Under the pieces are notes generated by a model. The model searched no databases and was not told the origin of the DNA. It saw nothing but the letters and a program-made list of their open reading frames with translations. DNA of 64,000 nucleotides from Clostridia bacterium (lineage in GTDB: Bacteria; Bacillota; Clostridia; UBA1381; UBA9506): contig JAFQBK010000013.1 in assembly GCA_017399695.1 (NCBI GenBank), forward strand, positions 1-64,000, read 5' to 3'. Numbering within the stretch: position 1 is the stretch's first letter; each line of letters opens with the position of its first letter. Made by a program: the position numbers and the translations under genes. This document shows, piece after piece, positions 1 through 64,000 of this stretch.

Positions 1-150
1 ATACCACCGCTATCCCTGATTGTCAACCCTTTTTCAAAACTTTTTTCAAAGTTTTTTTACGGGCCGAACTCTCTTTCCGAGACAGCTTGTTTATTTTAAC
101 ACCTCTCGACTCCTTTGTCAATACCTTTTTGATAATTTTTTTACTTTTTT
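1..150. other. AT-rich non-coding edge
   Basis: No convincing gene is visible. The plus strand is pyrimidine-rich, with runs such as CTTTTTTCAAAG-like repeats. It lies beyond the terminator of the minus-strand mgsA operon. Short reading frames here lack ribosome binding sites and protein-like composition. Confidence 0.5.
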
Positions 151-151
151 C

Positions 152-187
152 GACAAAAAAAGACGTGTGAACAAATCGCACGTCTTG
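152..187 (-). terminator. Rho-independent terminator after mgsA
   Basis: On the minus strand an 8-bp stem (AAGACGTG / CACGTCTT) is followed by TTTTTTT. It sits 17 bases past the mgsA stop and would end the long rod-shape operon. Confidence 0.75.
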
Positions 188-203
188 TTTCCTTATTATA
201 TAC

Positions 204-617
204 TTATTTATTATCCTCTTTCGGATTAACGATATCGCGCCAATCAAGGTCGCCGCGCTCTAAGCCACGCACCAAAACCTCCGCCGTTGCCACATTGGTT
301 GCCAAAGGCACATTATGTACATCACACAGACGAAACAGGGCCGAAACATCCGGCTCATGCGGCTGTGCGGTCAGGGGGTCACGGAAGAACAACACCAAAT
401 CAATTTCGTTATATGCAATTCGCGCACCAATCTGCTGGTCACCACCCTGCGGGCCGGATAAAAAGCGATGCACATCTAATCCCGTTGCGTCGCTGATTAA
501 GCCACCGGTGGTTCCGGTTGCGCAAAGCTTATGCTTTTCCAAAATGCCACGGTAGGCAATACAAAACTGCACCATTAATTCCTTTTTCTTGTCATGCGCT
601 ATCAATGCAATATTCAA
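204..617 (-). CDS. mgsA: Methylglyoxal synthase
   Basis: MgsA converts dihydroxyacetone phosphate to methylglyoxal and phosphate in the cytosol, a bypass of lower glycolysis. The 137-residue product matches the family's compact single-domain size. Visible motifs are the N-terminal ALIAHD stretch, ATGTTG near residue 33, the [10 protein letters not shown] phosphate/catalytic loop at 55-64 with Asp60, and FFRDPL at 77-82 followed by PHEPD. The start is TTG at 615-617, supported by GAGGAGG about 9 bases upstream; no nearby ATG fits the conserved N-terminus. It is the last gene of the operon, 46 bases after minD, an arrangement known in Clostridia. Confidence 0.95.
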
Positions 618-663
618 GTCGTCTACCTCCTCACAAAACTCTGTCCTCTTTTGTTATCTTCTC

Positions 664-1443
664 TCAGCGTTTTTTGCCGAGCCATTTTCGTTTTTCGTAA
701 AGTTCCATCAATGGAACATCATCCCCTAACATCCGATGTGCGATATTGGTAAATGCCTGTCCCGCACGGGATTTCGAGTGCAAAATCAGCGGCTTTCCTG
801 CATGCACAGCACCCGGTGCCTCATCGTCTTCGGGAACAATGCCAATCAGCGGAATGCCAAGTTCATCCATAACCTCTTCTATTTTTTCCTGTACGCCGCT
901 TTGAATCAAATCAGGGCGCACACGATTGATTAAAAGCTCTTGTTTACGGATGCCCGCATTTTCAAGCGCCGTAATGATTTTATCTGTATTCCGCACCGAG
1001 AGTACGTCCAGCGTTGTCAGCACAACCGCCCGTGTTGCCGCTGCACAAAGATTGGAAAACCCTGTTTCCGTTCCTGCCGGAGCATCAAGGAAGATATAGT
1101 CATACTCCTCTTTTACGTTCTCGCAAAGTTCTTTTATCATCGTCGGTGTTAACGCGCTTTTTTCTGCTGTCTGTGGTGCCAAAAGCAGGTCGAGACACGG
1201 AAATCGGCGGTCAGAAACAACGGCTTCTTTACAGGTACAATTTCCGTTTGCCACGTCAAGCAAATGGAACACGCCCTCGCTTTCCATCCCCAGAAATAAA
1301 TCCAAATTTCTAAGTCCGATATCGCCGTCAATCAAAAGCACTTTCTGATTTCTTTTGGCAAGCGCCGCGCTAAGGTTTACCGCAGCGGTTGATTTTCCGC
1401 TGCCACCCTTGCCTGATGTCACAATAAATATTTCTGCGGACAT
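664..1443 (-). CDS. minD: Septum site-determining ATPase MinD
   Basis: MinD is a membrane-associated ParA-type ATPase that positions the division site, normally by recruiting MinC. The 259-residue protein opens with a deviant Walker A, SGKGGSGKS (Ser where most MinD have Val). It also has LLIDGDIGLRNLD and the switch II DAPAGTE. Its C-terminus, ELYEKRKWLGKKR, looks like the amphipathic membrane-targeting helix. I chose the ATG at 1443: GAGGTGG lies 8 bases upstream, whereas the ATG at 1458 has none. It follows mrdA and precedes mgsA. No minC or minE is seen beside it, although these often flank minD in Clostridia. Confidence 0.93.
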   Translation of the reverse strand: MSAEIFIVTSGKGGSGKSTAAVNLSAALAKRNQKVLLIDGDIGLRNLDLFLGMESEGVFHLLDVANGNCTCKEAVVSDRRFPCLDLLLAPQTAEKSALTPTMIKELCENVKEEYDYIFLDAPAGTETGFSNLCAAATRAVVLTTLDVLSVRNTDKIITALENAGIRKQELLINRVRPDLIQSGVQEKIEEVMDELGIPLIGIVPEDDEAPGAVHAGKPLILHSKSRAGQAFTNIAHRMLGDDVPLMELYEKRKWLGKKR

Positions 1444-1524
1444 AACATTCCACCTCATAATAGCTCTTAACCATTATATCATAACACAATTTTAACCATA
1501 AGTCCATTGCAAAACCGTTACATT

Positions 1525-3591
1525 TTACGGCAACAGTTCATTTTTTGCTGTCTCGCTTCGGTCAGGTGTCATGCCGCCGTAAAAATACTGTTCAAAAATA
1601 TCTCTTGCGATATAAGAAACACCGGAACCGGATGCACCGTGCTCTACGACGATTGCCACAGCAATCTGCGGGTCGTCAAATGGCGCAAAACCGACATAAA
1701 TACCGTTTGCGCTGCCTCGGCTGACCTGCGCTGAACCTGTCTTTCCGCCTGTCTTAATCGGGAATGAAGAAAAAGCACCGCTGGCGGTTCCGCCCACGTC
1801 GGTTACCATGCCCATTCCCTTTAATATCGCATTTAGATTTTCAGGTTTAATTTCTATCTTATGGCGGACTTCCGGCTGCACCTTCGCTATGATTGACTGG
1901 TCGGTGCCGGATTTGACCGCCTTTAATAAATGCGCACGGTAGTTCGTACCGCCGTTAGCTACCGTCGCCACATAATTGGCAAGCTGAATTGGAGTAAACA
2001 GGTTATCTGACTGACCGATTGCCGCCTGCAGAGCGTCACCGGGATACCATTTTCTGCCCGCTTTTTCTCGGTCTGCCGGATTTGCGAGCTGACCTTTGAC
2101 CTCCTCAGAAAGCTCAATTCCCGTATAGTCGCCCAAGCCGAAGTTCTTCGCATAGTGACCCAAACGGTCGATGCCAAGCTGTTTTCCCATATCATAAAAG
2201 AAATAGTTGCAGGAATCCCTTAATGCCTCCGAAACATTGATGACACCATGCGTTCTGCCCGAGGTGCGGAACACGTTACAGGAGAATGTATGGCTCAAAT
2301 AGTGATACTGCCCCTTGGTTTCCATCACCTGCGTCGGAGAAATGATGCCTTCTTCGAGAGCCGCTGTCGCCGTCACGAGCTTAAAGGTTGAGCCGGGCTC
2401 GTAGGTGCCCCGGAGGGCACGGTTGAAGATAGGGTTTCCGTTTGCCTGAAGCAGTTTATTATAGTCCTGATTATAACGAGCAGGGTCATAGGTCGGATAG
2501 CTTGCAATCGCCAGAATTTCTCCGCTGTTGACATCAATCACCACCACGGAGCCGGCATTGGCATCTCCGCCGCCCCTTGCACTTGTTGCATTCGCAGCAA
2601 TGCGGTGAATATTACGTTCTAGTGATTCTTCTGCCGCTTTTTGCAAATCCAAATCAATCGTCAAAAGCACAGAGTTCCCCGGTATGGGGTCTTTAGAATA
2701 GACAATTTCACTTTCGCCCTCTTTGATTTTTCGCTCGATACTATTTGTTCCGTCGATGCCGCGCAAATAGCTCTCAAAGGCTTTTTCTGCGCCCTCTTTT
2801 CCGATGTAATCGTTCATTCCGTAGTCTTGTTCCTTGAGCGTTTCATACTCCGCCTGACTGATGATACCGACACGCCCTAAAATATGCGCCGCGGTTGTCC
2901 CTTGCGTATAGGCGCGAATCGGCTCCTGATACACACTGATACAGCGGTATTTTTCTTCCCGCTGCTCCTTGATTTGCGAGACAGTGGAAATATCTACGTC
3001 ATTAGCAAAGACATACGGGTTATTCGAGGAGAAATTTCGCATCTCCATTTCATAGCGCACGCCGATAATTTTGCGCATTTCTTCTTTTGAAAAGCCTTCT
3101 GCCACCTGATAGCGTTTCTTAAATTTATCTAAAACATCCTGCACGCTTGCCGCCTCCGGCAAGGAGTACATTTTCTTAAATGCCAGTTCTTTTTTCTTTA
3201 TCGCCTCTTGGGTATCTCCGGGGAAGGTAAAGGAAAACGGCTCGGTTTTACTGACTGGGAAGGTATCTTCATAGGAAAGGCCGTTCGCATCAAACAGGCT
3301 TGCGAGATTAAAAACCACCTGATTTAAGGCTTGTCTGTCATCATCAATTTTTGCAATCGCCACGGTCTGACCGACACGATTGGTAATCATCGGTCTGCCA
3401 TAGCGGTCCAGGATTTCTCCACGCGGTGCTTTGACGGGAATATTTCGTGCCAGACGACTGTCTGATATCACCCGATAGTTTTCACCCTCCAAAATTTGCA
3501 GCGAAAAAAGGCGCTGTACGACCAGTAAGGTCAAAAGCGCCAAAAGAACATACAAAATTCGATAGCGATTCCTGAGTTCTCTTTCCTGCAT
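1525..3591 (-). CDS. mrdA: Penicillin-binding protein 2 (elongasome transpeptidase)
   Basis: This is a class B penicillin-binding protein, the DD-transpeptidase that crosslinks peptidoglycan during rod elongation. The 688-residue product has a short cytosolic tail and one membrane segment at about residues 11-28. A PBP dimer domain follows (APRGEILDRYG). The transpeptidase domain has SxxK in GSTFK, SxN in DSCNYF and KTG in GGKTGSAQVS. The start at 3591 has AAGGAGAG seven bases upstream; a longer reading to 3657 would overlap mreD and lacks such a site. It is part of mreBCD-mrdA-minD, the standard elongasome order. It ends in a low-complexity tail. Confidence 0.95.
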   Translation of the reverse strand: MQERELRNRYRILYVLLALLTLLVVQRLFSLQILEGENYRVISDSRLARNIPVKAPRGEILDRYGRPMITNRVGQTVAIAKIDDDRQALNQVVFNLASLFDANGLSYEDTFPVSKTEPFSFTFPGDTQEAIKKKELAFKKMYSLPEAASVQDVLDKFKKRYQVAEGFSKEEMRKIIGVRYEMEMRNFSSNNPYVFANDVDISTVSQIKEQREEKYRCISVYQEPIRAYTQGTTAAHILGRVGIISQAEYETLKEQDYGMNDYIGKEGAEKAFESYLRGIDGTNSIERKIKEGESEIVYSKDPIPGNSVLLTIDLDLQKAAEESLERNIHRIAANATSARGGGDANAGSVVVIDVNSGEILAIASYPTYDPARYNQDYNKLLQANGNPIFNRALRGTYEPGSTFKLVTATAALEEGIISPTQVMETKGQYHYLSHTFSCNVFRTSGRTHGVINVSEALRDSCNYFFYDMGKQLGIDRLGHYAKNFGLGDYTGIELSEEVKGQLANPADREKAGRKWYPGDALQAAIGQSDNLFTPIQLANYVATVANGGTNYRAHLLKAVKSGTDQSIIAKVQPEVRHKIEIKPENLNAILKGMGMVTDVGGTASGAFSSFPIKTGGKTGSAQVSRGSANGIYVGFAPFDDPQIAVAIVVEHGASGSGVSYIARDIFEQYFYGGMTPDRSETAKNELLP

Positions 3592-3613
3592 GGATTCTCT
3601 CCTTTGTATTATC

Positions 3614-4138
3614 CTACCATCGTTTGACGTGACCGGGTGCCGCCCATTCAAGTGCAACCGCCCGCATTAAGGGATAGATAAAAATCGTCACCAGTCCACT
3701 GTAAATCGCACCGGGCAATATAATCCGGAACAATGCATAAAGGACGTCGGTCTGTCCCCAAAGAACGAAATAAAAGAAAAATATAATCAAATCATATATC
3801 ACAGAAATCACAGCCACAAACAGCATCGCCACAAATGCATTGTTACTGAACAAACCGTCATGCAGCAAAATGCAACCGAGTGCTGTAAGCATACATAAAA
3901 GCGTATTGATGCCGACTGCACGCGCACCGTAAAAATCCAAAATCAAACCGCAGGCGATTCCGAAAACCATCGCCTTATTCTCTCCGCAAATCAAGCTGTA
4001 ACAGACCACCGACGAAAGCAGAAGGTTGGGGATGACCCCGAACAGCTTGAATGAATGAATCAGCGTTGTCTGAAAAAGGGCAAGCAAAAAAACTACCACT
4101 CCGGTAAGCACATAGCGCATCACCTGTTTTGTCTGCAT
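3614..4138 (-). CDS. mreD: Rod shape-determining membrane protein MreD
   Basis: MreD is an integral membrane partner of MreC, PBP2 and RodA in the lateral wall-synthesis complex. The 174-residue protein is almost wholly hydrophobic with about five membrane spans. It carries the acidic/aromatic loops typical of the family (LILDFYGARAVGIN near the middle). The ATG at 4138 has GGGAGG about 8 bases upstream. It lies 26 bases after mreC and 22 before mrdA. MreD is poorly conserved, so the call rests on position as much as on sequence. Confidence 0.9.
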   Translation of the reverse strand: MQTKQVMRYVLTGVVVFLLALFQTTLIHSFKLFGVIPNLLLSSVVCYSLICGENKAMVFGIACGLILDFYGARAVGINTLLCMLTALGCILLHDGLFSNNAFVAMLFVAVISVIYDLIIFFFYFVLWGQTDVLYALFRIILPGAIYSGLVTIFIYPLMRAVALEWAAPGHVKRW

Positions 4139-4164
4139 CTTGCTGCCCTCCCTTGTTCAAATTA

Positions 4165-5013
4165 TTACGGAATCTCGTTTTGCGGCATGCGGATAACCAA
4201 AACCTCACGTACGTGTTCAAAATCCACTGCCGTATCCACGATAGCGTAGGAAGAATATCCCACCGCATCGTTTATTACTTCTTTGATGGTGCCGATGAGG
4301 AGCCCCTTGGGGTATACCCCGCCGAGACCGGAGGTCTCCACCTCGTCCCCTGCGGCAAGCGCAGAGGTGTTGCTGACTGCAGAAAGTCTGCACTGTCCGT
4401 TGCCGGAAAGCGCGAGGTCTCCGTCAACGATAGCGATATCCTGCGTTCTCGGAAGCAGGGCCCCGACCGAGCTTTCCGTATCAATTAACGAAACAACCTT
4501 TGCCCAGTTTTCTCCTACCTGCGAAACGCGACCCACCAGACCTTTATGGGTGACCACAACATCATCTTTTTTAATATTGTAATTCTTTCCTTTATCAATC
4601 GTAAACACATGGAACCAGTTGCCCGGCTCCTTTGCAATAACCTCGCATCCGACCATATCGTACTGGGGATAACTCTCTTTCAGCTCTAAAAGCGCACGCA
4701 GACGCTGGTTTTCCTGCTGATAGGACTCGAGTTCCCGAATGGTCTGCTCCTTTGCGTCCACTTCATCACGCAGAACTTTATTTTCTTCTTTATAGTTACC
4801 CGCCTGACCGATGAACTCAAAAAAGCCGCCTACGCCGTTGCCGATGGAGGTAAAAAACCCTTGCACGGGCGAGGTAATCACTTCGGCGAAATTCGTACCG
4901 GTCAAAGAGGAATTGCCGCCAACCAAAGCAAAGGAAATTCCCATACCGATAAAAATAACCACCGAGATAATAATTGCTGAAATCAGCAGGCTTCTCTTCT
5001 TCCCTTCCGTCGT
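4165..5013 (-). CDS. mreC: Rod shape-determining protein MreC (atypical start)
   Basis: MreC is a bitopic protein that organises the extracytoplasmic side of the elongasome. It has one N-terminal membrane helix, a coiled coil (NKVLRDEVDAKEQTIRELES region) and a beta-barrel domain. No ATG, GTG or TTG fits. The first canonical codon, GTG at 4960-4962, falls inside the membrane helix. In-frame codons upstream encode a normal cytosolic flank (TEGKKRSLLIS) back to a TGA at 5017-5019. AAAGGAG sits six bases before an ACG at 5011-5013, exactly where ATG is expected (an ATC at 5014-5016 is an alternative). I give the ACG start; the conservative GTG form would be 265 residues. It follows mreB by 27 bases. 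Confidence 0.85.
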   Translation of the reverse strand, partial: TTEGKKRSLLISAIIISVVIFIGMGISFALVGGNSSLTGTNFAEVITSPVQGFFTSIGNGVGGFFEFIGQAGNYKEENKVLRDEVDAKEQTIRELESYQQENQRLRALLELKESYPQYDMVGCEVIAKEPGNWFHVFTIDKGKNYNIKKDDVVVTHKGLVGRVSQVGENWAKVVSLIDTESSVGALLPRTQDIAIVDGDLALSGNGQCRLSAVSNTSALAAGDEVETSGLGGVYPKGLLIGTIKEVINDAVGYSSYAIVDTAVDFEHVREVLVIRMPQNEIP

Positions 5014-5040
5014 GATTCACTCCTTTCAACCGGATTCATT

Positions 5041-6051
5041 TTAGAGCCAGCCTTTTCCTTTGGAGGTAAAGCGCTCTTTATCGAGCATGGACGCAGCCAA
5101 ACCGGTACCGATAGCAACACAGTCAAGCGCATTGTCTGCAACATTTACCGGAATACCGGTCTCCTCGGAAATCAGCTTGTCGAGACCACGAATCAATGCA
5201 CCGCCGCCCGTTAAAGTAATGCCGCGGTTCATAACGTCTGCCGCAAGCTCCGGCGGAGTCTGCTCAAGCGTTTGCTTAATCGCATCTACAATTGCAAATA
5301 CCGATTCCGACATTGCAGAACGGATTTCTTTACTGGTTAAGGAAATGGTGCGCGGAAGACCCGTAATTAAGTCACGGCCCTTGACTTCCATTTCACCCTC
5401 ATATTCATATTCATATGCAGAACCAATCTGGAATTTGATTTCTTCTGCGGTACGCTCACCAATCATCAGGTTGTATTCGCGCTTAATGTAGTTAACAATG
5501 TCTGCGTCGAGCTCATCGCCTGCCACACGCAGTGAACGGCTGGTAACAATGCCGCCGTAGGAAATAACCGCAACCTCACTCGTGCCACCGCCGATATCAA
5601 CAACCATACTGCCTGTCGGTTCGCTGACCGGAAGACCTGCACCGATTGCAGCTGCCATCGGTTCTTCAATTAAAAACGCATTGCGACCGCCGGCTGAAAC
5701 AACCGACTCCTCAACTGCGCGGCGCTCCACCTCTGTCACACCGTAAGGAATACAAACAACGACGTGCGGCTTAAAGAATGAACCGCTGTACGCCTTTTTG
5801 ATAAAATATTTAAGCATCGCGCGCGTTCCCTCAAAATCGGCGATAACGCCATCCTTTAAGGGGCGGGTAGCTACGACATTGCCGGGCGTACGGCCAATCA
5901 TTTCCTTTGCTTCGTTTCCTACCTTCAAAACCTGTCCGGTCAGTTTATTGACTGCGACAACGGACGGCTCGCGCAAGATAATGCCCTTGCCCTTCATATA
6001 CACCAAAGTATTTGCGGTTCCCAAATCAATTCCGATATTTCTGCTTGCCAT
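5041..6051 (-). CDS. mreB: Rod shape-determining actin homologue MreB
   Basis: MreB polymerises with ATP under the membrane and steers the cell-wall elongation machinery. The 336-residue protein has the actin-fold phosphate 1 motif [10 protein letters not shown] near the N-terminus. It also shows [16 protein letters not shown] (phosphate 2) and [12 protein letters not shown] (adenosine motif). The ATG at 6051 has GGAGGT upstream that overlaps the end of maf, so translation is probably coupled. A start, size and operon position like these are standard for Clostridia. Confidence 0.97.
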
Positions 6052-6054
6052 TTC

Positions 6055-6651
6055 TCAACATACCTCCAACATGATATTGTAATCAAATTCTTCTTTTAAG
6101 AGCTTTGCCAGCCGAAATACCGGCAAGCCAACGACATTGAAATAATCTCCGTCGATTTTTTGCGTAAATAGGCTACCGAGACCTTGAATCCCATAAGCAC
6201 CTGCCTTGTCAAGCGGCTCACCCGATGCGACATAACGGTCAATTTCCTCCTCCGAAATCGGACCAAAGCACACCTTGGTTTCCTCATACACGGAAACTGC
6301 CTTTCCGTCACTGCACCGGACCACGCTGATGCCTGTCAGCACGCTGTGCTCTCTATTTGAAAGCAAGGAAAGCATCCGTTTTGCGTCTTGGGCATTCTCC
6401 GGCTTGGTCAGGATTTCTCCGTCTAAAACCACAACGGTATCTGCGCCGATGACCAGTGCATTTTTATTTTGTGTTTTCGCAACATCCGCCGCCTTTAAAA
6501 GCGAAAGCCTCTCTACCGTCAGATACGGAGGGCAATTAGCCTCTATTACCTCCTCCGCATCGGAGGGGATGACCTGAAACGGAAGGTTTAACTCCGATAA
6601 AATCTCCCGTCTGCGCGGCGAGCCGGAAGCCAAAATAATTTCGTACATCAT
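6055..6651 (-). CDS. maf: Maf family nucleotide pyrophosphatase
   Basis: Maf-like proteins hydrolyse non-canonical or modified nucleoside triphosphates (for example dTTP/UTP or m5UTP) to monophosphates. The family signature is present: ILASGSPRRREIL at the N-terminus, GADTVVVLDG in the middle and DKAGAYGIQG with the catalytic Asp/Lys region. The start lies in GTG-ACG-ATG-ATG at 6646-6657. The ATGs at 6651 or 6648 are better spaced from AGGTGA than the GTG abutting the previous stop. It has the usual neighbour, DUF4321, upstream and mreB three bases downstream. Confidence 0.93.
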   Translation of the reverse strand: MMYEIILASGSPRRREILSELNLPFQVIPSDAEEVIEANCPPYLTVERLSLLKAADVAKTQNKNALVIGADTVVVLDGEILTKPENAQDAKRMLSLLSNREHSVLTGISVVRCSDGKAVSVYEETKVCFGPISEEEIDRYVASGEPLDKAGAYGIQGLGSLFTQKIDGDYFNVVGLPVFRLAKLLKEEFDYNIMLEVC

Positions 6652-6657
6652 CGTCAC

Positions 6658-6924
6658 CTACCACTTACGATAAATCAGCCATGCCGTAAACATTCCCAAC
6701 ATACTTGCCACATTAAAATGGAACCACGAGGAAAAGGCAAACGACAATCTTACAATATAAATATCTATCGTTACATTTTGTGGGAGACTGAGCCCAAAAT
6801 CAATCCCGTAGCCAAGCCACCACAGATACGGATTACCCACGCAAAGCTTTCCAATCAAGCTGCCAATCAAAAGCCCTGCAATTAAAACCAAAGTATATAC
6901 CCAACCGCGTCGTCTTCCTGCCAT
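6658..6924 (-). CDS. DUF4321 small membrane protein
   Basis: An 88-residue protein with two or three hydrophobic segments (about 10-26, 33-50 and 60-83) and a basic N-terminus (AGRRRG). The motif GYGIDFGLS with following aromatic residues fits DUF4321, a family found beside maf and mreB in Clostridia. Function is unknown; conserved linkage suggests a role in envelope growth, which is inference. It touches maf directly and starts six bases after the Gx-family gene. Confidence 0.75.
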   Translation of the reverse strand: MAGRRRGWVYTLVLIAGLLIGSLIGKLCVGNPYLWWLGYGIDFGLSLPQNVTIDIYIVRLSFAFSSWFHFNVASMLGMFTAWLIYRKW

Positions 6925-6930
6925 TTACTG

Positions 6931-7440
6931 TCACCTCGTTATTTGAAACTGTGATATTTTTTCTGCAATGAGTCCCGTAACCAGACCGCACACCGTCGAA
7001 ATCAGCGTCAGCACGGGAAGATACCGAAACATCTGTATATTATGTATGACCGCCGCGAAAACGGCAACCTGTCCTACTTGAAAGAAAAATGCGCCCACCA
7101 TCGACACTCCGGCGAGGCTCACCTTTTCCCCGAAAAAGCGACGCATCAGAAACATCGCCACAACGGAAAGCACGCTCCCTGCGCCACCATAAAATGCCAT
7201 CGTCGCCATCCCCGAAAAAACGCCGACGAGTCCTGCGCGCAAAACGCCAATCAAAAGCGCAGAAAACGGACCGAACCACACAAGCGCAAGCATCGTCACT
7301 ACATTGGCAATCCCGAGCTTAGCCCCGGGCAGCACCGCAAACAAAGGAAGCATTCCCTCCAAAACGCCAAGGACAAGTCCGACGGCTAACAGCACCGCCA
7401 AAAGCGTCAGCTTTTTCACTCCTGTACACTCAATACGCAA
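6931..7440 (-). CDS. Gx transporter / heptaprenyl diphosphate synthase component I-like membrane protein
   Basis: The core is a five- to six-span hydrophobic protein with PGAKLGIANVVTMLAL and GVLRAGLVGVFSGM. These are typical of the family named heptaprenyl diphosphate synthase component I or Gx transporter, which resembles ECF S components. The old enzyme name is probably wrong for the family; a small-molecule or quinone-precursor uptake role is inferred by others. The start is uncertain. TTG at 7440, twelve bases after AAGGAG and overlapping the upstream stop, gives 169 residues. GTG at 7419 is also possible. Longer readings enter a tryptophan/cysteine-rich stretch unlike the family. Confidence 0.75.
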   Translation of the reverse strand: MRIECTGVKKLTLLAVLLAVGLVLGVLEGMLPLFAVLPGAKLGIANVVTMLALVWFGPFSALLIGVLRAGLVGVFSGMATMAFYGGAGSVLSVVAMFLMRRFFGEKVSLAGVSMVGAFFFQVGQVAVFAAVIHNIQMFRYLPVLTLISTVCGLVTGLIAEKISQFQITR

Positions 7441-7798
7441 GGCCGTCCACTTCTCCTTCACCCAAGATACGCACAACCAAACGATTGGGAAGACACACAA
7501 GCATCTCACCCGTCTGGGAAATTGTGCCGGACTGCACATCCAGTCGGTCCGGACAATCCGCCTCCACGATACGCACCATTCCGTTTTCAATCACTATTTT
7601 ATTATATCCAAACTCCGTTTTAACATCAAGTATTTTTCCATCTTTTTCATGCAAAAGATAGGTGCCAAAGTGCTTGCCGTTTACCTCAACCAAAGCGTAC
7701 TCTGCCGCACCGCCTGCAAAAATCAGGTTGGAAAGAACGATGCCCAAAAGAGAAAGAATCACCAAAAAGCAAAAAATATATTTGTCGGCTTGTTTCAT
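7430..7798 (-). CDS. NusG domain II-containing protein
   Basis: A 122-residue protein with an N-terminal membrane anchor (about residues 6-29). A beta-rich NusG_II-type domain follows (GKILDVKTEFGYNKIVIENGMV and DCPDRLDVQSG). The Asp-Cys-Pro-Asp motif is characteristic of this small extracytoplasmic domain. It is usually encoded next to the Gx-family gene in Clostridia; function is unknown. The ATG at 7798 has GTGAGGGA upstream, and the stop overlaps the next gene's likely start. Confidence 0.8.
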   Translation of the reverse strand: MKQADKYIFCFLVILSLLGIVLSNLIFAGGAAEYALVEVNGKHFGTYLLHEKDGKILDVKTEFGYNKIVIENGMVRIVEADCPDRLDVQSGTISQTGEMLVCLPNRLVVRILGEGEVDGLAY

Positions 7799-7802
7799 TC
7801 CC

Positions 7803-8243
7803 TCACCGTCCCGTTGAGCCAAACCCGCCCGCACCGCGCTGGGTTTCCTCTAAAGACTCTACCTCACAAAGCTCGGCACGAATCACGGGAGCAAATACCA
7901 TCTGCGCAATCCGCTCGCCCGGGGCGATGGTATAATCCTCCGGTCCAAGATTGATGAGTCCCACCGATATTTCACCACGGTAGTCGCTGTCGATGACGCC
8001 TACGCTGTTGGAAAGGCAGATGCCGTGTTTGGTCGCAAGACCGCTTCTGGCATATAAATATGCCACCGTTTCTGCATTGGGAAGTGCAATCGCAATCCCC
8101 GTCGGTACGCGCAAAAGCTCACCTTTTTTGATGGTAACGGGCTCAGCGATTGCCGCAGACAAATCCATTCCTGCCGCACCGTCCGTCGCATAAAACGGCT
8201 TCTTTGCCAGCTCGCTTACATACTTAATCTGTACCTTACACAT
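7803..8243 (-). CDS. dut: dUTP diphosphatase
   Basis: Dut hydrolyses dUTP to dUMP and diphosphate, keeping uracil out of DNA and supplying dUMP for thymidylate. All five trimeric dUTPase motifs are present in the 146-residue protein: AGMDLSA, ARSGL, GVIDSDYRGE, PGERIAQMV and the C-terminal arm RGAGGFGSTGR. The start codon directly abuts the stop of the upstream U32 gene. The full motif set makes the call secure. Confidence 0.97.
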   Translation of the reverse strand: MCKVQIKYVSELAKKPFYATDGAAGMDLSAAIAEPVTIKKGELLRVPTGIAIALPNAETVAYLYARSGLATKHGICLSNSVGVIDSDYRGEISVGLINLGPEDYTIAPGERIAQMVFAPVIRAELCEVESLEETQRGAGGFGSTGR

Positions 8244-10295
8244 TTACAGCACTCCTCTTCCCAGATGTCCTCTGGTATAAGTAAATTTCGGCGGGTCTAT
8301 TTTTATCCCCGAAAGCGCCTTTTGATACTCATCTATTATTATACAACACAAATCGGATTTTTCAACCGTAAAAGACAATCTTATCCTGTCAATTTGTAAA
8401 CTTTTTATGTCATCCATCCGGTCCGCCATATAGATGGGGCAGGAGTTTAATAAGAGATTCCTGCAATCCTCGGTAATGATGGGAAACTCCACGCCCTTTC
8501 GGTCACGCAGCGAAAACTTCTCTTTGACGCACGCACAGCGGTAAGAACTTTTTATAATACAGTTTTCCATCAGCATAAGCGGCAGTCTGCCATAGGCGAT
8601 AAGTTCTAAGGGCAAGCAGGTTTTTTCTGCCATTTGTTTAATTTCGGAAAGGTTTAATTCGGGCGAAATCGTCAGGCTTTTCGCCCCTAAAGATTTCAAA
8701 AACTCCGCCGCTTCGCTGTTATATACATTCAGTCGATGTCCGCCAAAAATGGTTTTCCCTCTCGCTGTATCAAACTGACCGATAGTGCCCACCATTACCT
8801 TTTCTGCGCCGGAAATGTCAAGCTTTTGACCCTCTCTCGGCAGTTCAGGCAGAACGCATACGGCATTCATATCAATACCTTTTTTGTATAAATGGTACGG
8901 CAGATAGATTTCAGAAACGCCCATCTTTTTTGCCGCCTGATATTGCTCCTCCGTCTGCACGCTGACGCACAACACCGGTGTCTTTGCCTCTTTCCTCGGC
9001 ATCGCACGCTCCGGCAAAATGACCTTTCGTTCTCTGCGACGATAAGAAGAGCAAAGCTGCTCTGAAAGCAAGTCTACCCCTTCTCTTCGCAGACGGTTGA
9101 TTTCACTCACGCTAACCGTCGCCTTGCCGTCGACTTTAATGTTTGCGCCGGAAAGCGCAAACGGCGTTCCGCCAAGCTTTTCGAGTTGCGTTTTGATGCG
9201 CTCCTCTTCCATCGGGCGATGAATCGCCGTCTCACCTGCCTCACCTGAAAGAGTGACGCTGTGCTTGTCTGACGAAATTGTAAGTTTGGTCGGCTCACCC
9301 ACGGACAAAGAGAATTCCATCGTGACGGGATTCACTTTATTCTCACTGCGCAAACGCTCGCGCAAGTTTTTCTCCAGTTCTTTATCTGCAGAAATTTTCG
9401 CGCTCGGCTCATAATCCATCATACTGCGGTATTTCTTTCCGTCAAAATAGCCGTAAGATGAACCACCGCGGGAGAAAAAGCGGAGCATATCTTTGATTTC
9501 CGCCTCGCTCGCCTCGCCCGAGAGAGCCGCACGGTACACACGGGTCACCATACCGACATACTCGGGGCTTTTCATTCTGCCCTCAATCTTTAAAGAATCC
9601 ACGCCGATCTCCTCAAGCTCTGAAAGCCTCCCTGCAAGGCACAAATCCTTGGGGCTTAAAAGCGGCAGGGTTTTTGTGACCTCTTTGCCATTTTCCAAAA
9701 GGGTATACGGCAGGCGGCAGGGTTGGGCGCAGGCACCTCGGTTACCGCTTCTTCCGCCTAGCATACTGCTCATTAAGCACTGCCCTGAATAGCTCATACA
9801 AAGCGCGCCGTGTACAAAGACCTCCAGTTCCGCCGTTGTTTTACTGCGAATGGACGAAATATCTTCTTTCGAAAGTTCACGCGCAAGCACTACGCGGCTC
9901 ACGCCGAGTGTTTCAAGCTCCCTTACGCCTTCCGCCGTATTCACTGTCATCTGCGTACTGGCATTGACTGAAAGCTCGGGAAGACATCTTCTTACCAAAG
10001 ATAAAACGCCGAAATCCTGCACAATGACCGCATCCACACCGATACGGTAAATCTCTTCTAAATAGTTACAAAGGTCAGAAAGCTCAAATTCTTTGACTAA
10101 TGTATTGACTGCAAGGTAAAGCTTTACCCCACGCAAATGGCAATAATCGACGGCACGGGTCAACTCGGGAAAATCAAAATTCACGGCATTTTTCCGCGCG
10201 CTGAACATCGTTCCGCCCACATAGACCGCATCGGCACCGTTTTGCACTGCCATCACCAAGGAGTCAAATTCCCCTGCCGGTGCTAAAAGCTCCAT
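8244..10295 (-). CDS. U32 family peptidase-like protein with DUF3656 (RlhA/TrhP-type)
   Basis: A 683-residue member of the U32 family. Most characterised members (RlhA, TrhP) take part in prephenate-dependent hydroxylation of 23S rRNA or tRNA rather than proteolysis. The signature is seen as VFVHGALCMSYSGQCLMSS followed by GNRGACAQPCR with clustered cysteines. The N-terminus has the ELLAPAG opening of a barrel. The C-terminal half contains the DUF3656-like region and a second cysteine cluster near SSYRCACVKE. The ATG at 10295 has GGGAGGG upstream. It is the first gene of the long envelope operon; which RNA it modifies cannot be told. Confidence 0.85.
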   Translation of the reverse strand: MELLAPAGEFDSLVMAVQNGADAVYVGGTMFSARKNAVNFDFPELTRAVDYCHLRGVKLYLAVNTLVKEFELSDLCNYLEEIYRIGVDAVIVQDFGVLSLVRRCLPELSVNASTQMTVNTAEGVRELETLGVSRVVLARELSKEDISSIRSKTTAELEVFVHGALCMSYSGQCLMSSMLGGRSGNRGACAQPCRLPYTLLENGKEVTKTLPLLSPKDLCLAGRLSELEEIGVDSLKIEGRMKSPEYVGMVTRVYRAALSGEASEAEIKDMLRFFSRGGSSYGYFDGKKYRSMMDYEPSAKISADKELEKNLRERLRSENKVNPVTMEFSLSVGEPTKLTISSDKHSVTLSGEAGETAIHRPMEEERIKTQLEKLGGTPFALSGANIKVDGKATVSVSEINRLRREGVDLLSEQLCSSYRRRERKVILPERAMPRKEAKTPVLCVSVQTEEQYQAAKKMGVSEIYLPYHLYKKGIDMNAVCVLPELPREGQKLDISGAEKVMVGTIGQFDTARGKTIFGGHRLNVYNSEAAEFLKSLGAKSLTISPELNLSEIKQMAEKTCLPLELIAYGRLPLMLMENCIIKSSYRCACVKEKFSLRDRKGVEFPIITEDCRNLLLNSCPIYMADRMDDIKSLQIDRIRLSFTVEKSDLCCIIIDEYQKALSGIKIDPPKFTYTRGHLGRGVL

Positions 10296-10337
10296 TTGAT
10301 TTCCCTCCCTTTGCACAAAATTTCTACATCTTATATC

Positions 10338-10366
10338 ATTTTATCATATCTTGGTTCAAATCACAA
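10338..10366 (-). promoter_or_regulatory. Sigma-A promoter of the U32-to-mgsA operon
   Basis: On the minus strand TTGTGA (10361-10366) and TAAAAT (10338-10343) are separated by 17 bases, about 43 bases before the U32 start codon. Confidence 0.6.
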
Positions 10367-10369
10367 GGG

Positions 10370-10406
10370 CATAAAAAAATAAAAGCTGACTCAGGTCAGC
10401 TTTTAT
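10370..10406 (-). terminator. Terminator of the hydrogenase maturation operon
   Basis: The minus strand has a 12- to 14-bp stem (AAAGCTGAC / GTCAGCTTT core, four-base loop) overlapping the decarboxylase stop codon and followed by a T-run. It separates the hyd operon from the U32 operon. Confidence 0.85.
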
Positions 10407-11740
10407 TTGATAACCAATAATTTTCCCTCTTTGACACCATCAAGGGCTTGATACTCGGTTCTCTTTGCAATTTCATCAATCTGTTCTTTCGTGATGTTCT
10501 CGCCCGGCATTAAAATCGGGATGCAGGGCGGAAATGCCGTTACAGTCTGCGCGGAGATTCTTCCTGCACAATCAGAAAGCAGTACCCACTCACTCTCCTT
10601 TTTTCTCACCTCGCGGGGATTAAGTTCTGCTTTTCCCTCGCAGAACTGGTTTACATCACTCTCTGCAAGCGTTTCTTTCAGCAGAGGTGCCAGCTCTGAT
10701 AACGCCTCGCCCAAAAGCGCGAAGTCCGCCTCCGAGTTTTGCCACGAGCACATCAAAAGGATATGATTTCGGTCGCAAAGCTCGGCATATATTCCGTACC
10801 TTTCTCTTAATATCTCCTCCGCACGATACCCCTCGCCATCAAACTTCAGCAAGAGTTTAAACGGGTCTTCGGTGCGGTACTTGCTACATTTCTCACTCAT
10901 AGACAAAAAGCGCTCCGTCGCTTCTTCGCCGTGTGTTTCGGCATAGGAAAGCGCCTGCTCCATACAGGAAAGCAAGACATACGACGGACTGCTCGTCTGA
11001 AAGGTATTCACCGCTCGGCGCACACGACCGTCTGAATCCTCCTCACGCAATAAAAGAAGCGCTGTCTGATTGGGTGAGGGTAACGACTTATGCAAACTGA
11101 CCACACTGGCATCTGCGCCGGCCCGAATTGCACCTGTTGGGAAATGCTTTGAAAACGGAAAGTGCGCGCCATGTGCCTCATCGACTAAAAGCACTTTGCC
11201 CGATGCATGCACAAGCTCTGCAATTTCCTTAAGCTCGCTCACCATACCGTAATAATTCGGGCTAGTCAGAAAAACGCCGCGTACTTCGGGATAAGCTTTG
11301 AGTGCTTCCGCTATTTTTTCCTTGTCAAAGCCTTTCGGCACACCTTTCTTTCTGTCCGTCGGGGGCGCAATATAAATGGGCACAAGACCGCAAAGCGAAA
11401 GTGCATTCACCACGCTCCTGTGGCAGGCACGGTCAACCAAAACCGCATCCCCCTCCGAGAAAAAGGCATCAAACATCGAAAGGATGCCCGAGGTAGAGCC
11501 GTTCACCAGATAAAATGCCTCTTTCGCGCCGTAAAGCGTTGCCGCCCATTTTTGCGAACGCAAAATTGCATCGCTTGGGTGACAAAGGCAATCCGTGCCC
11601 GAAAGCTCAGTGGTATCAAAGGATAGGATTTCACTTTCAAAGGGCGCACAAAACGCTGCCCCTCTTCCCTTGTGACCGGGCATATGAAAGGATGCTTTTT
11701 CCTTTTTCTGATGCTTTATGAGACTTTGTAATATCTCCAT
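10403..11740 (-). CDS. Orn/Lys/Arg decarboxylase-type PLP enzyme
   Basis: A fold-type I PLP enzyme of the short (YaaO/SpeA-like) Orn/Lys/Arg decarboxylase family, 445 residues. The N-terminus has SFHMPGHKGRG. LVDEAHGAHFPF carries the PLP Asp. The Schiff-base lysine is in SLHKSLPSPNQTALL. The C-terminal domain (FPPCIPILMPGENI) is diagnostic. The substrate (arginine, lysine or ornithine) cannot be decided. AGGAGAAGG precedes the ATG, and hydF ends nine bases upstream. It is the last gene before a strong terminator, so it is probably co-transcribed with hydE, hydG and hydF, an unusual partner for them. Confidence 0.88.
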   Translation of the reverse strand: MEILQSLIKHQKKEKASFHMPGHKGRGAAFCAPFESEILSFDTTELSGTDCLCHPSDAILRSQKWAATLYGAKEAFYLVNGSTSGILSMFDAFFSEGDAVLVDRACHRSVVNALSLCGLVPIYIAPPTDRKKGVPKGFDKEKIAEALKAYPEVRGVFLTSPNYYGMVSELKEIAELVHASGKVLLVDEAHGAHFPFSKHFPTGAIRAGADASVVSLHKSLPSPNQTALLLLREEDSDGRVRRAVNTFQTSSPSYVLLSCMEQALSYAETHGEEATERFLSMSEKCSKYRTEDPFKLLLKFDGEGYRAEEILRERYGIYAELCDRNHILLMCSWQNSEADFALLGEALSELAPLLKETLAESDVNQFCEGKAELNPREVRKKESEWVLLSDCAGRISAQTVTAFPPCIPILMPGENITKEQIDEIAKRTEYQALDGVKEGKLLVIK

Positions 11741-11749
11741 CGCCTTCTC

Positions 11750-12952
11750 CTACTCTATCACAATTTTATCTAAAATTCCGCTGAGTTTTGCAATCAGCAT
11801 TCCGTAGTTGGTAATGGGAACATTCTGCCCCTTTGCTGCACGGACTCGGTTTAACATATACCGACGGTTAAACATACAGCCACCGCAATGCACAACAAGC
11901 GCATATCCCGACAAATCCTCGGGGAAATCGTTTCCGCTGACGATGTCAATCGTAAGACCCTCTCCCACTTTCTTGCGGAGCAGATTCGGAATTTTGACTC
12001 TGCCGATATCTCCGTCCTGCGGATTATGGCTGCAGGCTTCGGCAATCAGCACTCGGTCGGTCTCCTTTAGGCTATCAATCGCCTTTGCTCCCTCTAAAAA
12101 CGCACCGATATCGCCCTTATACCGTGCAAGCAGTACCGAAAACGAGGTAAGAAGCGACTCTTTCGGCTTTTTTTCATACACAAAAGGAAAAACCTGTGAG
12201 TCCGTAATGATGAGCTTCGGCGGACTAGAAAGCGCAGAAAGCGCCGTCTCCATTTGCTCCTTAGTCACGCTGATAATCACTGCGCCGTGATCTAATAAGT
12301 CGCGCGTTACCTGCACCTGCGGAAGAATCAGTCTCCCTTTCGGTGCCTGAATATCCTGTGGCATCACCAAAAGCACTGTGTCGCCCGGTTCGATTAAATG
12401 CCCCGCAATTTCCGAAAGCTCAAAATCCTTTGGGGCGTGCGCTACGATGGCAGACTTAAGCGCCTCGATTCCCTCACCTGAAAGTGCGCTTGTCTGCACA
12501 AACGGGATCCCGAATTCTTTGGAAAGTTTCTTTGCCCTTTCTTCGCCGTCAGAAACCAGGTCACATTGATTCAAAACACCAATGGTGGTAATCTTTTTTT
12601 CTTCCAAAATCGAAAGCCACTGTTTCGCACTCTCCGTTTCTTCATCGGCAGCAAGCACCAAAAGTGCGAGATCTGTTTTATCCAGAACTGCTTTTGTGCG
12701 CTCGGTGCGGAGTTCGCCCAGCTCGGTTTCATCCTCAAAACCCGCCGTGTCAATAACCGCGCACGGACCGATGGGATAAAGCTCCATTGCACGTGTGACG
12801 GGGTCTGTGGTCGTGCCTCGGACGCTGGATACCAAAGACACCTCCGAGCCGACGATACGATTGACGAGCGAGGATTTTCCGCTATTCGTTCTGCCAAAAA
12901 CCGCAATGGTCATCCGCATCGAAAGCGGCGTATTTGTCATAGAATCGCCCAT
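11750..12952 (-). CDS. hydF: [FeFe]-hydrogenase H-cluster maturation GTPase HydF
   Basis: HydF is the scaffold on which the 2Fe subcluster is assembled before transfer to HydA. The N-terminal GTPase domain shows FGRTNSGKSSL (P-loop), RGTTTDPV, DTAGFEDE and NQCD. The C-terminal iron-sulfur ligands are visible as CSHN and HCGGCMFNRR, the family's CxH...HCxxC pattern. I chose the ATG at 12952, seven bases after AAAGGAG. The product is 400 residues, the usual size. It starts 21 bases after hydG. Confidence 0.97.
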   Translation of the reverse strand: MGDSMTNTPLSMRMTIAVFGRTNSGKSSLVNRIVGSEVSLVSSVRGTTTDPVTRAMELYPIGPCAVIDTAGFEDETELGELRTERTKAVLDKTDLALLVLAADEETESAKQWLSILEEKKITTIGVLNQCDLVSDGEERAKKLSKEFGIPFVQTSALSGEGIEALKSAIVAHAPKDFELSEIAGHLIEPGDTVLLVMPQDIQAPKGRLILPQVQVTRDLLDHGAVIISVTKEQMETALSALSSPPKLIITDSQVFPFVYEKKPKESLLTSFSVLLARYKGDIGAFLEGAKAIDSLKETDRVLIAEACSHNPQDGDIGRVKIPNLLRKKVGEGLTIDIVSGNDFPEDLSGYALVVHCGGCMFNRRYMLNRVRAAKGQNVPITNYGMLIAKLSGILDKIVIE

Positions 12953-12973
12953 ACCGACACTCCTTTCTGCCAA

Positions 12974-14419
12974 CTAGAATCTGAAATCGCGCTCGCCCTT
13001 GTCCATTTTTTCAATATATTCCTTGGCAAGCGTTTTTACCTTTTCGTTCGGAATCTTTTCCAGTTCTTTGGCAATCAGTTCATAACCGATTTTCTTGGTT
13101 TCGTCCGATGCATAATCTTCTAAATATTCGTGCAGGGTCATCAGCGCATTCGGGTGACAGCAGTTTAATATTTGTCCGTTTTTGCACAGTGTCATAAAGC
13201 GGTCGCCCGTTCTGCCCTCACGGTAGCAGGCCGTACAGAAGGACGGGATATGACCCATCTCCATCAGCCAGCGTACTACCTCATCGAGCGTTCTCTGGTC
13301 AGATACATCAAACTGCTCTGAATCATGCGGACGTTCTTCTTCGGTATAGCCACCAACCGAGGTGCGCGACGCACCGCTGATTTGCGAAATGCCGAGACGA
13401 AGTGCTCTGCCTCTGACCTCCTCCGATTCACGGGTGGAAATAATCATACCCGTATATGGAACGGCAAGACGAATGCAAGCGATAATCTTTTCAAACATTT
13501 CATCAGGGATGGAATTATCAAACACATTCGGGTCAATATCGTCTGCGCGCTTAATTCTCGGCACGCTGATGGTGTGCGGACCGACGCCGTGGACGGCTTC
13601 TAAATGCTCTGCGTGCATTAAAAGACCTGCAAACTCGTACTGATAGAGCTCTAAACCGAACAACACGCCCAGACCGACATCATCAATGCCACCCTCCATC
13701 GCTCTGTCCATCGCCTCGGTATGATAGTCATAATCGTGCTTCGGGCCCGTCGGATGAAGCTTTAGATAGCTTTCCTTGTGATAGGTCTCCTGAAACAGAA
13801 TATAGGTGCCGATGCCCGCCTCCGCCAAACGACGATAATTTTCCACCGTGGTTGCGGCGATGTTGACATTGACTCTGCGAATCGCACCATTTTTATGCTT
13901 GATGCTGTAAATGGTCTTGATGCTCTCCAAAATATATTCTAGCGGGTTATTGACCGGGTCTTCGCCCGCCTCAATCGCTAATCTCTTATGCCCCATATCC
14001 TGAAGCGCAATAACCTCTTGTTTAATTTCCTCCTGCGTGAGTTTTTTTCTTGCGATGTGTTTGTTTTTTATGTGATACGGACAGTACACACAACCATTCA
14101 CGCAGTAATTGGAAAGGTAAAGCGGCGCAAACATCACGATACGGTTGCCGTAAAACGCCAGTTTGATTTCCTCTGCAATGTTCTTGATTTCCTCATTCTT
14201 TTCAGGAATATCGCAGGCGAGTAGTACCGACGCCTCACGGTGCGAAAGGCCTCCGCAGGAAAGTCCAGCTCCGACCTTTTTCGGGCGCGCTTTCTCTAAG
14301 ATTTCATCAATTAACGCTACGTTATGCTTATTTTCTTCTGCGTACTTTATCGTTTCTAAAATTTCTTCGTGATTGATAAATTCCTCTGCTTTTAATGATT
14401 TCGGATTATAAATTGCCAT
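12974..14419 (-). CDS. hydG: [FeFe]-hydrogenase maturation tyrosine lyase HydG
   Basis: HydG is a radical SAM enzyme that cleaves tyrosine to make the CO and CN- ligands and an Fe(CO)2(CN) synthon. The 481-residue product has the radical SAM motif as Cys106, Cys110 and Cys113 (NYCVNGCVYC). Its C-terminal auxiliary cluster motif CTAC...NCC matches CX2CX22C, which separates HydG from the related ThiH. The ATG is preceded by AAAGGAGG. It overlaps the end of hydE by 14 bases, so the two are probably translationally coupled. Confidence 0.98.
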   Translation of the reverse strand: MAIYNPKSLKAEEFINHEEILETIKYAEENKHNVALIDEILEKARPKKVGAGLSCGGLSHREASVLLACDIPEKNEEIKNIAEEIKLAFYGNRIVMFAPLYLSNYCVNGCVYCPYHIKNKHIARKKLTQEEIKQEVIALQDMGHKRLAIEAGEDPVNNPLEYILESIKTIYSIKHKNGAIRRVNVNIAATTVENYRRLAEAGIGTYILFQETYHKESYLKLHPTGPKHDYDYHTEAMDRAMEGGIDDVGLGVLFGLELYQYEFAGLLMHAEHLEAVHGVGPHTISVPRIKRADDIDPNVFDNSIPDEMFEKIIACIRLAVPYTGMIISTRESEEVRGRALRLGISQISGASRTSVGGYTEEERPHDSEQFDVSDQRTLDEVVRWLMEMGHIPSFCTACYREGRTGDRFMTLCKNGQILNCCHPNALMTLHEYLEDYASDETKKIGYELIAKELEKIPNEKVKTLAKEYIEKMDKGERDFRF

Positions 14420-15500
14420 CGTTTGTTTCCTCCTTTTGTCTTCGTTCTACATCGCCACGACCGACAAAAACCTCATAGCCAATCGCTCTCATCTGCTCTC
14501 GCAGCAGTTCGATTTGCTGTGCCGATTCTGCGTCTGTATTAATTTTATTTTGATAAAGTTCATATTTTTTTCGTACCGATAGCGGGGATAAGTTTGGCAT
14601 CACCACATTTGCCCCTGCTAAAATTCCACGCACCCGTCCGTCTCCGGCAACCGTTCCGAGTGCCGTTGTTGCAGGAAGTAAGATGTGCGGATGCATGAGC
14701 CGAATCACCGAAAGTAAATAGCAGGTCAGTCCCGCATCGCCCGAGGGTTCGTTTGCAAACGGTGTCTTCGGGTGCGTAATGAACGGACCGATGCCGCACA
14801 TATCGGGCGAAAATTCCTCAACAAATTTTAAGTCTTTGGCAAGATGCGCCGCCGTCTGATAGGGAGAGCCCACCATAAAACCGCAACCGACTTGGTAGCC
14901 AAGCTCCTTTAAGTCGGATAAGCACCGCATCCGGCGGTCAAAAGCCATTGCTTTTGGATGTAATTTCTCATAATGCTCTTTCGTCGCCGTTTCGTGGCGC
15001 AGAAGATATCGGTCTGCACCTGCTTCTTTGAGCCTTTGATAACTTTCCTTTGAGCGTTCACCCAGAGAAAGCGTCACCGCGCAATCGGGATGCTCCAACT
15101 TAATCGCCGAGATAATGTCACGCAGGACATCATCTGAAAACGCCGCATCCTCACCGCCCTGCATCACAAAGGTACGAAAGCCGAGCCTATAGCCCTCCCG
15201 ACAGCAAGAAAGAATCTCTTCCTTGGTCAGTCGATATCGGTTGACCTCGCTATTTGAACAGCGGATGCCGCAATACAGACAGTCATTTTTGCAAATATTA
15301 CTGATTTCAATCAGCCCGCGCACATAAACGCGGTTTCCATACACCGCACGCCTTGCTGCAACGGCTTTTTCCGCCAAAAGCGCTGCCGCCTCTTCCGTGC
15401 GGTTTTCAATCAAATACTGATACTCCGCTTCCGAAAGATGACGCTCATTCGCAAGCCTTTCAATCAGTTCTCTTAATTTTTTATCCACCGCTGACCACAT
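14406..15500 (-). CDS. hydE: [FeFe]-hydrogenase maturation radical SAM protein HydE
   Basis: HydE acts after HydG in making the azadithiolate bridge of the H-cluster. The radical SAM motif is in ICKNDCLYCGIR, followed by a GGED segment and a barrel typical of the BioB/HydE family. Size (364 residues) is normal. The ATG at 15500 lacks a clear ribosome binding site and overlaps the end of the upstream small gene, so coupled re-initiation is likely; GTG at 15491 is an alternative start. Confidence 0.95.
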   Translation of the reverse strand: MWSAVDKKLRELIERLANERHLSEAEYQYLIENRTEEAAALLAEKAVAARRAVYGNRVYVRGLIEISNICKNDCLYCGIRCSNSEVNRYRLTKEEILSCCREGYRLGFRTFVMQGGEDAAFSDDVLRDIISAIKLEHPDCAVTLSLGERSKESYQRLKEAGADRYLLRHETATKEHYEKLHPKAMAFDRRMRCLSDLKELGYQVGCGFMVGSPYQTAAHLAKDLKFVEEFSPDMCGIGPFITHPKTPFANEPSGDAGLTCYLLSVIRLMHPHILLPATTALGTVAGDGRVRGILAGANVVMPNLSPLSVRKKYELYQNKINTDAESAQQIELLREQMRAIGYEVFVGRGDVERRQKEETNDGNL

Positions 15501-15738
15501 TGGAGTAAGCGGTTTTCACGCTGACTCCCGAAAGTGCGCCGATTTTACCGGACAGGGCGGAAATCATATCCTGCGGCGCATCAATCGCAATACTGATAAT
15601 ATTGATATTTCTTTCCCGATAGGGAATCCCCATTCTTCCTATAATATAAGCACCATAATCGTGAAGCAGGCTGTTTAATGCTGTAGCCGCATCGGGATTC
15701 TCCACGATAATTCCCATCACTGCAACTCTCGTTTCCAT
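15481..15738 (-). CDS. TM1266-family iron-only hydrogenase system regulator
   Basis: An 85-residue ACT/NikR-C-like ferredoxin-fold protein: METRVAVMGIIVENPD, then GRMGIPYRERNINIISIAIDAP and GKIGALSGVSVKTAYS. It matches the TM1266 family, named for linkage to the hydEFG genes. A regulatory role is assumed for the family, not proven. The ATG at 15738 has AAAGGAG six bases upstream; a longer reading would run into the terminator hairpin. It is the first gene of the maturation operon. Confidence 0.88.
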   Translation of the reverse strand: METRVAVMGIIVENPDAATALNSLLHDYGAYIIGRMGIPYRERNINIISIAIDAPQDMISALSGKIGALSGVSVKTAYSNVVSGG

Positions 15739-15754
15739 CCTTTGCTCCTTTCCA

Positions 15755-15788
15755 AACAAAAAACCGCGTTCCGAAAAAGGAACGCGGC
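15755..15788 (-). terminator. Terminator (or attenuator) directly before the hyd operon
   Basis: On the minus strand a perfect 9-bp GC-rich stem (CCGCGTTCC / GGAACGCGG) is followed by TTTTTTT. The T-tract ends about six bases before the ribosome binding site of the first hyd gene. It may end the DUF5050 transcript, but leaves no room for a promoter of its own for the hyd genes. Confidence 0.85.
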
Positions 15789-15874
15789 AAATAAACCGTT
15801 TTGTGCGCACAATCAGTGCGCGCCGTCCCCTTTCCGTCAGGCATCTGCCTTTTTGTCAGGTTTCGTTATTTCTA

Positions 15875-17629
15875 TTATTCAGCCGACGGTGCCTCGTACA
15901 CATAAATTGCCTTCGAGTCACTGCCATCAAATTTTGCTTTTGTCATATTGCCCGTAATGTCTGCCGTAACCATATAGCCATCCATAATATTATAGACCAT
16001 TGCATTCGAGGTATCGACATCGATTACTGCTTTGGTTTCCAAATCCATTACGTGAAGCTTGCCGTCTGTGTACGTGGTGTAATAAATATTTTTGCCGTCT
16101 GCACCAACCATACCAACCTGCTGATCTTCTACCACCGCTTCCTTGACCTTTCCATCAAGCGTTGCTGAAACGAGCGGAAGCTTCGGCATCGAGGTTTCAT
16201 CTTCGGTGGTTGCATCGATATAATAGATGGTATCTTCAGCGATAGCAAAGCAACCCACCGGAACATCCAAAAGCTTGCGCGCACCCTTACCGTCGTGATT
16301 CATCACATAAAGCTTAGAGTCATCTTCTGCATTGGTGTAGTAAATCTTGCCACCGTAAAGCTCCATCATACCCATCTGCGCATCCGATACCTTGACGCTC
16401 TGCTTACTGGTCAGATCCATTTTCCACAGCGTCATCTTCTGCGTTACCGTCTGTTCCTCACCGGTCTGGGCTGCCTGTTCAACCTTTAAGTAGTACATAT
16501 CCGTACCGATCGTCATATAGAACGAAATCTGCTCGTCTGTTACACCCTCAATCACTGAACCGTCGGTCTTTACGCGGGAAAGTAGTCCCGTATCCATATC
16601 AATAAAATAGAGCCACTCGCCCGAGATGCTGAGCTGTACGCCGGTTGCCTCACCCAAAGCGGTTACTTCACCGGTTTCTTTGTTTTCCTTGGAAATCGTA
16701 CCAAGCATCGGGTCGGAAATGTAGTAGAAATACTCCTCATCCGCCGTTAAAAGACCGGTCTGCAGCATATTCAGAAAGGAATTACCCTTAACCTTTTCCG
16801 ATACCTTTTTGATATCGTCGCTTCCGATTTGCTTATACATATTGTACGCTTCAATATAATTACCCTCAGCCGCCTTTCCCGCCGCCTGATTTCCGATGAC
16901 CGCACCGTAAATCAACCAGCCGACAAGCGCCAAAACCAAAAGTGCTGCTACCGCAATACCGGATATCGAGAGTCTCTTTATCAGTTTCTTTTTCTTGATT
17001 TGGCGAAGGCGCTCAAGTTCTGCTAAGCGCTCCATTTCTGCGCGCTCTGCTTCTAAGCGAAGCGCCTCTTCCGCTTTGTTAATCTGGTCATGGGAAGCAA
17101 AATGAGAAAGCACATAGGACTTATCTCTTCCGCAACGGATACACGAAGCATCCTCATTTTTATTGGCTCTTGCGCATACGCACATCCAGTACGGTCCGGG
17201 GTCAGCCGCATAGCAAAGTGCATCCTCGCCCGCAACGCCTTTTAAGCGGGTAATTTCATCATACTCCGGCTGCATCGTTACCACTTCGGTCATATTTTCC
17301 TCGCTTGCGGTATAGACCTCACCATCTTCAAATGCGACCTCGCAGATATCCACCGTCACGTGCTTTGCCTCGGGTGCATCCGCTAAAGATATTCCTTTAT
17401 TGACGGCAAAAGGACTTTTCGGCTGACCGCTGAGACCTTCAAGACTAACCTCAATAGCTGTAAGCTCTTTTCCGTAGGCATCGTATGCGTGCACCAAAAG
17501 GCGGACGCCCATAACCACCTTATCACTTAAATTAAACAGCTTGCAAAGCGCATACGGCTCTCCGCTTGTACTGTTGGTTTTTACTGTTACGCCCCTGTTT
17601 TCCACCGGGCAGGACAAATCAATTTTCAT
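15875..17629 (-). CDS. Zinc-ribbon, DUF5050-like membrane-anchored protein
   Basis: A 584-residue protein of unknown function. The N-terminal ~130 residues form a beta-rich domain. A four-cysteine zinc ribbon follows (CVCARANKNEDASCIRCG), then a charged coiled coil (EEALRLEAERAEMERLAELE). One membrane helix (about residues 230-250) is followed by an extracytoplasmic domain of repeated short beta units like DGKGARKL and DGKNIYYTTYTD, as in DUF5050 propeller-like proteins. The ATG at 17629 follows AGGAGGAG. It is monocistronic, divergent from rpmH. A sensor or cell-surface role is only a guess. Confidence 0.75.
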   Translation of the reverse strand: MKIDLSCPVENRGVTVKTNSTSGEPYALCKLFNLSDKVVMGVRLLVHAYDAYGKELTAIEVSLEGLSGQPKSPFAVNKGISLADAPEAKHVTVDICEVAFEDGEVYTASEENMTEVVTMQPEYDEITRLKGVAGEDALCYAADPGPYWMCVCARANKNEDASCIRCGRDKSYVLSHFASHDQINKAEEALRLEAERAEMERLAELERLRQIKKKKLIKRLSISGIAVAALLVLALVGWLIYGAVIGNQAAGKAAEGNYIEAYNMYKQIGSDDIKKVSEKVKGNSFLNMLQTGLLTADEEYFYYISDPMLGTISKENKETGEVTALGEATGVQLSISGEWLYFIDMDTGLLSRVKTDGSVIEGVTDEQISFYMTIGTDMYYLKVEQAAQTGEEQTVTQKMTLWKMDLTSKQSVKVSDAQMGMMELYGGKIYYTNAEDDSKLYVMNHDGKGARKLLDVPVGCFAIAEDTIYYIDATTEDETSMPKLPLVSATLDGKVKEAVVEDQQVGMVGADGKNIYYTTYTDGKLHVMDLETKAVIDVDTSNAMVYNIMDGYMVTADITGNMTKAKFDGSDSKAIYVYEAPSAE

Positions 17630-17660
17630 TTTGCTCCTCCTCACACGTATCGTAGTTAAC

Positions 17661-17666
17661 ATTATA
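17661..17666 (-). promoter_or_regulatory. Extended -10 promoter of the DUF5050 gene
   Basis: The minus strand reads TGGTATAAT, a TGn-extended -10 (17661-17666), about 32 bases before the start codon. The -35 region (TTCCAT) is weak. Confidence 0.55.
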
Positions 17667-17742
17667 CCACTAAAAAACAAGAAATGGAACTGCTTTTTTA
17701 CATAAATTTATATTTTATTCACATTCATATGAAAAAAAAGTA

Positions 17743-17771
17743 TTGACAAGTCCGATTTTGCAAGTTATAAT
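17743..17771 (+). promoter_or_regulatory. Sigma-A promoter of rpmH-rnpA-yidD-yidC-jag
   Basis: Perfect TTGACA (17743-17748) and TATAAT (17766-17771) with a 17-base spacer, followed by a leader of about 65 bases before rpmH. Confidence 0.9.
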
Positions 17772-17843
17772 GTTTAAGGTATATGATAAACACTAGATTG
17801 GTATGCTTTCGTTTTGTCAAGTTCGCAATAGGAGGTGGAACAT

Positions 17844-17978
17844 TTGCTTAGAACATATCAGCCGAATACTCGCAAAAGAAAAAAAGACCACGGTTTTAGA
17901 AATCGAATGAGTTCTCGTTCCGGCCGCAAGGTATTGGCAAGAAGAAGACTCAAGGGCAGAAAGGTATTGTCCGCATAG
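17844..17978 (+). CDS. rpmH: 50S ribosomal protein L34
   Basis: A 44-residue, strongly basic protein with the L34 pattern: [20 protein letters not shown] near the start and [17 protein letters not shown] at the end. Translation starts at TTG (17844-17846), seven bases after AGGAGGT; no in-frame ATG fits. It heads the conserved rpmH-rnpA-yidD-yidC-jag group. Confidence 0.96.
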
Positions 17979-18058
17979 TTTGATTTATGAAAAGATGGTC
18001 GCTGGGGAATTTCTTCAGCGACTTTATTCATAAATTACGTATTTTGAAAGGAATCGTT

Positions 18059-18406
18059 ATGATAAAGACCATCAGTCTGAATCAAAACACATCTTTTTTA
18101 AGGGTTTATCACAAAGGCAAAAAAACATACCATAAGTATTTCGTTCTTTACTGCCTGCCGAACCGTTTGGGCGTAAACCGTCTGGGGCTCAAGGTAGGAA
18201 AGAAAGTTGCCAAGGCGACGAAGCGGAACCGTATCCGTCGTCTTTTAAAAGAAAGTTATCGTTTGATGGAGCCGGAGCTTTTGTGCGGCTACGATATCGT
18301 AATTGTCGCCCGTACGGAAAGCGTAACGCTTTCGCACTGCTCCGAAGTCTCGGACGCGCTCCGTTTGATGCTTGAGCGCATTGGACTTTACAGCTCACAA
18401 GAATAA
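18059..18406 (+). CDS. rnpA: Ribonuclease P protein component
   Basis: RnpA assists the catalytic RNA in 5' maturation of tRNA. The 115-residue protein has the family's FLRVYHKGKK region and the signature KATKRNRIRRLLKESYR (RNR motif). The ATG at 18059 follows GAAAGGA and matches the family's N-terminus; the longer reading from 17987 adds an unrelated segment. It lies 80 bases after rpmH and 15 before yidD. Confidence 0.95.
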   Translation: MIKTISLNQNTSFLRVYHKGKKTYHKYFVLYCLPNRLGVNRLGLKVGKKVAKATKRNRIRRLLKESYRLMEPELLCGYDIVIVARTESVTLSHCSEVSDALRLMLERIGLYSSQE

Positions 18407-18421
18407 AAAGAGGTCTTGTCA

Positions 18422-18631
18422 ATGAAAAGACTGTTACTTTCTGTTATCCGTGCTTATCAAAAGTACATTTCGCCTCTGAAAAAGCCGTGCTGCAGATTTT
18501 ACCCGACCTGCTCACAGTATGCCTTGGAGGCAATCTCGAAAAAAGGCGCGCTTATCGGCAGTTTTCTGGCGATTAAGCGAATATTAAAATGCCATCCCTT
18601 TTCCAAAGGTGGCTATGACCCTGTTGAATAA
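18422..18631 (+). CDS. yidD: Membrane protein insertion efficiency factor YidD
   Basis: A 69-residue member of the YidD family, which aids YidC-dependent insertion. The conserved segment [16 protein letters not shown] and the end [13 protein letters not shown] are present. An amphipathic N-terminal helix is seen. The ATG at 18422 is preceded by GAGGT at proper spacing; the TTG at 18416 is too close to it. Confidence 0.95.
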
Positions 18632-18654
18632 GTTAGCCGAAGGAGGCAAGCGTT

Positions 18655-19575
18655 TTGGGTAATATTTTTGACATTATCAACGTGCCGCTCGGATTTTTGT
18701 TCCGCGTCATCTTTATGCTGGTGCAAAATTACGGCTGGGCGCTCGTGTTGTTTACGATTGTAACCAAGCTTATTCTTTTGCCGCTTTCCATGAAGCAGCA
18801 AAAATCAATGATTAAAATGCAGGCAATTCAGCCGAAGCTGGCTGAACTTCAAAGAAAATATCAGTACGACAAAGACAAACTGAATCAGGAAACGATGAAG
18901 CTCTATCAGCAGGGCGGCGTCAACCCAATGGGCGGTTGTCTCCCGCTTTTGATTCAGCTCCCGCTTTTGATTGCTCTTTATAATATCATCAGAAGCCCGC
19001 TGACCTATGTGGTACAGCTCGGACAGTATGGTCTGCCGACTGTGCAAGAGGTCTTTGATGCTCTGGTTAACATGGGACATCTCGCTGCTGGCAGTATGAT
19101 TGATGAAATCAATATCGCAAAGCTGATTACGGAGCACCGTGAGGCACTGACCGCAGTTCTTCCGAATCTTTCCGGCGCGATGGATATCAATTTCGGTTTC
19201 TACGGTTTAGACCTTTCCGGAGTACCGTCAGCGGCAGGAAACAGCATTCTGTTAATCATTCCGGTACTTGCAGGCGGAACCACATTCCTCTCCACCTGGC
19301 TTTCGCAGAAAATCAGCGGCAATAAGCCGCAGGAGACATCCCCGGATAATACATCGGCATCTTCAATGAAGATGATGAACTACATTTTCCCGTTTATGAC
19401 CGCATTTTTTGCGTACACCATGTCCGCAGGTCTTGGCGTATACTGGACACTTTCCAATATCATTCAGGTTATCCAGCAGTATGTCCTGACAAACTATTAT
19501 AAGAAAAAAGATGTGGCGGAAGCACCAAAAAAGGAACATTTCAGAGAGCGGGAAAGTAAAAGGAGGAAAAAATGA
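18655..19575 (+). CDS. yidC: Membrane protein insertase YidC/Oxa1/SpoIIIJ
   Basis: An insertase that moves helices of small or multispanning proteins into the membrane. The 306-residue protein shows LVQNYGWALVLFTIVTKLILLPLS at its first conserved span, NPMGGCLPLLIQLP, and three later spans. It ends in a basic tail (RERESKRRKK) for ribosome binding. There is no lipoprotein cysteine near the N-terminus, unlike B. subtilis SpoIIIJ. It starts with TTG eight bases after AGGAGG and overlaps jag by four bases (ATGA). Confidence 0.95.
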   Translation: MGNIFDIINVPLGFLFRVIFMLVQNYGWALVLFTIVTKLILLPLSMKQQKSMIKMQAIQPKLAELQRKYQYDKDKLNQETMKLYQQGGVNPMGGCLPLLIQLPLLIALYNIIRSPLTYVVQLGQYGLPTVQEVFDALVNMGHLAAGSMIDEINIAKLITEHREALTAVLPNLSGAMDINFGFYGLDLSGVPSAAGNSILLIIPVLAGGTTFLSTWLSQKISGNKPQETSPDNTSASSMKMMNYIFPFMTAFFAYTMSAGLGVYWTLSNIIQVIQQYVLTNYYKKKDVAEAPKKEHFRERESKRRKK

Positions 19576-20195
19576 GCAAGAGTATCACAAAATCTGCAAA
19601 AACCGTGCAGGCCGCTGTTGAGCTTGCATTAGAAGAACTAAAGCTTTCTCAGGATAAAGTAAAAATTACGGTGTTGGAAGAAGGCAGCCGCGGTCTGTTC
19701 GGCATCGGCTCAAAAGATGCAATCGTCCGCGTCACACCGGCACTCGATTTGGAATCCCGTGCAAGAGATTTCTTAAGCGAAGTATTCTTCAATATGGGGC
19801 TTAAGGTTGACATCGATATTACGAGCACCGAAAAGCTGATGAATATCGAGCTTTCCGGCGATAGCATGGGTATTATTATTGGCAAGCGCGGCGACACCTT
19901 AGATGCTTTAGAGCATTTGACCAGCCTTTGCGTAAACCGTGGCGACGGCGATTATATCAAGGTCGTTTTGGATACCGAAAACTATCGTGCAAAACGCCAG
20001 GAAACCCTCGTCAAATTGGCAAACAGCCTGGCTCGCGGCGTTGTGAAAAACCGCCGCAAGGTAACACTTGAGCCGATGAGCTCGAACGAGCGCAGAATTA
20101 TCCATTCCACGCTTCAGGCAAATGACAACGTGGAAACCTACAGCATTGGCGAAGAACCGAACCGCCGTTTGGTTATCGCACTGAAAAAGAAATAA
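19572..20195 (+). CDS. jag: RNA-binding protein Jag/KhpB
   Basis: A 207-residue cytosolic RNA-binding protein that in Gram-positives affects cell elongation and, with KhpA, small-RNA-type regulation. Domains in order are Jag-N (KSAKTVQAAVELALEEL, then GSRGLFGIGSKDAIV), KH (GIIIGKRGDTLDALEHL) and R3H (PMSSNERRIIHSTLQ). The start overlaps the yidC stop. In many Firmicutes mnmE, mnmG and rsmG follow; here a terminator and rarA follow instead. Confidence 0.95.
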   Translation: MSKSITKSAKTVQAAVELALEELKLSQDKVKITVLEEGSRGLFGIGSKDAIVRVTPALDLESRARDFLSEVFFNMGLKVDIDITSTEKLMNIELSGDSMGIIIGKRGDTLDALEHLTSLCVNRGDGDYIKVVLDTENYRAKRQETLVKLANSLARGVVKNRRKVTLEPMSSNERRIIHSTLQANDNVETYSIGEEPNRRLVIALKKK

Positions 20196-20204
20196 TCAAA
20201 AATT

Positions 20205-20248
20205 AAAAGACCCGTAACAGCCTGCTGTTTGATACGGGTCTTTTCGGT
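20205..20248 (+). terminator. Terminator after jag
   Basis: A 12-bp stem (AAAAGACCCGTA / TACGGGTCTTTT) encloses a smaller ACAG/CTGT hairpin. It lies nine bases after the jag stop and ends in T-rich sequence. Confidence 0.85.
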
Positions 20249-20281
20249 ATTTATACCAATTTATCAGAAAGGAGCAAAGCG

Positions 20282-21565
20282 ATGTCTTCACCACTGGCAG
20301 ACAGAATCAGACCCCGTGATTTATCGGAAGTTTTCGGACAGACCCACTTAATCGGCGAAGGCAAGGTTTTGCGCCGACTGATTGAGTCGGGAAATATCCC
20401 GAATATGATTTTCTACGGCCCCTCGGGCACGGGAAAAACCACGATTGCAAACATTGCCGCTCAAGTGGCAGGCAAAAAGCTATATAAATTAAACGCCACC
20501 AATGCATCTGTCGCCGATATTAAAGCCATTATCAAAGAGCTGGACGGCGTAGAAACGCAGGGCGGTGTACTCCTTTACTTAGACGAGATTCAGAATTTTA
20601 ATAAAAAACAACAGCAGTCTCTTTTGGAGTTTATGGAGAACGGCTCCATTACCTTGATTGCGAGCACGACGGAGAACCCGTATTTTTATATTTACAACGC
20701 GATTTTAAGCCGCGCGAGCGTGTTTGAATTCTTACCGCTTGCGCCCGAAGATATTGAGAATGCGGCAAAACGCGGCGCGTGCCTCCTTGCCGATGAGCTT
20801 GGAGTCAAGATTTCACTCGAAGACGAGGCGGCAGACTTTATCGCCCAGACCTCTTCCGGCGATGTGCGAAAGGCTCTCAATACCTTAGAGCTCTGTGTGA
20901 TGGCGTCGCCTTTAGATGCGAGCAACACACTGACGGTTACTACAGAACTGATTGAGCAATGCACCAGTAAAAAGGCGTTTCGTCACGACAAAGACGGCGA
21001 CAGCCACTATGACGTCATCAGTGCATTTCAAAAATCTATCCGCGGCAGTGACCCCGATGCTGCGATTCATTACCTCGCGCGTCTGATTACCGGCGGCGAC
21101 CTTTTGATTATCTGCCGCAGGCTGATGGTTATCGCGGCAGAGGATATCGGTCTTGCCTATCCGCAAGCGATTGCCATTACCAAGGCTTGCGTAGACTCTG
21201 CATTGCAGCTGGGACTTCCCGAAGCACGGATCCCGCTTGCCGAAGCGGTACTTTTGCTTGCCACCGCACCGAAGAGCAATTCCGTTGTCTGTGCGATTGA
21301 CGAGGCGCTTTCCGATGTGAACTCAAAAAGTACGGGAGAGGTCCCAAATCACTTAAAGGATGCGCACTACGGCGGAGCAAAAAAAATGGGACGCGGACTG
21401 ACCTATCAGTACCCGCACAATTTCCCGAACAATTATGTAAAACAACAATATCTGCCCGATGCCATCAAGAACAAGAAATACTATGTGCCGGGCAAGAATA
21501 AAAACGAACAGCTTTCCTTAAGCTACTGGGAGCAAATCAAGGGGAAAAAGGAGGATGCGAAATGA
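20282..21565 (+). CDS. rarA: Replication-associated recombination protein A (AAA+ ATPase)
   Basis: RarA/MgsA/Mgs1 acts at stalled replication forks. The 427-residue protein has the clamp-loader-like opening PLADRIRPRDLSEVFGQ, Walker A GPSGTGKTT at 46-54, Walker B YLDEIQNF and sensor 1 ASTTENPYF. It ends in the C-terminal tetramer domain with GAKKMGRGLTYQYPHN. AAAGGAG precedes the ATG. It heads a four-gene plus-strand group whose members overlap or lie close together. Confidence 0.95.
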   Translation: MSSPLADRIRPRDLSEVFGQTHLIGEGKVLRRLIESGNIPNMIFYGPSGTGKTTIANIAAQVAGKKLYKLNATNASVADIKAIIKELDGVETQGGVLLYLDEIQNFNKKQQQSLLEFMENGSITLIASTTENPYFYIYNAILSRASVFEFLPLAPEDIENAAKRGACLLADELGVKISLEDEAADFIAQTSSGDVRKALNTLELCVMASPLDASNTLTVTTELIEQCTSKKAFRHDKDGDSHYDVISAFQKSIRGSDPDAAIHYLARLITGGDLLIICRRLMVIAAEDIGLAYPQAIAITKACVDSALQLGLPEARIPLAEAVLLLATAPKSNSVVCAIDEALSDVNSKSTGEVPNHLKDAHYGGAKKMGRGLTYQYPHNFPNNYVKQQYLPDAIKNKKYYVPGKNKNEQLSLSYWEQIKGKKEDAK

Positions 21566-22317
21566 GCGCATACCAACGCTTTGCAGAGCTCTATGACCGA
21601 CTGACCTTTGATGTTGACTATGAAGCCATTGCCGCGCGCATCGACGGAATCTTCGAGCGTGAGGAAAAAAAGCCGCATCTGGTGTTAGACCTTGCCTGCG
21701 GAACGGGAACTTTGACCCGCCTTCTCGCACAAAAAGGCTATGATATGATAGGCGTTGACGCATCGGATGCGATGCTCCAAAAGGCACAGGAAAAATGCCC
21801 GTCATCCCTTCTGCTTTTACAAAATATGCAGGAGTTTGAGCTTTACGGAACAGTGGATGCTATCGTCTGTATGTTAGACAGCGTAAACTACCTGACCGAA
21901 GACAGCGACTTAGACCATGTGTTTCATCTGGCGAACAACTACTTAAACCCCAACGGTCTGTTTATTTTCGACATCAATTCGGAATACAAATTCCGCAATA
22001 TTTTGGCAAATCATACCTACACCTATGAAACGGATGATATTTTCTATGTGTGGGAAAATGATTTTGATGAGGAAACAAAGCTCTGCGATTTCTACCTCAC
22101 CTTTTTTGAGCAGGCAGAGGACGGACGCTATACGCGCTTTGACGAAATGCATACCGAGCGTATGTACACTTGCGCCGAAATTGAAAAGGCTCTCGAGCGT
22201 CATGGCTTTACTGTTTTGGCAAAATGCGACGGCTATACCAAACGCTTGCCTGAAGAAAAAAGCGAGCGGATTTTATATGTTTGTCGCAACACCAAACCGA
22301 TTCAACAAGGTTTTTAG
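21562..22317 (+). CDS. Class I SAM-dependent methyltransferase
   Basis: A 251-residue Rossmann-fold methyltransferase. Motif I is VLDLACGTGTLTRLL, followed by GVDASDAML at the second strand and IVCMLDSVNYL at motif IV. The opening YQRFAELYDRL is typical of a broad small-molecule methyltransferase group. The substrate is unknown. It overlaps rarA by four bases and is followed by thiI 12 bases on, so it could act on tRNA or simply share the transcript. Confidence 0.85.
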   Translation: MSAYQRFAELYDRLTFDVDYEAIAARIDGIFEREEKKPHLVLDLACGTGTLTRLLAQKGYDMIGVDASDAMLQKAQEKCPSSLLLLQNMQEFELYGTVDAIVCMLDSVNYLTEDSDLDHVFHLANNYLNPNGLFIFDINSEYKFRNILANHTYTYETDDIFYVWENDFDEETKLCDFYLTFFEQAEDGRYTRFDEMHTERMYTCAEIEKALERHGFTVLAKCDGYTKRLPEEKSERILYVCRNTKPIQQGF

Positions 22318-22329
22318 GAGGATTCTTTC

Positions 22330-23493
22330 GTGAAACAAATCATTCTGGTTAAATATGGAGAAATTATATTAAAGGGCTTAAATCGCCCGATATTTGAGGA
22401 TTTTCTGGTAAAAAATATCCGTGCTGCCCTGCGTGGACTCTCGCCTGAGATTACCAAGGCGCAGGCAACGACCTACATTGACCTTGCGTGCGAGGCAGAT
22501 ATCCCGGAGGCCATGGAGCGTCTTTCCAAGGTGTTTGGTATCGTTTCCATCAGCCGCGCCTATGTACTCCCCAAGGAAATCGGCGCAATTTGTGAGGCTA
22601 CGCCCGAATGTCTTTTAGAAGACCTTTCTTTAGCGAAGACCTTTAAGGTGGAGGCAAAACGCTCCGACAAAAAATTCCCGCTTGCTTCGCCCGAAATCTG
22701 CCGTGAGGTCGGCGGTGCAATTTGCGAAAAGTTCCCTCATCTTTCAGTCGATGTGAAAACCCCTGAAAAAACCGTTATGGTCGAGGTCAGAGATACCAAC
22801 ACCTATGTTTACTGCAATAAAATTAAGGGTCCGGGCGGTATGCCGGTCGGCACGAACGCGAAAGCGCTCTTGCTCCTTTCTGGCGGCATCGACAGCCCCG
22901 TGGCAGGCTATATGACAGCAAAACGCGGCGTAGCACTCGAATCTGTGCACTTCTTCTCGCACCCTTATACCAGCGAACGCGCGAAGGAAAAGGTGCTTGC
23001 GCTTGCAAAAATTGTGTCCGCTTATACCGGCGGTATGAAAGTTCATATCGTTCCGTTTACCAATATTCAGCTCGAAATCAGAAAGCATTGTCCGGAAGAA
23101 CAGCTGACGATTATTATGCGCCGCTTTATGATGAAAATTGCCGAGCGTGTTGCAAAGAAAAACGGTGCGATTGCCCTTGTTACCGGTGAGAGCATCGGTC
23201 AGGTGGCAAGCCAGACGGTAGAGGCATTAGGCGTTACCAACGATGCGGTAAGCCTGCCCGTATTTCGTCCGGTCATCGGTATGGATAAGGACGAAATCGT
23301 TGAGCGTTCCCGCATGATTGGTGCGTTTGAAACCTCGATCCTTCCTTATGAAGATTGCTGCACCATCTTTACCCCCAAGCACCCGAATACCAAGCCAAAG
23401 CTTGACAAAATCAAGGCGTCGGAAGAACTGCTCCAAGTGGAAACTTTGATTGAAGAAGCTTTAGCCGGCGTAGAAACTATTGTAATTCCGTAA
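22330..23493 (+). CDS. thiI: tRNA 4-thiouridine synthase ThiI
   Basis: ThiI adenylates U8 of tRNA and transfers sulfur to give s4U. The 387-residue protein has the N-terminal ferredoxin-like domain (VKYGEIILKGLNRP), a THUMP domain and the PP-loop LLLLSGGIDSPVAGY. It ends without the C-terminal rhodanese domain, the form usual in Firmicutes. That form is expected to take sulfur directly from a cysteine desulfurase; a NifS-like protein lies at 54.9-56.0 kb. The start is GTG after AGGAGG. Confidence 0.95.
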   Translation: MKQIILVKYGEIILKGLNRPIFEDFLVKNIRAALRGLSPEITKAQATTYIDLACEADIPEAMERLSKVFGIVSISRAYVLPKEIGAICEATPECLLEDLSLAKTFKVEAKRSDKKFPLASPEICREVGGAICEKFPHLSVDVKTPEKTVMVEVRDTNTYVYCNKIKGPGGMPVGTNAKALLLLSGGIDSPVAGYMTAKRGVALESVHFFSHPYTSERAKEKVLALAKIVSAYTGGMKVHIVPFTNIQLEIRKHCPEEQLTIIMRRFMMKIAERVAKKNGAIALVTGESIGQVASQTVEALGVTNDAVSLPVFRPVIGMDKDEIVERSRMIGAFETSILPYEDCCTIFTPKHPNTKPKLDKIKASEELLQVETLIEEALAGVETIVIP

Positions 23494-23512
23494 AACTGTA
23501 GGAGGAAGACTT

Positions 23513-24010
23513 ATGTCCGAAGCAATCATACAATTTTTTCAGGGGCTCTCCCTTTCTGATGAGCTTTTAGTTACCATCGTTTCAATGATACCGATTGTGG
23601 AGCTGCGCGGCGCCATTCCGCTCGGCTTTGTACTCGGGATGGACCCGTGGGTATTATATGCGTTAACCGTTTTGGGAAACCTTTTACCTGTACCATTTAT
23701 TCTTCTGCTCATCCGCCCCGTCATCCGTTGGTTCTTAAAGACCAGAGCATTCCGGAAGCTGGGACTGTGGATTGAGGCTAAAGCGGAAAAACACAAGGGA
23801 AAGGTTGAAAAGTACGAATTCTGGGGACTGTTCATTTTTGTAGCGATTCCCCTGCCCGGGACCGGTGCCTGGACCGGCGCACTCATCGCGGCGTTTTTGG
23901 ATATGCGGATGAAAAAGGCACTCCCTTCTATCGCGCTCGGCGTTTTGACCGCCGGATTGATTATGACATTTGGAAGCAGCATTGTTGCTTTTATCGTCAG
24001 TTTATTTTAA
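23513..24010 (+). CDS. Small multi-drug export family membrane protein
   Basis: A 165-residue protein with about four membrane spans and the COG2426 hallmarks: PIVELRGAIPLGFVLG near residue 25 and IPLPGTGAWTGALIAAFL near residue 110. The family is annotated as small multi-drug export protein, but resembles SNARE-associated/DedA-like proteins and has no proven substrate. AGGAGGA precedes the ATG. It is the last gene before a strong bidirectional terminator. Confidence 0.85.
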   Translation: MSEAIIQFFQGLSLSDELLVTIVSMIPIVELRGAIPLGFVLGMDPWVLYALTVLGNLLPVPFILLLIRPVIRWFLKTRAFRKLGLWIEAKAEKHKGKVEKYEFWGLFIFVAIPLPGTGAWTGALIAAFLDMRMKKALPSIALGVLTAGLIMTFGSSIVAFIVSLF

Positions 24011-24012
24011 TA

Positions 24013-24058
24013 AAAAACACAGGGTGCAGACAAAATGTCTGCACCCTGTGTTTTTATT
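24013..24058. terminator. Bidirectional terminator between convergent genes
   Basis: A 20-bp perfect inverted repeat (ACACAGGGTGCAGACA core) with a three-base loop, flanked by A5 and T5. It ends the plus-strand rarA group and the minus-strand papain-like gene, whose stop lies at its edge. Confidence 0.92.
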
Positions 24059-27000
24059 ATTCCGCGGCACTACCCAGTGGTTGTACCTTTGCCAAATCCC
24101 ATAACATCACTTTATAGGTTTCACCTGTCTGCGGGGAAAACTGCGAGGAAATATTCATTGTCTGTTTTCCGTTTTGCAGACCTACCGCTATCGGCACGGC
24201 TTTTACGAGCTTTCCGCCCGCATAACGTGCCGCCAACAAAAAGACACCCGTAGGATTTTTTTTCGGTGATATCACCGTCACAGTTCCGTTCTCATATGAG
24301 GTGGAAAAGTCGCTGATATCATAAAGGGTTGCTGAAATCGAAATGTCGTTTGCCCACGGCGCACCGCTAAAAACGTAAACCTGCTCACGCTCACCTTTGG
24401 AAAGAGTGAGGTTCGTTGCTGCAAGACTCTCAAGCCCCTTGTGCTCCGGCGCTGTCAAAAGCGAAAGCGTACCGCTGTAAGTTTCCTCATCACAAAGCAA
24501 CGCCATTCGCATCGTGGTATTAGCCGCATCAAACGTAACCGCCGGATAGGTTGCGGCTTTGGTTTCATCCCGGCCGACCACCGGACCTATAATTTCATAG
24601 GAATCCGTTTGCAGTCTCGCCTCGATGCGACCGTTAAATGAAAGGTCTTCCCCAAGGATTCCATTTTCAAAAATTCTTCCGACGACACCGCCGACTGCGC
24701 GGTCTCCAATGACCAAGCTGTCCGTTACCGATACGTTTTTTATGTTCGGTGCAGGCAAGGTTTCGGCATTTGCAAAATAGAAATCATATTCTCTCATTAC
24801 GCCCACTGCGCCGCCAACCATATCCGTTGCCGTCGTCTGCGGAATGACGCTGACGCCGCTAACAGTGCAATTTTCTACCGCACCGCCCTGATGCAGACAT
24901 CCGACGAGTGATCCGCTCGCTGTGCCTGTATAAATCAAGCTGTCCTTTAAGGTCAGATTTTTAACGGTTCCGATCATTTCTCCAAAGAAGCCCCGGTAAG
25001 TTCCGCCCGCAACCATCATCCCTGAAATGCTGTGACCCTGGCCATCAAAATCGACTGGATAAGGCTCTCCTTTCGAGCCGAGTGGCGTCCAGAGCCTTGT
25101 GCCGTTTGCTGCCGAGTGAATAAAGCCTTCTGCATCCTTTGAAAAGGCCGACGCCGGATTGAGCACGATATCATCCCCGAGTTTTACCGTTTCAATACAC
25201 CCGTTAACCGGACTCATCCAATCTTTTGCGTAGGCATAAAGTTCGCTTGCGGAGGAAATGGTTTTTTCTCGGTCTCGTTTTAATATATTCAAAATTGCAT
25301 TTAAGTTTTTGGTTTGATTATCCACTTCCTGTTGCGATGCGGCATCACTTTCCATAAGCGCATTCGCCGCCGAAAGGTTGGCTTCATAAATTTCCCAAAG
25401 CTCACTTCTGATTTTACTGCCTGAATCATTAGAAAGCCCTGCGCTTTCCTCTGTCTCTGCGCGAAGAATTGCTGCGGAAAGTGCCGTTTTATCGACCGAA
25501 CTGTCTGTATCTTCTGTAAACGCGCGAATCATTACATTCCCAAGCGTTTGTGTCTCGGTCAGGAGCACGTTCGTCGTGTCGTACCACAACGCCCCTGCAC
25601 CCAAATTCTCATATAAATAGCTTTCACCGGCAGAAGATGCGTAGTGAACGCTTTCACCTGCGAAGAATTCACCGCCGTCAAGTTCAAACCAGAAATCGCC
25701 GGCATACCCCTCGATATCCTCCAAGGCGAAGACAACAGAGAACTTCTCCCCTGTGCTTAAGGAAACCGGTGTATCCAGTTCTATCGTCTGATAGCCACGA
25801 TGCTCAAACACGCCTTCCACCGTTGCCGCAAGAGTCCCTGATTCGGGACTGCCCGAAACCCCACGATAGACGGTCGCCGTATAGCTGACCAAGGGTGACA
25901 CCGTAAAGATACCAAGCCGTGTCAGCGTTTCTTCTCCCTTTGCGGTAAATACGTTTGCCGCTTTTACAGGGTTAATATTAACATTTCCTATCATGCCTGT
26001 ATATTGATAATTATTGTCAATTCTCTCCGCATCCATCATTTCAAAGGAGCCGACACTTGTGATGCTGGTATCATAGTAAGAAAGCCAGTAATAACCGCCG
26101 ATCGCATCGTCTTCCCCATAGCTGTCCTTAATCAGCCACGCACCGTTTGTCGGTGGGCGTGTCGTCATACCGGGAAAAACCGAAAAATCAAAAGCATCGT
26201 CCCAGCCAATCAGGGAAACTGCGTGGTTACTGTTTCCTACCGTGTTTTTCGAATACACACCCGCCAGCGTTTCCTCTGTATTCTTATAAATGGTGGACGG
26301 ATGATAATGGAGCGAGCACACGCCGTGTTCCATCACCCAGCGCTTAACCTTTTCAATGTTTGAGTTGTTTGCAGAGGATGTTGGGTTGCGGTAATCCATT
26401 GCCGTATCATAAAAATTTTGGAGTGCATAATACGATACCGTTTTCTGCGCCTCATCTACACCATAGCGCGTAAAAGAAATCGGATTTTCACGCCATAACT
26501 GCACGCCTCTGCCCGAAGACATCGCCGCTGCAGAAATCCAGTCATTGCCGGAATGGGAGCCGGCATAAGCAGAATAGAAATAATCACCGGAAATACCATC
26601 TGCCTCTACCGGATAAAAAGCAGTTTGTCCTAAATGGACCGGAGAAAAAGCAAGCTCATTTTTCCCGCCGATATTGGATAAATCCTCTTCCTTTTCAAGA
26701 TTCTGCTTTAATACCGAACTTTCCGCTGAGGCACTTGCTGCAAACGCCCAGCAAAAATCACTAAAACCCTGATGTTTGACCGAGGTTGAAAGCGTTCTCT
26801 CGCTTGCATTCTTCTGTTGTCTTAAATCGTAGGAAGAAGGTAATGTTTCTGCGCTGAAAAACGAGGGCATCTCTAAATTTTCATAGGGCAACGACACCTC
26901 GTTCCCGAGATAATCCTTTGTGATAAGCCGCGACGAACCATCCTCCGACTGATCCAGTTGATAAAATACAGCATCCGAAAGCAATCGCTCAGAAAGAGAA

Positions 27001-27086
27001 ACCTTTCCCTCTGCCGCCACACCGAATACCGCAAAACTGAATAAAAACAAAATAAGGACCAGCATCGACATCAAACGCTTAAGCAT
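24057..27086 (-). CDS. Secreted papain-like (C1) protein with lectin-like and FIVAR/GLUG-type regions
   Basis: A 1009-residue exported protein. Residues 1-25 form a signal peptide (MLKRL, hydrophobic core, VAAEG). A C1 peptidase domain follows with Gln106, Cys112 (SDFCWAFA) and His288 (NSNHAVSLIGWDD). The usual catalytic Asn position is Asp321 (WLIKDSYGED). A lectin-like beta domain follows (about 360-530), then a FIVAR-like helical pair (about 540-620) and a region of GLUG-like repeats (GTYRGFFGEMIGTVKNL, GSLVGCLHQGG). There is no sortase motif or transmembrane tail, so it is probably secreted. The ATG at 27086 follows GGAGGAG. It is monocistronic with its own promoter. Confidence 0.85.
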   Translation of the reverse strand: MLKRLMSMLVLILFLFSFAVFGVAAEGKVSLSERLLSDAVFYQLDQSEDGSSRLITKDYLGNEVSLPYENLEMPSFFSAETLPSSYDLRQQKNASERTLSTSVKHQGFSDFCWAFAASASAESSVLKQNLEKEEDLSNIGGKNELAFSPVHLGQTAFYPVEADGISGDYFYSAYAGSHSGNDWISAAAMSSGRGVQLWRENPISFTRYGVDEAQKTVSYYALQNFYDTAMDYRNPTSSANNSNIEKVKRWVMEHGVCSLHYHPSTIYKNTEETLAGVYSKNTVGNSNHAVSLIGWDDAFDFSVFPGMTTRPPTNGAWLIKDSYGEDDAIGGYYWLSYYDTSITSVGSFEMMDAERIDNNYQYTGMIGNVNINPVKAANVFTAKGEETLTRLGIFTVSPLVSYTATVYRGVSGSPESGTLAATVEGVFEHRGYQTIELDTPVSLSTGEKFSVVFALEDIEGYAGDFWFELDGGEFFAGESVHYASSAGESYLYENLGAGALWYDTTNVLLTETQTLGNVMIRAFTEDTDSSVDKTALSAAILRAETEESAGLSNDSGSKIRSELWEIYEANLSAANALMESDAASQQEVDNQTKNLNAILNILKRDREKTISSASELYAYAKDWMSPVNGCIETVKLGDDIVLNPASAFSKDAEGFIHSAANGTRLWTPLGSKGEPYPVDFDGQGHSISGMMVAGGTYRGFFGEMIGTVKNLTLKDSLIYTGTASGSLVGCLHQGGAVENCTVSGVSVIPQTTATDMVGGAVGVMREYDFYFANAETLPAPNIKNVSVTDSLVIGDRAVGGVVGRIFENGILGEDLSFNGRIEARLQTDSYEIIGPVVGRDETKAATYPAVTFDAANTTMRMALLCDEETYSGTLSLLTAPEHKGLESLAATNLTLSKGEREQVYVFSGAPWANDISISATLYDISDFSTSYENGTVTVISPKKNPTGVFLLAARYAGGKLVKAVPIAVGLQNGKQTMNISSQFSPQTGETYKVMLWDLAKVQPLGSAAE

Positions 27087-27119
27087 TTTATTCTCCTCCG
27101 TCATACTTTTTCTTTTTTT

Positions 27120-27148
27120 ATTCTATCACAAGAAAAAAAGGAACGCAA
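27120..27148 (-). promoter_or_regulatory. Promoter of the papain-like gene
   Basis: Minus strand TTGCGT (27143-27148), 17 bases, TAGAAT (27120-27125). It lies between the antiporter terminator and the gene, which shows that the two genes are separate units. Confidence 0.65.
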
Positions 27149-27188
27149 GAAAAACGCGTCAAAGAAATTTCTTTGACGCGTTTTTCTT
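27147..27188 (-). terminator. Terminator of the cation antiporter gene
   Basis: A 42-base perfect palindrome (21-bp arms with CGCGTCAAAGAAA core) overlaps the antiporter stop codon. The arm ends in T-rich sequence on the minus strand. Confidence 0.85.
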
Positions 27189-28104
27189 ATCGAATAATAA
27201 TATATGCTGTGTATGCAAAATATGCAAGGAGCATCAGCGCACCCGGAAATCTTTCCATTTTACCACGCCACTTGCAAACAAGAAATGTTGCAACAGAAAT
27301 GGCGATTAAAACAACCAAATCAAACATTGCCTCGGGCGCACTGTTGATTGGTGTTAGAGCAGAAGACATACCCAAAATAAAGAAAATATTAAAGATATTT
27401 GAGCCGACAACATTACCAAGCGCAAGTCCGCTGTCACCCTTTTTTGCCGCAACGATGGAAGTTACGAGTTCCGGAAGCGAAGTGCCGATGGCGACAATCG
27501 TAAGGCCGACCAGCGTCTGGCTCATTCCCCAGCTTACCGCAATCAGGCTCGCATTATCAACGACGAGCTGACCGCCCCAGATAATCGCTGCAAGACCACC
27601 AATGATATAAATGACACTCAAAATCGGTGAAAGTGTTTTTACCTCTTCTCCCTCGGTGCGATTCTTTAAGGCGCTACGAACTGTAAGCGCAATATACCCC
27701 ACCATCAAAAGCAACAGGATAATGCCTTCCATGCGGCCTAAAATATGATTCACTAACATTGCAATTAAAAGTCCTGCGCCAACAATACTAATGGGGAAAT
27801 CGCGATTTATAATCTCCTTGTTAACTACAAACGGACGCATACAGGAACAAACTCCAACTACCACCAAAAGGTTAAAGATGTTGGAACCGATAACATTGGA
27901 AAGCGCAATGTCGTTATTCCCTGCAAGGCCTGCGGAAATACTGACCGCAGCTTCCGGTGCACTCGTGCCCATCGCAACAATAGTAAGTCCGATAATCACT
28001 GATGGCACACGAAGAAGACGCGCAACAGATGAAGAACCGTCAACAAAGAAATCGGCTCCCTTAATCAAAAGTACAAAACCAATTAAAAGCCAAAGATACT
28101 CCAT
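27187..28104 (-). CDS. CaCA-type calcium/sodium (cation) antiporter
   Basis: A 305-residue membrane protein with ten predicted spans in two inverted halves. The alpha repeats are GTSAPEAAVSISA (N-terminal half) and GTSLPELVTSIVA (C-terminal half), each followed by an NVIGSNIFN-type or NVVGSNIFN-type segment that supplies ion ligands. This is the YrbG subgroup. The preceding yybP-ykoY-type riboswitch suggests export of Mn2+ (or Ca2+) when manganese is high; that substrate is inferred from the switch, not the protein. AAAGGAG precedes the ATG. Confidence 0.93.
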   Translation of the reverse strand: MEYLWLLIGFVLLIKGADFFVDGSSSVARLLRVPSVIIGLTIVAMGTSAPEAAVSISAGLAGNNDIALSNVIGSNIFNLLVVVGVCSCMRPFVVNKEIINRDFPISIVGAGLLIAMLVNHILGRMEGIILLLLMVGYIALTVRSALKNRTEGEEVKTLSPILSVIYIIGGLAAIIWGGQLVVDNASLIAVSWGMSQTLVGLTIVAIGTSLPELVTSIVAAKKGDSGLALGNVVGSNIFNIFFILGMSSALTPINSAPEAMFDLVVLIAISVATFLVCKWRGKMERFPGALMLLAYFAYTAYIIIR

Positions 28105-28144
28105 ACGAAAAACTCCTTTACAAAAATTTTTTTGATTTTTCGCA

Positions 28145-28189
28145 CTAAAAAAGACCTTTATTGCGTGCGAAAAGACGCAATAAAAGTCT
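28145..28189 (-). terminator. Intrinsic terminator of the riboswitch expression platform
   Basis: On the minus strand AGACTTTTATTGCGT pairs with ACGCAATAAAGGTCT and is followed by TTTTTT. The 5' arm contains the 3' strand of the aptamer's P1 helix, so the two structures exclude each other. Confidence 0.85.
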
Positions 28190-28290
28190 CGTTTCCGCTT
28201 GGGCAGTGCAGCTTCCGGTTGGTTCTTTCCAACGTGATGACGAAAGATGCAACGCGGGATTTCCGCGCAAACTACTCCCTCTTATTTACG
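28178..28290 (-). promoter_or_regulatory. yybP-ykoY family (Mn2+) riboswitch aptamer
   Basis: The minus strand carries the conserved blocks of this RNA class. GGGAGTAG sits just inside P1, CGTCATCAC lies in the middle, and CTGC followed by ACGAGACTTTT marks the 3' side. AATAAGAG near 28280-28286 pairs with CTTTTATT near 28178-28186 to form P1. P1 formation would block the downstream terminator, so metal binding should switch the antiporter on. Members of the class sense Mn2+ and control Mn2+/Ca2+ transporters. Recognition is by eye. Confidence 0.85.
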
Positions 28291-28295
28291 AAAAA

Positions 28296-28324
28296 AGTAT
28301 AGCATTTTTTCCCAGCTTTGTCAA
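28296..28324 (-). promoter_or_regulatory. Sigma-A promoter upstream of the riboswitch
   Basis: Minus strand TTGACA (28319-28324), 17 bases, TATACT (28296-28301). Transcription would begin at the 5' edge of the aptamer. Confidence 0.85.
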
Positions 28325-28362
28325 TGAAATTCTTCCTTTTTTACAGAAATTCCGCGGAATAC

Positions 28363-28391
28363 TGGACATCTTTCCCCGTTTATGATACAAT
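28363..28391 (+). promoter_or_regulatory. Promoter of argH
   Basis: TGGACA (28363-28368), 17 bases, TACAAT (28386-28391). The position makes an ATG at 28398 too close to the transcription start and supports the ATG at 28437. Confidence 0.7.
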
Positions 28392-28436
28392 AAACAGATG
28401 AAAATTGTACCGAATGGTAAAAAAGGAAGTGCTTTT

Positions 28437-29816
28437 ATGAAATTATGGGGCGGACGCTTTGGAAAAGCCACAGACACTTTGGTAGATGATTTTAATTCTT
28501 CTATCCGTTTTGATGCCCGTATGTATAAACAGGATATTTTGGGTTCTATCGCACATTCTCAGATGTTGGGACGCTGCGGGGTTATTCCGAAAGAGGATGC
28601 CGATTTAATCGGTAAAACCTTAAAGGAAATCCTTGCCGACATCGAAGACGGTAAGGTTGAATTCCGTATCGATGCCGAGGATATTCATATGAATATCGAA
28701 ACGATTTTAATCGAGCGCATCGGTGATGTGGGCAAACGTCTGCACACCGGAAGAAGCCGAAACGATCAGGTTGCTCTCGATATCCGTATGTATCTGCGGG
28801 ATGAAATCGACACTCTCTCAGAGCTTCTAAAAACAGCGATGCGTACCGTACTTTCTTTAGCGGACAAGCACTCCGGCGCCATTATGCCGGGCTACACCCA
28901 TCTGCAGAAAGCACAACCCGTTTCCTTTGGTCATCATATGCTGGCTTACTTTGAAATGTTCAAGCGGGATTTATCCCGTCTTTCTGACTGCCGCCAACGC
29001 ATCAATTGGATGCCGCTCGGCGCAGGAGCTTTAGCCGGCACTACTTATCCTTTAGACCGTGAATCGGTGGCACGCGAACTCGGCTTTGACGGCATAACGC
29101 ATAATTCGATGGATTCGGTCAGCGACCGCGATTTCGTCATTGAGCTGATTTCCTGTCTTTCCATGCTGATGATGCACCTTTCCCGTTTCTGTGAAGAATT
29201 GATTTTATGGTCAAGTAATGAATTCTCGTTCGTTGAAATGGACGACAGCTACTCCACCGGTTCTTCCATTATGCCGCAGAAGAAAAACCCCGATGTTGCC
29301 GAGCTTATCCGCGGCAAAACCGGTCGTGTTTACGGCAGCCTGATGACGATTTTAACGGTGATGAAATCCCTGCCGCTTGCCTATAACAAGGATATGCAGG
29401 AGGACAAAGAGGCCGTGTTTGATGCCGTGGATACCGTAAAGCTTTGCCTGCCGGTATTTACGAATATGATTGCGACGATGACGGTAAAAGAGGATAATCT
29501 CCTTGCCGGTGCCAAGGGCGGATTTACCAATGCAACCGACGTTGCGGATTATTTGGTCAAAAAGGGCGTTCCGTTCCGCGAATCACACGCCGTTGTTGGA
29601 AAAATGGTAGCACTCGCAATCGAAAAAGGAAAAGCCTTAGACGAATTCACGATGGATGAATTCCACGCTTGTTCCTCGTTAATTGAAGAGGATATTTACG
29701 AGGCGATTTCTATGCAGACCTGCGTCGATGGCCGTGACCTGATTGGCGGTACGGCAACGGCACGTGTTCGTAAAGAAGTGGAAGCAGGCTATGCGTTTTT
29801 AGATGCGCAAAAATAA
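28437..29816 (+). CDS. argH: Argininosuccinate lyase
   Basis: ArgH splits argininosuccinate to arginine and fumarate, the last step of arginine synthesis. The 459-residue protein begins KLWGGRFGK as in the family. It has [13 protein letters not shown] and the superfamily signature [15 protein letters not shown] with the catalytic serine loop. The start at 28437 follows AAGGAA and matches the conserved N-terminus. argG is not adjacent. The gene is followed by walJ-like and rlmH genes on the same strand. Confidence 0.97.
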
Positions 29817-29844
29817 TCTTATCCCCGAGCGGAGCTGAACTGTT

Positions 29845-30627
29845 TTGATAAAATTTCAATCCTTTTTGAGTGGTTCTTCCGGGAACTGTACCTTTGTGAC
29901 CGACGATACGACACATCTTTTGGTAGACTGCGGTGCTACGGGAAAATATATCACTGAGTGTCTTTCGCGCCTCAGGGTGCATCCCTCGCAGATTTCCGCT
30001 ATTTTGGTGACACACGAACACAGAGACCACGTCTCCGGCGTCGGTGTTATGTCCCGAAAATACGGGATTCCGGTGCTTGCCACCGAGGGAACGCTCTCGG
30101 GAATGGAAAGTATTTGTGGCAGGTTTCAATCTAGTGCCGACAAAATCAGCTTGGGAAAAGAAATTTCTGTCGGTTCGCTTTCTGTGCGGGCATTTGCAAT
30201 TCCGCACGATGCCGCTGAGCCTGTAGGCTATCGTTTTTCGGACGATAATTCAACCTTTACCATTGCGACGGACTTAGGGCACATCAGTGACGAGCTGGCG
30301 GAGGAGCTTTCCGGCAGTGATTCCATTATTATTGAGGCGAACCACGATGCCGAACTTCTTCGTACCGGACCGTACCCATATTATCTAAAACGCCGCATCG
30401 CAGGAGACCGCGGACATCTATCGAATGATAGTTGCGCCAGACTGTGCGCAATGCTTGCCAAAACCGGTACGCGCGCGTTTTGGCTGGGCCATTTGTCGCA
30501 GGAAAATAATGTACCTACCCTTGCGTATGAGACGGTAAAGTCCATTTTAAGCGAAGATGGCATTCGCGTTGGCACTGATGTAGGACTAAATGTATTATCT
30601 CGATACTGGTTAAAGGAGAATGTATGA
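29845..30627 (+). CDS. MBL-fold metallo-hydrolase, WalJ/YycJ-like
   Basis: A 260-residue metallo-beta-lactamase-fold protein. The metal motif is THEHRDHVSGVG, with GSSGNC near the N-terminus and DLGH at the fourth metal site, the pattern of the YycJ/WalJ group. Those proteins are linked to cell-wall/DNA-replication coordination and are 5'-exonuclease-like in some studies. The start is TTG, eleven bases after a GGAG. It overlaps rlmH by four bases, a pairing also common near walR/walK in other Firmicutes. Confidence 0.88.
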   Translation: MIKFQSFLSGSSGNCTFVTDDTTHLLVDCGATGKYITECLSRLRVHPSQISAILVTHEHRDHVSGVGVMSRKYGIPVLATEGTLSGMESICGRFQSSADKISLGKEISVGSLSVRAFAIPHDAAEPVGYRFSDDNSTFTIATDLGHISDELAEELSGSDSIIIEANHDAELLRTGPYPYYLKRRIAGDRGHLSNDSCARLCAMLAKTGTRAFWLGHLSQENNVPTLAYETVKSILSEDGIRVGTDVGLNVLSRYWLKENV

Positions 30628-31103
30628 ATATACACATTATCTGCGTTGGAAAATTAAAGGAAACCTACTTCGTTGATGCTTGTAAAGAGTATATGAAGCG
30701 GCTTTCCCGTTTTGCCAAGCTGAAAATTACCGAGCTTTTGGATGAGCCGATTCCCGAAAAAGCCTCCGCACGTGAAGAAGAGGTGATTCTCGAAAAAGAG
30801 GGGCAGAAAATTTTGTCTCATCTTTCCCGTCAGGATACGGTAATTTCACTTTGTGTCGAGGGAAAACAGATGAGCTCGGAAAAGCTTGCCGCATATATTT
30901 CCGACTGCGCCCTTTCAGGAAAAAGTAACCTTGCATTTATCATCGGCGGCTCGTTAGGTCTTTCGGATGAGGTAAAGAAGCGCGCCGCACTTCGCCTTTC
31001 CTTTTCGGAAATGACTTTTCCGCATCAACTGATGCGCGTCGTACTGTTAGAGCAGATTTACCGTGCGTTTAAAATTAATGCAAATGAGGCTTATCATAAA
31101 TAA
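30624..31103 (+). CDS. rlmH: 23S rRNA pseudouridine-1915 N3-methyltransferase
   Basis: RlmH methylates pseudouridine 1915 in helix 69 of 23S rRNA. The 159-residue SPOUT protein has the typical opening IHIICVGKLKE, the knot glycine motif FIIGGSLGLSDEVK and the C-terminal FPHQLMRVVLLEQIYRA. Translation probably couples to the upstream gene through the ATGA overlap. Confidence 0.97.
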   Translation: MNIHIICVGKLKETYFVDACKEYMKRLSRFAKLKITELLDEPIPEKASAREEEVILEKEGQKILSHLSRQDTVISLCVEGKQMSSEKLAAYISDCALSGKSNLAFIIGGSLGLSDEVKKRAALRLSFSEMTFPHQLMRVVLLEQIYRAFKINANEAYHK

Positions 31104-31106
31104 TGA

Positions 31107-31138
31107 GGAAAGAAAATTACTTTTTTCTTTCCTTTTTT
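31107..31138 (+). terminator. Terminator after rlmH
   Basis: GGAAAGAAAA pairs with TTTTCTTTCC across a short loop and is followed by T7. It overlaps the stop of the convergent minus-strand gene. Confidence 0.75.
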
Positions 31139-31917
31139 TGTTTTAAAATCTCCGGCAGAAAATAAATGTTTCGCCCGGCAATCAGGCTTTTTTCCCAGTA
31201 AAGTGCCGTTTCAAAGTAGCGGTAACACGCACCGGGTGTGATAAAACCAAAGCGCGGCGTGATGCGCTCTGCGCCTAAAACACCGATACATTCATCCACC
31301 AAAAGTGCGCAGTTGATGCCGAGCACAAAATAGGTCTTAAACCGCTTGCGCCTGACCTTATAAAAATGCGCACCGACAGTCTTTTGCAGGCGACTTGCCG
31401 CCGACGGCAAGAGAGAACCTCCCCGCTTTTCTGCCTCGGGGTGCCAGACTACGACATCCCTGCGTGCCGCACGCAGCAGCCCGACGAGTTCCTCTTCCTC
31501 TTCCTCGCTCAACAAAAGAGGATAGCCGATAAGTATTTTTTTCTCCTCGCGCATACAATAATCCAGATACTTTTCTCTCGGTGATATCACCAACACGCCG
31601 TCGCTCACCAAATCAAAAAAACGGTTGCTTTTATCGTCATAGCAACCGAATGAATATACAAAATTTCCAAACGCAAAATCCATATGCCCATAGCGACTGC
31701 GCTTTTCTTCGGAAAGATGAAGATATACTTCTGCGTGGTAGCGGCTTTTTTTGTATGCCTGCTCACGCTCTGGAATCATCACGCTTTGCGAGCGAAGCAG
31801 CTCTCCGCTTTCATCCTCTTTGAGCATTTGTCTGAATTTTTTCATCAGCCGTCCGGGAAACATCGCTTCCACCCAAACCGGTCTGCCTGCGCTGATTTTT
31901 CTTTTTGCCTTTTTCAT
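31117..31917 (-). CDS. Unknown protein, possible permuted papain-fold (DUF4105-like)
   Basis: A basic protein of 266 residues (286 if the ATG at 31977 is used). I do not recognise a named family. A His comes first, in GHMDFAFGNFVYSFGCYDD. A Cys comes later, in GINCALLVDECIG. This His-then-Cys order and motif style resemble circularly permuted papain-like/NlpC-type families. Ribosome binding sites are weak at both starts. The shorter one excludes a TTTTCGGTT/AACCGAAAA inverted repeat that would otherwise lie inside the gene. There is no signal peptide. It is monocistronic and convergent with rlmH. Confidence 0.6.
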   Translation of the reverse strand: MKKAKRKISAGRPVWVEAMFPGRLMKKFRQMLKEDESGELLRSQSVMIPEREQAYKKSRYHAEVYLHLSEEKRSRYGHMDFAFGNFVYSFGCYDDKSNRFFDLVSDGVLVISPREKYLDYCMREEKKILIGYPLLLSEEEEEELVGLLRAARRDVVVWHPEAEKRGGSLLPSAASRLQKTVGAHFYKVRRKRFKTYFVLGINCALLVDECIGVLGAERITPRFGFITPGACYRYFETALYWEKSLIAGRNIYFLPEILKQKKERKK

Positions 31918-32007
31918 CCGCCAAAGCCGCCTCGTTTTCGGTTTTATTTTAATATAACCGAAAACCAAATGATTCATTCCCGGACGAGGGGAAAAGATTC
32001 AGAACGG

Positions 32008-32086
32008 ACAAACGGAATGGAAACAAGGCGTAGCATGTTTTCGGTGCCCGAAGCTGTACTGATGTACAGCGAGAGGTGACGTTTGT
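32008..32086. other. Structured non-coding element (three-helix fold)
   Basis: ACAAACG (32008-32014) pairs with CGTTTGT (32080-32086) and encloses two adjacent hairpins. One is TTCGG-TGC-CCGAA (32040-32052); the other is GCTGTAC-TGAT-GTACAGC (32053-32070). No gene overlaps it. It could be a small dispersed repeat or a structured RNA; I cannot name it. Confidence 0.5.
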
Positions 32087-32101
32087 TCGTAACAAAAGGC
32101 A

Positions 32102-32137
32102 TAAAAAAGTAGAAATTCGCATATGCGAATTTCTACC
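32102..32137 (-). terminator. Terminator of the gyrB-gyrA-parE-like operon
   Basis: A perfect 28-base palindrome (GTAGAAATTCGCAT arm) is followed on the minus strand by T6. It lies about 85 bases past the ParE-like stop. Confidence 0.8.
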
Positions 32138-32219
32138 AATAAATCATTTCATTTGATATTCGGTTAAAATAATCAAGAATTTAATTGCCTTTTGTGCTCT
32201 GAAGCTTTTCAACCGTCCG

Positions 32220-34196
32220 TCAGCTGACATCCGTCATATCCAGATATAGATGTCCATATTCTGCGATAAAGTCTTTTCTTGCCTGCAGGTTATCACCCAA
32301 AAGCATATCAAACATCCGGTATGTTTCCTGCGCATCCTCGGCCTTTACCTGAATCAGGCGACGGGTTTCCGGGTTCATCGTCGTCTGCCACATCATTTCA
32401 GGCTCATTCTCACCAAGGCCTTTCGAGCGCTGAATAGAATATTTTTTTCCTTCGAGTTTTTCTAAAATTTCCTGCTTTTCCTTTTCGTTATAGGCAAAGA
32501 ATGTATCCTTGCCGCAGTTGATTTCAAACAACGGAGACTCTGCAATATACATTTTTCCTGCCTCAATCAAGGTCGGCATGAGCACATACACCATCGTAAG
32601 AATCAGCGTACGAATCTGGAAACCATCGACATCGGCATCGGTACAGATAATGACCTTATCCCAACGCAGGTTGTCAAGGTCAAAGGTGTTTAGGTCTTTG
32701 CTGTTTTTATGCTTGACCTCAATACCGCAACCCAGTACCTTAATCAAATCGACGATAATATCGTTCTTAAAAATCTTATCAAAGTCCGCCTTTAAGCAGT
32801 TTAATATTTTACCACGCACAGGGATAATCGCCTGAAACTCGGAATCTCTGCCCGTTTTACAGGAGCCGAGCGCCGAGTCACCCTCAACGATATAAATTTC
32901 GCGGCGGCTGACATCTTTCGTACGGCAATCCACAAATTTATTGATGCGGTTGGTCATATCCACATTGCCGGACAGTTTTTTCTTGACGTCAATTCTCGCT
33001 TTTTCCGCACGCTCACGGCTGCGCTTGTTAATCAACACCTGCTCGGCAATTTTCTCTGCCTCCTGCTTATGCTCAATGAAATAGATTTCAAGCTGCTGGC
33101 GCAGAACTTCTGTCATCGCCTCTTGGATAAACTTGTTGGTAATGGACTTTTTGGTCTGGTTTTCATAGCTGGTCAGCGTTGAAAACGAGTTGGTGACCAA
33201 AATCAAGCTGTCCTCAATGTCGGTAAAAGAAATTTTGCTTTCGTTTTTATTATATTTTCCGTTGGTCTTTAAGTATTGGTCAATCGCATAGACAAAGGCG
33301 TTTTTCACCGCTTTATCAGGCGAACCGCCATGCTCTAAAAAGCTTGAGTTATGGTAATATTCGAGCAAATTGATTTCATTGTTAAAACAAAACGCAATTT
33401 GCATTTTTACCTTATATTCCGGCTTGTCCTCGCGGTCTTTACCCTTTCGCTCTGCCTCTAAATAGTGAATCGGAGTAAATTCCTTCCCGTCGGAAATTTC
33501 CTGCATATAATCCGTAATACCCTTATCATAGAGATACTCCGTCATCTCCCAGCCGTCCGAGGTCTGATTATACAAAATAAACTTAAGACCCGCATTAACG
33601 ACTGCCTGTTTTTTGAGTACATCCTGATAGTATTCCAGCGGAATGTTGATGTCGGTAAAGACCTCCATATCCGGACGCCAGCGAATCACGGTGCCCGTCT
33701 GCTTGGAGCGTGTAGGCTCTTTTACGAGTTCGCCCACCGGCTCACCCTTTTCAAAATGCATCTGGTATTTATGCCCATCACGCACAACGCTGACATCCAT
33801 AAAGGACGACGAATACTGCGTTGCGCAGCTACCGAGACCATTTAATCCCAAGCTGTATTCATAGTTTTCACCGGCATTGTTTTTATACTTACCGCCGGCA
33901 TAAAGCTCGCAAAAGACCAGCTCCCAGTTAAAGCGGCCCTCTTTTTCATTATAATCCATCGGGATACCGCGACCGTGGTCTTTGACCTCGATGGACTTAT
34001 CCATAAAGCGTGTGATTTCAATTTCCTTACCATAGCCCTCACGCGCCTCGTCAATGGAGTTTGACAAAATCTCGAAAAAAGAGTGCTGACAGCCCTCTAA
34101 GCCATCCGAGCCGAAAATAACCCCCGGGCGCAGACGCACGCGGTCTGCACCCTTTAGGGACGAAATACTTTCGTTACCGTACTCTTGCTTTTTCAT
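32220..34196 (-). CDS. Divergent ParE/GyrB-like type II topoisomerase subunit
   Basis: A 658-residue ATPase subunit of a type IIA topoisomerase. The GHKL ATPase domain has EILSNSIDEA and DHGRGIP, with GLNGLGSCATQ as the ATP lid. The toprim domain has EGDSALGSCKTGRD and DADVDGFQIRTL. The C-terminus has QRSKGLGENEPEMMW. It is clearly different from the true GyrB upstream, for example RLRPGVIFGSDGLEG replaces KRPGMYIGS. It follows gyrA by six bases in one operon, but no parC-type partner is present here. Either it pairs with a subunit elsewhere or with GyrA. Confidence 0.88.
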   Translation of the reverse strand: MKKQEYGNESISSLKGADRVRLRPGVIFGSDGLEGCQHSFFEILSNSIDEAREGYGKEIEITRFMDKSIEVKDHGRGIPMDYNEKEGRFNWELVFCELYAGGKYKNNAGENYEYSLGLNGLGSCATQYSSSFMDVSVVRDGHKYQMHFEKGEPVGELVKEPTRSKQTGTVIRWRPDMEVFTDINIPLEYYQDVLKKQAVVNAGLKFILYNQTSDGWEMTEYLYDKGITDYMQEISDGKEFTPIHYLEAERKGKDREDKPEYKVKMQIAFCFNNEINLLEYYHNSSFLEHGGSPDKAVKNAFVYAIDQYLKTNGKYNKNESKISFTDIEDSLILVTNSFSTLTSYENQTKKSITNKFIQEAMTEVLRQQLEIYFIEHKQEAEKIAEQVLINKRSRERAEKARIDVKKKLSGNVDMTNRINKFVDCRTKDVSRREIYIVEGDSALGSCKTGRDSEFQAIIPVRGKILNCLKADFDKIFKNDIIVDLIKVLGCGIEVKHKNSKDLNTFDLDNLRWDKVIICTDADVDGFQIRTLILTMVYVLMPTLIEAGKMYIAESPLFEINCGKDTFFAYNEKEKQEILEKLEGKKYSIQRSKGLGENEPEMMWQTTMNPETRRLIQVKAEDAQETYRMFDMLLGDNLQARKDFIAEYGHLYLDMTDVS

Positions 34197-34202
34197 CGAG
34201 TA

Positions 34203-36740
34203 TTATTCCTCGCTTTCCTGCGATACATTTGTTTCTTCTGCTTGTTCTGTCGTTTCCTCTGCGCTTTCTTCTGGCTCCTCTTCCTCCTGCGTAATCGCAA
34301 GGCTGACAACCGAAATATCGTCATCCAGTCTCATCAGACGTACGCCCTTGGTGAGTCTTCCAATCCGGCTGATTTCAGAGGTCTTCATACGGATAACCAT
34401 ACCGTCAGAGGTAATTAGCATGACATCATCATTTTCTGCAACAACCTTGATGCCGGCAATATTGCCCGTTGCACCGGACAGACGATAGGTATTGACTCCT
34501 TTACCGCCACGGGTCTGTGTTTTATATTCATCCAGCGAGGTCTTTTTGCCGTAGCCCTTTTCCGTAACAACCAAAAGGTCTCCACCCTCTGCCGCCATGC
34601 TCATACCAACCACATAATCGTCAGCGGAGAGCTTAATGCCACGGACACCGTGGGATACTCTGCCCATCGGACGAACATCTTCCTCATTAAATCGAATCGA
34701 CATGCCATGATAGGTAGAAAGAAGAATATCGTTCGTTCCGTCTGTTAATGCAACATTGATGAGCTCATCGTCATCTTCTAATACAATCGCTGCAATACCG
34801 CCCTTACGAGCCGTATCATAAGCCATAAAATCTGTCTTTTTCACAACGCCCTTTTTCGTACTGAAGAACAGGTACTTGCCCTCTTCAAATTCTCTGACCG
34901 GAATTGCTGCCGTTACCTTTTCATCGGTATCGAGCTGCAAGAGGTTTACAATCGCCGTACCCTTGGCGTGTCTTCCGACCTCGGGGATTTCGTATGCCTT
35001 TAAGCGGTACATCTTACCCTTGGAGGTAAAGAACAACACGTGGTTATGCGTAGAGGTAATAAAGAGGCGCTCAACAAAGTCCTCTTCACGGGTCGTGATA
35101 CCAGAAATACCTCTGCCGCCTCTGCGCTGGGACTTATAGGTGTCTACCGGCAGACGCTTGATATAACCGAAGTGGGTTAAGGTAATGACCATATCCTCTT
35201 CTTCTATCAAATCTTCGATATTGATTTCATCCGCAGAATCAAGCAGCTCCGTCTTACGCTCATCGCCGTATTTATCACGGATTTCAATCAGCTCGTCCTT
35301 AATCAGCTGCATCAGCTTATTCTTATCCGACAAGAGTGCGTTATATTCGCTGATTTTTTCTAACAGCTCTGCATATTCCGTCTCAATCTTTTCCCCATTT
35401 AAGCGCTGGAGCTGGGCAAGTCTCATATCGAGTACGCTCTGTGCCTGAATGTCGGACATGGCAAAGCGCTCCATCAAACGCTCTTTTGCATCGTCATACG
35501 AACTACGGATGACCTCGATGATTTCATCGATATTGGCAAGGGCAATTCGAAGACCTTCCAAAATGTGCAGTCTTGCCTCGGCTTTTGCAAGGTCAAACTT
35601 TGTGCGGCGGGTTACAATCTGCTCCTGGAAATCGATAAAGTGCCGCAGCACTTCCATCAGACCCATGGTCTTCGGTTTTCCGTCGTGGATTGCGAGGAGG
35701 TTCACCGAAAAGCTATCCTGCAAGCGAGTAAACTTATACAGCTGATTTAATACAACATGCGGGTTGGCATCTCTCTTTAAGGAAATATCCACACGGATAC
35801 CGACACGGTCGGAAGAATGGTCATCGATATCGGAAAGACCGTCAATTCTCTTGTCCTTGACGAGCTCTGCAATCGACTCAACCAGCATTTTCTTGTTGAC
35901 CTGATACGGAAGCTCGGTAATGATAATCGAAGAACTTCCGTCAGAATGCTCTTCAATCTCTGTTTTCGCACGGATAATAATCTTGCCGCGGCCCGTTTCA
36001 TAAGCACTGCGGATGCCGCGCTTACCCATAATGGATGCTTTTGTTGGGAAGTCAGGACCCTTGATATATTCCATCATTTCGTCGAGCGAAATTTCCGGAT
36101 TATCAATCATCGCAACCACACCGTCTAATACTTCGGTTAAATTATGCGGCGGGATGTTGGTCGCCATACCGACAGCAATACCGGAGCTGCCGTTGACTAA
36201 AAGCGTCGGAATACGGGTCGGAAGAACGGTCGGCTCTACTCTTTTTTCATCAAAGTTGGGCAGGAAATCAACCGTATCCTTATCAATATTTTCAAGCATT
36301 GCATTCGCAAGCTTACTCATTCTCGCCTCGGTATAACGGTAAGCAGCCGGCGGGTCACCGTCGACACTACCGAAGTTTCCGTGACCGTCGATTAACATAT
36401 AGCGCATCGAAAAATCCTGCGCGAGTCGCACCATCGCATCATACACGGACGCATCACCGTGCGGATGGTAACGACCGATAACATTACCGACCGTCGTTGC
36501 CGATTTAAAGAACGGCTTGTCATAAGTCAGGTGCTCTTCATACATCGAGTAAAGAATACGTCTGTGTACCGGCTTTAATCCGTCACGCACGTCCGGAAGC
36601 GCACGGCTGACGATAACGCTCATTGCATAATCGATGAACGCCTCTTTCATTCTTTTTTCAATGTCAACATTGACAATTTTTTGTGTTTCTAAATATTCTT
36701 CAAAATGAGAATCTTCATATTTTTTATTCTTAGCCATCAT
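34203..36740 (-). CDS. gyrA: DNA gyrase subunit A
   Basis: GyrA is the breakage-rejoining subunit of gyrase. The 845-residue protein has the catalytic Tyr136 in AAYRYTEAR and the gyrase-specific GyrA box QRRGGRG that starts the DNA-wrapping C-terminal pinwheel. It ends in a very acidic tail (EEEEPEESAEETTEQ). In the quinolone region HPHGDASVYDA, the position equal to E. coli Ser83 is Ala97 and that of Asp87 is Asp101. It lies 16 bases after gyrB; ATGs at 36740 and 36737 are both possible starts. Confidence 0.97.
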   Translation of the reverse strand: MMAKNKKYEDSHFEEYLETQKIVNVDIEKRMKEAFIDYAMSVIVSRALPDVRDGLKPVHRRILYSMYEEHLTYDKPFFKSATTVGNVIGRYHPHGDASVYDAMVRLAQDFSMRYMLIDGHGNFGSVDGDPPAAYRYTEARMSKLANAMLENIDKDTVDFLPNFDEKRVEPTVLPTRIPTLLVNGSSGIAVGMATNIPPHNLTEVLDGVVAMIDNPEISLDEMMEYIKGPDFPTKASIMGKRGIRSAYETGRGKIIIRAKTEIEEHSDGSSSIIITELPYQVNKKMLVESIAELVKDKRIDGLSDIDDHSSDRVGIRVDISLKRDANPHVVLNQLYKFTRLQDSFSVNLLAIHDGKPKTMGLMEVLRHFIDFQEQIVTRRTKFDLAKAEARLHILEGLRIALANIDEIIEVIRSSYDDAKERLMERFAMSDIQAQSVLDMRLAQLQRLNGEKIETEYAELLEKISEYNALLSDKNKLMQLIKDELIEIRDKYGDERKTELLDSADEINIEDLIEEEDMVITLTHFGYIKRLPVDTYKSQRRGGRGISGITTREEDFVERLFITSTHNHVLFFTSKGKMYRLKAYEIPEVGRHAKGTAIVNLLQLDTDEKVTAAIPVREFEEGKYLFFSTKKGVVKKTDFMAYDTARKGGIAAIVLEDDDELINVALTDGTNDILLSTYHGMSIRFNEEDVRPMGRVSHGVRGIKLSADDYVVGMSMAAEGGDLLVVTEKGYGKKTSLDEYKTQTRGGKGVNTYRLSGATGNIAGIKVVAENDDVMLITSDGMVIRMKTSEISRIGRLTKGVRLMRLDDDISVVSLAITQEEEEPEESAEETTEQAEETNVSQESEE

Positions 36741-36756
36741 CCATCACCTATCCTGT

Positions 36757-38694
36757 CTACACATCAAGATTTGTAACATACTGAGCGTTTTCTTCTATGA
36801 AGATTCGTCTCGGCTCAACCTCATCACCCATCAAGATAGTGAAGATTTCGTCTGCTTTTTCTGCATCGTCGAGCGTTACTTTCAGAAGAATTCGGTTTTT
36901 CGGGTCCATGGTGGTTTCCCAAAGCTCTTCTGGGTTCATTTCACCAAGACCTTTGTAGCGGCTGATATCGACCTTTGCGTTTGGATCGCCTGCTTTTAAC
37001 TGCTCACTAATGGCGTCACGTTCTTCATCACTGAACGCAACCTCCGTCTTCTTACCACGGGAAATCTTATAAAGTGGCGGTTTTGCCAGGTAGACGTGTC
37101 CCGTTTCAATGAGCGGTCTCATAAATCGGAAGAAGAAGGTCAAAAGAAGCGTCTGGATATGTGCACCGTCAACATCGGCATCGGCCATAATAACAATTTT
37201 ATCATAGCGGAGCTTTTCGAGATTAAATTCATCGGCGATACCCGTGCCGAGTGCCTGAATGACCGGCGTTAATTTATCGTTTCCGTAAACCTTATCTGCT
37301 CTTGCCTTTTCAACGTTTAACATCTTACCCCACAAAGGAAGAATTGCCTGATACTTACTGTCACGACCGTTCTTTGCCGAGCCGCCTGCAGAATCACCCT
37401 CGACGATATAAATCTCGGTTTTGGTCGGGTCCTTTACGATACAATCCGTCAGCTTACCCGGAAGTGTGCTTGAACCCAGCGGCGTTTTGCGGTTGGCTTC
37501 TCTTGCCTTACGTGCCGCAATTCTTGCACGCGATGCCATCAATGCCTTTTCCAAAATAGCTCTTGCGACCGTCGGATTTTCTTCTAAATAATCTGCCAGC
37601 TTTTCCTTTAACATACTCTCTACAAAGCTACGCATGGAAGAGTTTCCGAGCTTGGTCTTCGTCTGTCCCTCAAACTGCGGTTCTTCGAGCTTTACGGAGA
37701 TGACAGCGATTAAACCCTCACGGATGTCCTCGCCCTCTAAATCCTCATTATCCTTTAATATCTTAAACTTTCTTGCGTAATCAACCAGCACTTTTTTAAG
37801 TGCCGCCTTAAAGCCGGTCACGTGCATACCACCCTCGGTGGTTGCAATATTATTTGCAAAGGATTCTGTCTTTTCATCATAGCCGGTGTACCACTGAAGA
37901 GCCACCTCTGCCATCGAGCCTTCTTTTTCCGCCTTGACATAGATAACCTCTTCGTTGACAACCTCTAAAGAATCTTTTCTTGATTTTTTATCCGCGAAAA
38001 GGTAAGAAACGAAATTTTTGATTCCGCCCTCATAGTGCAGAATATCTTCTCTTTTTTCCTCGCGGTTATCGAAAAAAATAATCTTTAAGCCACCATTCAA
38101 GAATGCCTGCTCTCTTAAACGCTTTAAGAGGACATCGTAATCAAACACGGTTTCTTCAAAGATTTCACCATCTGCCCAAAACGTAATTTCCGTACCGGTC
38201 TTATCTGTCGAGCCTATCGTATGCACTTCGCCATCCGGCACACCGCGCCGATAGCTTTGGAACCAGATGTTTTCGCCGTCGTGCACCTTGACCTCCAAAT
38301 GGGTAGAAAGCGCGTTAACAACAGACGCACCAACGCCGTGCAAACCGCCGGACACCTTATATCCGCCGCCGCCGAATTTACCGCCTGCGTGCAGAACCGT
38401 AAAGACGACATCAATCGTGGAGATTCCCATTTTCGGATGGATTCCGTGAGGGATTCCTCGGCCGTTATCCTTTACGGTAACGGAATTGTCCTCATTCAAG
38501 ATTACTTCAATCTGCGTACAATAGCCGGCAAGCGCCTCATCAATCGCATTGTCCACAATTTCATATACCAAATGATGCAGACCCTGCGTCGAGGTTGAGC
38601 CTATGTACATACCCGGGCGTTTTCTGACGGCCTCCAGGCCCTCTAAGACCTGAATTTGAGTTTCGTCATACGTCGTTTTTACCATTTCATCCAT
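36757..38694 (-). CDS. gyrB: DNA gyrase subunit B
   Basis: GyrB supplies the ATPase and toprim domains of gyrase. The 645-residue protein has [44 protein letters not shown] and [14 protein letters not shown], then [11 protein letters not shown] and [18 protein letters not shown]. The toprim segment reads [14 protein letters not shown], with Trp where many have Arg or Lys. AGGAGG precedes the ATG. It is the first gene of a gyrB-gyrA-parE-like operon. Confidence 0.97.
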
Positions 38695-38771
38695 ACGATT
38701 GCCTCCTGCTGCTTTCGCGCCTCAAAATCCTTCATTTTTTCAAAATTCGTTCAAAATTACCTCTATTTTTT

Positions 38772-38800
38772 ATTATAGCATAAATCATATAAAAAAGCAA
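38772..38800 (-). promoter_or_regulatory. Promoter of gyrB
   Basis: Minus strand TTGCTT (38795-38800), 17 bases, TATAAT (38772-38777), leaving a leader of about 70 bases. Confidence 0.7.
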
Positions 38801-38882
38801 ATATTTTTCGAAAATTTATTACAGCATTATTTTTGAGCGCGAAACAAAATTGACCCTTAAATTGATTTTGATTCAGGCAAAG

Positions 38883-38911
38883 AAAAAACGGGCAATGTTT
38901 TGCCCGTTTTG
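38883..38911 (-). terminator. Terminator of the Gfo/Idh-ECF pair
   Basis: An 11-bp stem (AAAACGGGCAA / TTGCCCGTTTT) followed by T-rich sequence on the minus strand, 12 bases after the ECF stop. Confidence 0.85.
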
Positions 38912-38922
38912 AGAAATCGTTA

Positions 38923-39417
38923 TTACTTTTTATTCGTCTTTTTGAAAGCTCCCATGAAGAACAGTGCAACAATCAGACCGACCGCACCCTGAATTGCATT
39001 AAACGGAATGTTTAAGAGTGCCATTCCTGCGCCATAGAGCACATCTTCAAAAACGAAATACCCGAATACCATTAAAAGCTCCGCAAAAGCACCACTGATA
39101 ATCAGGGACAGAATCCGGTTTGCGTGCTTTTTCAGCTTTTGGTAAAGAGCATAAGCTACGAGTGCCATCAAGCCCTTGATGATAAAGGTCGCCGCTGCAT
39201 ACATTGCATAGCCGGAGAAGATGTCCGCAAGCATCGAACCAATCGCCGCTGATGCCAGACCATAAATAGGACCGAGCAACCACCCGGCAAGCAGTACGGC
39301 ACAGTCCCCTAAATTAGCGTAGCCGTTCGGTAACGGTACCTTGATAAAAAAGGTCAAAACCAGCACCAATGCTGCAAATAAAGCTGCGGAAATCATTTGT
39401 TTTGTGTTAACTTTCAT
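38923..39417 (-). CDS. ECF transporter S component, unknown vitamin-type substrate
   Basis: A 164-residue, six-span membrane protein. The segment PNGYANLGDCAVLLAGWLLG followed by GSMLADIFSGYAMYAAATFIIKGL is the pattern of PF07155-type S components. It would bind substrate and use shared EcfA/T modules encoded elsewhere. AGGAGG precedes the ATG at 39417. It starts 27 bases after the Gfo/Idh gene on the same strand, so the two are probably co-transcribed. The substrate cannot be read from the sequence. Confidence 0.85.
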   Translation of the reverse strand: MKVNTKQMISAALFAALVLVLTFFIKVPLPNGYANLGDCAVLLAGWLLGPIYGLASAAIGSMLADIFSGYAMYAAATFIIKGLMALVAYALYQKLKKHANRILSLIISGAFAELLMVFGYFVFEDVLYGAGMALLNIPFNAIQGAVGLIVALFFMGAFKKTNKK

Positions 39418-39444
39418 CTTTTTCCTCCTGGTTGTCAATGATTT

Positions 39445-40722
39445 TTACAGGGTTTTAATATATTCTTCCATATCGACAGTAATTCCCTTAGCGCGAGCCT
39501 CTTCTGCCGCAAAGCAAATGAGGTGACTCATGCAGGAAACATCAATGCTCGAGATGGATGTTGACGGATTATCGTTTGCAATATATTCGTAGAGGTCTTC
39601 CATAATACCGAAATCGCCGCCGCCGTGACCGCCGGCAATACTCTGGTCTTTGACCACTTCCGGACGGTAAACAATCGTTGTTTCCCTTGTTTCAAAATCG
39701 AAAAATTCCAGTTCCTGTGTTTCAAAATATGCGCGGAGCTCACCCTTGGTTCCCATCAATGCGGAAACTCTGACACCCTTATTAAACGCAGACATGGTAA
39801 GCGTTGCGTGCTTATCTTTTCCAAACTGCATATTGACAATCTGATGGTCAACAACATCATTATCGCACTGGTACACACATCTGCCGTACGGAGAGGTCTT
39901 TAATACTTCATCCATTTCCGCAGGCGTGACATCATATCTGCCTGCAGCAACCGGTCTCCAGTGATCCATCTCATAAATATCCATCTTATAAAGCGTTGGT
40001 GCATGATAAAGGCAGGTTTTCTCATGCGGGCATCCGTCGGTACAACGCGCGGGCGCTCCCTCCGGCTTGTTTGCCTCCGTAAAGTAGGAAAGCGTACCCA
40101 TCGACTGAACCTTGGTACACATATCGCCGACAAGCCACTGCAAGAGGTCGGCATCGTGGCAGCATTTTGCTAAAATCATCGGTGCAGACTCTGCCGTATT
40201 TCTCCAGTTACCGCGTACGAAGCTATGGCTCATGTGGATATTGCCGACGCCCTCTTCGTGAACGATATTCATAATTTCGCCCAAATGACCCTCATCCAAA
40301 AACTTTTTGAGCGCCTTGTAAAATGGGGTATAACGAAGGACATGGCAGACCAAAACGCGCACACCATTTTTCTTCGCCGCCTCCGCAATCTGATAACATT
40401 CCTGCGGCGTCGGTGCTGCCGGTTTTTCGAGTAACAAATCATATTTCTTTTCAATCGCCATCATTGCCGGCGCAAAATGCATTCTGTCCTGCGTACAAAT
40501 CATAGCGATATCTGCCATTTTCGGAAGTGCAAACAGCTCTTCAAAGCTTTCAAAGCGCATTTCCTCCGGAACGCCGTAAAGGTCGCCCAAATGGTCTCTT
40601 TTGCTTTTTACCGGTTCCGCAACCGCAACCAGCTTGAATTTGTCCGGGTATTCCTGCAAATATTTTAAGTAACTGCTACCGCGGTCACCACAACCGGCCA
40701 AAACGAGTTTTAATTGTTTCAT
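39445..40722 (-). CDS. Cys-rich Gfo/Idh/MocA family oxidoreductase
   Basis: A 425-residue NAD(P)-dependent sugar or cyclitol dehydrogenase-like protein. The nucleotide loop is LAGCGDRGSSYL, the family lysine is in EKPAA at 99-103, and LAKCCHDADLL carries the His/Asp pair. It has an insertion with Cys227, Cys231, Cys237 and later Cys282 and Cys286 (RCTDGCPHEKTC, GRCVYQC), and a GGHGGGD motif near the end. The same features recur in the protein at 57464-58792. AAGGGGGAT precedes the ATG. The substrate is unknown. Confidence 0.88.
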   Translation of the reverse strand: MKQLKLVLAGCGDRGSSYLKYLQEYPDKFKLVAVAEPVKSKRDHLGDLYGVPEEMRFESFEELFALPKMADIAMICTQDRMHFAPAMMAIEKKYDLLLEKPAAPTPQECYQIAEAAKKNGVRVLVCHVLRYTPFYKALKKFLDEGHLGEIMNIVHEEGVGNIHMSHSFVRGNWRNTAESAPMILAKCCHDADLLQWLVGDMCTKVQSMGTLSYFTEANKPEGAPARCTDGCPHEKTCLYHAPTLYKMDIYEMDHWRPVAAGRYDVTPAEMDEVLKTSPYGRCVYQCDNDVVDHQIVNMQFGKDKHATLTMSAFNKGVRVSALMGTKGELRAYFETQELEFFDFETRETTIVYRPEVVKDQSIAGGHGGGDFGIMEDLYEYIANDNPSTSISSIDVSCMSHLICFAAEEARAKGITVDMEEYIKTL

Positions 40723-40758
40723 CGAGAGATCCCCCTTAACATTTTTATCTTCAGGGAT

Positions 40759-40787
40759 ATTCTACCATACCGACGCCCAAGCGTCAA
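40759..40787 (-). promoter_or_regulatory. Promoter with internal inverted repeat, Gfo/Idh-ECF operon
   Basis: Minus strand TTGACG (40782-40787), 17 bases, TAGAAT (40759-40764). GACGC-TTGG-GCGTC (40772-40785) overlaps the -35 and spacer, a possible repressor operator. Confidence 0.75.
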
Positions 40788-40826
40788 GGAAAAACAAGCC
40801 TTTTTTTAGCACAAAACCGCATATTT

Positions 40827-41330
40827 TCAGGACTTTTCGCACCTGTCGGCGCATCTTGCCGCAAGATATAAATAGTCGGAAAGTCGATTCAGATAGATCG
40901 CAAAATTGTCATCTAACGGATGGTTTTTCTTCACGCCCCAAAAGGCTCTTTCTGCGCGTCTTGCAACTGTGCGAGAAACGTCCAAACGTGCAGACAGCTC
41001 ACCATTACAAAAAAACCACTCCGTACTTCGGTTGAGTGTTCCGTCGATACGGTCAATTTCTTCTTCCAGCGCCAAAATCTGCTCTTTGCGCACCAAAAAC
41101 GCCTCATTCTCCGGCTGACACACCCCCGCCATAAAGAGCGACAATTCCTTCTGAATGTTCAAAAGATATTCTGAAAGGCTGCTATGGGCAAGCATCCTGG
41201 AAAGCCCCAAATGCGCGGAAAGCTCGTCCAGCACACCCAAAAGCTCAATCCTTGCGTCTGTTTTTTCCACCCGTGCGCCGCCGAAAAGCTCCGTCATCCC
41301 GCCGTCTCCGCCTTTGGTATACAGCTTCAT
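40827..41330 (-). CDS. PduO-type cob(I)yrinic acid/cob(I)alamin adenosyltransferase
   Basis: It transfers the adenosyl group of ATP to cob(I)alamin to make coenzyme B12. The 167-residue four-helix protein has the ATP motif YTKGGDGGMTELFGG with VEKTD. The later SRTVARRAERAFW matches the family's R-x-x-x-R-R-A-E-R motif, and LNRLSDYLYLAAR ends the fold. The ATG at 41330 is best spaced from AAGGGG; ATG 41336 is too close. It is a single gene, divergent from rnj. Confidence 0.92.
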   Translation of the reverse strand: MKLYTKGGDGGMTELFGGARVEKTDARIELLGVLDELSAHLGLSRMLAHSSLSEYLLNIQKELSLFMAGVCQPENEAFLVRKEQILALEEEIDRIDGTLNRSTEWFFCNGELSARLDVSRTVARRAERAFWGVKKNHPLDDNFAIYLNRLSDYLYLAARCADRCEKS

Positions 41331-41370
41331 TCTCATTCCCCTTACGGTTTTTTCATCGTTATTTCTTATT

Positions 41371-41399
41371 ATTATATCAAATTTAAGGCGAAAAGTAAA
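41371..41399 (-). promoter_or_regulatory. Promoter of the adenosyltransferase gene
   Basis: Minus strand TTTACT (41394-41399), 17 bases, TATAAT (41371-41376). Confidence 0.65.
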
Positions 41400-41415
41400 A
41401 TATTTTAAAAAATGC

Positions 41416-41444
41416 TTTATTATTTAAGAGAACTTTGGTATAAT
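41416..41444 (+). promoter_or_regulatory. Extended -10 promoter of rnj
   Basis: TGGTATAAT with TATAAT at 41439-41444; TTTATT (41416-41421) is a weak -35 at 17 bases. A leader of about 125 bases follows, holding a small AAGGA/TCCTT hairpin but nothing I can name. Confidence 0.65.
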
Positions 41445-41574
41445 ATAGATTGAGTATTTATGTACGGAATCAAAAGGAAGCATCCTTTGCTTTTAAAGTA
41501 CCTATAATTACGATAAAATGCAGCTGCGCTGTATGATATATGAACGGAAATAAATTATATGGAGGTTAATTTTA

Positions 41575-43245
41575 GTGGCAAAAAATCAAAAACTTAAAAT
41601 CATCCCGCTGGGAGGCCTAAATGAGATCGGAAAAAACATGACGGCCTTCGAATTTGGCGGCGATATTATCGTGCTGGACTGCGGTATTGCGTTCCCGGAT
41701 GACGATATGCCCGGAATTGATATGGTCATCCCGGATATTTCCTACCTGATTAAAAATCAGTCCAAGGTGCGCGCGATTGTGCTGACCCATGGTCACGAGG
41801 ACCACATCGGCGCAATCCCCTATTTCTTAAAGGAAATTAACGTGCCGATTTACGGCTCGCGCTTAACGCTCGGTTTGGTAGAGATTAAGCTGAAAGAGCA
41901 TAATCTGCTTTCCAAAACCAAGCTGCACCGCGTGCGCGCAGGAGATACAGCGAAAATCGGTGCTTTTCGTGTGGAATTTATCCGCACAAACCATTCCATT
42001 CCGGATGCGATGGCACTTGCCATCCATACACCCATTGGTACGATTGTCCATACGGGCGACTTCAAGGTAGACTGTACGCCCATTGAGGGACAGATGATCG
42101 ACCTTGCCAAATTCGGCGAACTCGGTAAAAATGGCGTGCTTGCACTGTTATCCGAAAGCACCAACGTGGAGCGTCCCGGCTATACGATGAGCGAAAGCAC
42201 GGTGGGCGATTCCTTTGACAACATCTTTAGAAACCACACCGACCAGCGCATTATCGTGGCAACCTTCGCCTCGAATGTGCACCGCGTACAGCAGATTATC
42301 AACTCCGCCTACCGTTTCGGTCGAAGAGTTGCGTTCTCCGGCAGAAGTATGGAGAGTGTGGCAGAGGTCGCAATGCAACTCGGGTATATGACCGTTCCCG
42401 ACAATGTCATCATTTCGATTGACGACATTAAAAAATACCGCCCCAACCAGCTCGTCATTATTACGACGGGCAGTCAGGGTGAGACGATGTCAGCACTGAC
42501 GCGAATGGCGTTTTCTGACCACAAAAAGGTAGAAATCAATCGCGGTGACTTGGTTATCGTTTCCGCGACCCCGATTCCCGGCAACGAAAAGCCGATTTCC
42601 AATGTGATTAACGAGCTCTTTAAAAAGGGCGCAGAGGTCATTTATAAATCTCTTGAAAATATTCACGTCTCCGGTCACGCCTGCCAGGAAGAACTCAAGC
42701 TTATCCTCGCACTCACCAAACCGAAATACTTTATTCCGGTGCATGGCGAATTCCGCCACCTGCGTCAGCACGCGCTGCTCGCAGAAAAAATGGGAATCCC
42801 CTCGAAAAACATCATCGTCGGTGATGTAGGCAAGGTCATTGAGCTTGGCCCGAACAGCTGCAAAATCGGCGGAACCGTACCGTCAGGCATCGTTTTGGTC
42901 GATGGTCTGGGCGTCGGCGATGTCGGAAATATCGTACTCCGTGACCGCAAGCATTTAGCCGAAGACGGCATCATTATCGTCGTCGTCACTATGAGTAAGA
43001 ATACCGGTGCAATCCTTTCCGGTCCCGACGTAATTTCCCGCGGCTTTGTCTATGTCAGAGAGTCGGAGGACTTGATGGAAGAGGCAAAAGCGATTGCCCT
43101 TTCATCCCTTGAGCGTTCTGCCCAAAGACATCAAACCGACTGGGCAAGCTTAAAAGGCGGCTTAAAATCCAGCCTCAGCGACTATTTGTATTCCAAAACC
43201 AAACGCAAGCCTATGATTCTCCCTATCATTATGGAGATTGAATGA
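41575..43245 (+). CDS. rnj: Ribonuclease J
   Basis: RNase J is a beta-CASP metallo-beta-lactamase nuclease with 5'-3' exonuclease and endonuclease activity in mRNA decay and rRNA maturation. The 556-residue protein opens IIPLGGLNEIGKNM. It carries LTHGHEDHIGAIPYF (metal motif 2), HTGDFK, the beta-CASP segment with GRSMESVAE, and VHGEFRHLRQHA. The start is GTG after GGAGG. It is followed 31 bases later by metK on the same strand. Confidence 0.97.
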   Translation: MAKNQKLKIIPLGGLNEIGKNMTAFEFGGDIIVLDCGIAFPDDDMPGIDMVIPDISYLIKNQSKVRAIVLTHGHEDHIGAIPYFLKEINVPIYGSRLTLGLVEIKLKEHNLLSKTKLHRVRAGDTAKIGAFRVEFIRTNHSIPDAMALAIHTPIGTIVHTGDFKVDCTPIEGQMIDLAKFGELGKNGVLALLSESTNVERPGYTMSESTVGDSFDNIFRNHTDQRIIVATFASNVHRVQQIINSAYRFGRRVAFSGRSMESVAEVAMQLGYMTVPDNVIISIDDIKKYRPNQLVIITTGSQGETMSALTRMAFSDHKKVEINRGDLVIVSATPIPGNEKPISNVINELFKKGAEVIYKSLENIHVSGHACQEELKLILALTKPKYFIPVHGEFRHLRQHALLAEKMGIPSKNIIVGDVGKVIELGPNSCKIGGTVPSGIVLVDGLGVGDVGNIVLRDRKHLAEDGIIIVVVTMSKNTGAILSGPDVISRGFVYVRESEDLMEEAKAIALSSLERSAQRHQTDWASLKGGLKSSLSDYLYSKTKRKPMILPIIMEIE

Positions 43246-43276
43246 AAATAAATTTTACTAAGGAGCATGATGAAAC

Positions 43277-44458
43277 ATGGTAAAACGTTTATTTACTTCC
43301 GAATCTGTTACCGAAGGACATCCGGATAAAATCGCCGATGTGCTTTCAGATGCAATTTTAGACGAAATTATGACGCACGACCCGGCGGGCAGAGTTGCCT
43401 GCGAGGTTACTGTCACCACCGGTCTTGTCATGGTGGTTGGTGAAATTTCTACCAACACCTATGTAGACATCCCGAAAATCGTGCGTGAAAACATCCGCGA
43501 AATTGGCTATGACCGAGCAAAATATGGCTTTGACTGCGACACCTGTGCCGTCATTACGGCAATCGACGAGCAGTCTGCCGATATCGCACTCGGCGTCAAC
43601 CGTTCGCTCGAATCCAAAATGGGCGATGAGGAAATTGACTCCATTGGTGCGGGCGACCAGGGTATGATGTTTGGCTATGCCGACAACGAAACCCCGGAAT
43701 ATATGCCGCTTGCCATCAGCCTGGCACACAAGCTGACCAAGCGCCTGACCGCTGTCAGAAAATCGGGCGAAATCCCGTATATCCGCCCTGACGGAAAATC
43801 GCAGGTAACGATTGCATATGACGAAAATGGCAAGCCCGTTTCCATTGACGCTGTTGTTATCTCTACCCAGCACAGCGACTCTGTCACACAGGAGCAGCTT
43901 CATGAGGATATTAAAAACAAGGTTATCCTGCCGACACTTCCGGCAGAATATCTGACCGACGAAACCAAGATTTACATAAACCCGACCGGCCGTTTTGTCA
44001 TCGGTGGACCGCAGGGCGACTCCGGTCACACCGGCAGAAAAATCATCGTTGACACCTACGGCGGCTATGCACGCCATGGCGGCGGTGCCTTCTCCGGCAA
44101 GGACCCGACGAAGGTGGACAGAAGTGCCGCATACGCGGGCCGCTATGTAGCAAAGAACGTTGTCGCTGCGGGGCTTGCTGACCGCTGCGAAGTGCAGATT
44201 GCATACGCCATCGGTGTTGCAAAGCCAGTTTCTGTTCGTGTCGAAACCTTTGGCACAGCTAAAATTCCGGAGGAGAAGATTGAACAGCTCGTTTCCGAGC
44301 ATTTTGACCTCCGTCCGGCAGGCATTATCAAGACGCTTGATTTGCGCCGCCCGATTTATAAGCAGACCGCGGCATACGGCCATTTTGGAAGAGATGACCT
44401 CGATTTGCCGTGGGAGCGTTTAGACAAGGTAGAAGAACTGAAAAAAGCCGCATTTTAA
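43277..44458 (+). CDS. metK: S-adenosylmethionine synthetase
   Basis: MetK makes S-adenosylmethionine from ATP and methionine. The 393-residue protein has [17 protein letters not shown], the signatures [12 protein letters not shown] and [19 protein letters not shown], and the usual C-terminal end. AGGAG lies about eleven bases before the ATG. There is no SAM or T-box leader in the 31-base gap, so it is probably driven from the rnj promoter. Confidence 0.98.
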
Positions 44459-44481
44459 TCTTCATAAGAGGAGTTTTACTC

Positions 44482-45165
44482 ATGAAAATTTTGATTGTTG
44501 ATGATGAAAAACTGTTGGTCAAAGGAATTAAATATAACTTTGAACAGGAAGGCTTTACCGTCCTTTGCGCCTATGACGGCGAGGAGGCGATTAAAATGGC
44601 ATACGACAAAAGCATCGACCTGATTATTTTAGACCTGATGCTCCCGAAAATTGATGGTCTCGCCGTTTGTCAGAAGGTGCGCGAATTTTCCAATGTGCCG
44701 ATTGTGATGCTGACCGCGAAAAATGAGGATATGGATAAAATTTTAGGTCTTGAGTACGGTGCAGATGACTATCTGACCAAACCGTTTAACATTTTAGAAC
44801 TCAAAGCGCGCGTCAAAGCGGTGCTTCGCCGCATGACTCCGGCAAGCAGTCAGGGTAAGGATTCCGTTATCAGCGTTGGCAGCATTAAGCTCGATTATAA
44901 TCTGCGCCGCGCAACCATCGCAGATAAAACTGTAGATTTAACCGCAAAGGAATTTGACCTTTTAGACCTCTTTGTCTGCAATAGCGGCAAGGTTTATTCC
45001 AGAGAAAATCTTTTGGATATCGTGTGGGGCTATGATTATCCCGGCGATGTCCGAACGGTCGATGTTCACGTGCGCCGTCTGCGCGAAAAGATTGAGCCGA
45101 ACCCTGCCGAGCCGACCTACATTCATACCAAGTGGGGAGTTGGTTACTATTTTAACGAAGCGTGA
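44482..45165 (+). CDS. OmpR-family response regulator
   Basis: A 227-residue two-component regulator. The receiver domain has the acidic pair VDDE, the phospho-acceptor Asp in IILDLMLPK, and the conserved Thr and Lys in MLTAKN and YLTKPF. The C-terminal winged helix (LTAKEFDLLDLF, YDYPGDVRTVDVHVRRLREK) is of the OmpR/PhoB type. AGAGGAG precedes the ATG. It is paired with the following kinase. Its signal is unknown; position after metK is not diagnostic. Confidence 0.93.
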   Translation: MKILIVDDEKLLVKGIKYNFEQEGFTVLCAYDGEEAIKMAYDKSIDLIILDLMLPKIDGLAVCQKVREFSNVPIVMLTAKNEDMDKILGLEYGADDYLTKPFNILELKARVKAVLRRMTPASSQGKDSVISVGSIKLDYNLRRATIADKTVDLTAKEFDLLDLFVCNSGKVYSRENLLDIVWGYDYPGDVRTVDVHVRRLREKIEPNPAEPTYIHTKWGVGYYFNEA

Positions 45166-46582
45166 TTGGGGGCCCTTTACCAACATCCGTTGGAAAATTA
45201 TATCGACTTATGTGATTATTATTACCATTGTGCTGACCATTTTGAGTGCCTTTTTGGTGAACACCCTGTATACCTGTTTGTTTGAGCAGAAAAAGGTGGA
45301 GGTCTTAACCAGCGCAAATATTATTGCCAGCACTTTGTCCGAATCATTTACCGAAGAATATATCACAACAAAAATTCCCCAGCTTCCGCTGGAGAAAAAC
45401 TCACGTACCATCATCGTGGACACCAAAAGTACGGTTATCTACGATTCGTACGAGGAAACGAGTCTACGTGGAAAAATATTCATTAACTCCGCCATCACGG
45501 AGGCCCTGAAAAAAAACGGAAAAGATTCCGGAAACTACTATAATGAAAATGGAAAGTGGTTTATCGATGCCGCGGTCCCCGTCATTAAAAATGCATCCTC
45601 CATTGGAGCCGTATTTATCATTGTGTCGGGAGACTCGACCGAGCAGGTTATCAATAATATCCGCAATTCCTTTTTGGCACTCGGATTTTTACTCCTGCTC
45701 TTTGTCAGCGCATTTTCCACTGCTCTTGCGCGGATACTGACGCGCCCCTTAGAAAAACTGACCGGCTTTATTAACAATATGCCGACGGACAGTCTCTCTA
45801 AGGTTGAGGTCACGACGAAAGATGAGGTCGGGCAGCTTGCCCTTGCTTTCAACGCACTCATTGACCGTTTGGCAGAGCTCGAGGACAAGCGTCGTGCCTT
45901 TGTCTCTGATGCTTCGCATGAGCTCAAGACTCCGCTTTCCATCATCAAGCTTTTGTCCGATTCCCTCATCCAGACAGAAAATCCGGACCCTGAATTTATC
46001 CGGGAATTTCTGCAGGATATGAACAATGAGGTCGAGCGTCTGACCCGAATCATTGAACGCCTGTTAAACCTAACGAAAATGGACTCCAAACAGCTTCGGA
46101 TGCAGCTCATTCCCACGGATATCAAGGAGGTGCTGGGCGAGATTTATAAAAAGCTTTCGCCGCTTGCCGAACGAAAAAATATCAACTTTACACTTCTTAC
46201 AAATACAGAAGATGTGTTCCTTCCGATGGAACGCGACAGCTTGACCGAAGCCATTTACAACATCGCCGATAACAGTATTAAATATACTGAGGACGGCGGC
46301 ACGGTAACGATTGAGCTTTCCCGTGATTTGGGAAATGTGTTTGTTGCCATCTCAGACACCGGCATTGGCATTCCCAAAGAAGAAGCGCAAAAAATCTTTG
46401 ACCGCTTCTACCGTGTGGACAAAGCCCGCGCAAGAGATACCGGCGGTACGGGACTCGGTCTTGCGATTGCGCTGGACGCAGTAAAACTTCACGGCGGTTT
46501 TATTGAAGTCAGCAGCGAAGAGGGCGAAGGCAGTAAGTTTACGATTGTGCTTCCTTATGATGAAATGAAAGATGATAAATAA
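45140..46582 (+). CDS. Membrane sensor histidine kinase
   Basis: Partner of the upstream regulator. Order: N-terminal span (IISTYVIIITIVLTILSAF), an extracellular PAS-like sensor of about 110 residues, a second span near FLALGFLLLLFVSAF, HAMP, the HisKA box ASHELKTPLSIIKLL, and HATPase N, G1 and G2 boxes (NSIKYTEDGG, DTGIGIPKEE, GGTGLGLAIA). The start is unclear. I use TTG at 45140 (480 residues), which directly abuts its GGGGAG. A GTG overlapping the regulator's stop at 45162 is one base out of frame across a G5 run. Confidence 0.88.
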   Translation: MVTILTKRDWGPFTNIRWKIISTYVIIITIVLTILSAFLVNTLYTCLFEQKKVEVLTSANIIASTLSESFTEEYITTKIPQLPLEKNSRTIIVDTKSTVIYDSYEETSLRGKIFINSAITEALKKNGKDSGNYYNENGKWFIDAAVPVIKNASSIGAVFIIVSGDSTEQVINNIRNSFLALGFLLLLFVSAFSTALARILTRPLEKLTGFINNMPTDSLSKVEVTTKDEVGQLALAFNALIDRLAELEDKRRAFVSDASHELKTPLSIIKLLSDSLIQTENPDPEFIREFLQDMNNEVERLTRIIERLLNLTKMDSKQLRMQLIPTDIKEVLGEIYKKLSPLAERKNINFTLLTNTEDVFLPMERDSLTEAIYNIADNSIKYTEDGGTVTIELSRDLGNVFVAISDTGIGIPKEEAQKIFDRFYRVDKARARDTGGTGLGLAIALDAVKLHGGFIEVSSEEGEGSKFTIVLPYDEMKDDK

Positions 46583-46870
46583 ATATCCACCCGCATAGCG
46601 GGTGGTTTTTCATTTTCGGGCATAGCCCTATCCTTTACTGGCAACGCACAAGTGCGTTTTTTATTGGCCTGCCAGCCATGCAATTATTACTTGCTACCCA
46701 TAAATGGGTCGGTTTTTCGCAGGCTTCCCCTCGAGGGGAAGGCTTTCCAACAAATTGTCTGTACTATACTGCGATATTACCAATTTGCTTTTTGAAATAA
46801 ATTACACTTCGTTATCTGTTCATCGGTTAACCTCTTTTGAACCACGCGACTATCGCGTGGTTTTCTTTAT
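46583..46870 (+). repeat. Hairpin-rich non-coding element, possible IS200/IS605-derived (PATE-like) remnant
   Basis: No gene is seen in this ~290-base stretch. Similar short-loop hairpins, both CCAC...GTGG followed by TTTT, bound it in the same orientation: CCACCCGC-ATA-GCGGGTGG at 46587-46605 and CCACGCGA-CTA-TCGCGTGG at 46842-46860. Inside are CGCAC-AA-GTGCG with T6 (46645-46662), a CCCATAAATGGG hairpin and CTTCCCCTCGAGGGGAAG. Same-orientation end hairpins are a mark of palindrome-associated elements mobilised by IS200/IS605 transposases; identity is inferred. Confidence 0.45.
46587..46612 (+). terminator. Terminator after the two-component genes
   Basis: CCACCCGC-ATA-GCGGGTGG followed by T5, five bases after the kinase stop. 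It is also the left hairpin of the element described next. Confidence 0.8.
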
Positions 46871-46875
46871 ACAAT

Positions 46876-46912
46876 AAAAAAATCGGCGTGCTAAAAGCAC
46901 GCCGATTTTTGT
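46876..46912 (-). terminator. Terminator after the small lipoprotein
   Basis: A 14-bp stem (AAAATCGGCGTGC / GCACGCCGATTTT) with a five-base loop, A- and T-flanked on both sides so it could work in both directions. Confidence 0.85.
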
Positions 46913-46918
46913 TGTTTC

Positions 46919-47122
46919 TTAACCTAATAAGCCGGAAAGACCATCTTTGACGCCGTTTACGCAATCATCACAAACGGTAATCTTCATTCCGAGTGCTTCC
47001 TGAGTTTTTCTTCCGCCGGTTTTTTCCTCACCGCAAAGGTCACACTTAAACACGCCACCGCCACAAGCGGCGAGCGATGCCATGAGACCAACCAATGCCA
47101 AAACTGCTGCTAATTTTTTCAT
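46919..47122 (-). CDS. Small lipoprotein with zinc-ribbon-like cysteines
   Basis: A 67-residue predicted lipoprotein of unknown function. The N-terminus KKLAAVLALVGLMASLAAC is a signal peptide with lipobox SLAAC. The mature part carries two CxxC pairs, KCDLCGEEKTGG and VCDDCVNG, spaced like a zinc ribbon or rubredoxin knuckle. AGGAGGA precedes the ATG at 47122. Promoter TTGTCA-17-TAAAAT lies at 47160-47188. It sits after the dehydrogenase operon but has its own promoter. Confidence 0.72.
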   Translation of the reverse strand: MKKLAAVLALVGLMASLAACGGGVFKCDLCGEEKTGGRKTQEALGMKITVCDDCVNGVKDGLSGLLG

Positions 47123-47159
47123 AAAAATCCTCCTCAAAATAGATTGATGTTCCTTGTTT

Positions 47160-47188
47160 ATTTTAACACAAAAAACATATTTTGACAA
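47160..47188 (-). promoter_or_regulatory. Promoter of the small lipoprotein gene
   Basis: Minus strand TTGTCA (47183-47188), 17 bases, TAAAAT (47160-47165). Confidence 0.65.
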
Positions 47189-47199
47189 GATTTTTATAC

Positions 47200-48198
47200 T
47201 TAAACTGACACGCCGCCGTCAAATCGCTCTGCAAGCTCTTGAATGGCAAGCGTCTTTTCCGTACTCGAAAGCGCCTCTTGCATCGGCAAAATCACACCTG
47301 ATTCCCCGCGTACCATGCGAAGAAAATCATCTAAATAGTTGGGCGCAGGTTCTTCTTCTAAAATATGAGGCTCTTTGTCGCCGACAAGATAATACGTCGA
47401 TTCCTTTTCATTCAGCGCAAAACTGAGCACGCCTTTCGTTCCCCATATATAAAACTGCCAATAATACGGCAAGGCAAACTCCACTCCATCGGGAATAGCA
47501 TAAGAAACATCCGCTAAAATACCGGCACCGCTTTCTGCCGTCAGCATCAGCTGACCGCTGTCACAAAAACCGGTTTCTTCTTTTGCAAAGCAGTTCCACA
47601 GCCGCGCGGCATTCACTTTCTCTACCGTAAGGTCAAAAGCATAGGAAAGCGCATCGATGCCGTGGATGGCGATATCATTAAACAAGCCGCCATGCATTTC
47701 TTTTTCAAAATACCAATCCGGTCGTCTGCCGTACTGAAGCGGATGCTGCCCGCCAAAGGATACATTATTAATTTCGCCCAGCGCGCCGCTTTCAAACAGT
47801 TTTTTCGCCGCTATCATCTTCGGCTCATATCGCATTGTCAGCATCACGCTGACGCATTTTCCGCTCTTTTTTGCTGCTGCACGGATTTCATCCAGTTCGG
47901 CTTTTTTCGTGCATAAGGGCTTGTCTGCAATGACGTGCTTTCCTGCTAGGAGCGCGCGCTTTGCCATTTCTCCACGCTCACCGTATGCTCCGCCTAACGC
48001 AATAACCTCCACCTGTGTATCCGATAAAAGCGCATCATAGCTTTGATAATTGCACCGAACGCCTTTACTTTCTGCTTGTTTTCGGTAGGTTTTCTCTCCT
48101 TCAAACGCGCCCACAATCTCATACTCCGGATGGTTTTTCGCCATTTCATAGAGCACAAAAATATGCCCGTGCTTCAATCCGGCAAATGCTATCTTCAT
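47200..48198 (-). CDS. Gfo/Idh/MocA family oxidoreductase (cluster gene 5)
   Basis: A 332-residue dehydrogenase-like protein. The Rossmann opening is IAFAGLKHGHIF, with His in place of the usual small residues. ADKPLCT carries the family lysine and NDIAIHGIDAL the active-site His/Asp. The GxGxxG loop is altered (GLKHGH), so cofactor handling may differ. It is the last gene of the aminotransferase-headed operon, 21 bases after its neighbour. The substrate is unknown, presumably a sugar or cyclitol intermediate shared with the neighbouring enzymes. Confidence 0.85.
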   Translation of the reverse strand: MKIAFAGLKHGHIFVLYEMAKNHPEYEIVGAFEGEKTYRKQAESKGVRCNYQSYDALLSDTQVEVIALGGAYGERGEMAKRALLAGKHVIADKPLCTKKAELDEIRAAAKKSGKCVSVMLTMRYEPKMIAAKKLFESGALGEINNVSFGGQHPLQYGRRPDWYFEKEMHGGLFNDIAIHGIDALSYAFDLTVEKVNAARLWNCFAKEETGFCDSGQLMLTAESGAGILADVSYAIPDGVEFALPYYWQFYIWGTKGVLSFALNEKESTYYLVGDKEPHILEEEPAPNYLDDFLRMVRGESGVILPMQEALSSTEKTLAIQELAERFDGGVSV

Positions 48199-48219
48199 CG
48201 CTGTTCCCTCTCTTTGAAA

Positions 48220-49104
48220 TCAATCCAAATTTCGTATTTTTACTTCCTGTTTTGTTTCATACGCTTCTTTGACCGCATTTAAGTAAAACACCGGCATTGC
48301 GAGCTGCTCGTAAGAATAGCTCATATGCCCTGTGCGAAGCATTTCCACGAAATCGTCGCACTCTAAGCGCGCTGCCGGAGCAAAGTCCACCGGCTCGTAA
48401 ATAATGCCGTCCTTGGTATGAAGCTCTAACGAATAGTCAAACTGCTTATTCAGAAAATGATTTGTTACGCTGTAATTTTCATAATTTACCATAGCGCAAA
48501 CGCCGCCTGCGTGCTTTGTTGCAACCACACTTTTCGGGTCATAGCCAAAGGTCTCAAGCGTCATTTCGGCAAGGTGCGGTGAATAGAAGAAAAAGCCGCT
48601 GTGCTCACTGTCTAACACCACCGGAGCGGTGATGCTTCCGCCGATGATTTTTTCTTTCTCTTCGGAAACCTTTTTCTTTGCATTTACTACCGCGTCCGTA
48701 TATTTTAGCATGGAGCCGCCGCAAAGCGGTACATTCTTTTCCTTTGCCAGACGAATCAGCTCTATCGCTTCCTCCGTGTCCACCGTAAACGGCTTATCGA
48801 TAAACGCAGGAATTCCCGCCTCGATGAACGGCTTTGCAAACTCTAGGTGATATTTTCCGTCACGTGCGCAAACAATGACAGCATCTACCTCGCCCAGCAT
48901 TTCCTCAATGCTGTCTGCTACCTTGTCGGCACCGAATTCTTTCACTAAACGCTCATTTTCCTCCGGGTAATACCCGTAAACCAAGGTCACGCGGCAATCG
49001 GGATATAAGTAACTGCCGTCTTCCTGCGGCTGATTCATAAAGCTTGTAAAGCTATGTGCGTGGGAGTTTTCGCTCCCCAAAATACCAATTCGAAACTGTT
49101 CCAT
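48220..49104 (-). CDS. Gfo/Idh/MocA family oxidoreductase (cluster gene 4)
   Basis: A 294-residue, rather short member of the family. The N-terminus FRIGILGSENSHAHSF has a degenerate nucleotide loop, as in the cluster's last gene. FIDKPFTV has the lysine, and SGFFFYSPHLAEM takes the place of the usual HxxD active-site segment. The ATG at 49104 follows AGGGGGA. It starts ten bases after its neighbour. It may be a dehydrogenase or a related lyase/epimerase-type activity; the motif changes prevent a firmer call. Confidence 0.82.
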   Translation of the reverse strand: MEQFRIGILGSENSHAHSFTSFMNQPQEDGSYLYPDCRVTLVYGYYPEENERLVKEFGADKVADSIEEMLGEVDAVIVCARDGKYHLEFAKPFIEAGIPAFIDKPFTVDTEEAIELIRLAKEKNVPLCGGSMLKYTDAVVNAKKKVSEEKEKIIGGSITAPVVLDSEHSGFFFYSPHLAEMTLETFGYDPKSVVATKHAGGVCAMVNYENYSVTNHFLNKQFDYSLELHTKDGIIYEPVDFAPAARLECDDFVEMLRTGHMSYSYEQLAMPVFYLNAVKEAYETKQEVKIRNLD

Positions 49105-49114
49105 ATAAATCCCC

Positions 49115-50122
49115 CTATTTGCTTGCCTCATAAATGTCTGTAATCAGGCGGACGGCTCTTTGTCCCTCGCGGGCGTCAATTAAAAGCTTTTCTTCTCCGC
49201 GAATCGCACGAATTAAGTTCTGAATCTGCTTTGCGTGCAGTTCATGTCCCATCGCACTCGGGTCATTTGCCGTACCTGCAATTTCTTCTTTGTTGCCATC
49301 AATAATAACTTTTCCACCAACAACTAACTTTTCCAAAGTGGATTCCTTTAGCACGGCGCAACCATCGGTTCCCGCAATCTCGATTCTCCGCTCAAAGCCG
49401 GGGTTGACGCAGGTCGATGCCTCAATCGTACCAAAGGCACCGTTTGCAAACTCAAGCAAAGCGACCGCGCGGTCCTCCACTTCAATCGAATGAAGTAAGG
49501 TGTCCGATTTTGCGGCAATCAAATTCGCCTCACCTGCGATATAAAGGAGCGCGTCTACGCCGTGAATCCCCTGATTCATCAGTGCACCGCCACCATCCAT
49601 TTTCTTCGTGCCTTTCCAGCCGCCGCCCGCATAGTACTCGGGACTGCGCCAGTATTTCATGGATAAATTACAAAAGGCAAGCTTTCCGAAAGCGCCCGCC
49701 GAAACCAATTCTTTTGTGCGTGCAATATCCTCTGAAAAGCGAAGCTGGCAGATAACCGTAAGAAGTTTTCCTGTTTCCTCACACACCCTCACTACGCGCT
49801 CGGCGTCCTCTTTTGAGAGTGCCATCGGTTTTTCCAATACAACGTGCTTATTGGCACGAAGTGCTGCAATTGCATTCTCTGCGTGAAATCCGCTGGGCGT
49901 ACAGATAGAAATAACGTCTATCTCATCATCCGCGAGCATATCCTCATAACTTGCGTAGGCTTTTAAGGCGTGGTGTTTGTCAGCGAACTGCTCTGCCCTC
50001 GAAATATCAAAGTCCGCCGCACCCAAAAGACACGCATCCTCGAGCGAAGCAATCGCACGAGCGTGGAAATCGGAAATCATTCCGCAGCCTAAAATACCAA
50101 AATTGATTTTTTCGTTTAACAT
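49115..50122 (-). CDS. Gfo/Idh/MocA family oxidoreductase (cluster gene 3)
   Basis: The most canonical of the three dehydrogenases: 335 residues, NAD(P) loop GILGCGMISDFHARAI, EKPMALSKEDAE, and MNQGIHGVDALLYI with the catalytic His and Asp. Such proteins oxidise or reduce a hydroxyl of a pyranose or inositol. It lies six bases after the amidohydrolase gene. Which carbon and substrate are used is not visible. Confidence 0.9.
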   Translation of the reverse strand: MLNEKINFGILGCGMISDFHARAIASLEDACLLGAADFDISRAEQFADKHHALKAYASYEDMLADDEIDVISICTPSGFHAENAIAALRANKHVVLEKPMALSKEDAERVVRVCEETGKLLTVICQLRFSEDIARTKELVSAGAFGKLAFCNLSMKYWRSPEYYAGGGWKGTKKMDGGGALMNQGIHGVDALLYIAGEANLIAAKSDTLLHSIEVEDRAVALLEFANGAFGTIEASTCVNPGFERRIEIAGTDGCAVLKESTLEKLVVGGKVIIDGNKEEIAGTANDPSAMGHELHAKQIQNLIRAIRGEEKLLIDAREGQRAVRLITDIYEASK

Positions 50123-50128
50123 AAGCGG

Positions 50129-51040
50129 TTACTTCTCCAACTTCAAAATTTTTACTGCATTTTCCCTTAAGACTTTTTTGTAATTTTCAGGACTGATTGC
50201 GCCCTCGTCGAGTAACTTATCAAAAAACTCTGCCGCCACAAACGGATGCTTCTGCGTGGGCAGGCACATATCAAGACCAAACAAAATCCGGTCCGAAAAT
50301 TCCTCGATAAACCGGGAAGCATACTCGGGGTCGCGCATAAAAGCGTTTAAGCCGCTGCCTGCAGAGATATCACAATACAGATTGGGATAATTCCGCAAAA
50401 GCTCAGAAATTCTACCGTCTACGACCTTTCCCGTCGGGTAATCCCCGCGGGTCTTTTCCGTTACATCCCCCGAAATCTCACTCCAAAAAGGTTGGGAATG
50501 ACCCAAAATTTTCAGCTTAGGATGTTTTTTGAGCATTTTTTCCAGTCGAGGCAGGCCCAACTCATCTACCAGACCATAGCTTTTGAATTCCGGCGCAATG
50601 TGGATGGTCACAGGTAGACCCAATTCCTCACAGGCGGAAAACAGACGGTCGGTTTTGTTATCGTCCATATAAATATTTGCCGTCACTTCTCCGCATCCGC
50701 GTGCGCCGAGCGACTGGTAATGCGAAAGGAGTCCGGATAAATCGCACGCCCCGTCATTTGCCATTGCGCGCGGGTCTACATTACAAAACCACAAAAAGCG
50801 GTCAGGATAACGGTCCGACAACATCTTGCACGCTTCGTTTGTCATTGCTGCAAGCTGTCCCTCGGGTGATGCAATCGGGAGTAAAACCGCCTGGTCTACC
50901 CCAACCTGGTCATAGACCGAAAGCAGTTCCTCTGCCGAAATCATCCGCTGCCCGTTTGGATAAAGAGGCGGAAAAAACTCCGGAAACGCCGTTGCGTGCG
51001 CGTGGATATCAATCTTTTTGATTGCTTTTATGTGTTCCAT
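50129..51040 (-). CDS. Amidohydrolase family (PF04909-type) metal-dependent hydrolase
   Basis: A 303-residue TIM-barrel hydrolase. The metal ligands are recognisable as DIHAHA near residue 11, THIAPE-like HIAPEF in the middle, LGHSQPFW, and the final Asp in FGLDMCL. The family includes decarboxylases, lactonases and C-C hydrolases, so the reaction is open. A lactonase or ring-opening step would fit the dehydrogenase neighbours (inference). The ATG at 51040 follows GAGGTG. It lies 11 bases after the aminotransferase gene. Confidence 0.86.
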   Translation of the reverse strand: MEHIKAIKKIDIHAHATAFPEFFPPLYPNGQRMISAEELLSVYDQVGVDQAVLLPIASPEGQLAAMTNEACKMLSDRYPDRFLWFCNVDPRAMANDGACDLSGLLSHYQSLGARGCGEVTANIYMDDNKTDRLFSACEELGLPVTIHIAPEFKSYGLVDELGLPRLEKMLKKHPKLKILGHSQPFWSEISGDVTEKTRGDYPTGKVVDGRISELLRNYPNLYCDISAGSGLNAFMRDPEYASRFIEEFSDRILFGLDMCLPTQKHPFVAAEFFDKLLDEGAISPENYKKVLRENAVKILKLEK

Positions 51041-51051
51041 CAAAACACCTC

Positions 51052-52395
51052 TTATTTATCGTCTTTCTTTGTATGCTTAAAGAAATGCCAGCCACCGATT
51101 CTCGGCGGGTTACCCGGGTCACCCTCTAAAAGCTCCTTATAGTTTTCCGCTACTTTTTTATAAGCGTTGGCATATTCTTCAATCTCGCTCGGGATAAATT
51201 TCTTCAGCCACGGCACCCCGTAAATCATCGTGCCGATTTTCTCTGCCGGCTCTAAATTATCATCGAGCTTTCTGATGTCCTCCGGAGAGTTAGCAATTCG
51301 GGTCGGTACACCGTCGCCGTAAACATCTGCTGTCTGGAACAGTGCGTGGGTATGGAGCGCAGAGTTACAGCCCGGAGTACAATCCAAAACACCCTCTGCC
51401 CGTACCGCCTCACAAAAACGGGTCACGGAAAGGCCACCGAGTTCTTCGGATACATAAATTCCGTGCGGTGCATAGAATCCTGCCATCGTCGAACCGGTGC
51501 TTTCATCCACACGGTGCGGACGGATGCCCGGCACGCCCTCTAATAAATCCCAGAAATAGTTCATTGCCTTTCGAATTTCGGCGCAGCGCTCATCATAGTA
51601 TTTCAACTGCACGCGACCAACCGCCGAGCTCATCTGATGCATGCGGAATTTGTATCCGCCCAAGGGCAGCCCCATATACGGCTTTAATTCCTCATCGGTA
51701 ATATTCTCTGCCGTAAAACGCTCATAGCTACCGAGAGCAATCGCACGCTCGTAAACCGTACGGTCATTGGTAATCAGCATACCGCCCTCACCGATGGCAA
51801 ACGATTTTCCCGTCATCATCGAAATACCTGCCGCATCGCCGATGGTACCGAGGCGTTTTCCTTTATAGTAGCCGCCTTGTGCGTGGGATAAATCCTCAAT
51901 AACCTTTAAGTTATGCTTTTTCGCAATCTCCATAATCCGATCCATATCGCAAGGGTGCGCCAGATAATGCACCGCCACAATCGCCTTGGTGCGAGGTGTG
52001 ATTTTCTTTTCAATATCATCGGGGTCAATGCAAAGCGTATCCTTTTTGACATTGGCAAATACCACCGTCGCCCCCAGCGTCATTGCCTGCAGGCAGGATG
52101 CCCAGTAGGTCACGGACGGACAGATAATCTCGTCGCCTTTTTTGACTCCAACGCCAAACATCGCACCCAGAAGCGATGCCGTTCCGTTATTAAAGCCGAG
52201 CGCATACTTAACCCCAATCCAGTCCGCAAACTCCCGCTCAAACTTTTTGGTAATATCTGTTCCGCTCATATTCGCCGTACGCAGAACATCTAAAACCGCG
52301 GCCTCGTCCTCTTTCGTAATAATCGGCCACTTCAGCATATCCTCATTGACTGTCTTTACGGCTTTTTCTCCGCCAAAAATTGCAAGCTGTGACAT
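51052..52395 (-). CDS. DegT/DnrJ/EryC1/StrS family PLP aminotransferase
   Basis: A 447-residue sugar/cyclitol aminotransferase. The opening LAIFGGEKAV, FNNGTASLLGAM, EDLSHAQGG with Asp168 and His171, and SMMTGKSFAIGEGG with the Schiff-base Lys197 fit the family. The start resembles glutamine:scyllo-inosose-type members. Such enzymes add an amino group to a keto sugar or keto-inositol, or remove it in catabolism. It is about 50-70 residues longer than many homologues, with a basic end (FFKHTKKDDK). It is the first gene of the operon after the AraC gene. Confidence 0.9.
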   Translation of the reverse strand: MSQLAIFGGEKAVKTVNEDMLKWPIITKEDEAAVLDVLRTANMSGTDITKKFEREFADWIGVKYALGFNNGTASLLGAMFGVGVKKGDEIICPSVTYWASCLQAMTLGATVVFANVKKDTLCIDPDDIEKKITPRTKAIVAVHYLAHPCDMDRIMEIAKKHNLKVIEDLSHAQGGYYKGKRLGTIGDAAGISMMTGKSFAIGEGGMLITNDRTVYERAIALGSYERFTAENITDEELKPYMGLPLGGYKFRMHQMSSAVGRVQLKYYDERCAEIRKAMNYFWDLLEGVPGIRPHRVDESTGSTMAGFYAPHGIYVSEELGGLSVTRFCEAVRAEGVLDCTPGCNSALHTHALFQTADVYGDGVPTRIANSPEDIRKLDDNLEPAEKIGTMIYGVPWLKKFIPSEIEEYANAYKKVAENYKELLEGDPGNPPRIGGWHFFKHTKKDDK

Positions 52396-52436
52396 GATAA
52401 CACTTCCTTTTTATCATAAAATTGATCTCTGATTCC

Positions 52437-52465
52437 ATTATGACAAAAATGAAGGCAAAAGACAA
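52437..52465 (-). promoter_or_regulatory. Promoter of the aminotransferase operon
   Basis: Minus strand TTGTCT (52460-52465), 17 bases, CATAAT (52437-52442). The 145-base gap to the AraC gene is otherwise AT-rich and would hold regulator sites. Confidence 0.55.
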
Positions 52466-52539
52466 TGCACCCTGTTGCCCTAAAATAGTACAATATTGCT
52501 TTTTTTGTTTATTAAATTTTAATTTTTAGTCAATTCGTT

Positions 52540-53391
52540 TCATTTTCTCCGTTTTCCCGGAGACATTCCGTAATAGTTTTTATAAACCCGGCAAAAATAG
52601 TTCACATCAGAAAAACCACATGCTTCGGCAATTTGCGAAATGCTTTTTTCTGTATTTTTTATCATAACATCTGCGACCATCAGCCGATGCTCTGCCAAAT
52701 ACGAGATCGCAGAATTGCCCATGACTTTTCGGAACACGCGGCAAAAATAATGCTTACTGATTTTGCAAAGACGCGCAAGCTCATCCACCGTCACATCACT
52801 CTGATAGTTGTCGCGGATATGGCGAAGTGCCGGCTCAATCAGGCGATATGTGCGCAGGGTATCACTCGTTTCTTTCTCCTCCTCACAGCATAAGCCCTTT
52901 CGGAAAAGAACAGAAAACACCTCTGCCAAAATGCCGTAAACTCTTGCGGTATATGCCACTTCTTTTTGATGGTATTCTTCTGCTGCACGCATTAAGAGGG
53001 AAAACAGTTCTTCCTCCTGCGAAAACAGATTCTTCAGCCGTTTCTTGCCGGAAAAAAAGATCGTCCGCAAATCAAGCTCCGCGAGTCCACTTTCCAAAAA
53101 GAAATCTAAAGGCACCATAAATAAGTGATACTTTCCGGTTTCGTTTCGGTCATCACAAGGGAGATTTGCATGAAATTCATAAGGGTTAATACAAACCACA
53201 TCGCCGGCGCGCACTGTCATCGCCTGCGTCCCGACCATAAGATTTGAAACGCCCTCATAATAGCACTTGATTTCAATCTCCTCGTGGAGTGCCTTTCCCG
53301 ACTCCTCGATGCTCTGTATCTCGGGGGTTTTCGCATTGACAATTTTTATCGGCAAGCGAAACTCCGTCTCTTGCTTGCTTTCTTGTTTCAT
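52540..53391 (-). CDS. AraC family transcriptional regulator
   Basis: A 283-residue regulator: N-terminal cupin (VRAGDVVCINPYEFHANLP) and two helix-turn-helix units at the end (VDELARLCKISKHYFCRVFR and ISQIAEACGFSDVNYFCRVYKNYYGMSPGKRR). The ATG at 53391 follows AAAGGAGGG. It is transcribed in the same direction as, and just ahead of, the aminotransferase/dehydrogenase operon, which it probably controls in response to a carbohydrate-type ligand bound by the cupin. Confidence 0.92.
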   Translation of the reverse strand: MKQESKQETEFRLPIKIVNAKTPEIQSIEESGKALHEEIEIKCYYEGVSNLMVGTQAMTVRAGDVVCINPYEFHANLPCDDRNETGKYHLFMVPLDFFLESGLAELDLRTIFFSGKKRLKNLFSQEEELFSLLMRAAEEYHQKEVAYTARVYGILAEVFSVLFRKGLCCEEEKETSDTLRTYRLIEPALRHIRDNYQSDVTVDELARLCKISKHYFCRVFRKVMGNSAISYLAEHRLMVADVMIKNTEKSISQIAEACGFSDVNYFCRVYKNYYGMSPGKRRK

Positions 53392-53419
53392 ACAATCCCT
53401 CCTTTCACCGTTATTTTTT

Positions 53420-53448
53420 ATTGTAGCATATGAATAGAAAAAAGTAAA
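53420..53448 (-). promoter_or_regulatory. Promoter of the AraC gene
   Basis: Minus strand TTTACT (53443-53448), 17 bases, TACAAT (53420-53425). Confidence 0.7.
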
Positions 53449-53476
53449 TCCAAGCTTTTCCTTACATAAAAATTCC

Positions 53477-53504
53477 TTGATTGCACAAAATAGCAATGTA
53501 AAAT
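53477..53504 (+). promoter_or_regulatory. Possible promoter of spoVT
   Basis: TTGATT (53477-53482), 16 bases, TAAAAT (53499-53504). SpoVT genes are often read by sigma-G, whose site could overlap; I cannot separate the two by eye. Confidence 0.45.
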
Positions 53505-53528
53505 TAAATGCGAGGAGATTTATTCTAT

Positions 53529-54068
53529 ATGAAAGCCACAGGAATCGTGCGTAGAATCGACGACTTAGGCCGCGTAGTCATACCGAAAGAAATCCGCAGA
53601 ACGATGCGCATCCGTGAAGGAGACCCGCTTGAGATATATACCGACAGAGAGGGCGGCGTTATTTTTAAGAAATATTCGCCGGTCAATGAGTTGGGTGATT
53701 TTGCCCTGCAATATGCTGAAACGCTGTTTAAGACCTCAGGTTATCCCGTATGCATCACCGACAAAGACTCCATCATCGCCACTGCCGGCGTTGCCAAAAA
53801 GGATTTATATGATAAGCCGGTAAGCTCCGAGATGGAAAAGCTGATGGAGGAAAAGACGGCTTTCGTCTGTTCGGAAAACAAGACCGTTCCCGTCACCGAG
53901 CATTATGAAAAATACACCGCCGGTGTGGTCTCCCCCATTATTTCCGATGGCGATGTTTTGGGTAATGTCGTTATGATGCGTTCCGACCAGAATGAAAAAA
54001 TGACGGATGTTGAGCTGAAGCTTGCCAGTGCCGCGTCGATGTTTTTAGCCAAGCAAATGGAAATCTAG
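53529..54068 (+). CDS. spoVT: Stage V sporulation protein T (AbrB-type regulator)
   Basis: SpoVT is a forespore transcription factor that tunes sigma-G genes. The 179-residue protein has the N-terminal AbrB swapped-hairpin domain (ATGIVRRIDDLGRVVIPKEI, then REGDPLEIYTD) and a C-terminal GAF-like domain ending in ASAASMFLAKQMEI. The ATG at 53529 follows GAGGAG and matches the family. Its presence argues that the organism is a spore former or a recent descendant of one. Confidence 0.93.
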   Translation: MKATGIVRRIDDLGRVVIPKEIRRTMRIREGDPLEIYTDREGGVIFKKYSPVNELGDFALQYAETLFKTSGYPVCITDKDSIIATAGVAKKDLYDKPVSSEMEKLMEEKTAFVCSENKTVPVTEHYEKYTAGVVSPIISDGDVLGNVVMMRSDQNEKMTDVELKLASAASMFLAKQMEI

Positions 54069-54137
54069 CCTTTGGGTGCGGGAAAATGTGCAGAACGCAT
54101 AAAGCATAAAAACAAGAAGATTTAAGAACAGCAAAAA

Positions 54138-54179
54138 ATAACAGGCAGGAAAATGCTTTTGCATTTTCCTGCCTGTTTT
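54138..54179. terminator. Bidirectional terminator between spoVT and the HD gene
   Basis: A 17-bp perfect stem (AACAGGCAGGAAAATGC) with a TTTT loop, with A-run and T-run flanks, between two convergent genes. Confidence 0.88.
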
Positions 54180-54185
54180 ATGATA

Positions 54186-54851
54186 CTACATCAATTTCGT
54201 CCCGTTAATTTCCAAAGCAAAGCGCATTTTTAAGAACTCTGCCGCCTTACGGCACATCAGCATCCGTTCTAAAAAGATTTCGAAATATTCAGAGATTGTA
54301 CTGTGCTCCGTATCAACACGAAGACAAAGCTTGATTTCGCCGTTTTCCTTATCACAAATCACCTGTGACTCTGTCGCCGAGTAATTCACACGGTCGTGAA
54401 TATCAAAGCTTGCCACATCGCGGCTTCTGACCCGGGAGCGTCTGACATCGGATTTGTCTGCTAAAATGAGCGCCGCCGAAACAGGGCTGACGGGTGTTCC
54501 TGTTTTCTCATCGTGATTGCCGATGGCGGAGACCACGGTTGCAATTTCCTCTGCCTCCATCTCCATCGATGAAAGCAGGGTAAAGGCAATAATCGCGCCG
54601 TTATGTGCGTGGTCCTCGCGATTAACCACGTTTCCGATATCGTGCATAAAGCCCGCAATTTTTGCAAGCTCCTGCTCACGCTCCGAAAAACCCAGTTCCT
54701 CTAAAATCTTCGCCGCATTTTTTGCGCAAAGCTCTGAATGGATAAACGAATGCTCCGTAAAGCCTTTGGCACAAAGAACGTCGTTTCCACGCTCCATATA
54801 CACACGGATATCCTTATTTTCACGCACATCCGAAAGCATAATTTTCTTCAT
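54186..54851 (-). CDS. HD-domain phosphohydrolase
   Basis: A 221-residue metal-dependent HD hydrolase. Ligands are seen in FIHSELCAKNAAKI, GFMHDIGN (the HD pair), EDHAHNGAIIAF and IGNHDEKTG. A C-terminal stretch of about 70 residues is beta-rich. The family acts on nucleotides or phospho-signals; the substrate is unknown. It follows the cysteine desulfurase by 17 bases and is probably in the same transcript as folT. Confidence 0.8.
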   Translation of the reverse strand: MKKIMLSDVRENKDIRVYMERGNDVLCAKGFTEHSFIHSELCAKNAAKILEELGFSEREQELAKIAGFMHDIGNVVNREDHAHNGAIIAFTLLSSMEMEAEEIATVVSAIGNHDEKTGTPVSPVSAALILADKSDVRRSRVRSRDVASFDIHDRVNYSATESQVICDKENGEIKLCLRVDTEHSTISEYFEIFLERMLMCRKAAEFLKMRFALEINGTKLM

Positions 54852-54868
54852 TGTCTTCTCCCTACCTC

Positions 54869-56017
54869 TTATCGGAATAATTCACGCAAGGTCTCTGCCT
54901 CCTCGCAAATCACCTGCGCAGCATAATCGACCTGTTCCTCATCGTTATCGCTACCCAAACTGATACGAATCGCACAATCAATATCCGCACGGGAAACCCC
55001 CATTGCAGAAAGCACGGGGCTGAGCGACGGCTTATTCGAAGAGCACGCAGAGCCGGTGGATACAAACACCCCACGTGTTTCCAAGCTATGCAGTAAAACC
55101 TCTGATTTTGCATTTTTGATGCTGATATTGATAATATGCGGTGCGCTTGTTTCTTTATCTCCACCATTGATTTTGATGTCAGACAGTTTCGATAGCTTCT
55201 CAAGCATCCTTTGTTTTAAAGCCGCAAGCCGCATCGGCTCTTCCGGCTGCTCCACTATCCGCTCAACCGCCTTAGCAAAACCACCAATCGCCGTGGTATT
55301 CTGTGTGCCTGAACGGAAGTTATCCTCCTGATGTCCGCCGAACACAATCGGTTTTAAGCGATTCGGATGCCTTATGTAAAGACCGCCGATACCTTTCGGA
55401 CCGTGAATCTTATGCCCTGAAACCGAAAGCAAATCAATCCCCATCTTGTCCACCGAAATCGGCACTTTCCCGAATGCCTGCACCGCATCCACGTGCAAAA
55501 GCGCCTCGGGACAGATTCGTTTCATCATACGCGAAATTTCCTCGATAGGCTGAATTGAGCCGACCTCGTTGTTTACCAGCATCACGCTGACCAACATCGT
55601 ACGGGGAGAAAGCGTCTGTTCCATTTCTTTTAAATCCACAACGCCTCGCGCATCTACGCCAACATAATGGCAGTCCGCGCCAATCGAGGACAAATAAGCA
55701 AAAGCTTCTGAAACTGCGGGATGCTCAATTTTTGTTGTTACGCACTCGGGACTTCTGCGCACAGCCGACAAAACGCTGCCCAAAATGGCAAGGTTATCCG
55801 ACTCCGTACCACCCGAGGTAAAGATAAAGCGACCCTCTTTTGCGCCGATAGACCTCATTAAAACCTCTTTCGCCGAACGAATCACACGCTCGGCTGAAAG
55901 CCCCAAGGAATGCAGCGACGACGGGTTTCCGTAGCATTCACGGGAAAGCTCTCCCATCGTTTCGATGACCTCATCAAATGGGCGGGTCGTCGCGCTGTTG
56001 TCTAAATATGCAAGCAT
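54869..56017 (-). CDS. Cysteine desulfurase (NifS/IscS-like)
   Basis: A PLP enzyme that takes sulfur from cysteine for Fe-S clusters or tRNA thiolation. The 382-residue protein has AYLDNSATTRP, FTSGGTESDN, the Schiff-base Lys in SGHKIHGPKGIG, and the active Cys in STGSACSSNKPSLSPVL, a loop of the long (group I) type. No iscU is adjacent. It could serve ThiI at 22.3 kb. It lies between folT and the HD gene, all minus strand. Confidence 0.93.
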   Translation of the reverse strand: MLAYLDNSATTRPFDEVIETMGELSRECYGNPSSLHSLGLSAERVIRSAKEVLMRSIGAKEGRFIFTSGGTESDNLAILGSVLSAVRRSPECVTTKIEHPAVSEAFAYLSSIGADCHYVGVDARGVVDLKEMEQTLSPRTMLVSVMLVNNEVGSIQPIEEISRMMKRICPEALLHVDAVQAFGKVPISVDKMGIDLLSVSGHKIHGPKGIGGLYIRHPNRLKPIVFGGHQEDNFRSGTQNTTAIGGFAKAVERIVEQPEEPMRLAALKQRMLEKLSKLSDIKINGGDKETSAPHIINISIKNAKSEVLLHSLETRGVFVSTGSACSSNKPSLSPVLSAMGVSRADIDCAIRISLGSDNDEEQVDYAAQVICEEAETLRELFR

Positions 56018-56032
56018 CCTTTTGCCTCCGAA

Positions 56033-56548
56033 TCATTCTATTCTCAAATTTTTCTCAATATACGTGCCGATATATTTCCAGAGCAGATAAATGACGCCCG
56101 GCTGAACAATCACCATGGTAAGTGCCTGTACTGCACGCTGGGTAAGCGCCGCAACAAACGGCTGCCCCATCATCGTAAACCAAAGCGTATTTAAGAAGAT
56201 CCCAATCAGCACCTGCGACAGGAGCACGCACAGGAAAATGCGAAGAATCCCCTTATTGCGTCGATATAAAAAGAGACTGAAGCATATTGCGTAAAGCGCC
56301 GCTGAAATGCCAAGCCCCGGGAAATACACTCCCATCGGCTTTAAGACAAATCCTAAAAAGTCACCAAAAAAAGCGCTGACCGCTGCATACATTGGACCCA
56401 AAGTCATTGCACACATAGAGGTTGGTACAAAGGTCAGACTGATTTGCAGCAAAGCTGTTTTTGCCGATAATACCCGCGCCAAAACATCCAGTGCTAAAAA
56501 CATGGCGGCAAGAGCAACTTTTTTGGTAGTTAAAAACGACTTTTGCAT
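56033..56548 (-). CDS. folT: Folate ECF transporter S component FolT
   Basis: FolT is the substrate-binding subunit for folate uptake by the ECF transporter. The 171-residue, six-span protein has SFLTTKKVALAAMFLALDVLARVLS, the loop FVPTSMCAMTLGPMYAAVSAFFGDFLGFVL, and ends with QPGVIYLLWKYI. The tetrahydrofolate riboswitch directly upstream is strong independent support. The ATG at 56548 follows AAGGAAGGG. Energising subunits EcfA/EcfT must be encoded elsewhere. Confidence 0.93.
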   Translation of the reverse strand: MQKSFLTTKKVALAAMFLALDVLARVLSAKTALLQISLTFVPTSMCAMTLGPMYAAVSAFFGDFLGFVLKPMGVYFPGLGISAALYAICFSLFLYRRNKGILRIFLCVLLSQVLIGIFLNTLWFTMMGQPFVAALTQRAVQALTMVIVQPGVIYLLWKYIGTYIEKNLRIE

Positions 56549-56616
56549 AAAAAAACACACCCTTCCTTAAAATTTAGCCACAAAAGAGAAGGATATGTAC
56601 CGATTCGCTCTTCGGT

Positions 56617-56716
56617 GGCAGCGGAATGCAGCATGGATACCGCAAGAGCAATCTCTTTTCGTACAGCGGCAACTTCCCGTCCGACTGTCACTTAACGCAT
56701 CCATACCTACTCTGCC
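56617..56716 (-). promoter_or_regulatory. Tetrahydrofolate (THF) riboswitch upstream of folT
   Basis: The minus strand has the class's conserved blocks in order: GGCAGAGTAGG, ATGCGTTAAGTG, GACGGGAAGTTGCCGC, CTTGCGG and GCATTCCGCTGCC. GGCAG at the 5' end pairs with CTGCC at the 3' end to close P1. There is no strong terminator between it and folT. CCTTCTC just downstream can pair with the AAGGAAGG ribosome binding site, which suggests translational control. Recognised by eye. Confidence 0.88.
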
Positions 56717-56729
56717 AAAGTCTATGGCT

Positions 56730-56758
56730 ATTATATCCCATTTTCATCCACTTGTAAA
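56730..56758 (-). promoter_or_regulatory. Promoter of folT
   Basis: Minus strand TTTACA (56753-56758), 17 bases, TATAAT (56730-56735), just upstream of the riboswitch. Confidence 0.8.
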
Positions 56759-56850
56759 GGGGCGCGTTGTTTTTTCTCTACATATTATTTCAATTTCAGG
56801 GCATAGTATATCGAAGAAACGAAAAAAAGTGAAAATTTTGAAAAAAACTC

Positions 56851-56879
56851 TTTACAAAACGCTTATGATATGTTAAAAT
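56851..56879 (+). promoter_or_regulatory. Promoter of the tRNA-Thr/tRNA-Lys pair
   Basis: TTTACA (56851-56856), 17 bases, TAAAAT (56874-56879), about 30 bases before the first tRNA. Confidence 0.75.
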
Positions 56880-56909
56880 ATCATTTGTGCTTTGGCACGA
56901 AAGTTGTGT

Positions 56910-56985
<76 letters not shown>

Positions 56986-56991
56986 CAATTT

Positions 56992-57067
56992 GCACCTTTA
57001 GCTCAGCTGGTAGAGCACCTGACTCTTAATCAGGGTGTCCAGGGTTCGAGTCCCTGAAGGTGTACCA
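56992..57067 (+). tRNA. tRNA-Lys (anticodon CTT)
   Basis: A complete 76-base cloverleaf with encoded CCA. Acceptor GCACCTT/AAGGTGT, anticodon stem CCTGA/TCAGG with loop CTCTTAA (anticodon CTT), and T arm CAGGG-TTCGAGT-CCCTG. It lies six bases after tRNA-Thr and reads AAG. Confidence 0.97.
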
Positions 57068-57068
57068 T

Positions 57069-57107
57069 AAAACGAAGCGTGACTTTTATGTTGTGCTTCG
57101 TTTTTTC
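57069..57107 (+). terminator. Terminator after the tRNA pair
   Basis: AAAACGAAGC pairs with GCTTCGTTTT over a 16-base loop, followed by a T-run. Confidence 0.75.
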
Positions 57108-57208
57108 TTTGCAAAGAATCTTTATACCAATCAGGCTGCGCTACGCTTGCCTTCTTGGACAGGGACTCTTCGCAGTCGAAGTCCCACCGGGACTTCTTGG
57201 TGCTCAGA

Positions 57209-57289
57209 CTGAAGGTGTACCAAAAGAGAGATAATATCTTTTGATGTTATCTCTCTTTTTTTATTTCCTACCTTCAGGGACTCAAACCC
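57209..57289. repeat. tRNA-Lys-derived fragments (direct and inverted)
   Basis: CTGAAGGTGTACCA, the exact 3' end of tRNA-Lys (57054-57067), recurs at 57209-57222. A terminator-like hairpin (AAAGAGAGATAA / TTATCTCTCTTT, 57223-57262) follows it. Then 57269-57289 carries, in reverse orientation, a near copy of the T arm and acceptor strand (19 of 21 bases). The wider 57068-57463 gap has no gene; it also holds small CCCC-GA-GGGG and AACAGTCC-GGT-GGACTGTT hairpins with T-runs. Confidence 0.7.
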
Positions 57290-57429
57290 CGAGGGGGTTT
57301 TTGCGTAAAGAAAACAGTCCGGTGGACTGTTTTTAGCAAAAAGATGCGAGTCCGGTACCGAAGCGCAACGCGCTTGGGTGGACGAGCAGATAAGACGCCA
57401 ACGGCGGCTGTGGCCCCTTTTCAAACAAA

Positions 57430-57457
57430 AAACTCCCCGCAAAATTTGCGGGGAGAA
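57430..57457 (-). terminator. Terminator of the second Cys-rich Gfo/Idh gene
   Basis: CTCCCCGCAAA pairs with TTTGCGGGGAG and is followed by T6 on the minus strand, seven bases after the stop codon. Confidence 0.88.
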
Positions 57458-57463
57458 ATGTGT

Positions 57464-58792
57464 TTATTTATCATCGCGCTCCATGCTCACAACGCGATTC
57501 TCTTTTCTTGCCTTTTCTGCACGGAACACCGCTAAATGTCCCAACACAGACTGGTCAAGCGCAGTACAAGATACGGACGGTTCCTCTCCGCGCACATACT
57601 TGACAAAATCCTCCGGTACGCGCAAATCGCCGCCACCATGACCGCCGTGTTCACCGGTCATATCGCCTGTAATTTCCAAATCAATGACTTGTTCCGTAAA
57701 GCCTTCTTCCGTTTCCGGCATAGGCTTACGAATCGTAAACTTGGAATCATTAAATACGCCTACCAATTCGCCCTTGGTACCAATGATATGGACGCCTCTT
57801 TCGCCTCTTGCCGTACCGCCAATCATATTAAAGGTTGCGGTCTGGCCGTTTTCGAAATTAACCAGAACGGACTGATGGTCTACATTTCCGTCTCGCTTGC
57901 ATTCCCATACACACTTTCCAAACGGGTTATCACCCGTAAGCGATGCTACTCTTGTTTCCATATCGGGGTTTAAGCCATTGACAACATCTGCATCCTCGGT
58001 TTCCAAAGATGCCCAGACATAAGCGGCCCAACGGTCATTTTCCACCATATAATTTCTGCGTGCCGAATGAATGCACTCTTTGTCAAGCGGGCAATCCAGC
58101 AAGCATTTCGTACCTGCCTCTTTCGGCTTTTTATCGGCAGTAAATGTAAAGTCTGAGCCAAAGCTGGAAATTGCAACCGGTTTTGCATCGCCCATCAACC
58201 ACATCAAAAGATCCAAGTCGTGACAGGATTTTGCAAGCAACATCGGCGCAAGGCACTCAATCGGCGATGCCCATTTTCCACGTACATAAGCAGCCACGGT
58301 ATGGTGATAGGATACATGCTCTGTCAGCTGGATATTATAAACATCACCCAGCTCACCGCTTAAAATGGTGTCCTTAATGGTTCTGTAAAAAGGCGCATAG
58401 CGAAGCACATGGCAAATCATAACCTTGCGTCCCGTTTGTTTCGCTACATCTGCCAAATCAAACATTTCTTCTTCATTAATACAAAACGGTTTTTCAAGCA
58501 GAACATCGTAGCCGGCACGCAATAAAAGCTTTGTCGTCGGCACGTGGTCAGCATCCATCGTTCCGTTGATGACCGCATCGGCAAGCTTTCCTTTTTGGCA
58601 CAATTCCTCTGCGCTTTCAAAGCACATATCATCCGGTATATTATAAATCTCCTGCGCTTTTTTACGTCTGACCGGGCTGAGTTCTGCAACACCTACAATC
58701 TGCATCTCCTCCGGATGCAGTTTCGCGTAACCCGCATAAATCATAGCGCGGTTTCCTGCGCCTACAACAATCACTTTCAATGGTTGATTCAT
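57464..58792 (-). CDS. Cys-rich Gfo/Idh/MocA family oxidoreductase, paralogue
   Basis: A 442-residue dehydrogenase-like protein related to the one at 39445-40722. It has VVGAGNRAMIYAGY as nucleotide loop, LLEKPFC, HVLRYAPFY, LLAKSCHDLDLL, and the same cysteine pattern (KCLLDCPLDKEC, later GKCVWEC) and HGGHGGGD near the end. The ATG at 58792 follows GAGAGG. It is a single gene with a TATAAT promoter at 58835-58840. The substrate is unknown; the conserved cysteines suggest a bound metal. Confidence 0.88.
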   Translation of the reverse strand: MNQPLKVIVVGAGNRAMIYAGYAKLHPEEMQIVGVAELSPVRRKKAQEIYNIPDDMCFESAEELCQKGKLADAVINGTMDADHVPTTKLLLRAGYDVLLEKPFCINEEEMFDLADVAKQTGRKVMICHVLRYAPFYRTIKDTILSGELGDVYNIQLTEHVSYHHTVAAYVRGKWASPIECLAPMLLAKSCHDLDLLMWLMGDAKPVAISSFGSDFTFTADKKPKEAGTKCLLDCPLDKECIHSARRNYMVENDRWAAYVWASLETEDADVVNGLNPDMETRVASLTGDNPFGKCVWECKRDGNVDHQSVLVNFENGQTATFNMIGGTARGERGVHIIGTKGELVGVFNDSKFTIRKPMPETEEGFTEQVIDLEITGDMTGEHGGHGGGDLRVPEDFVKYVRGEEPSVSCTALDQSVLGHLAVFRAEKARKENRVVSMERDDK

Positions 58793-58834
58793 TTGTCCTC
58801 TCTCCTCTTGATTCATAAATCTTAATTTTTTTCT

Positions 58835-58840
58835 ATTATA
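58835..58840 (-). promoter_or_regulatory. Probable -10 of the second Cys-rich Gfo/Idh gene
   Basis: Minus strand GATATAATAG gives TATAAT; the -35 at 17 bases (TTTCAT) is weak, so an activator may be needed. Confidence 0.45.
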
Positions 58841-58939
58841 TCATAGAAATATCTTTCATGAAAAGGACAAAATTTCAACAAACAACCACTTTTTTGTCCT
58901 AAGACCCCTTCTTTCCGCTTATACTTTCCTCTCAAAGCA

Positions 58940-58972
58940 AAAAGCCTCCCCGCAAAATGCGGAGAGGCTTAA
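58940..58972 (-). terminator. Terminator of nifJ
   Basis: AAGCCTCTCCGC pairs with GCGGGGAGGCTT (one mismatch) and is followed by TTTTG on the minus strand, 11 bases past the stop. Confidence 0.85.
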
Positions 58973-58982
58973 TTTGATTGGA

Positions 58983-61900
58983 TTAGTCTCTTGCCATTCT
59001 CTTGTAGTTTTCGTAACGCTCCAAGAGGTCTTTTTCAGCCTTATCAAAGAGCTGATCAGCAATCGTCGGGAAGGAACGAGCAAGCAAGAGGTAACGGTTT
59101 TCACCCTGCATAAACTCACGAACAGAACCGGTCGGCTCCTTAGAATCCAGAATGAACGGATTCTTGCCTTCGTCCTTGAGCTGCGGATCATATCTCCACA
59201 GATGCCAGTAACCAGCCTCAACAGCCTTCTTCTCTTCCTTAATGGTGTTAGCCATACCAACCTTGATACCATGGTTGATACACGGAGCATAAGCGATAAT
59301 GAGGGACGGGCCCGGATATGCTTCTGCTTCTTTGATTGCCTTGATTGCCTGTGCCATGTTAGCACCCAGAGCAATCTGAGCAACATATACATAACCATAG
59401 GTGGTAGCAATCATACCAAGGTCTTTCTTCTTCGTTCTCTTACCGGAAGCTGCGAATTTAGCAACTGCAGCCGTCGGGGTAGATTTCGAAGACTGACCGC
59501 CGGTGTTGGAGTAAACTTCGGTATCAACAACGAAGATGTTGATGTCTTCGCCGGATGCAATTACGTGGTCTAAACCGCCGTAACCGATATCGTATGCCCA
59601 ACCGTCACCACCGAACGCCCAGTTGGAACGTTTGATGAGGTAATCCTGACGCTCATTGATTTCTTTCATAGCGGCAGAAGAAAGGTCAGCAGTCTTAAGA
59701 AGCTCAGCAATGTCAGCAGCTGCCTTCTTGGAAGCTTCTGCATCATCCATGCCTGCGATCCAAGCTTTGAATGCATCAGCAATTTTAGCGTCCACACCAG
59801 CTTCGATTGCTTCTTCCATACGAGCCTTTAAGGTATTTCTTACTTTCTTAACAGCAAGCACCATACCGAGACCGAACTCTGCGTTATCTTCAAAGAGGGA
59901 GTTAGCCCAAGCCGGACCCTTGCCTTCCTTGTTCTTGCAGTACGGCATACTCGGTGCACTACCGCCCCAGATGGAGGTACAACCGGTAGCGTTCGCTACG
60001 AGCATACGGTCACCAAAGAGCTGAGTGATGAGCTTGATATACGGAGTTTCTCCACAACCTGCGCAAGCGCCGGAGAACTCGAGGAGCGGCTGTGCGAACT
60101 GGGAGCCCTTGATGGAAGTCTTGTCCACGAGGTTATCACGGATGTCAAGACCCATGCTGTAATCCCAATTTGCTGCCTCTTTTTCAACCATTTCGTCAAC
60201 CGGCTTCATAACGAGAGCCTTTTCTTTTGCCGGACAGGTCTCTACGCAGACGCCACAACCTGCACAGTCTCTCGGGCTGACCTGAATGCGGAACTTATAA
60301 CCCTTAAACTGCGGGCCGTTCGCATCTTTTACTGCGTAACCTGCTTTTGCAGCTTCCTCTTCCGTTAACAGGAACGGACGGATGGTAGCATGCGGACATA
60401 CCAAAGAACACTGGTTACACTGGATACAATTTTCCGGAATCCATTCCGGAACCTTAACTGCGATGGTACGTTTTTCATAACGAGCCGTACCCTGCTCAAA
60501 GGTACCGTCTTCGATACCAACGAAGGTGCTGACCGGAAGCTTGTTGCCCTGCTGAGCATTGACCGGATCTGCAATCTTCTTCACGAATTCTGGACGATTT
60601 GCATCGTCAGCTTTTGCTTCATCCTTTGCATCTTTCCAGCTTGCCGGAACATCAATCTTAACCAAAGCGTCGATTGCACCATCTACTGCGTTGCAGTTCA
60701 TGTTAACAATCTCGTCGCCCTTCTTACCGTAGGTTCTCTTAATAGCGTCCTTAATAAGAACAACTGCTTCCTCGAACGGAATAACCTCGGACAGTTTAAA
60801 GAATGCACCCTGGGTAACCATGTTGATACGGTTAGAGCCAAGACCAACTTTTACTGCAACATCAACTGCATTGATGATATAGAAGTTGATTTCGTTCTCT
60901 GCGAGGTATCTCTTTACGTTTGCCGGCAATTTTTCTTCCAGCTCATCCGGAGACCATACGCAGTTCAGAAGGAAAGTACCGCCTTTTTTCAGACCTTCCA
61001 ATACATCGTACTGATAGATGTAGGACGGCTTGTGGCAAGCAATATAGTCAGCCTCATCCAAAAGATAAGTAGACTTAATCGGTTTCTTACCGAAACGCAA
61101 GTGAGACATCGTTACGCCACCGGATTTTTTGGAGTCGTAATCAAAGTATGCCTGTGCGTAAAGATCAGTGTTGTCACCGATGATTTTGATAGCATCTTTG
61201 TTTGCACCAACGGTACCGTCAGAGCCAAAGCCCCAGAACTTACAACGAGTGGTGCCTTCCGGAGCAGCATTGATTTTCTCACCCAGCGGCAGGGAAAGGT
61301 TCGTAACATCGTCTACGATACCGATCGTAAAGCCGTTTTTCGGGGTATCTGCTTCGAGGTTTTTGTAAACTGCTGCGATCTGCGTCGGGGTGGTGTCCTT
61401 AGAACCCAGACCATAGCGTCCGCCAACGATAACCGGAGCATCTGCTTTTCCGTAGAACAGGTTGCAGATGTCAAGATACAGCGGTTCGCCCAAAGAGCCC
61501 GGCTCCTTGGTTCTGTCGAGTACTGCGATTTTCTTCACAGTCTTCGGCAGTACATCAAAGAAGTATTTAGAAGAGAACGGACGGTACAGGTGAACCTTAA
61601 TCACACCGACCTTCTCGCCTTTTGCGTTGAGGTAATCAACAGTTTCTTCAATTGCTTCGCAAGCGGAGCCCATTGCAACGATGACTCTCTCAGCGTCCGG
61701 AGCACCATAGTAGTTGAACGGCTTGTACTCACGGCCGGTAATCTTGGAGATTTCTTTCATATAATCTGCCACGATATCCGGAATTGCTTCATAGTATTTA
61801 TTTGCAGCTTCTCTGCCCTGGAAATAGATATCCGGGTTCTGAGCAGTACCGCGAAGTACCGGATGCTCAGGATTTAAAGCTCTGTCCTTAAATTCTTTGA

Positions 61901-62498
61901 TTGCATCATAGTCAACCAATTTTGCCAGATCGTCGTAGTCCATAACCTCAACCTTCTGAATTTCGTGAGAGGTACGGAAACCGTCGAAGAAGTGAAGGAA
62001 CGGAACACGGCCCTTAATTGCAGCTAAGTGTGCAATACCACCCAAGTCCATTGTTTCCTGAACACTACCGGAAGCAAGCATTGCAAAACCGGTCTGACGG
62101 CAAGCCATAACGTCCTGATGGTCACCGAAAATGGAGAGTGCGTGTGCAGCGATTGCACGAGCACTTACATGGAATACTGCCGGAAGCAGCTCACCAGCCA
62201 TTTTATACATATTCGGGATCATCAGAAGAAGACCCTGAGATGCGGTAAAGGTTGTTGTGAGTGCACCAGCCTGCAAGGAGCCGTGAACAGCACCTGCAGC
62301 ACCTGCCTCGGACTGCATTTCGCAGACATCAACAGTCTGACCAAAAATGTTTTTCTGGCCCTTAGCACTCCACTCATCTACATACTCAGCCATCGTAGAT
62401 GAAGGAGTAATCGGATAGATTGATGCAACTTCCGTAAACGCATAGGCGTTATGGGCAGCGGCATAGTTACCATCCATGGTTTTCATTTTTTTTGCCAT
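58983..62498 (-). CDS. nifJ: Pyruvate:ferredoxin (flavodoxin) oxidoreductase
   Basis: PFOR oxidises pyruvate to acetyl-CoA and CO2 and reduces ferredoxin, feeding electrons to hydrogenase. The 1171-residue single chain holds all domains. Domain I starts with TMDGNYAAAHNAYAFTEV and YPITPSS. Later come CIQCNQCSLVCPHA and CAGCGVCVETCPAKEKA (two 4Fe-4S clusters), CAGCGETPYIKL (proximal cluster) and the thiamine diphosphate motif GDGWAYDIGYGG...NTGGQSS. The ATG at 62498 follows GAGGAGGA. It is monocistronic. With hydEFG in the window it points to H2-evolving fermentation. Confidence 0.98.
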   Translation of the reverse strand: MAKKMKTMDGNYAAAHNAYAFTEVASIYPITPSSTMAEYVDEWSAKGQKNIFGQTVDVCEMQSEAGAAGAVHGSLQAGALTTTFTASQGLLLMIPNMYKMAGELLPAVFHVSARAIAAHALSIFGDHQDVMACRQTGFAMLASGSVQETMDLGGIAHLAAIKGRVPFLHFFDGFRTSHEIQKVEVMDYDDLAKLVDYDAIKEFKDRALNPEHPVLRGTAQNPDIYFQGREAANKYYEAIPDIVADYMKEISKITGREYKPFNYYGAPDAERVIVAMGSACEAIEETVDYLNAKGEKVGVIKVHLYRPFSSKYFFDVLPKTVKKIAVLDRTKEPGSLGEPLYLDICNLFYGKADAPVIVGGRYGLGSKDTTPTQIAAVYKNLEADTPKNGFTIGIVDDVTNLSLPLGEKINAAPEGTTRCKFWGFGSDGTVGANKDAIKIIGDNTDLYAQAYFDYDSKKSGGVTMSHLRFGKKPIKSTYLLDEADYIACHKPSYIYQYDVLEGLKKGGTFLLNCVWSPDELEEKLPANVKRYLAENEINFYIINAVDVAVKVGLGSNRINMVTQGAFFKLSEVIPFEEAVVLIKDAIKRTYGKKGDEIVNMNCNAVDGAIDALVKIDVPASWKDAKDEAKADDANRPEFVKKIADPVNAQQGNKLPVSTFVGIEDGTFEQGTARYEKRTIAVKVPEWIPENCIQCNQCSLVCPHATIRPFLLTEEEAAKAGYAVKDANGPQFKGYKFRIQVSPRDCAGCGVCVETCPAKEKALVMKPVDEMVEKEAANWDYSMGLDIRDNLVDKTSIKGSQFAQPLLEFSGACAGCGETPYIKLITQLFGDRMLVANATGCTSIWGGSAPSMPYCKNKEGKGPAWANSLFEDNAEFGLGMVLAVKKVRNTLKARMEEAIEAGVDAKIADAFKAWIAGMDDAEASKKAAADIAELLKTADLSSAAMKEINERQDYLIKRSNWAFGGDGWAYDIGYGGLDHVIASGEDINIFVVDTEVYSNTGGQSSKSTPTAAVAKFAASGKRTKKKDLGMIATTYGYVYVAQIALGANMAQAIKAIKEAEAYPGPSLIIAYAPCINHGIKVGMANTIKEEKKAVEAGYWHLWRYDPQLKDEGKNPFILDSKEPTGSVREFMQGENRYLLLARSFPTIADQLFDKAEKDLLERYENYKRMARD

Positions 62499-62535
62499 TG
62501 TATTTCCTCCTCGTTCAAATTGCATCTTTTGCAAC

Positions 62536-62553
62536 CTGATAATATTTTAACAA
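62536..62553 (-). promoter_or_regulatory. Candidate Rex operator at nifJ
   Basis: The 18-base site CTGATAA-TATT-TTAACAA matches the Rex consensus TTGTTAA-N4-TTAACAA with one perfect half and two mismatches in the other. It lies between the nifJ promoter and start codon, where a bound repressor would block transcription. No rex gene is in the window. Confidence 0.4.
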
Positions 62554-62594
62554 ACGATACGCATAAATGAAAGTATTTATGCCATACAGAATTT

Positions 62595-62623
62595 ATTGTA
62601 CCATACTTCTTATCAAATTTCAA
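62595..62623 (-). promoter_or_regulatory. Promoter of nifJ
   Basis: Minus strand TTGAAA (62618-62623), 17 bases, TACAAT (62595-62600), giving a leader of about 90 bases. Confidence 0.7.
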
Positions 62624-62677
62624 ATATTATTTAAAAAAATTTACATTTCTAAAATGACCTGTTACGGAAAAATATTT

Positions 62678-62774
62678 AAAAAACAATACCGACATTGCTT
62701 TCGCAACGCCGGCACGGTTTATGGTACTATATGAAAGGGGGGGGTAGGTAAACTTATGAGTATATATCTTCTCG
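62678..62774 (-). ncRNA. Candidate C-rich small RNA upstream of nifJ
   Basis: A stand-alone transcription unit is visible on the minus strand. A promoter lies just upstream, and transcription would start near 62774. A mostly single-stranded stretch contains CTACCCCCCCCTTTC (C8 at 62737-62744). A 10-bp hairpin with a GAAA loop (62689-62712; CCGGCGTTGC / GCAATGTCGG) follows, with a U-rich tail. Two pairs are G-U on the minus strand but A-C on the plus strand, so the RNA is made from the minus strand. The layout resembles C-rich Firmicutes regulators such as RsaE/RoxS; homology is not claimed. Confidence 0.6.
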
Positions 62775-62780
62775 GTACTT

Positions 62781-62809
62781 ATTGTACTACAAAAAAAGGC
62801 GTTTGTAAA
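62781..62809 (-). promoter_or_regulatory. Promoter of the candidate small RNA
   Basis: Minus strand TTTACA (62804-62809), 17 bases, TACAAT (62781-62786), about 100 bases before the GAAA-capped terminator. Confidence 0.65.
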
Positions 62810-62912
62810 TAGTTATTTTGAAAAAAATTTAACTTTTTTCGAAATTTTTTCCGTTTTTTCTGTAAAAATTGTATGATCCGTATTTTTTGAGCTTCATTTT
62901 GACATTTTTCCC

Positions 62913-63416
62913 TCATCGGCACTCTAACACCGGACGCAGCACTCTCGCCCACTCCTCGGTCAGGCGCTCCAGGGTAAATTGAGCATTTGCGGGACTGGTG
63001 GACGGAAGGCAGATGGTCGGAACTTCATAATGCCTCGGCGCAAATTTTTGATAAATTTCCTCCGACTTTTTTCCATTAAAGCACAAAAGCCGGATATCCG
63101 CCTCGTGAAAAATCGGCGATAAATCGTTGGCAATCGGATGGGTAATCGAGCTATCCGCCGAGCCAACGATCTCACAGGATGCCAATGAATCCCAAAGCGC
63201 GATATGGTGCGAAAGCAAAAGCGTCTTTTTTTCCTCAATGCTCGTCGGCACGTTTTCCTTTAAGATTGCCGCAAGCACCCGCCAAAATCGATTCTGCGGA
63301 TGCCCGTAAAAAAAGTTTTGCTCTCTCGACTTCACCGACGGAAAGGAACCTAAAATAAGCACCCTGCTTTCCTTATTATATAAAGGTCCAAACGGATGTG
63401 AAATCTGCGGCATCAA
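62913..63416 (-). CDS. DNA-deoxyinosine (hypoxanthine) glycosylase, uracil-DNA glycosylase superfamily
   Basis: A 167-residue base-excision repair glycosylase. The first motif region is RVLILGSFPSVKSREQNFFYGHPQNRFWRVL, with GSFPS as the water-activating loop. The later LPSTSPANA replaces the usual His-Pro-Ser DNA-binding loop. This combination fits the hypoxanthine-DNA glycosylase family (Mug/UDG-like). It removes deaminated bases, probably hypoxanthine. It follows leuS on the same strand after a terminator; ATGs at 63416 and 63413 are both possible. Confidence 0.85.
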   Translation of the reverse strand: MMPQISHPFGPLYNKESRVLILGSFPSVKSREQNFFYGHPQNRFWRVLAAILKENVPTSIEEKKTLLLSHHIALWDSLASCEIVGSADSSITHPIANDLSPIFHEADIRLLCFNGKKSEEIYQKFAPRHYEVPTICLPSTSPANAQFTLERLTEEWARVLRPVLECR

Positions 63417-63431
63417 CTCGCACTCCTTTCC

Positions 63432-63480
63432 ATAAAAAAGGAGCTATAACAAAACGAAATCATTTTGCTATAACTCCTTT
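63432..63480 (-). terminator. Terminator of leuS
   Basis: An 18-bp near-perfect stem (AAAGGAGTTATAGCAAAA / TTTTGTTATAGCTCCTTT) followed by T-run on the minus strand, six bases after the leuS stop. The stem's AAGGAG could also matter for the next gene's translation. Confidence 0.85.
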
Positions 63481-63485
63481 CAGAA

Positions 63486-64000
63486 TTATCTTACAACAAT
63501 ATTTACTAATTTACCCGGAACGCAAATAACCTTGACAATCGTCTTTCCGTCAATCAGTTTCTTCACCGTATCATTTTCCAATACCGCTTGTTCCATTTCC
63601 TCTTTGGAAAGGTTTGCGGAAATCATAATGCGGTCTTTAACCTTGCCGTTAATCTGTGCGACAATCTCGACGACATCGTCAACCGTCTTTGCCTCATCAT
63701 AGGTCGGCCAGCTTGCCTCGTTAAGACATCCCTCAAAGCCGGCTCTTTCCCACATTTCCTCCGTAATATGCGGAGCGGTCGGGTTTAAGAGCAAGAGGAA
63801 GGTGCGCATCTCGCCGCGGGTAATCGAGCCTTTTTTATACACATCATTGACGAGCGCCATTAAGGTTGCGATTGCGGTATTGAACTTCATGCGCTCAATA
63901 TCCTCGGTCACCTTTTTCACCGTCTTATGCATCGTGCTTTCTAAATCTTCAGAATAATCTTCCTCATCGCTTAAGAATTCCTGCATATTCCATACGCGCT
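63486..64000 (-). CDS. leuS: Leucyl-tRNA synthetase, C-terminal part (runs off window)
   Basis: Only the last ~171 residues are in the window; the frame stays open to the right edge (RVWNMQEF at the boundary, as in LeuRS). The visible part is the anticodon-binding helical domain (HKTVKKVTEDIERMKFNTAIA and LNPTAPHITEEMW) and the C-terminal domain with QINGKVKDRI, ending CVPGKLVNIVVR. These segments are typical of bacterial LeuRS, which charges tRNA-Leu and edits mischarged products. Confidence 0.95.
   Translation of the reverse strand, partial: RVWNMQEFLSDEEDYSEDLESTMHKTVKKVTEDIERMKFNTAIATLMALVNDVYKKGSITRGEMRTFLLLLNPTAPHITEEMWERAGFEGCLNEASWPTYDEAKTVDDVVEIVAQINGKVKDRIMISANLSKEEMEQAVLENDTVKKLIDGKTIVKVICVPGKLVNIVVR

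Follow-up and report, generated by a model that had tools for sequence, protein, structure and literature searches.

FsrA of Bacillus subtilis works together with the helper proteins FbpA, FbpB and FbpC. Its C-rich motif binds Shine-Dalgarno sequences (PMC9410917, PMC8216469). Similarly, C-rich single-stranded tracts of RoxS/RsaE bind to ribosome sites, and roxS has a ResD site near -65 (PMC4409812). In IsrR, the C-rich region CRR1 is 4 to 7 C long depending on the species; this RNA is Hfq-independent (PMC9410917). Of the small RNAs in uncultured gut Clostridia, hardly any have been mapped. Here we examined a locus of a Clostridia bacterium within a stretch of 64,000 nucleotides (the window). 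An earlier note on this DNA had proposed an undescribed minus-strand small RNA with a C8 tract, a trans-acting regulator in the style of RsaE/RoxS possibly linked to nifJ and to redox control by Rex.

The unit is located on the minus strand (62679-62809) in the gap between a uracil-DNA-glycosylase-like gene and nifJ (Table 1). The proposed promoter, TTTACA-17-TACAAT, is present. The start of the small RNA was inferred to be 6-7 bases beyond the -10 hexamer and its 5' end is approximate. About 55 bases precede the terminator; they are nearly unstructured, as the note had described them, and include the C8 tract. The terminator hairpin (62720-62681) is followed by T6. Its energy of -22.9 kcal/mol (z = -5.7) was equalled by none of 200 shuffled sequences. 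The transcribed strand had been assigned from G-U pairs, and such pairs in the terminator indeed exist on the minus strand only. When the same stretch was folded by strand, the minus strand gave -23.9 (z = -3.7) and the plus strand -18.4 (z = -0.2); the plus-strand fold is no better than shuffles. A promoter-like site paired with a terminator-like one is in itself not rare; within 2.5 kb six promoter-like sites were found, compared with 4.2 +/- 2.1 in shuffled sequences.

Table 1. Features of the small-RNA locus and its neighbours (window coordinates).
Feature	Position	Strand	Remarks
Promoter of small RNA	62781..62809	(-)	TTTACA, 17-base spacer, TACAAT
Hexamers	TTTACA 62809-62804, TACAAT 62786-62781	(-)	spacer 17
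Predicted small RNA, ~95 nt	62679..62774	(-)	8 genomes in two genera carry it, the window's included
5' mini-hairpin (GAG...CTC)	62758..62773	(-)	stronger in relatives of the same genus
C8 tract, single-stranded	62737..62744	(-)	5 to 8 C in relatives
Invariant segment UUUCAUAUAGUACCAU, 3' of the C-run, mostly unpaired	62721..62736	(-)	identical in 8/8 copies
Intrinsic terminator	62679..62720	(-)	13-bp inner stem, GAAA cap, 4-bp outer stem, U-tail
nifJ (pyruvate:ferredoxin/flavodoxin oxidoreductase)	58983..62498	(-)	downstream neighbour in the window's genus only; named by sequence and by the earlier note's label
Separate nifJ promoter	62595..62623	(-)	TTGAAA-17-TACAAT with TG extension; beyond the terminator, outside the small RNA
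Uracil-DNA-glycosylase-like gene	62913..63416	(-)	upstream neighbour; named by sequence motifs

A search with 171 bases detected the unit in all four genomes of the window's genus, and a family-wide search added four of the ten genomes of a second genus, g6. Conservation in relatives, a check proposed in the earlier note, was observed; eight genomes carry the unit, the window's included. Every copy keeps TTTACAAA, in which the AA after the -35 hexamer is invariant, together with the 17-base spacer and the -10 hexamer; the C-run, the 16 bases after it and the terminator are likewise present throughout. Mean identity of the core was 0.98 within the window's genus (flanks 0.55-0.58), 0.95 within g6 (flanks 0.46-0.55) and still 0.83 between the two genera (flanks 0.48-0.50). 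UUUCAUAUAGUACCAU is 100% identical in both genera. No copy has lost a pair of the terminator stem, and five alternative pair types occur, one of them via a two-sided change; taken alone this is weak structural evidence because shuffled sequences score about equally. The 5' mini-hairpin gains strength in the rest of the window's genus, where genome G003 has C-G in place of a U-A pair, and has no counterpart as such in g6. Because the unit is conserved while its flanks diverge, we consider that the minus strand at 62679-62809 very probably carries a real small-RNA gene.

A covariance model was built from the eight copies. At loose thresholds it yielded no further copy within the family; weak matches there were unrelated terminators or promoter-like strings. 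No further copy was found in the order (95 genomes), and no homologue beyond the family in a class sample of 391 genomes. An exact scan with an 18-base core over about 85,000 species, one genome each, returned the seven relatives and one chance match. This match, in Anaerolineaceae, was rejected: the rest of the small RNA is missing and it scored 11.5 bits. Named records that match the core are assemblies of unclassified Clostridia, Eubacteriales and Oscillospiraceae, from buffalo and goat gut where the title gives a source; the relatives are known from assembled metagenomes. Viral contigs and phage and plasmid records contained no homologue. In Rfam 15 no family reached the gathering score, E <= 10 gave chance matches only, and the core sequence was absent from the papers searched, which agrees with the claim of an undescribed RNA. 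The absence from six g6 members is provisional because the genomes are partly incomplete; four of these six are more than 90% complete. A possible second copy within the window (54135-54210, minus strand, 28.7 bits) was discarded; it is an ordinary terminator that follows an HD-domain-like gene and lacks a C-run. It is preceded by UAGUAUCAUAAAAC, and its superficial likeness to the 3' part of the small RNA is probably due to chance. We regard the small RNA as a new family of a known functional kind with a narrow distribution.

The C-run was predicted to be open in all eight copies, with an unpaired probability of at least 0.97; for UUUCAUAUAGUACCAU the values were 0.71-0.96. Within the 804 kb sampled of the window's genome C8 is the sole run of C or G with seven or more bases. 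Because it is unique in this respect and open in all copies, its length looks selected. Across the copies the run varies from 5 to 8 C. Such changes in length would shift any reading frame; therefore the small RNA is not coding.

Upstream of all four g6 copies we noted a partly palindromic sequence, separated from the -35 hexamer by 23 to 25 bases and hence near -69. It reads TTACAATCGAATGATTGTAA in G017 and occurs at two different loci. The palindrome (stretches L038, L039, L041 and L036, just upstream of the small RNA) has the form TTACAATC-GAAT-GATTGTAA, degenerate in the other copies; the window's genus shows no clear equivalent. This suggests a candidate site for some activator, and in g6 a transcription factor bound there would probably control the small RNA.

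The earlier note had expected the C-run to pair with G-rich ribosome sites. Targets were predicted in about half of the window's genome, available as stretches, using simple gene calls which gave 647 predicted start regions. Of these, 277 contain GGAGG, 18 have G5 or longer in the Shine-Dalgarno window and three have G6. Since GGAGG is common and G5 or G6 is rare, a long C tract would select only a limited number of messages. Candidates thus exist: the ranked duplexes comprised a helix-turn-helix regulator (C11:123911), a MalQ-like gene, rplP, a PutP-like symporter and three Gfo/Idh/MocA-type oxidoreductases, all named by sequence inspection. The last type accounts for three of the 18 G5 sites, with 13 relatives in the sample; the three are at 14896 and 23278 on the minus strand of the window (offsets from the minus-strand 5' end) and on contig C15. 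rplP, the one candidate compared across relatives, was dismissed as a conserved target: its G6 site reads GGGAGG in G003 and differs in G017 and others. Complements of 18-19 bases with 2 to 3 mismatches, in one search with wobble pairs, did not recur in orthologous genes; sites of 8-12 bp would escape such searches. The start region of a cysK-like gene in G002 (L202) had no match in the cysK-like gene found in the window's genome. The eight carriers have 19 G6 ribosome-site matches and five g6 non-carriers have 21, counts that are too few and too confounded to indicate avoidance. In summary, neither G6 sites, duplex ranking, extended complements nor the rplP comparison gave a convincing target in the half of the genome covered.

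Our preferred explanation, which we hold to be reasonably probable, is a free-standing gene for a trans-acting RNA of about 95 nt whose C-run, helped by UUUCAUAUAGUACCAU, blocks G-rich Shine-Dalgarno regions. Its own sigma-A-type promoter would drive transcription of the minus strand as far as the intrinsic terminator. The single-stranded C-run, with the adjoining UUUCAUAUAGUACCAU, would then most likely pair with certain mRNAs at G-rich Shine-Dalgarno regions, and this pairing would block ribosome loading. Because GGAGG interrupts a long pairing with C, the messages favoured by the C-run should be the few whose ribosome sites have four to six consecutive G. The RNA is probably Hfq-independent; Hfq (PF17209) was found in none of 20 family genomes, which are partly incomplete, and positive controls were detected. 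An RsaE/RoxS-like mode is our best guess, since binding to ribosome sites is known for C-rich small RNAs in Bacilli. The conserved unit among diverging flanks, three genomic contexts (see below), the open and unique C-run and the lack of a surviving reading frame argue for this explanation. Against the C-run as an anti-Shine-Dalgarno element speak the missing conserved target, the rarity of six-G Shine-Dalgarno sites, whose small numbers are if anything lower in carriers than in non-carriers, and the invariant segment 3' of the C-run, which exceeds what such an element needs. A more specific version must be regarded as tentative: a lineage-restricted, selective anti-Shine-Dalgarno RNA in Hfq-less Clostridia, in which the long C tract separates G-run from GGAGG sites and UUUCAUAUAGUACCAU contacts a second partner.

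The invariance of UUUCAUAUAGUACCAU could also mean that the trans-acting RNA pairs mainly via this segment and the first terminator bases, with one or a few specific conserved mRNAs or another small RNA as partner and the C-run in the role of helper or chaperone site. All 16 bases are the same in both genera, in contrast to a C-run of 5 to 8, yet the searches for 18-19-base complements revealed no recurrence in orthologues, with the above reservation for shorter sites; we regard this possibility as rather improbable. An RNA which, dispensing with base pairing, sequesters an RNA-binding protein by the C-run and the following segment would likewise be in keeping with the length of the mostly unpaired stretch, its strict conservation and how little change it tolerates. 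However, no protein candidate was identified, and the varying length of the C-run suggests that there is no site of fixed geometry. We regard titration of a protein as unlikely.

The two other alternatives concern nifJ and the opposite strand. In the window's genus the small RNA is always situated upstream of nifJ on the same strand, as would be expected of a cis-acting nifJ leader or attenuator tied to redox via Rex. But the strong terminator and a separate nifJ promoter intervene, and nifJ of the relatives has a similar promoter. About 500 bp separate small RNA and nifJ in G003. In g6 the neighbours are different: in G013 and G017 the small RNA adjoins S-layer-type genes, in G010 and G011 it faces a YigZ-like gene (both named by inspection). 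A scan of the gap upstream of nifJ that allowed up to 3 mismatches detected no Rex-type palindrome. A nifJ leader is very improbable, and the redox link of the earlier note is not supported. The three unrelated chromosomal contexts indicate a free-standing small RNA, presumably trans-acting and not a nifJ leader; the trans-acting part of the note's proposal fits the g6 copies, which are nowhere near nifJ, but a conserved target that would complete the RsaE/RoxS parallel did not emerge. Because the YigZ-like site is not preserved in non-carriers, loss of the small RNA cannot be dated. Finally, the conserved element might be read on the plus strand, with TATGGTACTAT as an extended -10 box and a slippage-type start at the G-run. 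The reverse complement reads TATGGTACTATATGAAAGGGGGGGG and resembles extended -10 boxes elsewhere in the family. Nevertheless, neither a -35 hexamer, which would fall in the variable terminator loop, nor a start codon on the plus strand is conserved, whereas the promoter of the minus strand, the stem with its G-U pairs and the U-tail all are. We give the plus-strand reading hardly any credence.

Two further elements were seen in this neighbourhood. In G003 (stretch L040, about 2600-2900, minus strand) a second promoter-like/terminator-like unit lies between small RNA and nifJ. It consists of GGTATAAT followed by a CAGACTGTCCG hairpin with T7, has no Rfam match and looks like a short RNA or an inserted element. 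In the window a THF riboswitch (Rfam RF01831; 56617-56716, minus strand) precedes a gene (56033-56560) whose membrane protein product resembles a folate-type transporter, an ordinary arrangement.

The small RNA is unusually well supported by sequence alone, with two genera, three loci and a near-invariant core, and it is a testable candidate for Hfq-free recognition of ribosome sites by a C tract. If the anti-Shine-Dalgarno explanation is true, C-rich regulators, a theme of Bacilli, would also be represented in Clostridia by an unrelated RNA family. FsrA shares with it a C-rich tract, here with a presumed Shine-Dalgarno pairing; homology was not detected. IsrR, the iron-sparing small RNA of Staphylococcus, has a similarly variable C-rich region (4 to 7 C there, 5 to 8 here), is likewise conserved in a narrow taxon and is Hfq-independent, and no Hfq was found here; unlike IsrR, the present RNA is without a three-hairpin architecture, and again no homology was detected. 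It most resembles RsaE/RoxS of Staphylococcus and Bacillus, as a Firmicute RNA of about 100 nt with unpaired C, its own promoter and an intrinsic terminator, and the putative regulator palindrome near -69, limited to g6, is reminiscent of the ResD site near -65 of roxS. In contrast to RsaE/RoxS, which have several short C-rich regions, it has one long C tract, matches no Rfam family and belongs to a lineage of uncultured Clostridia.
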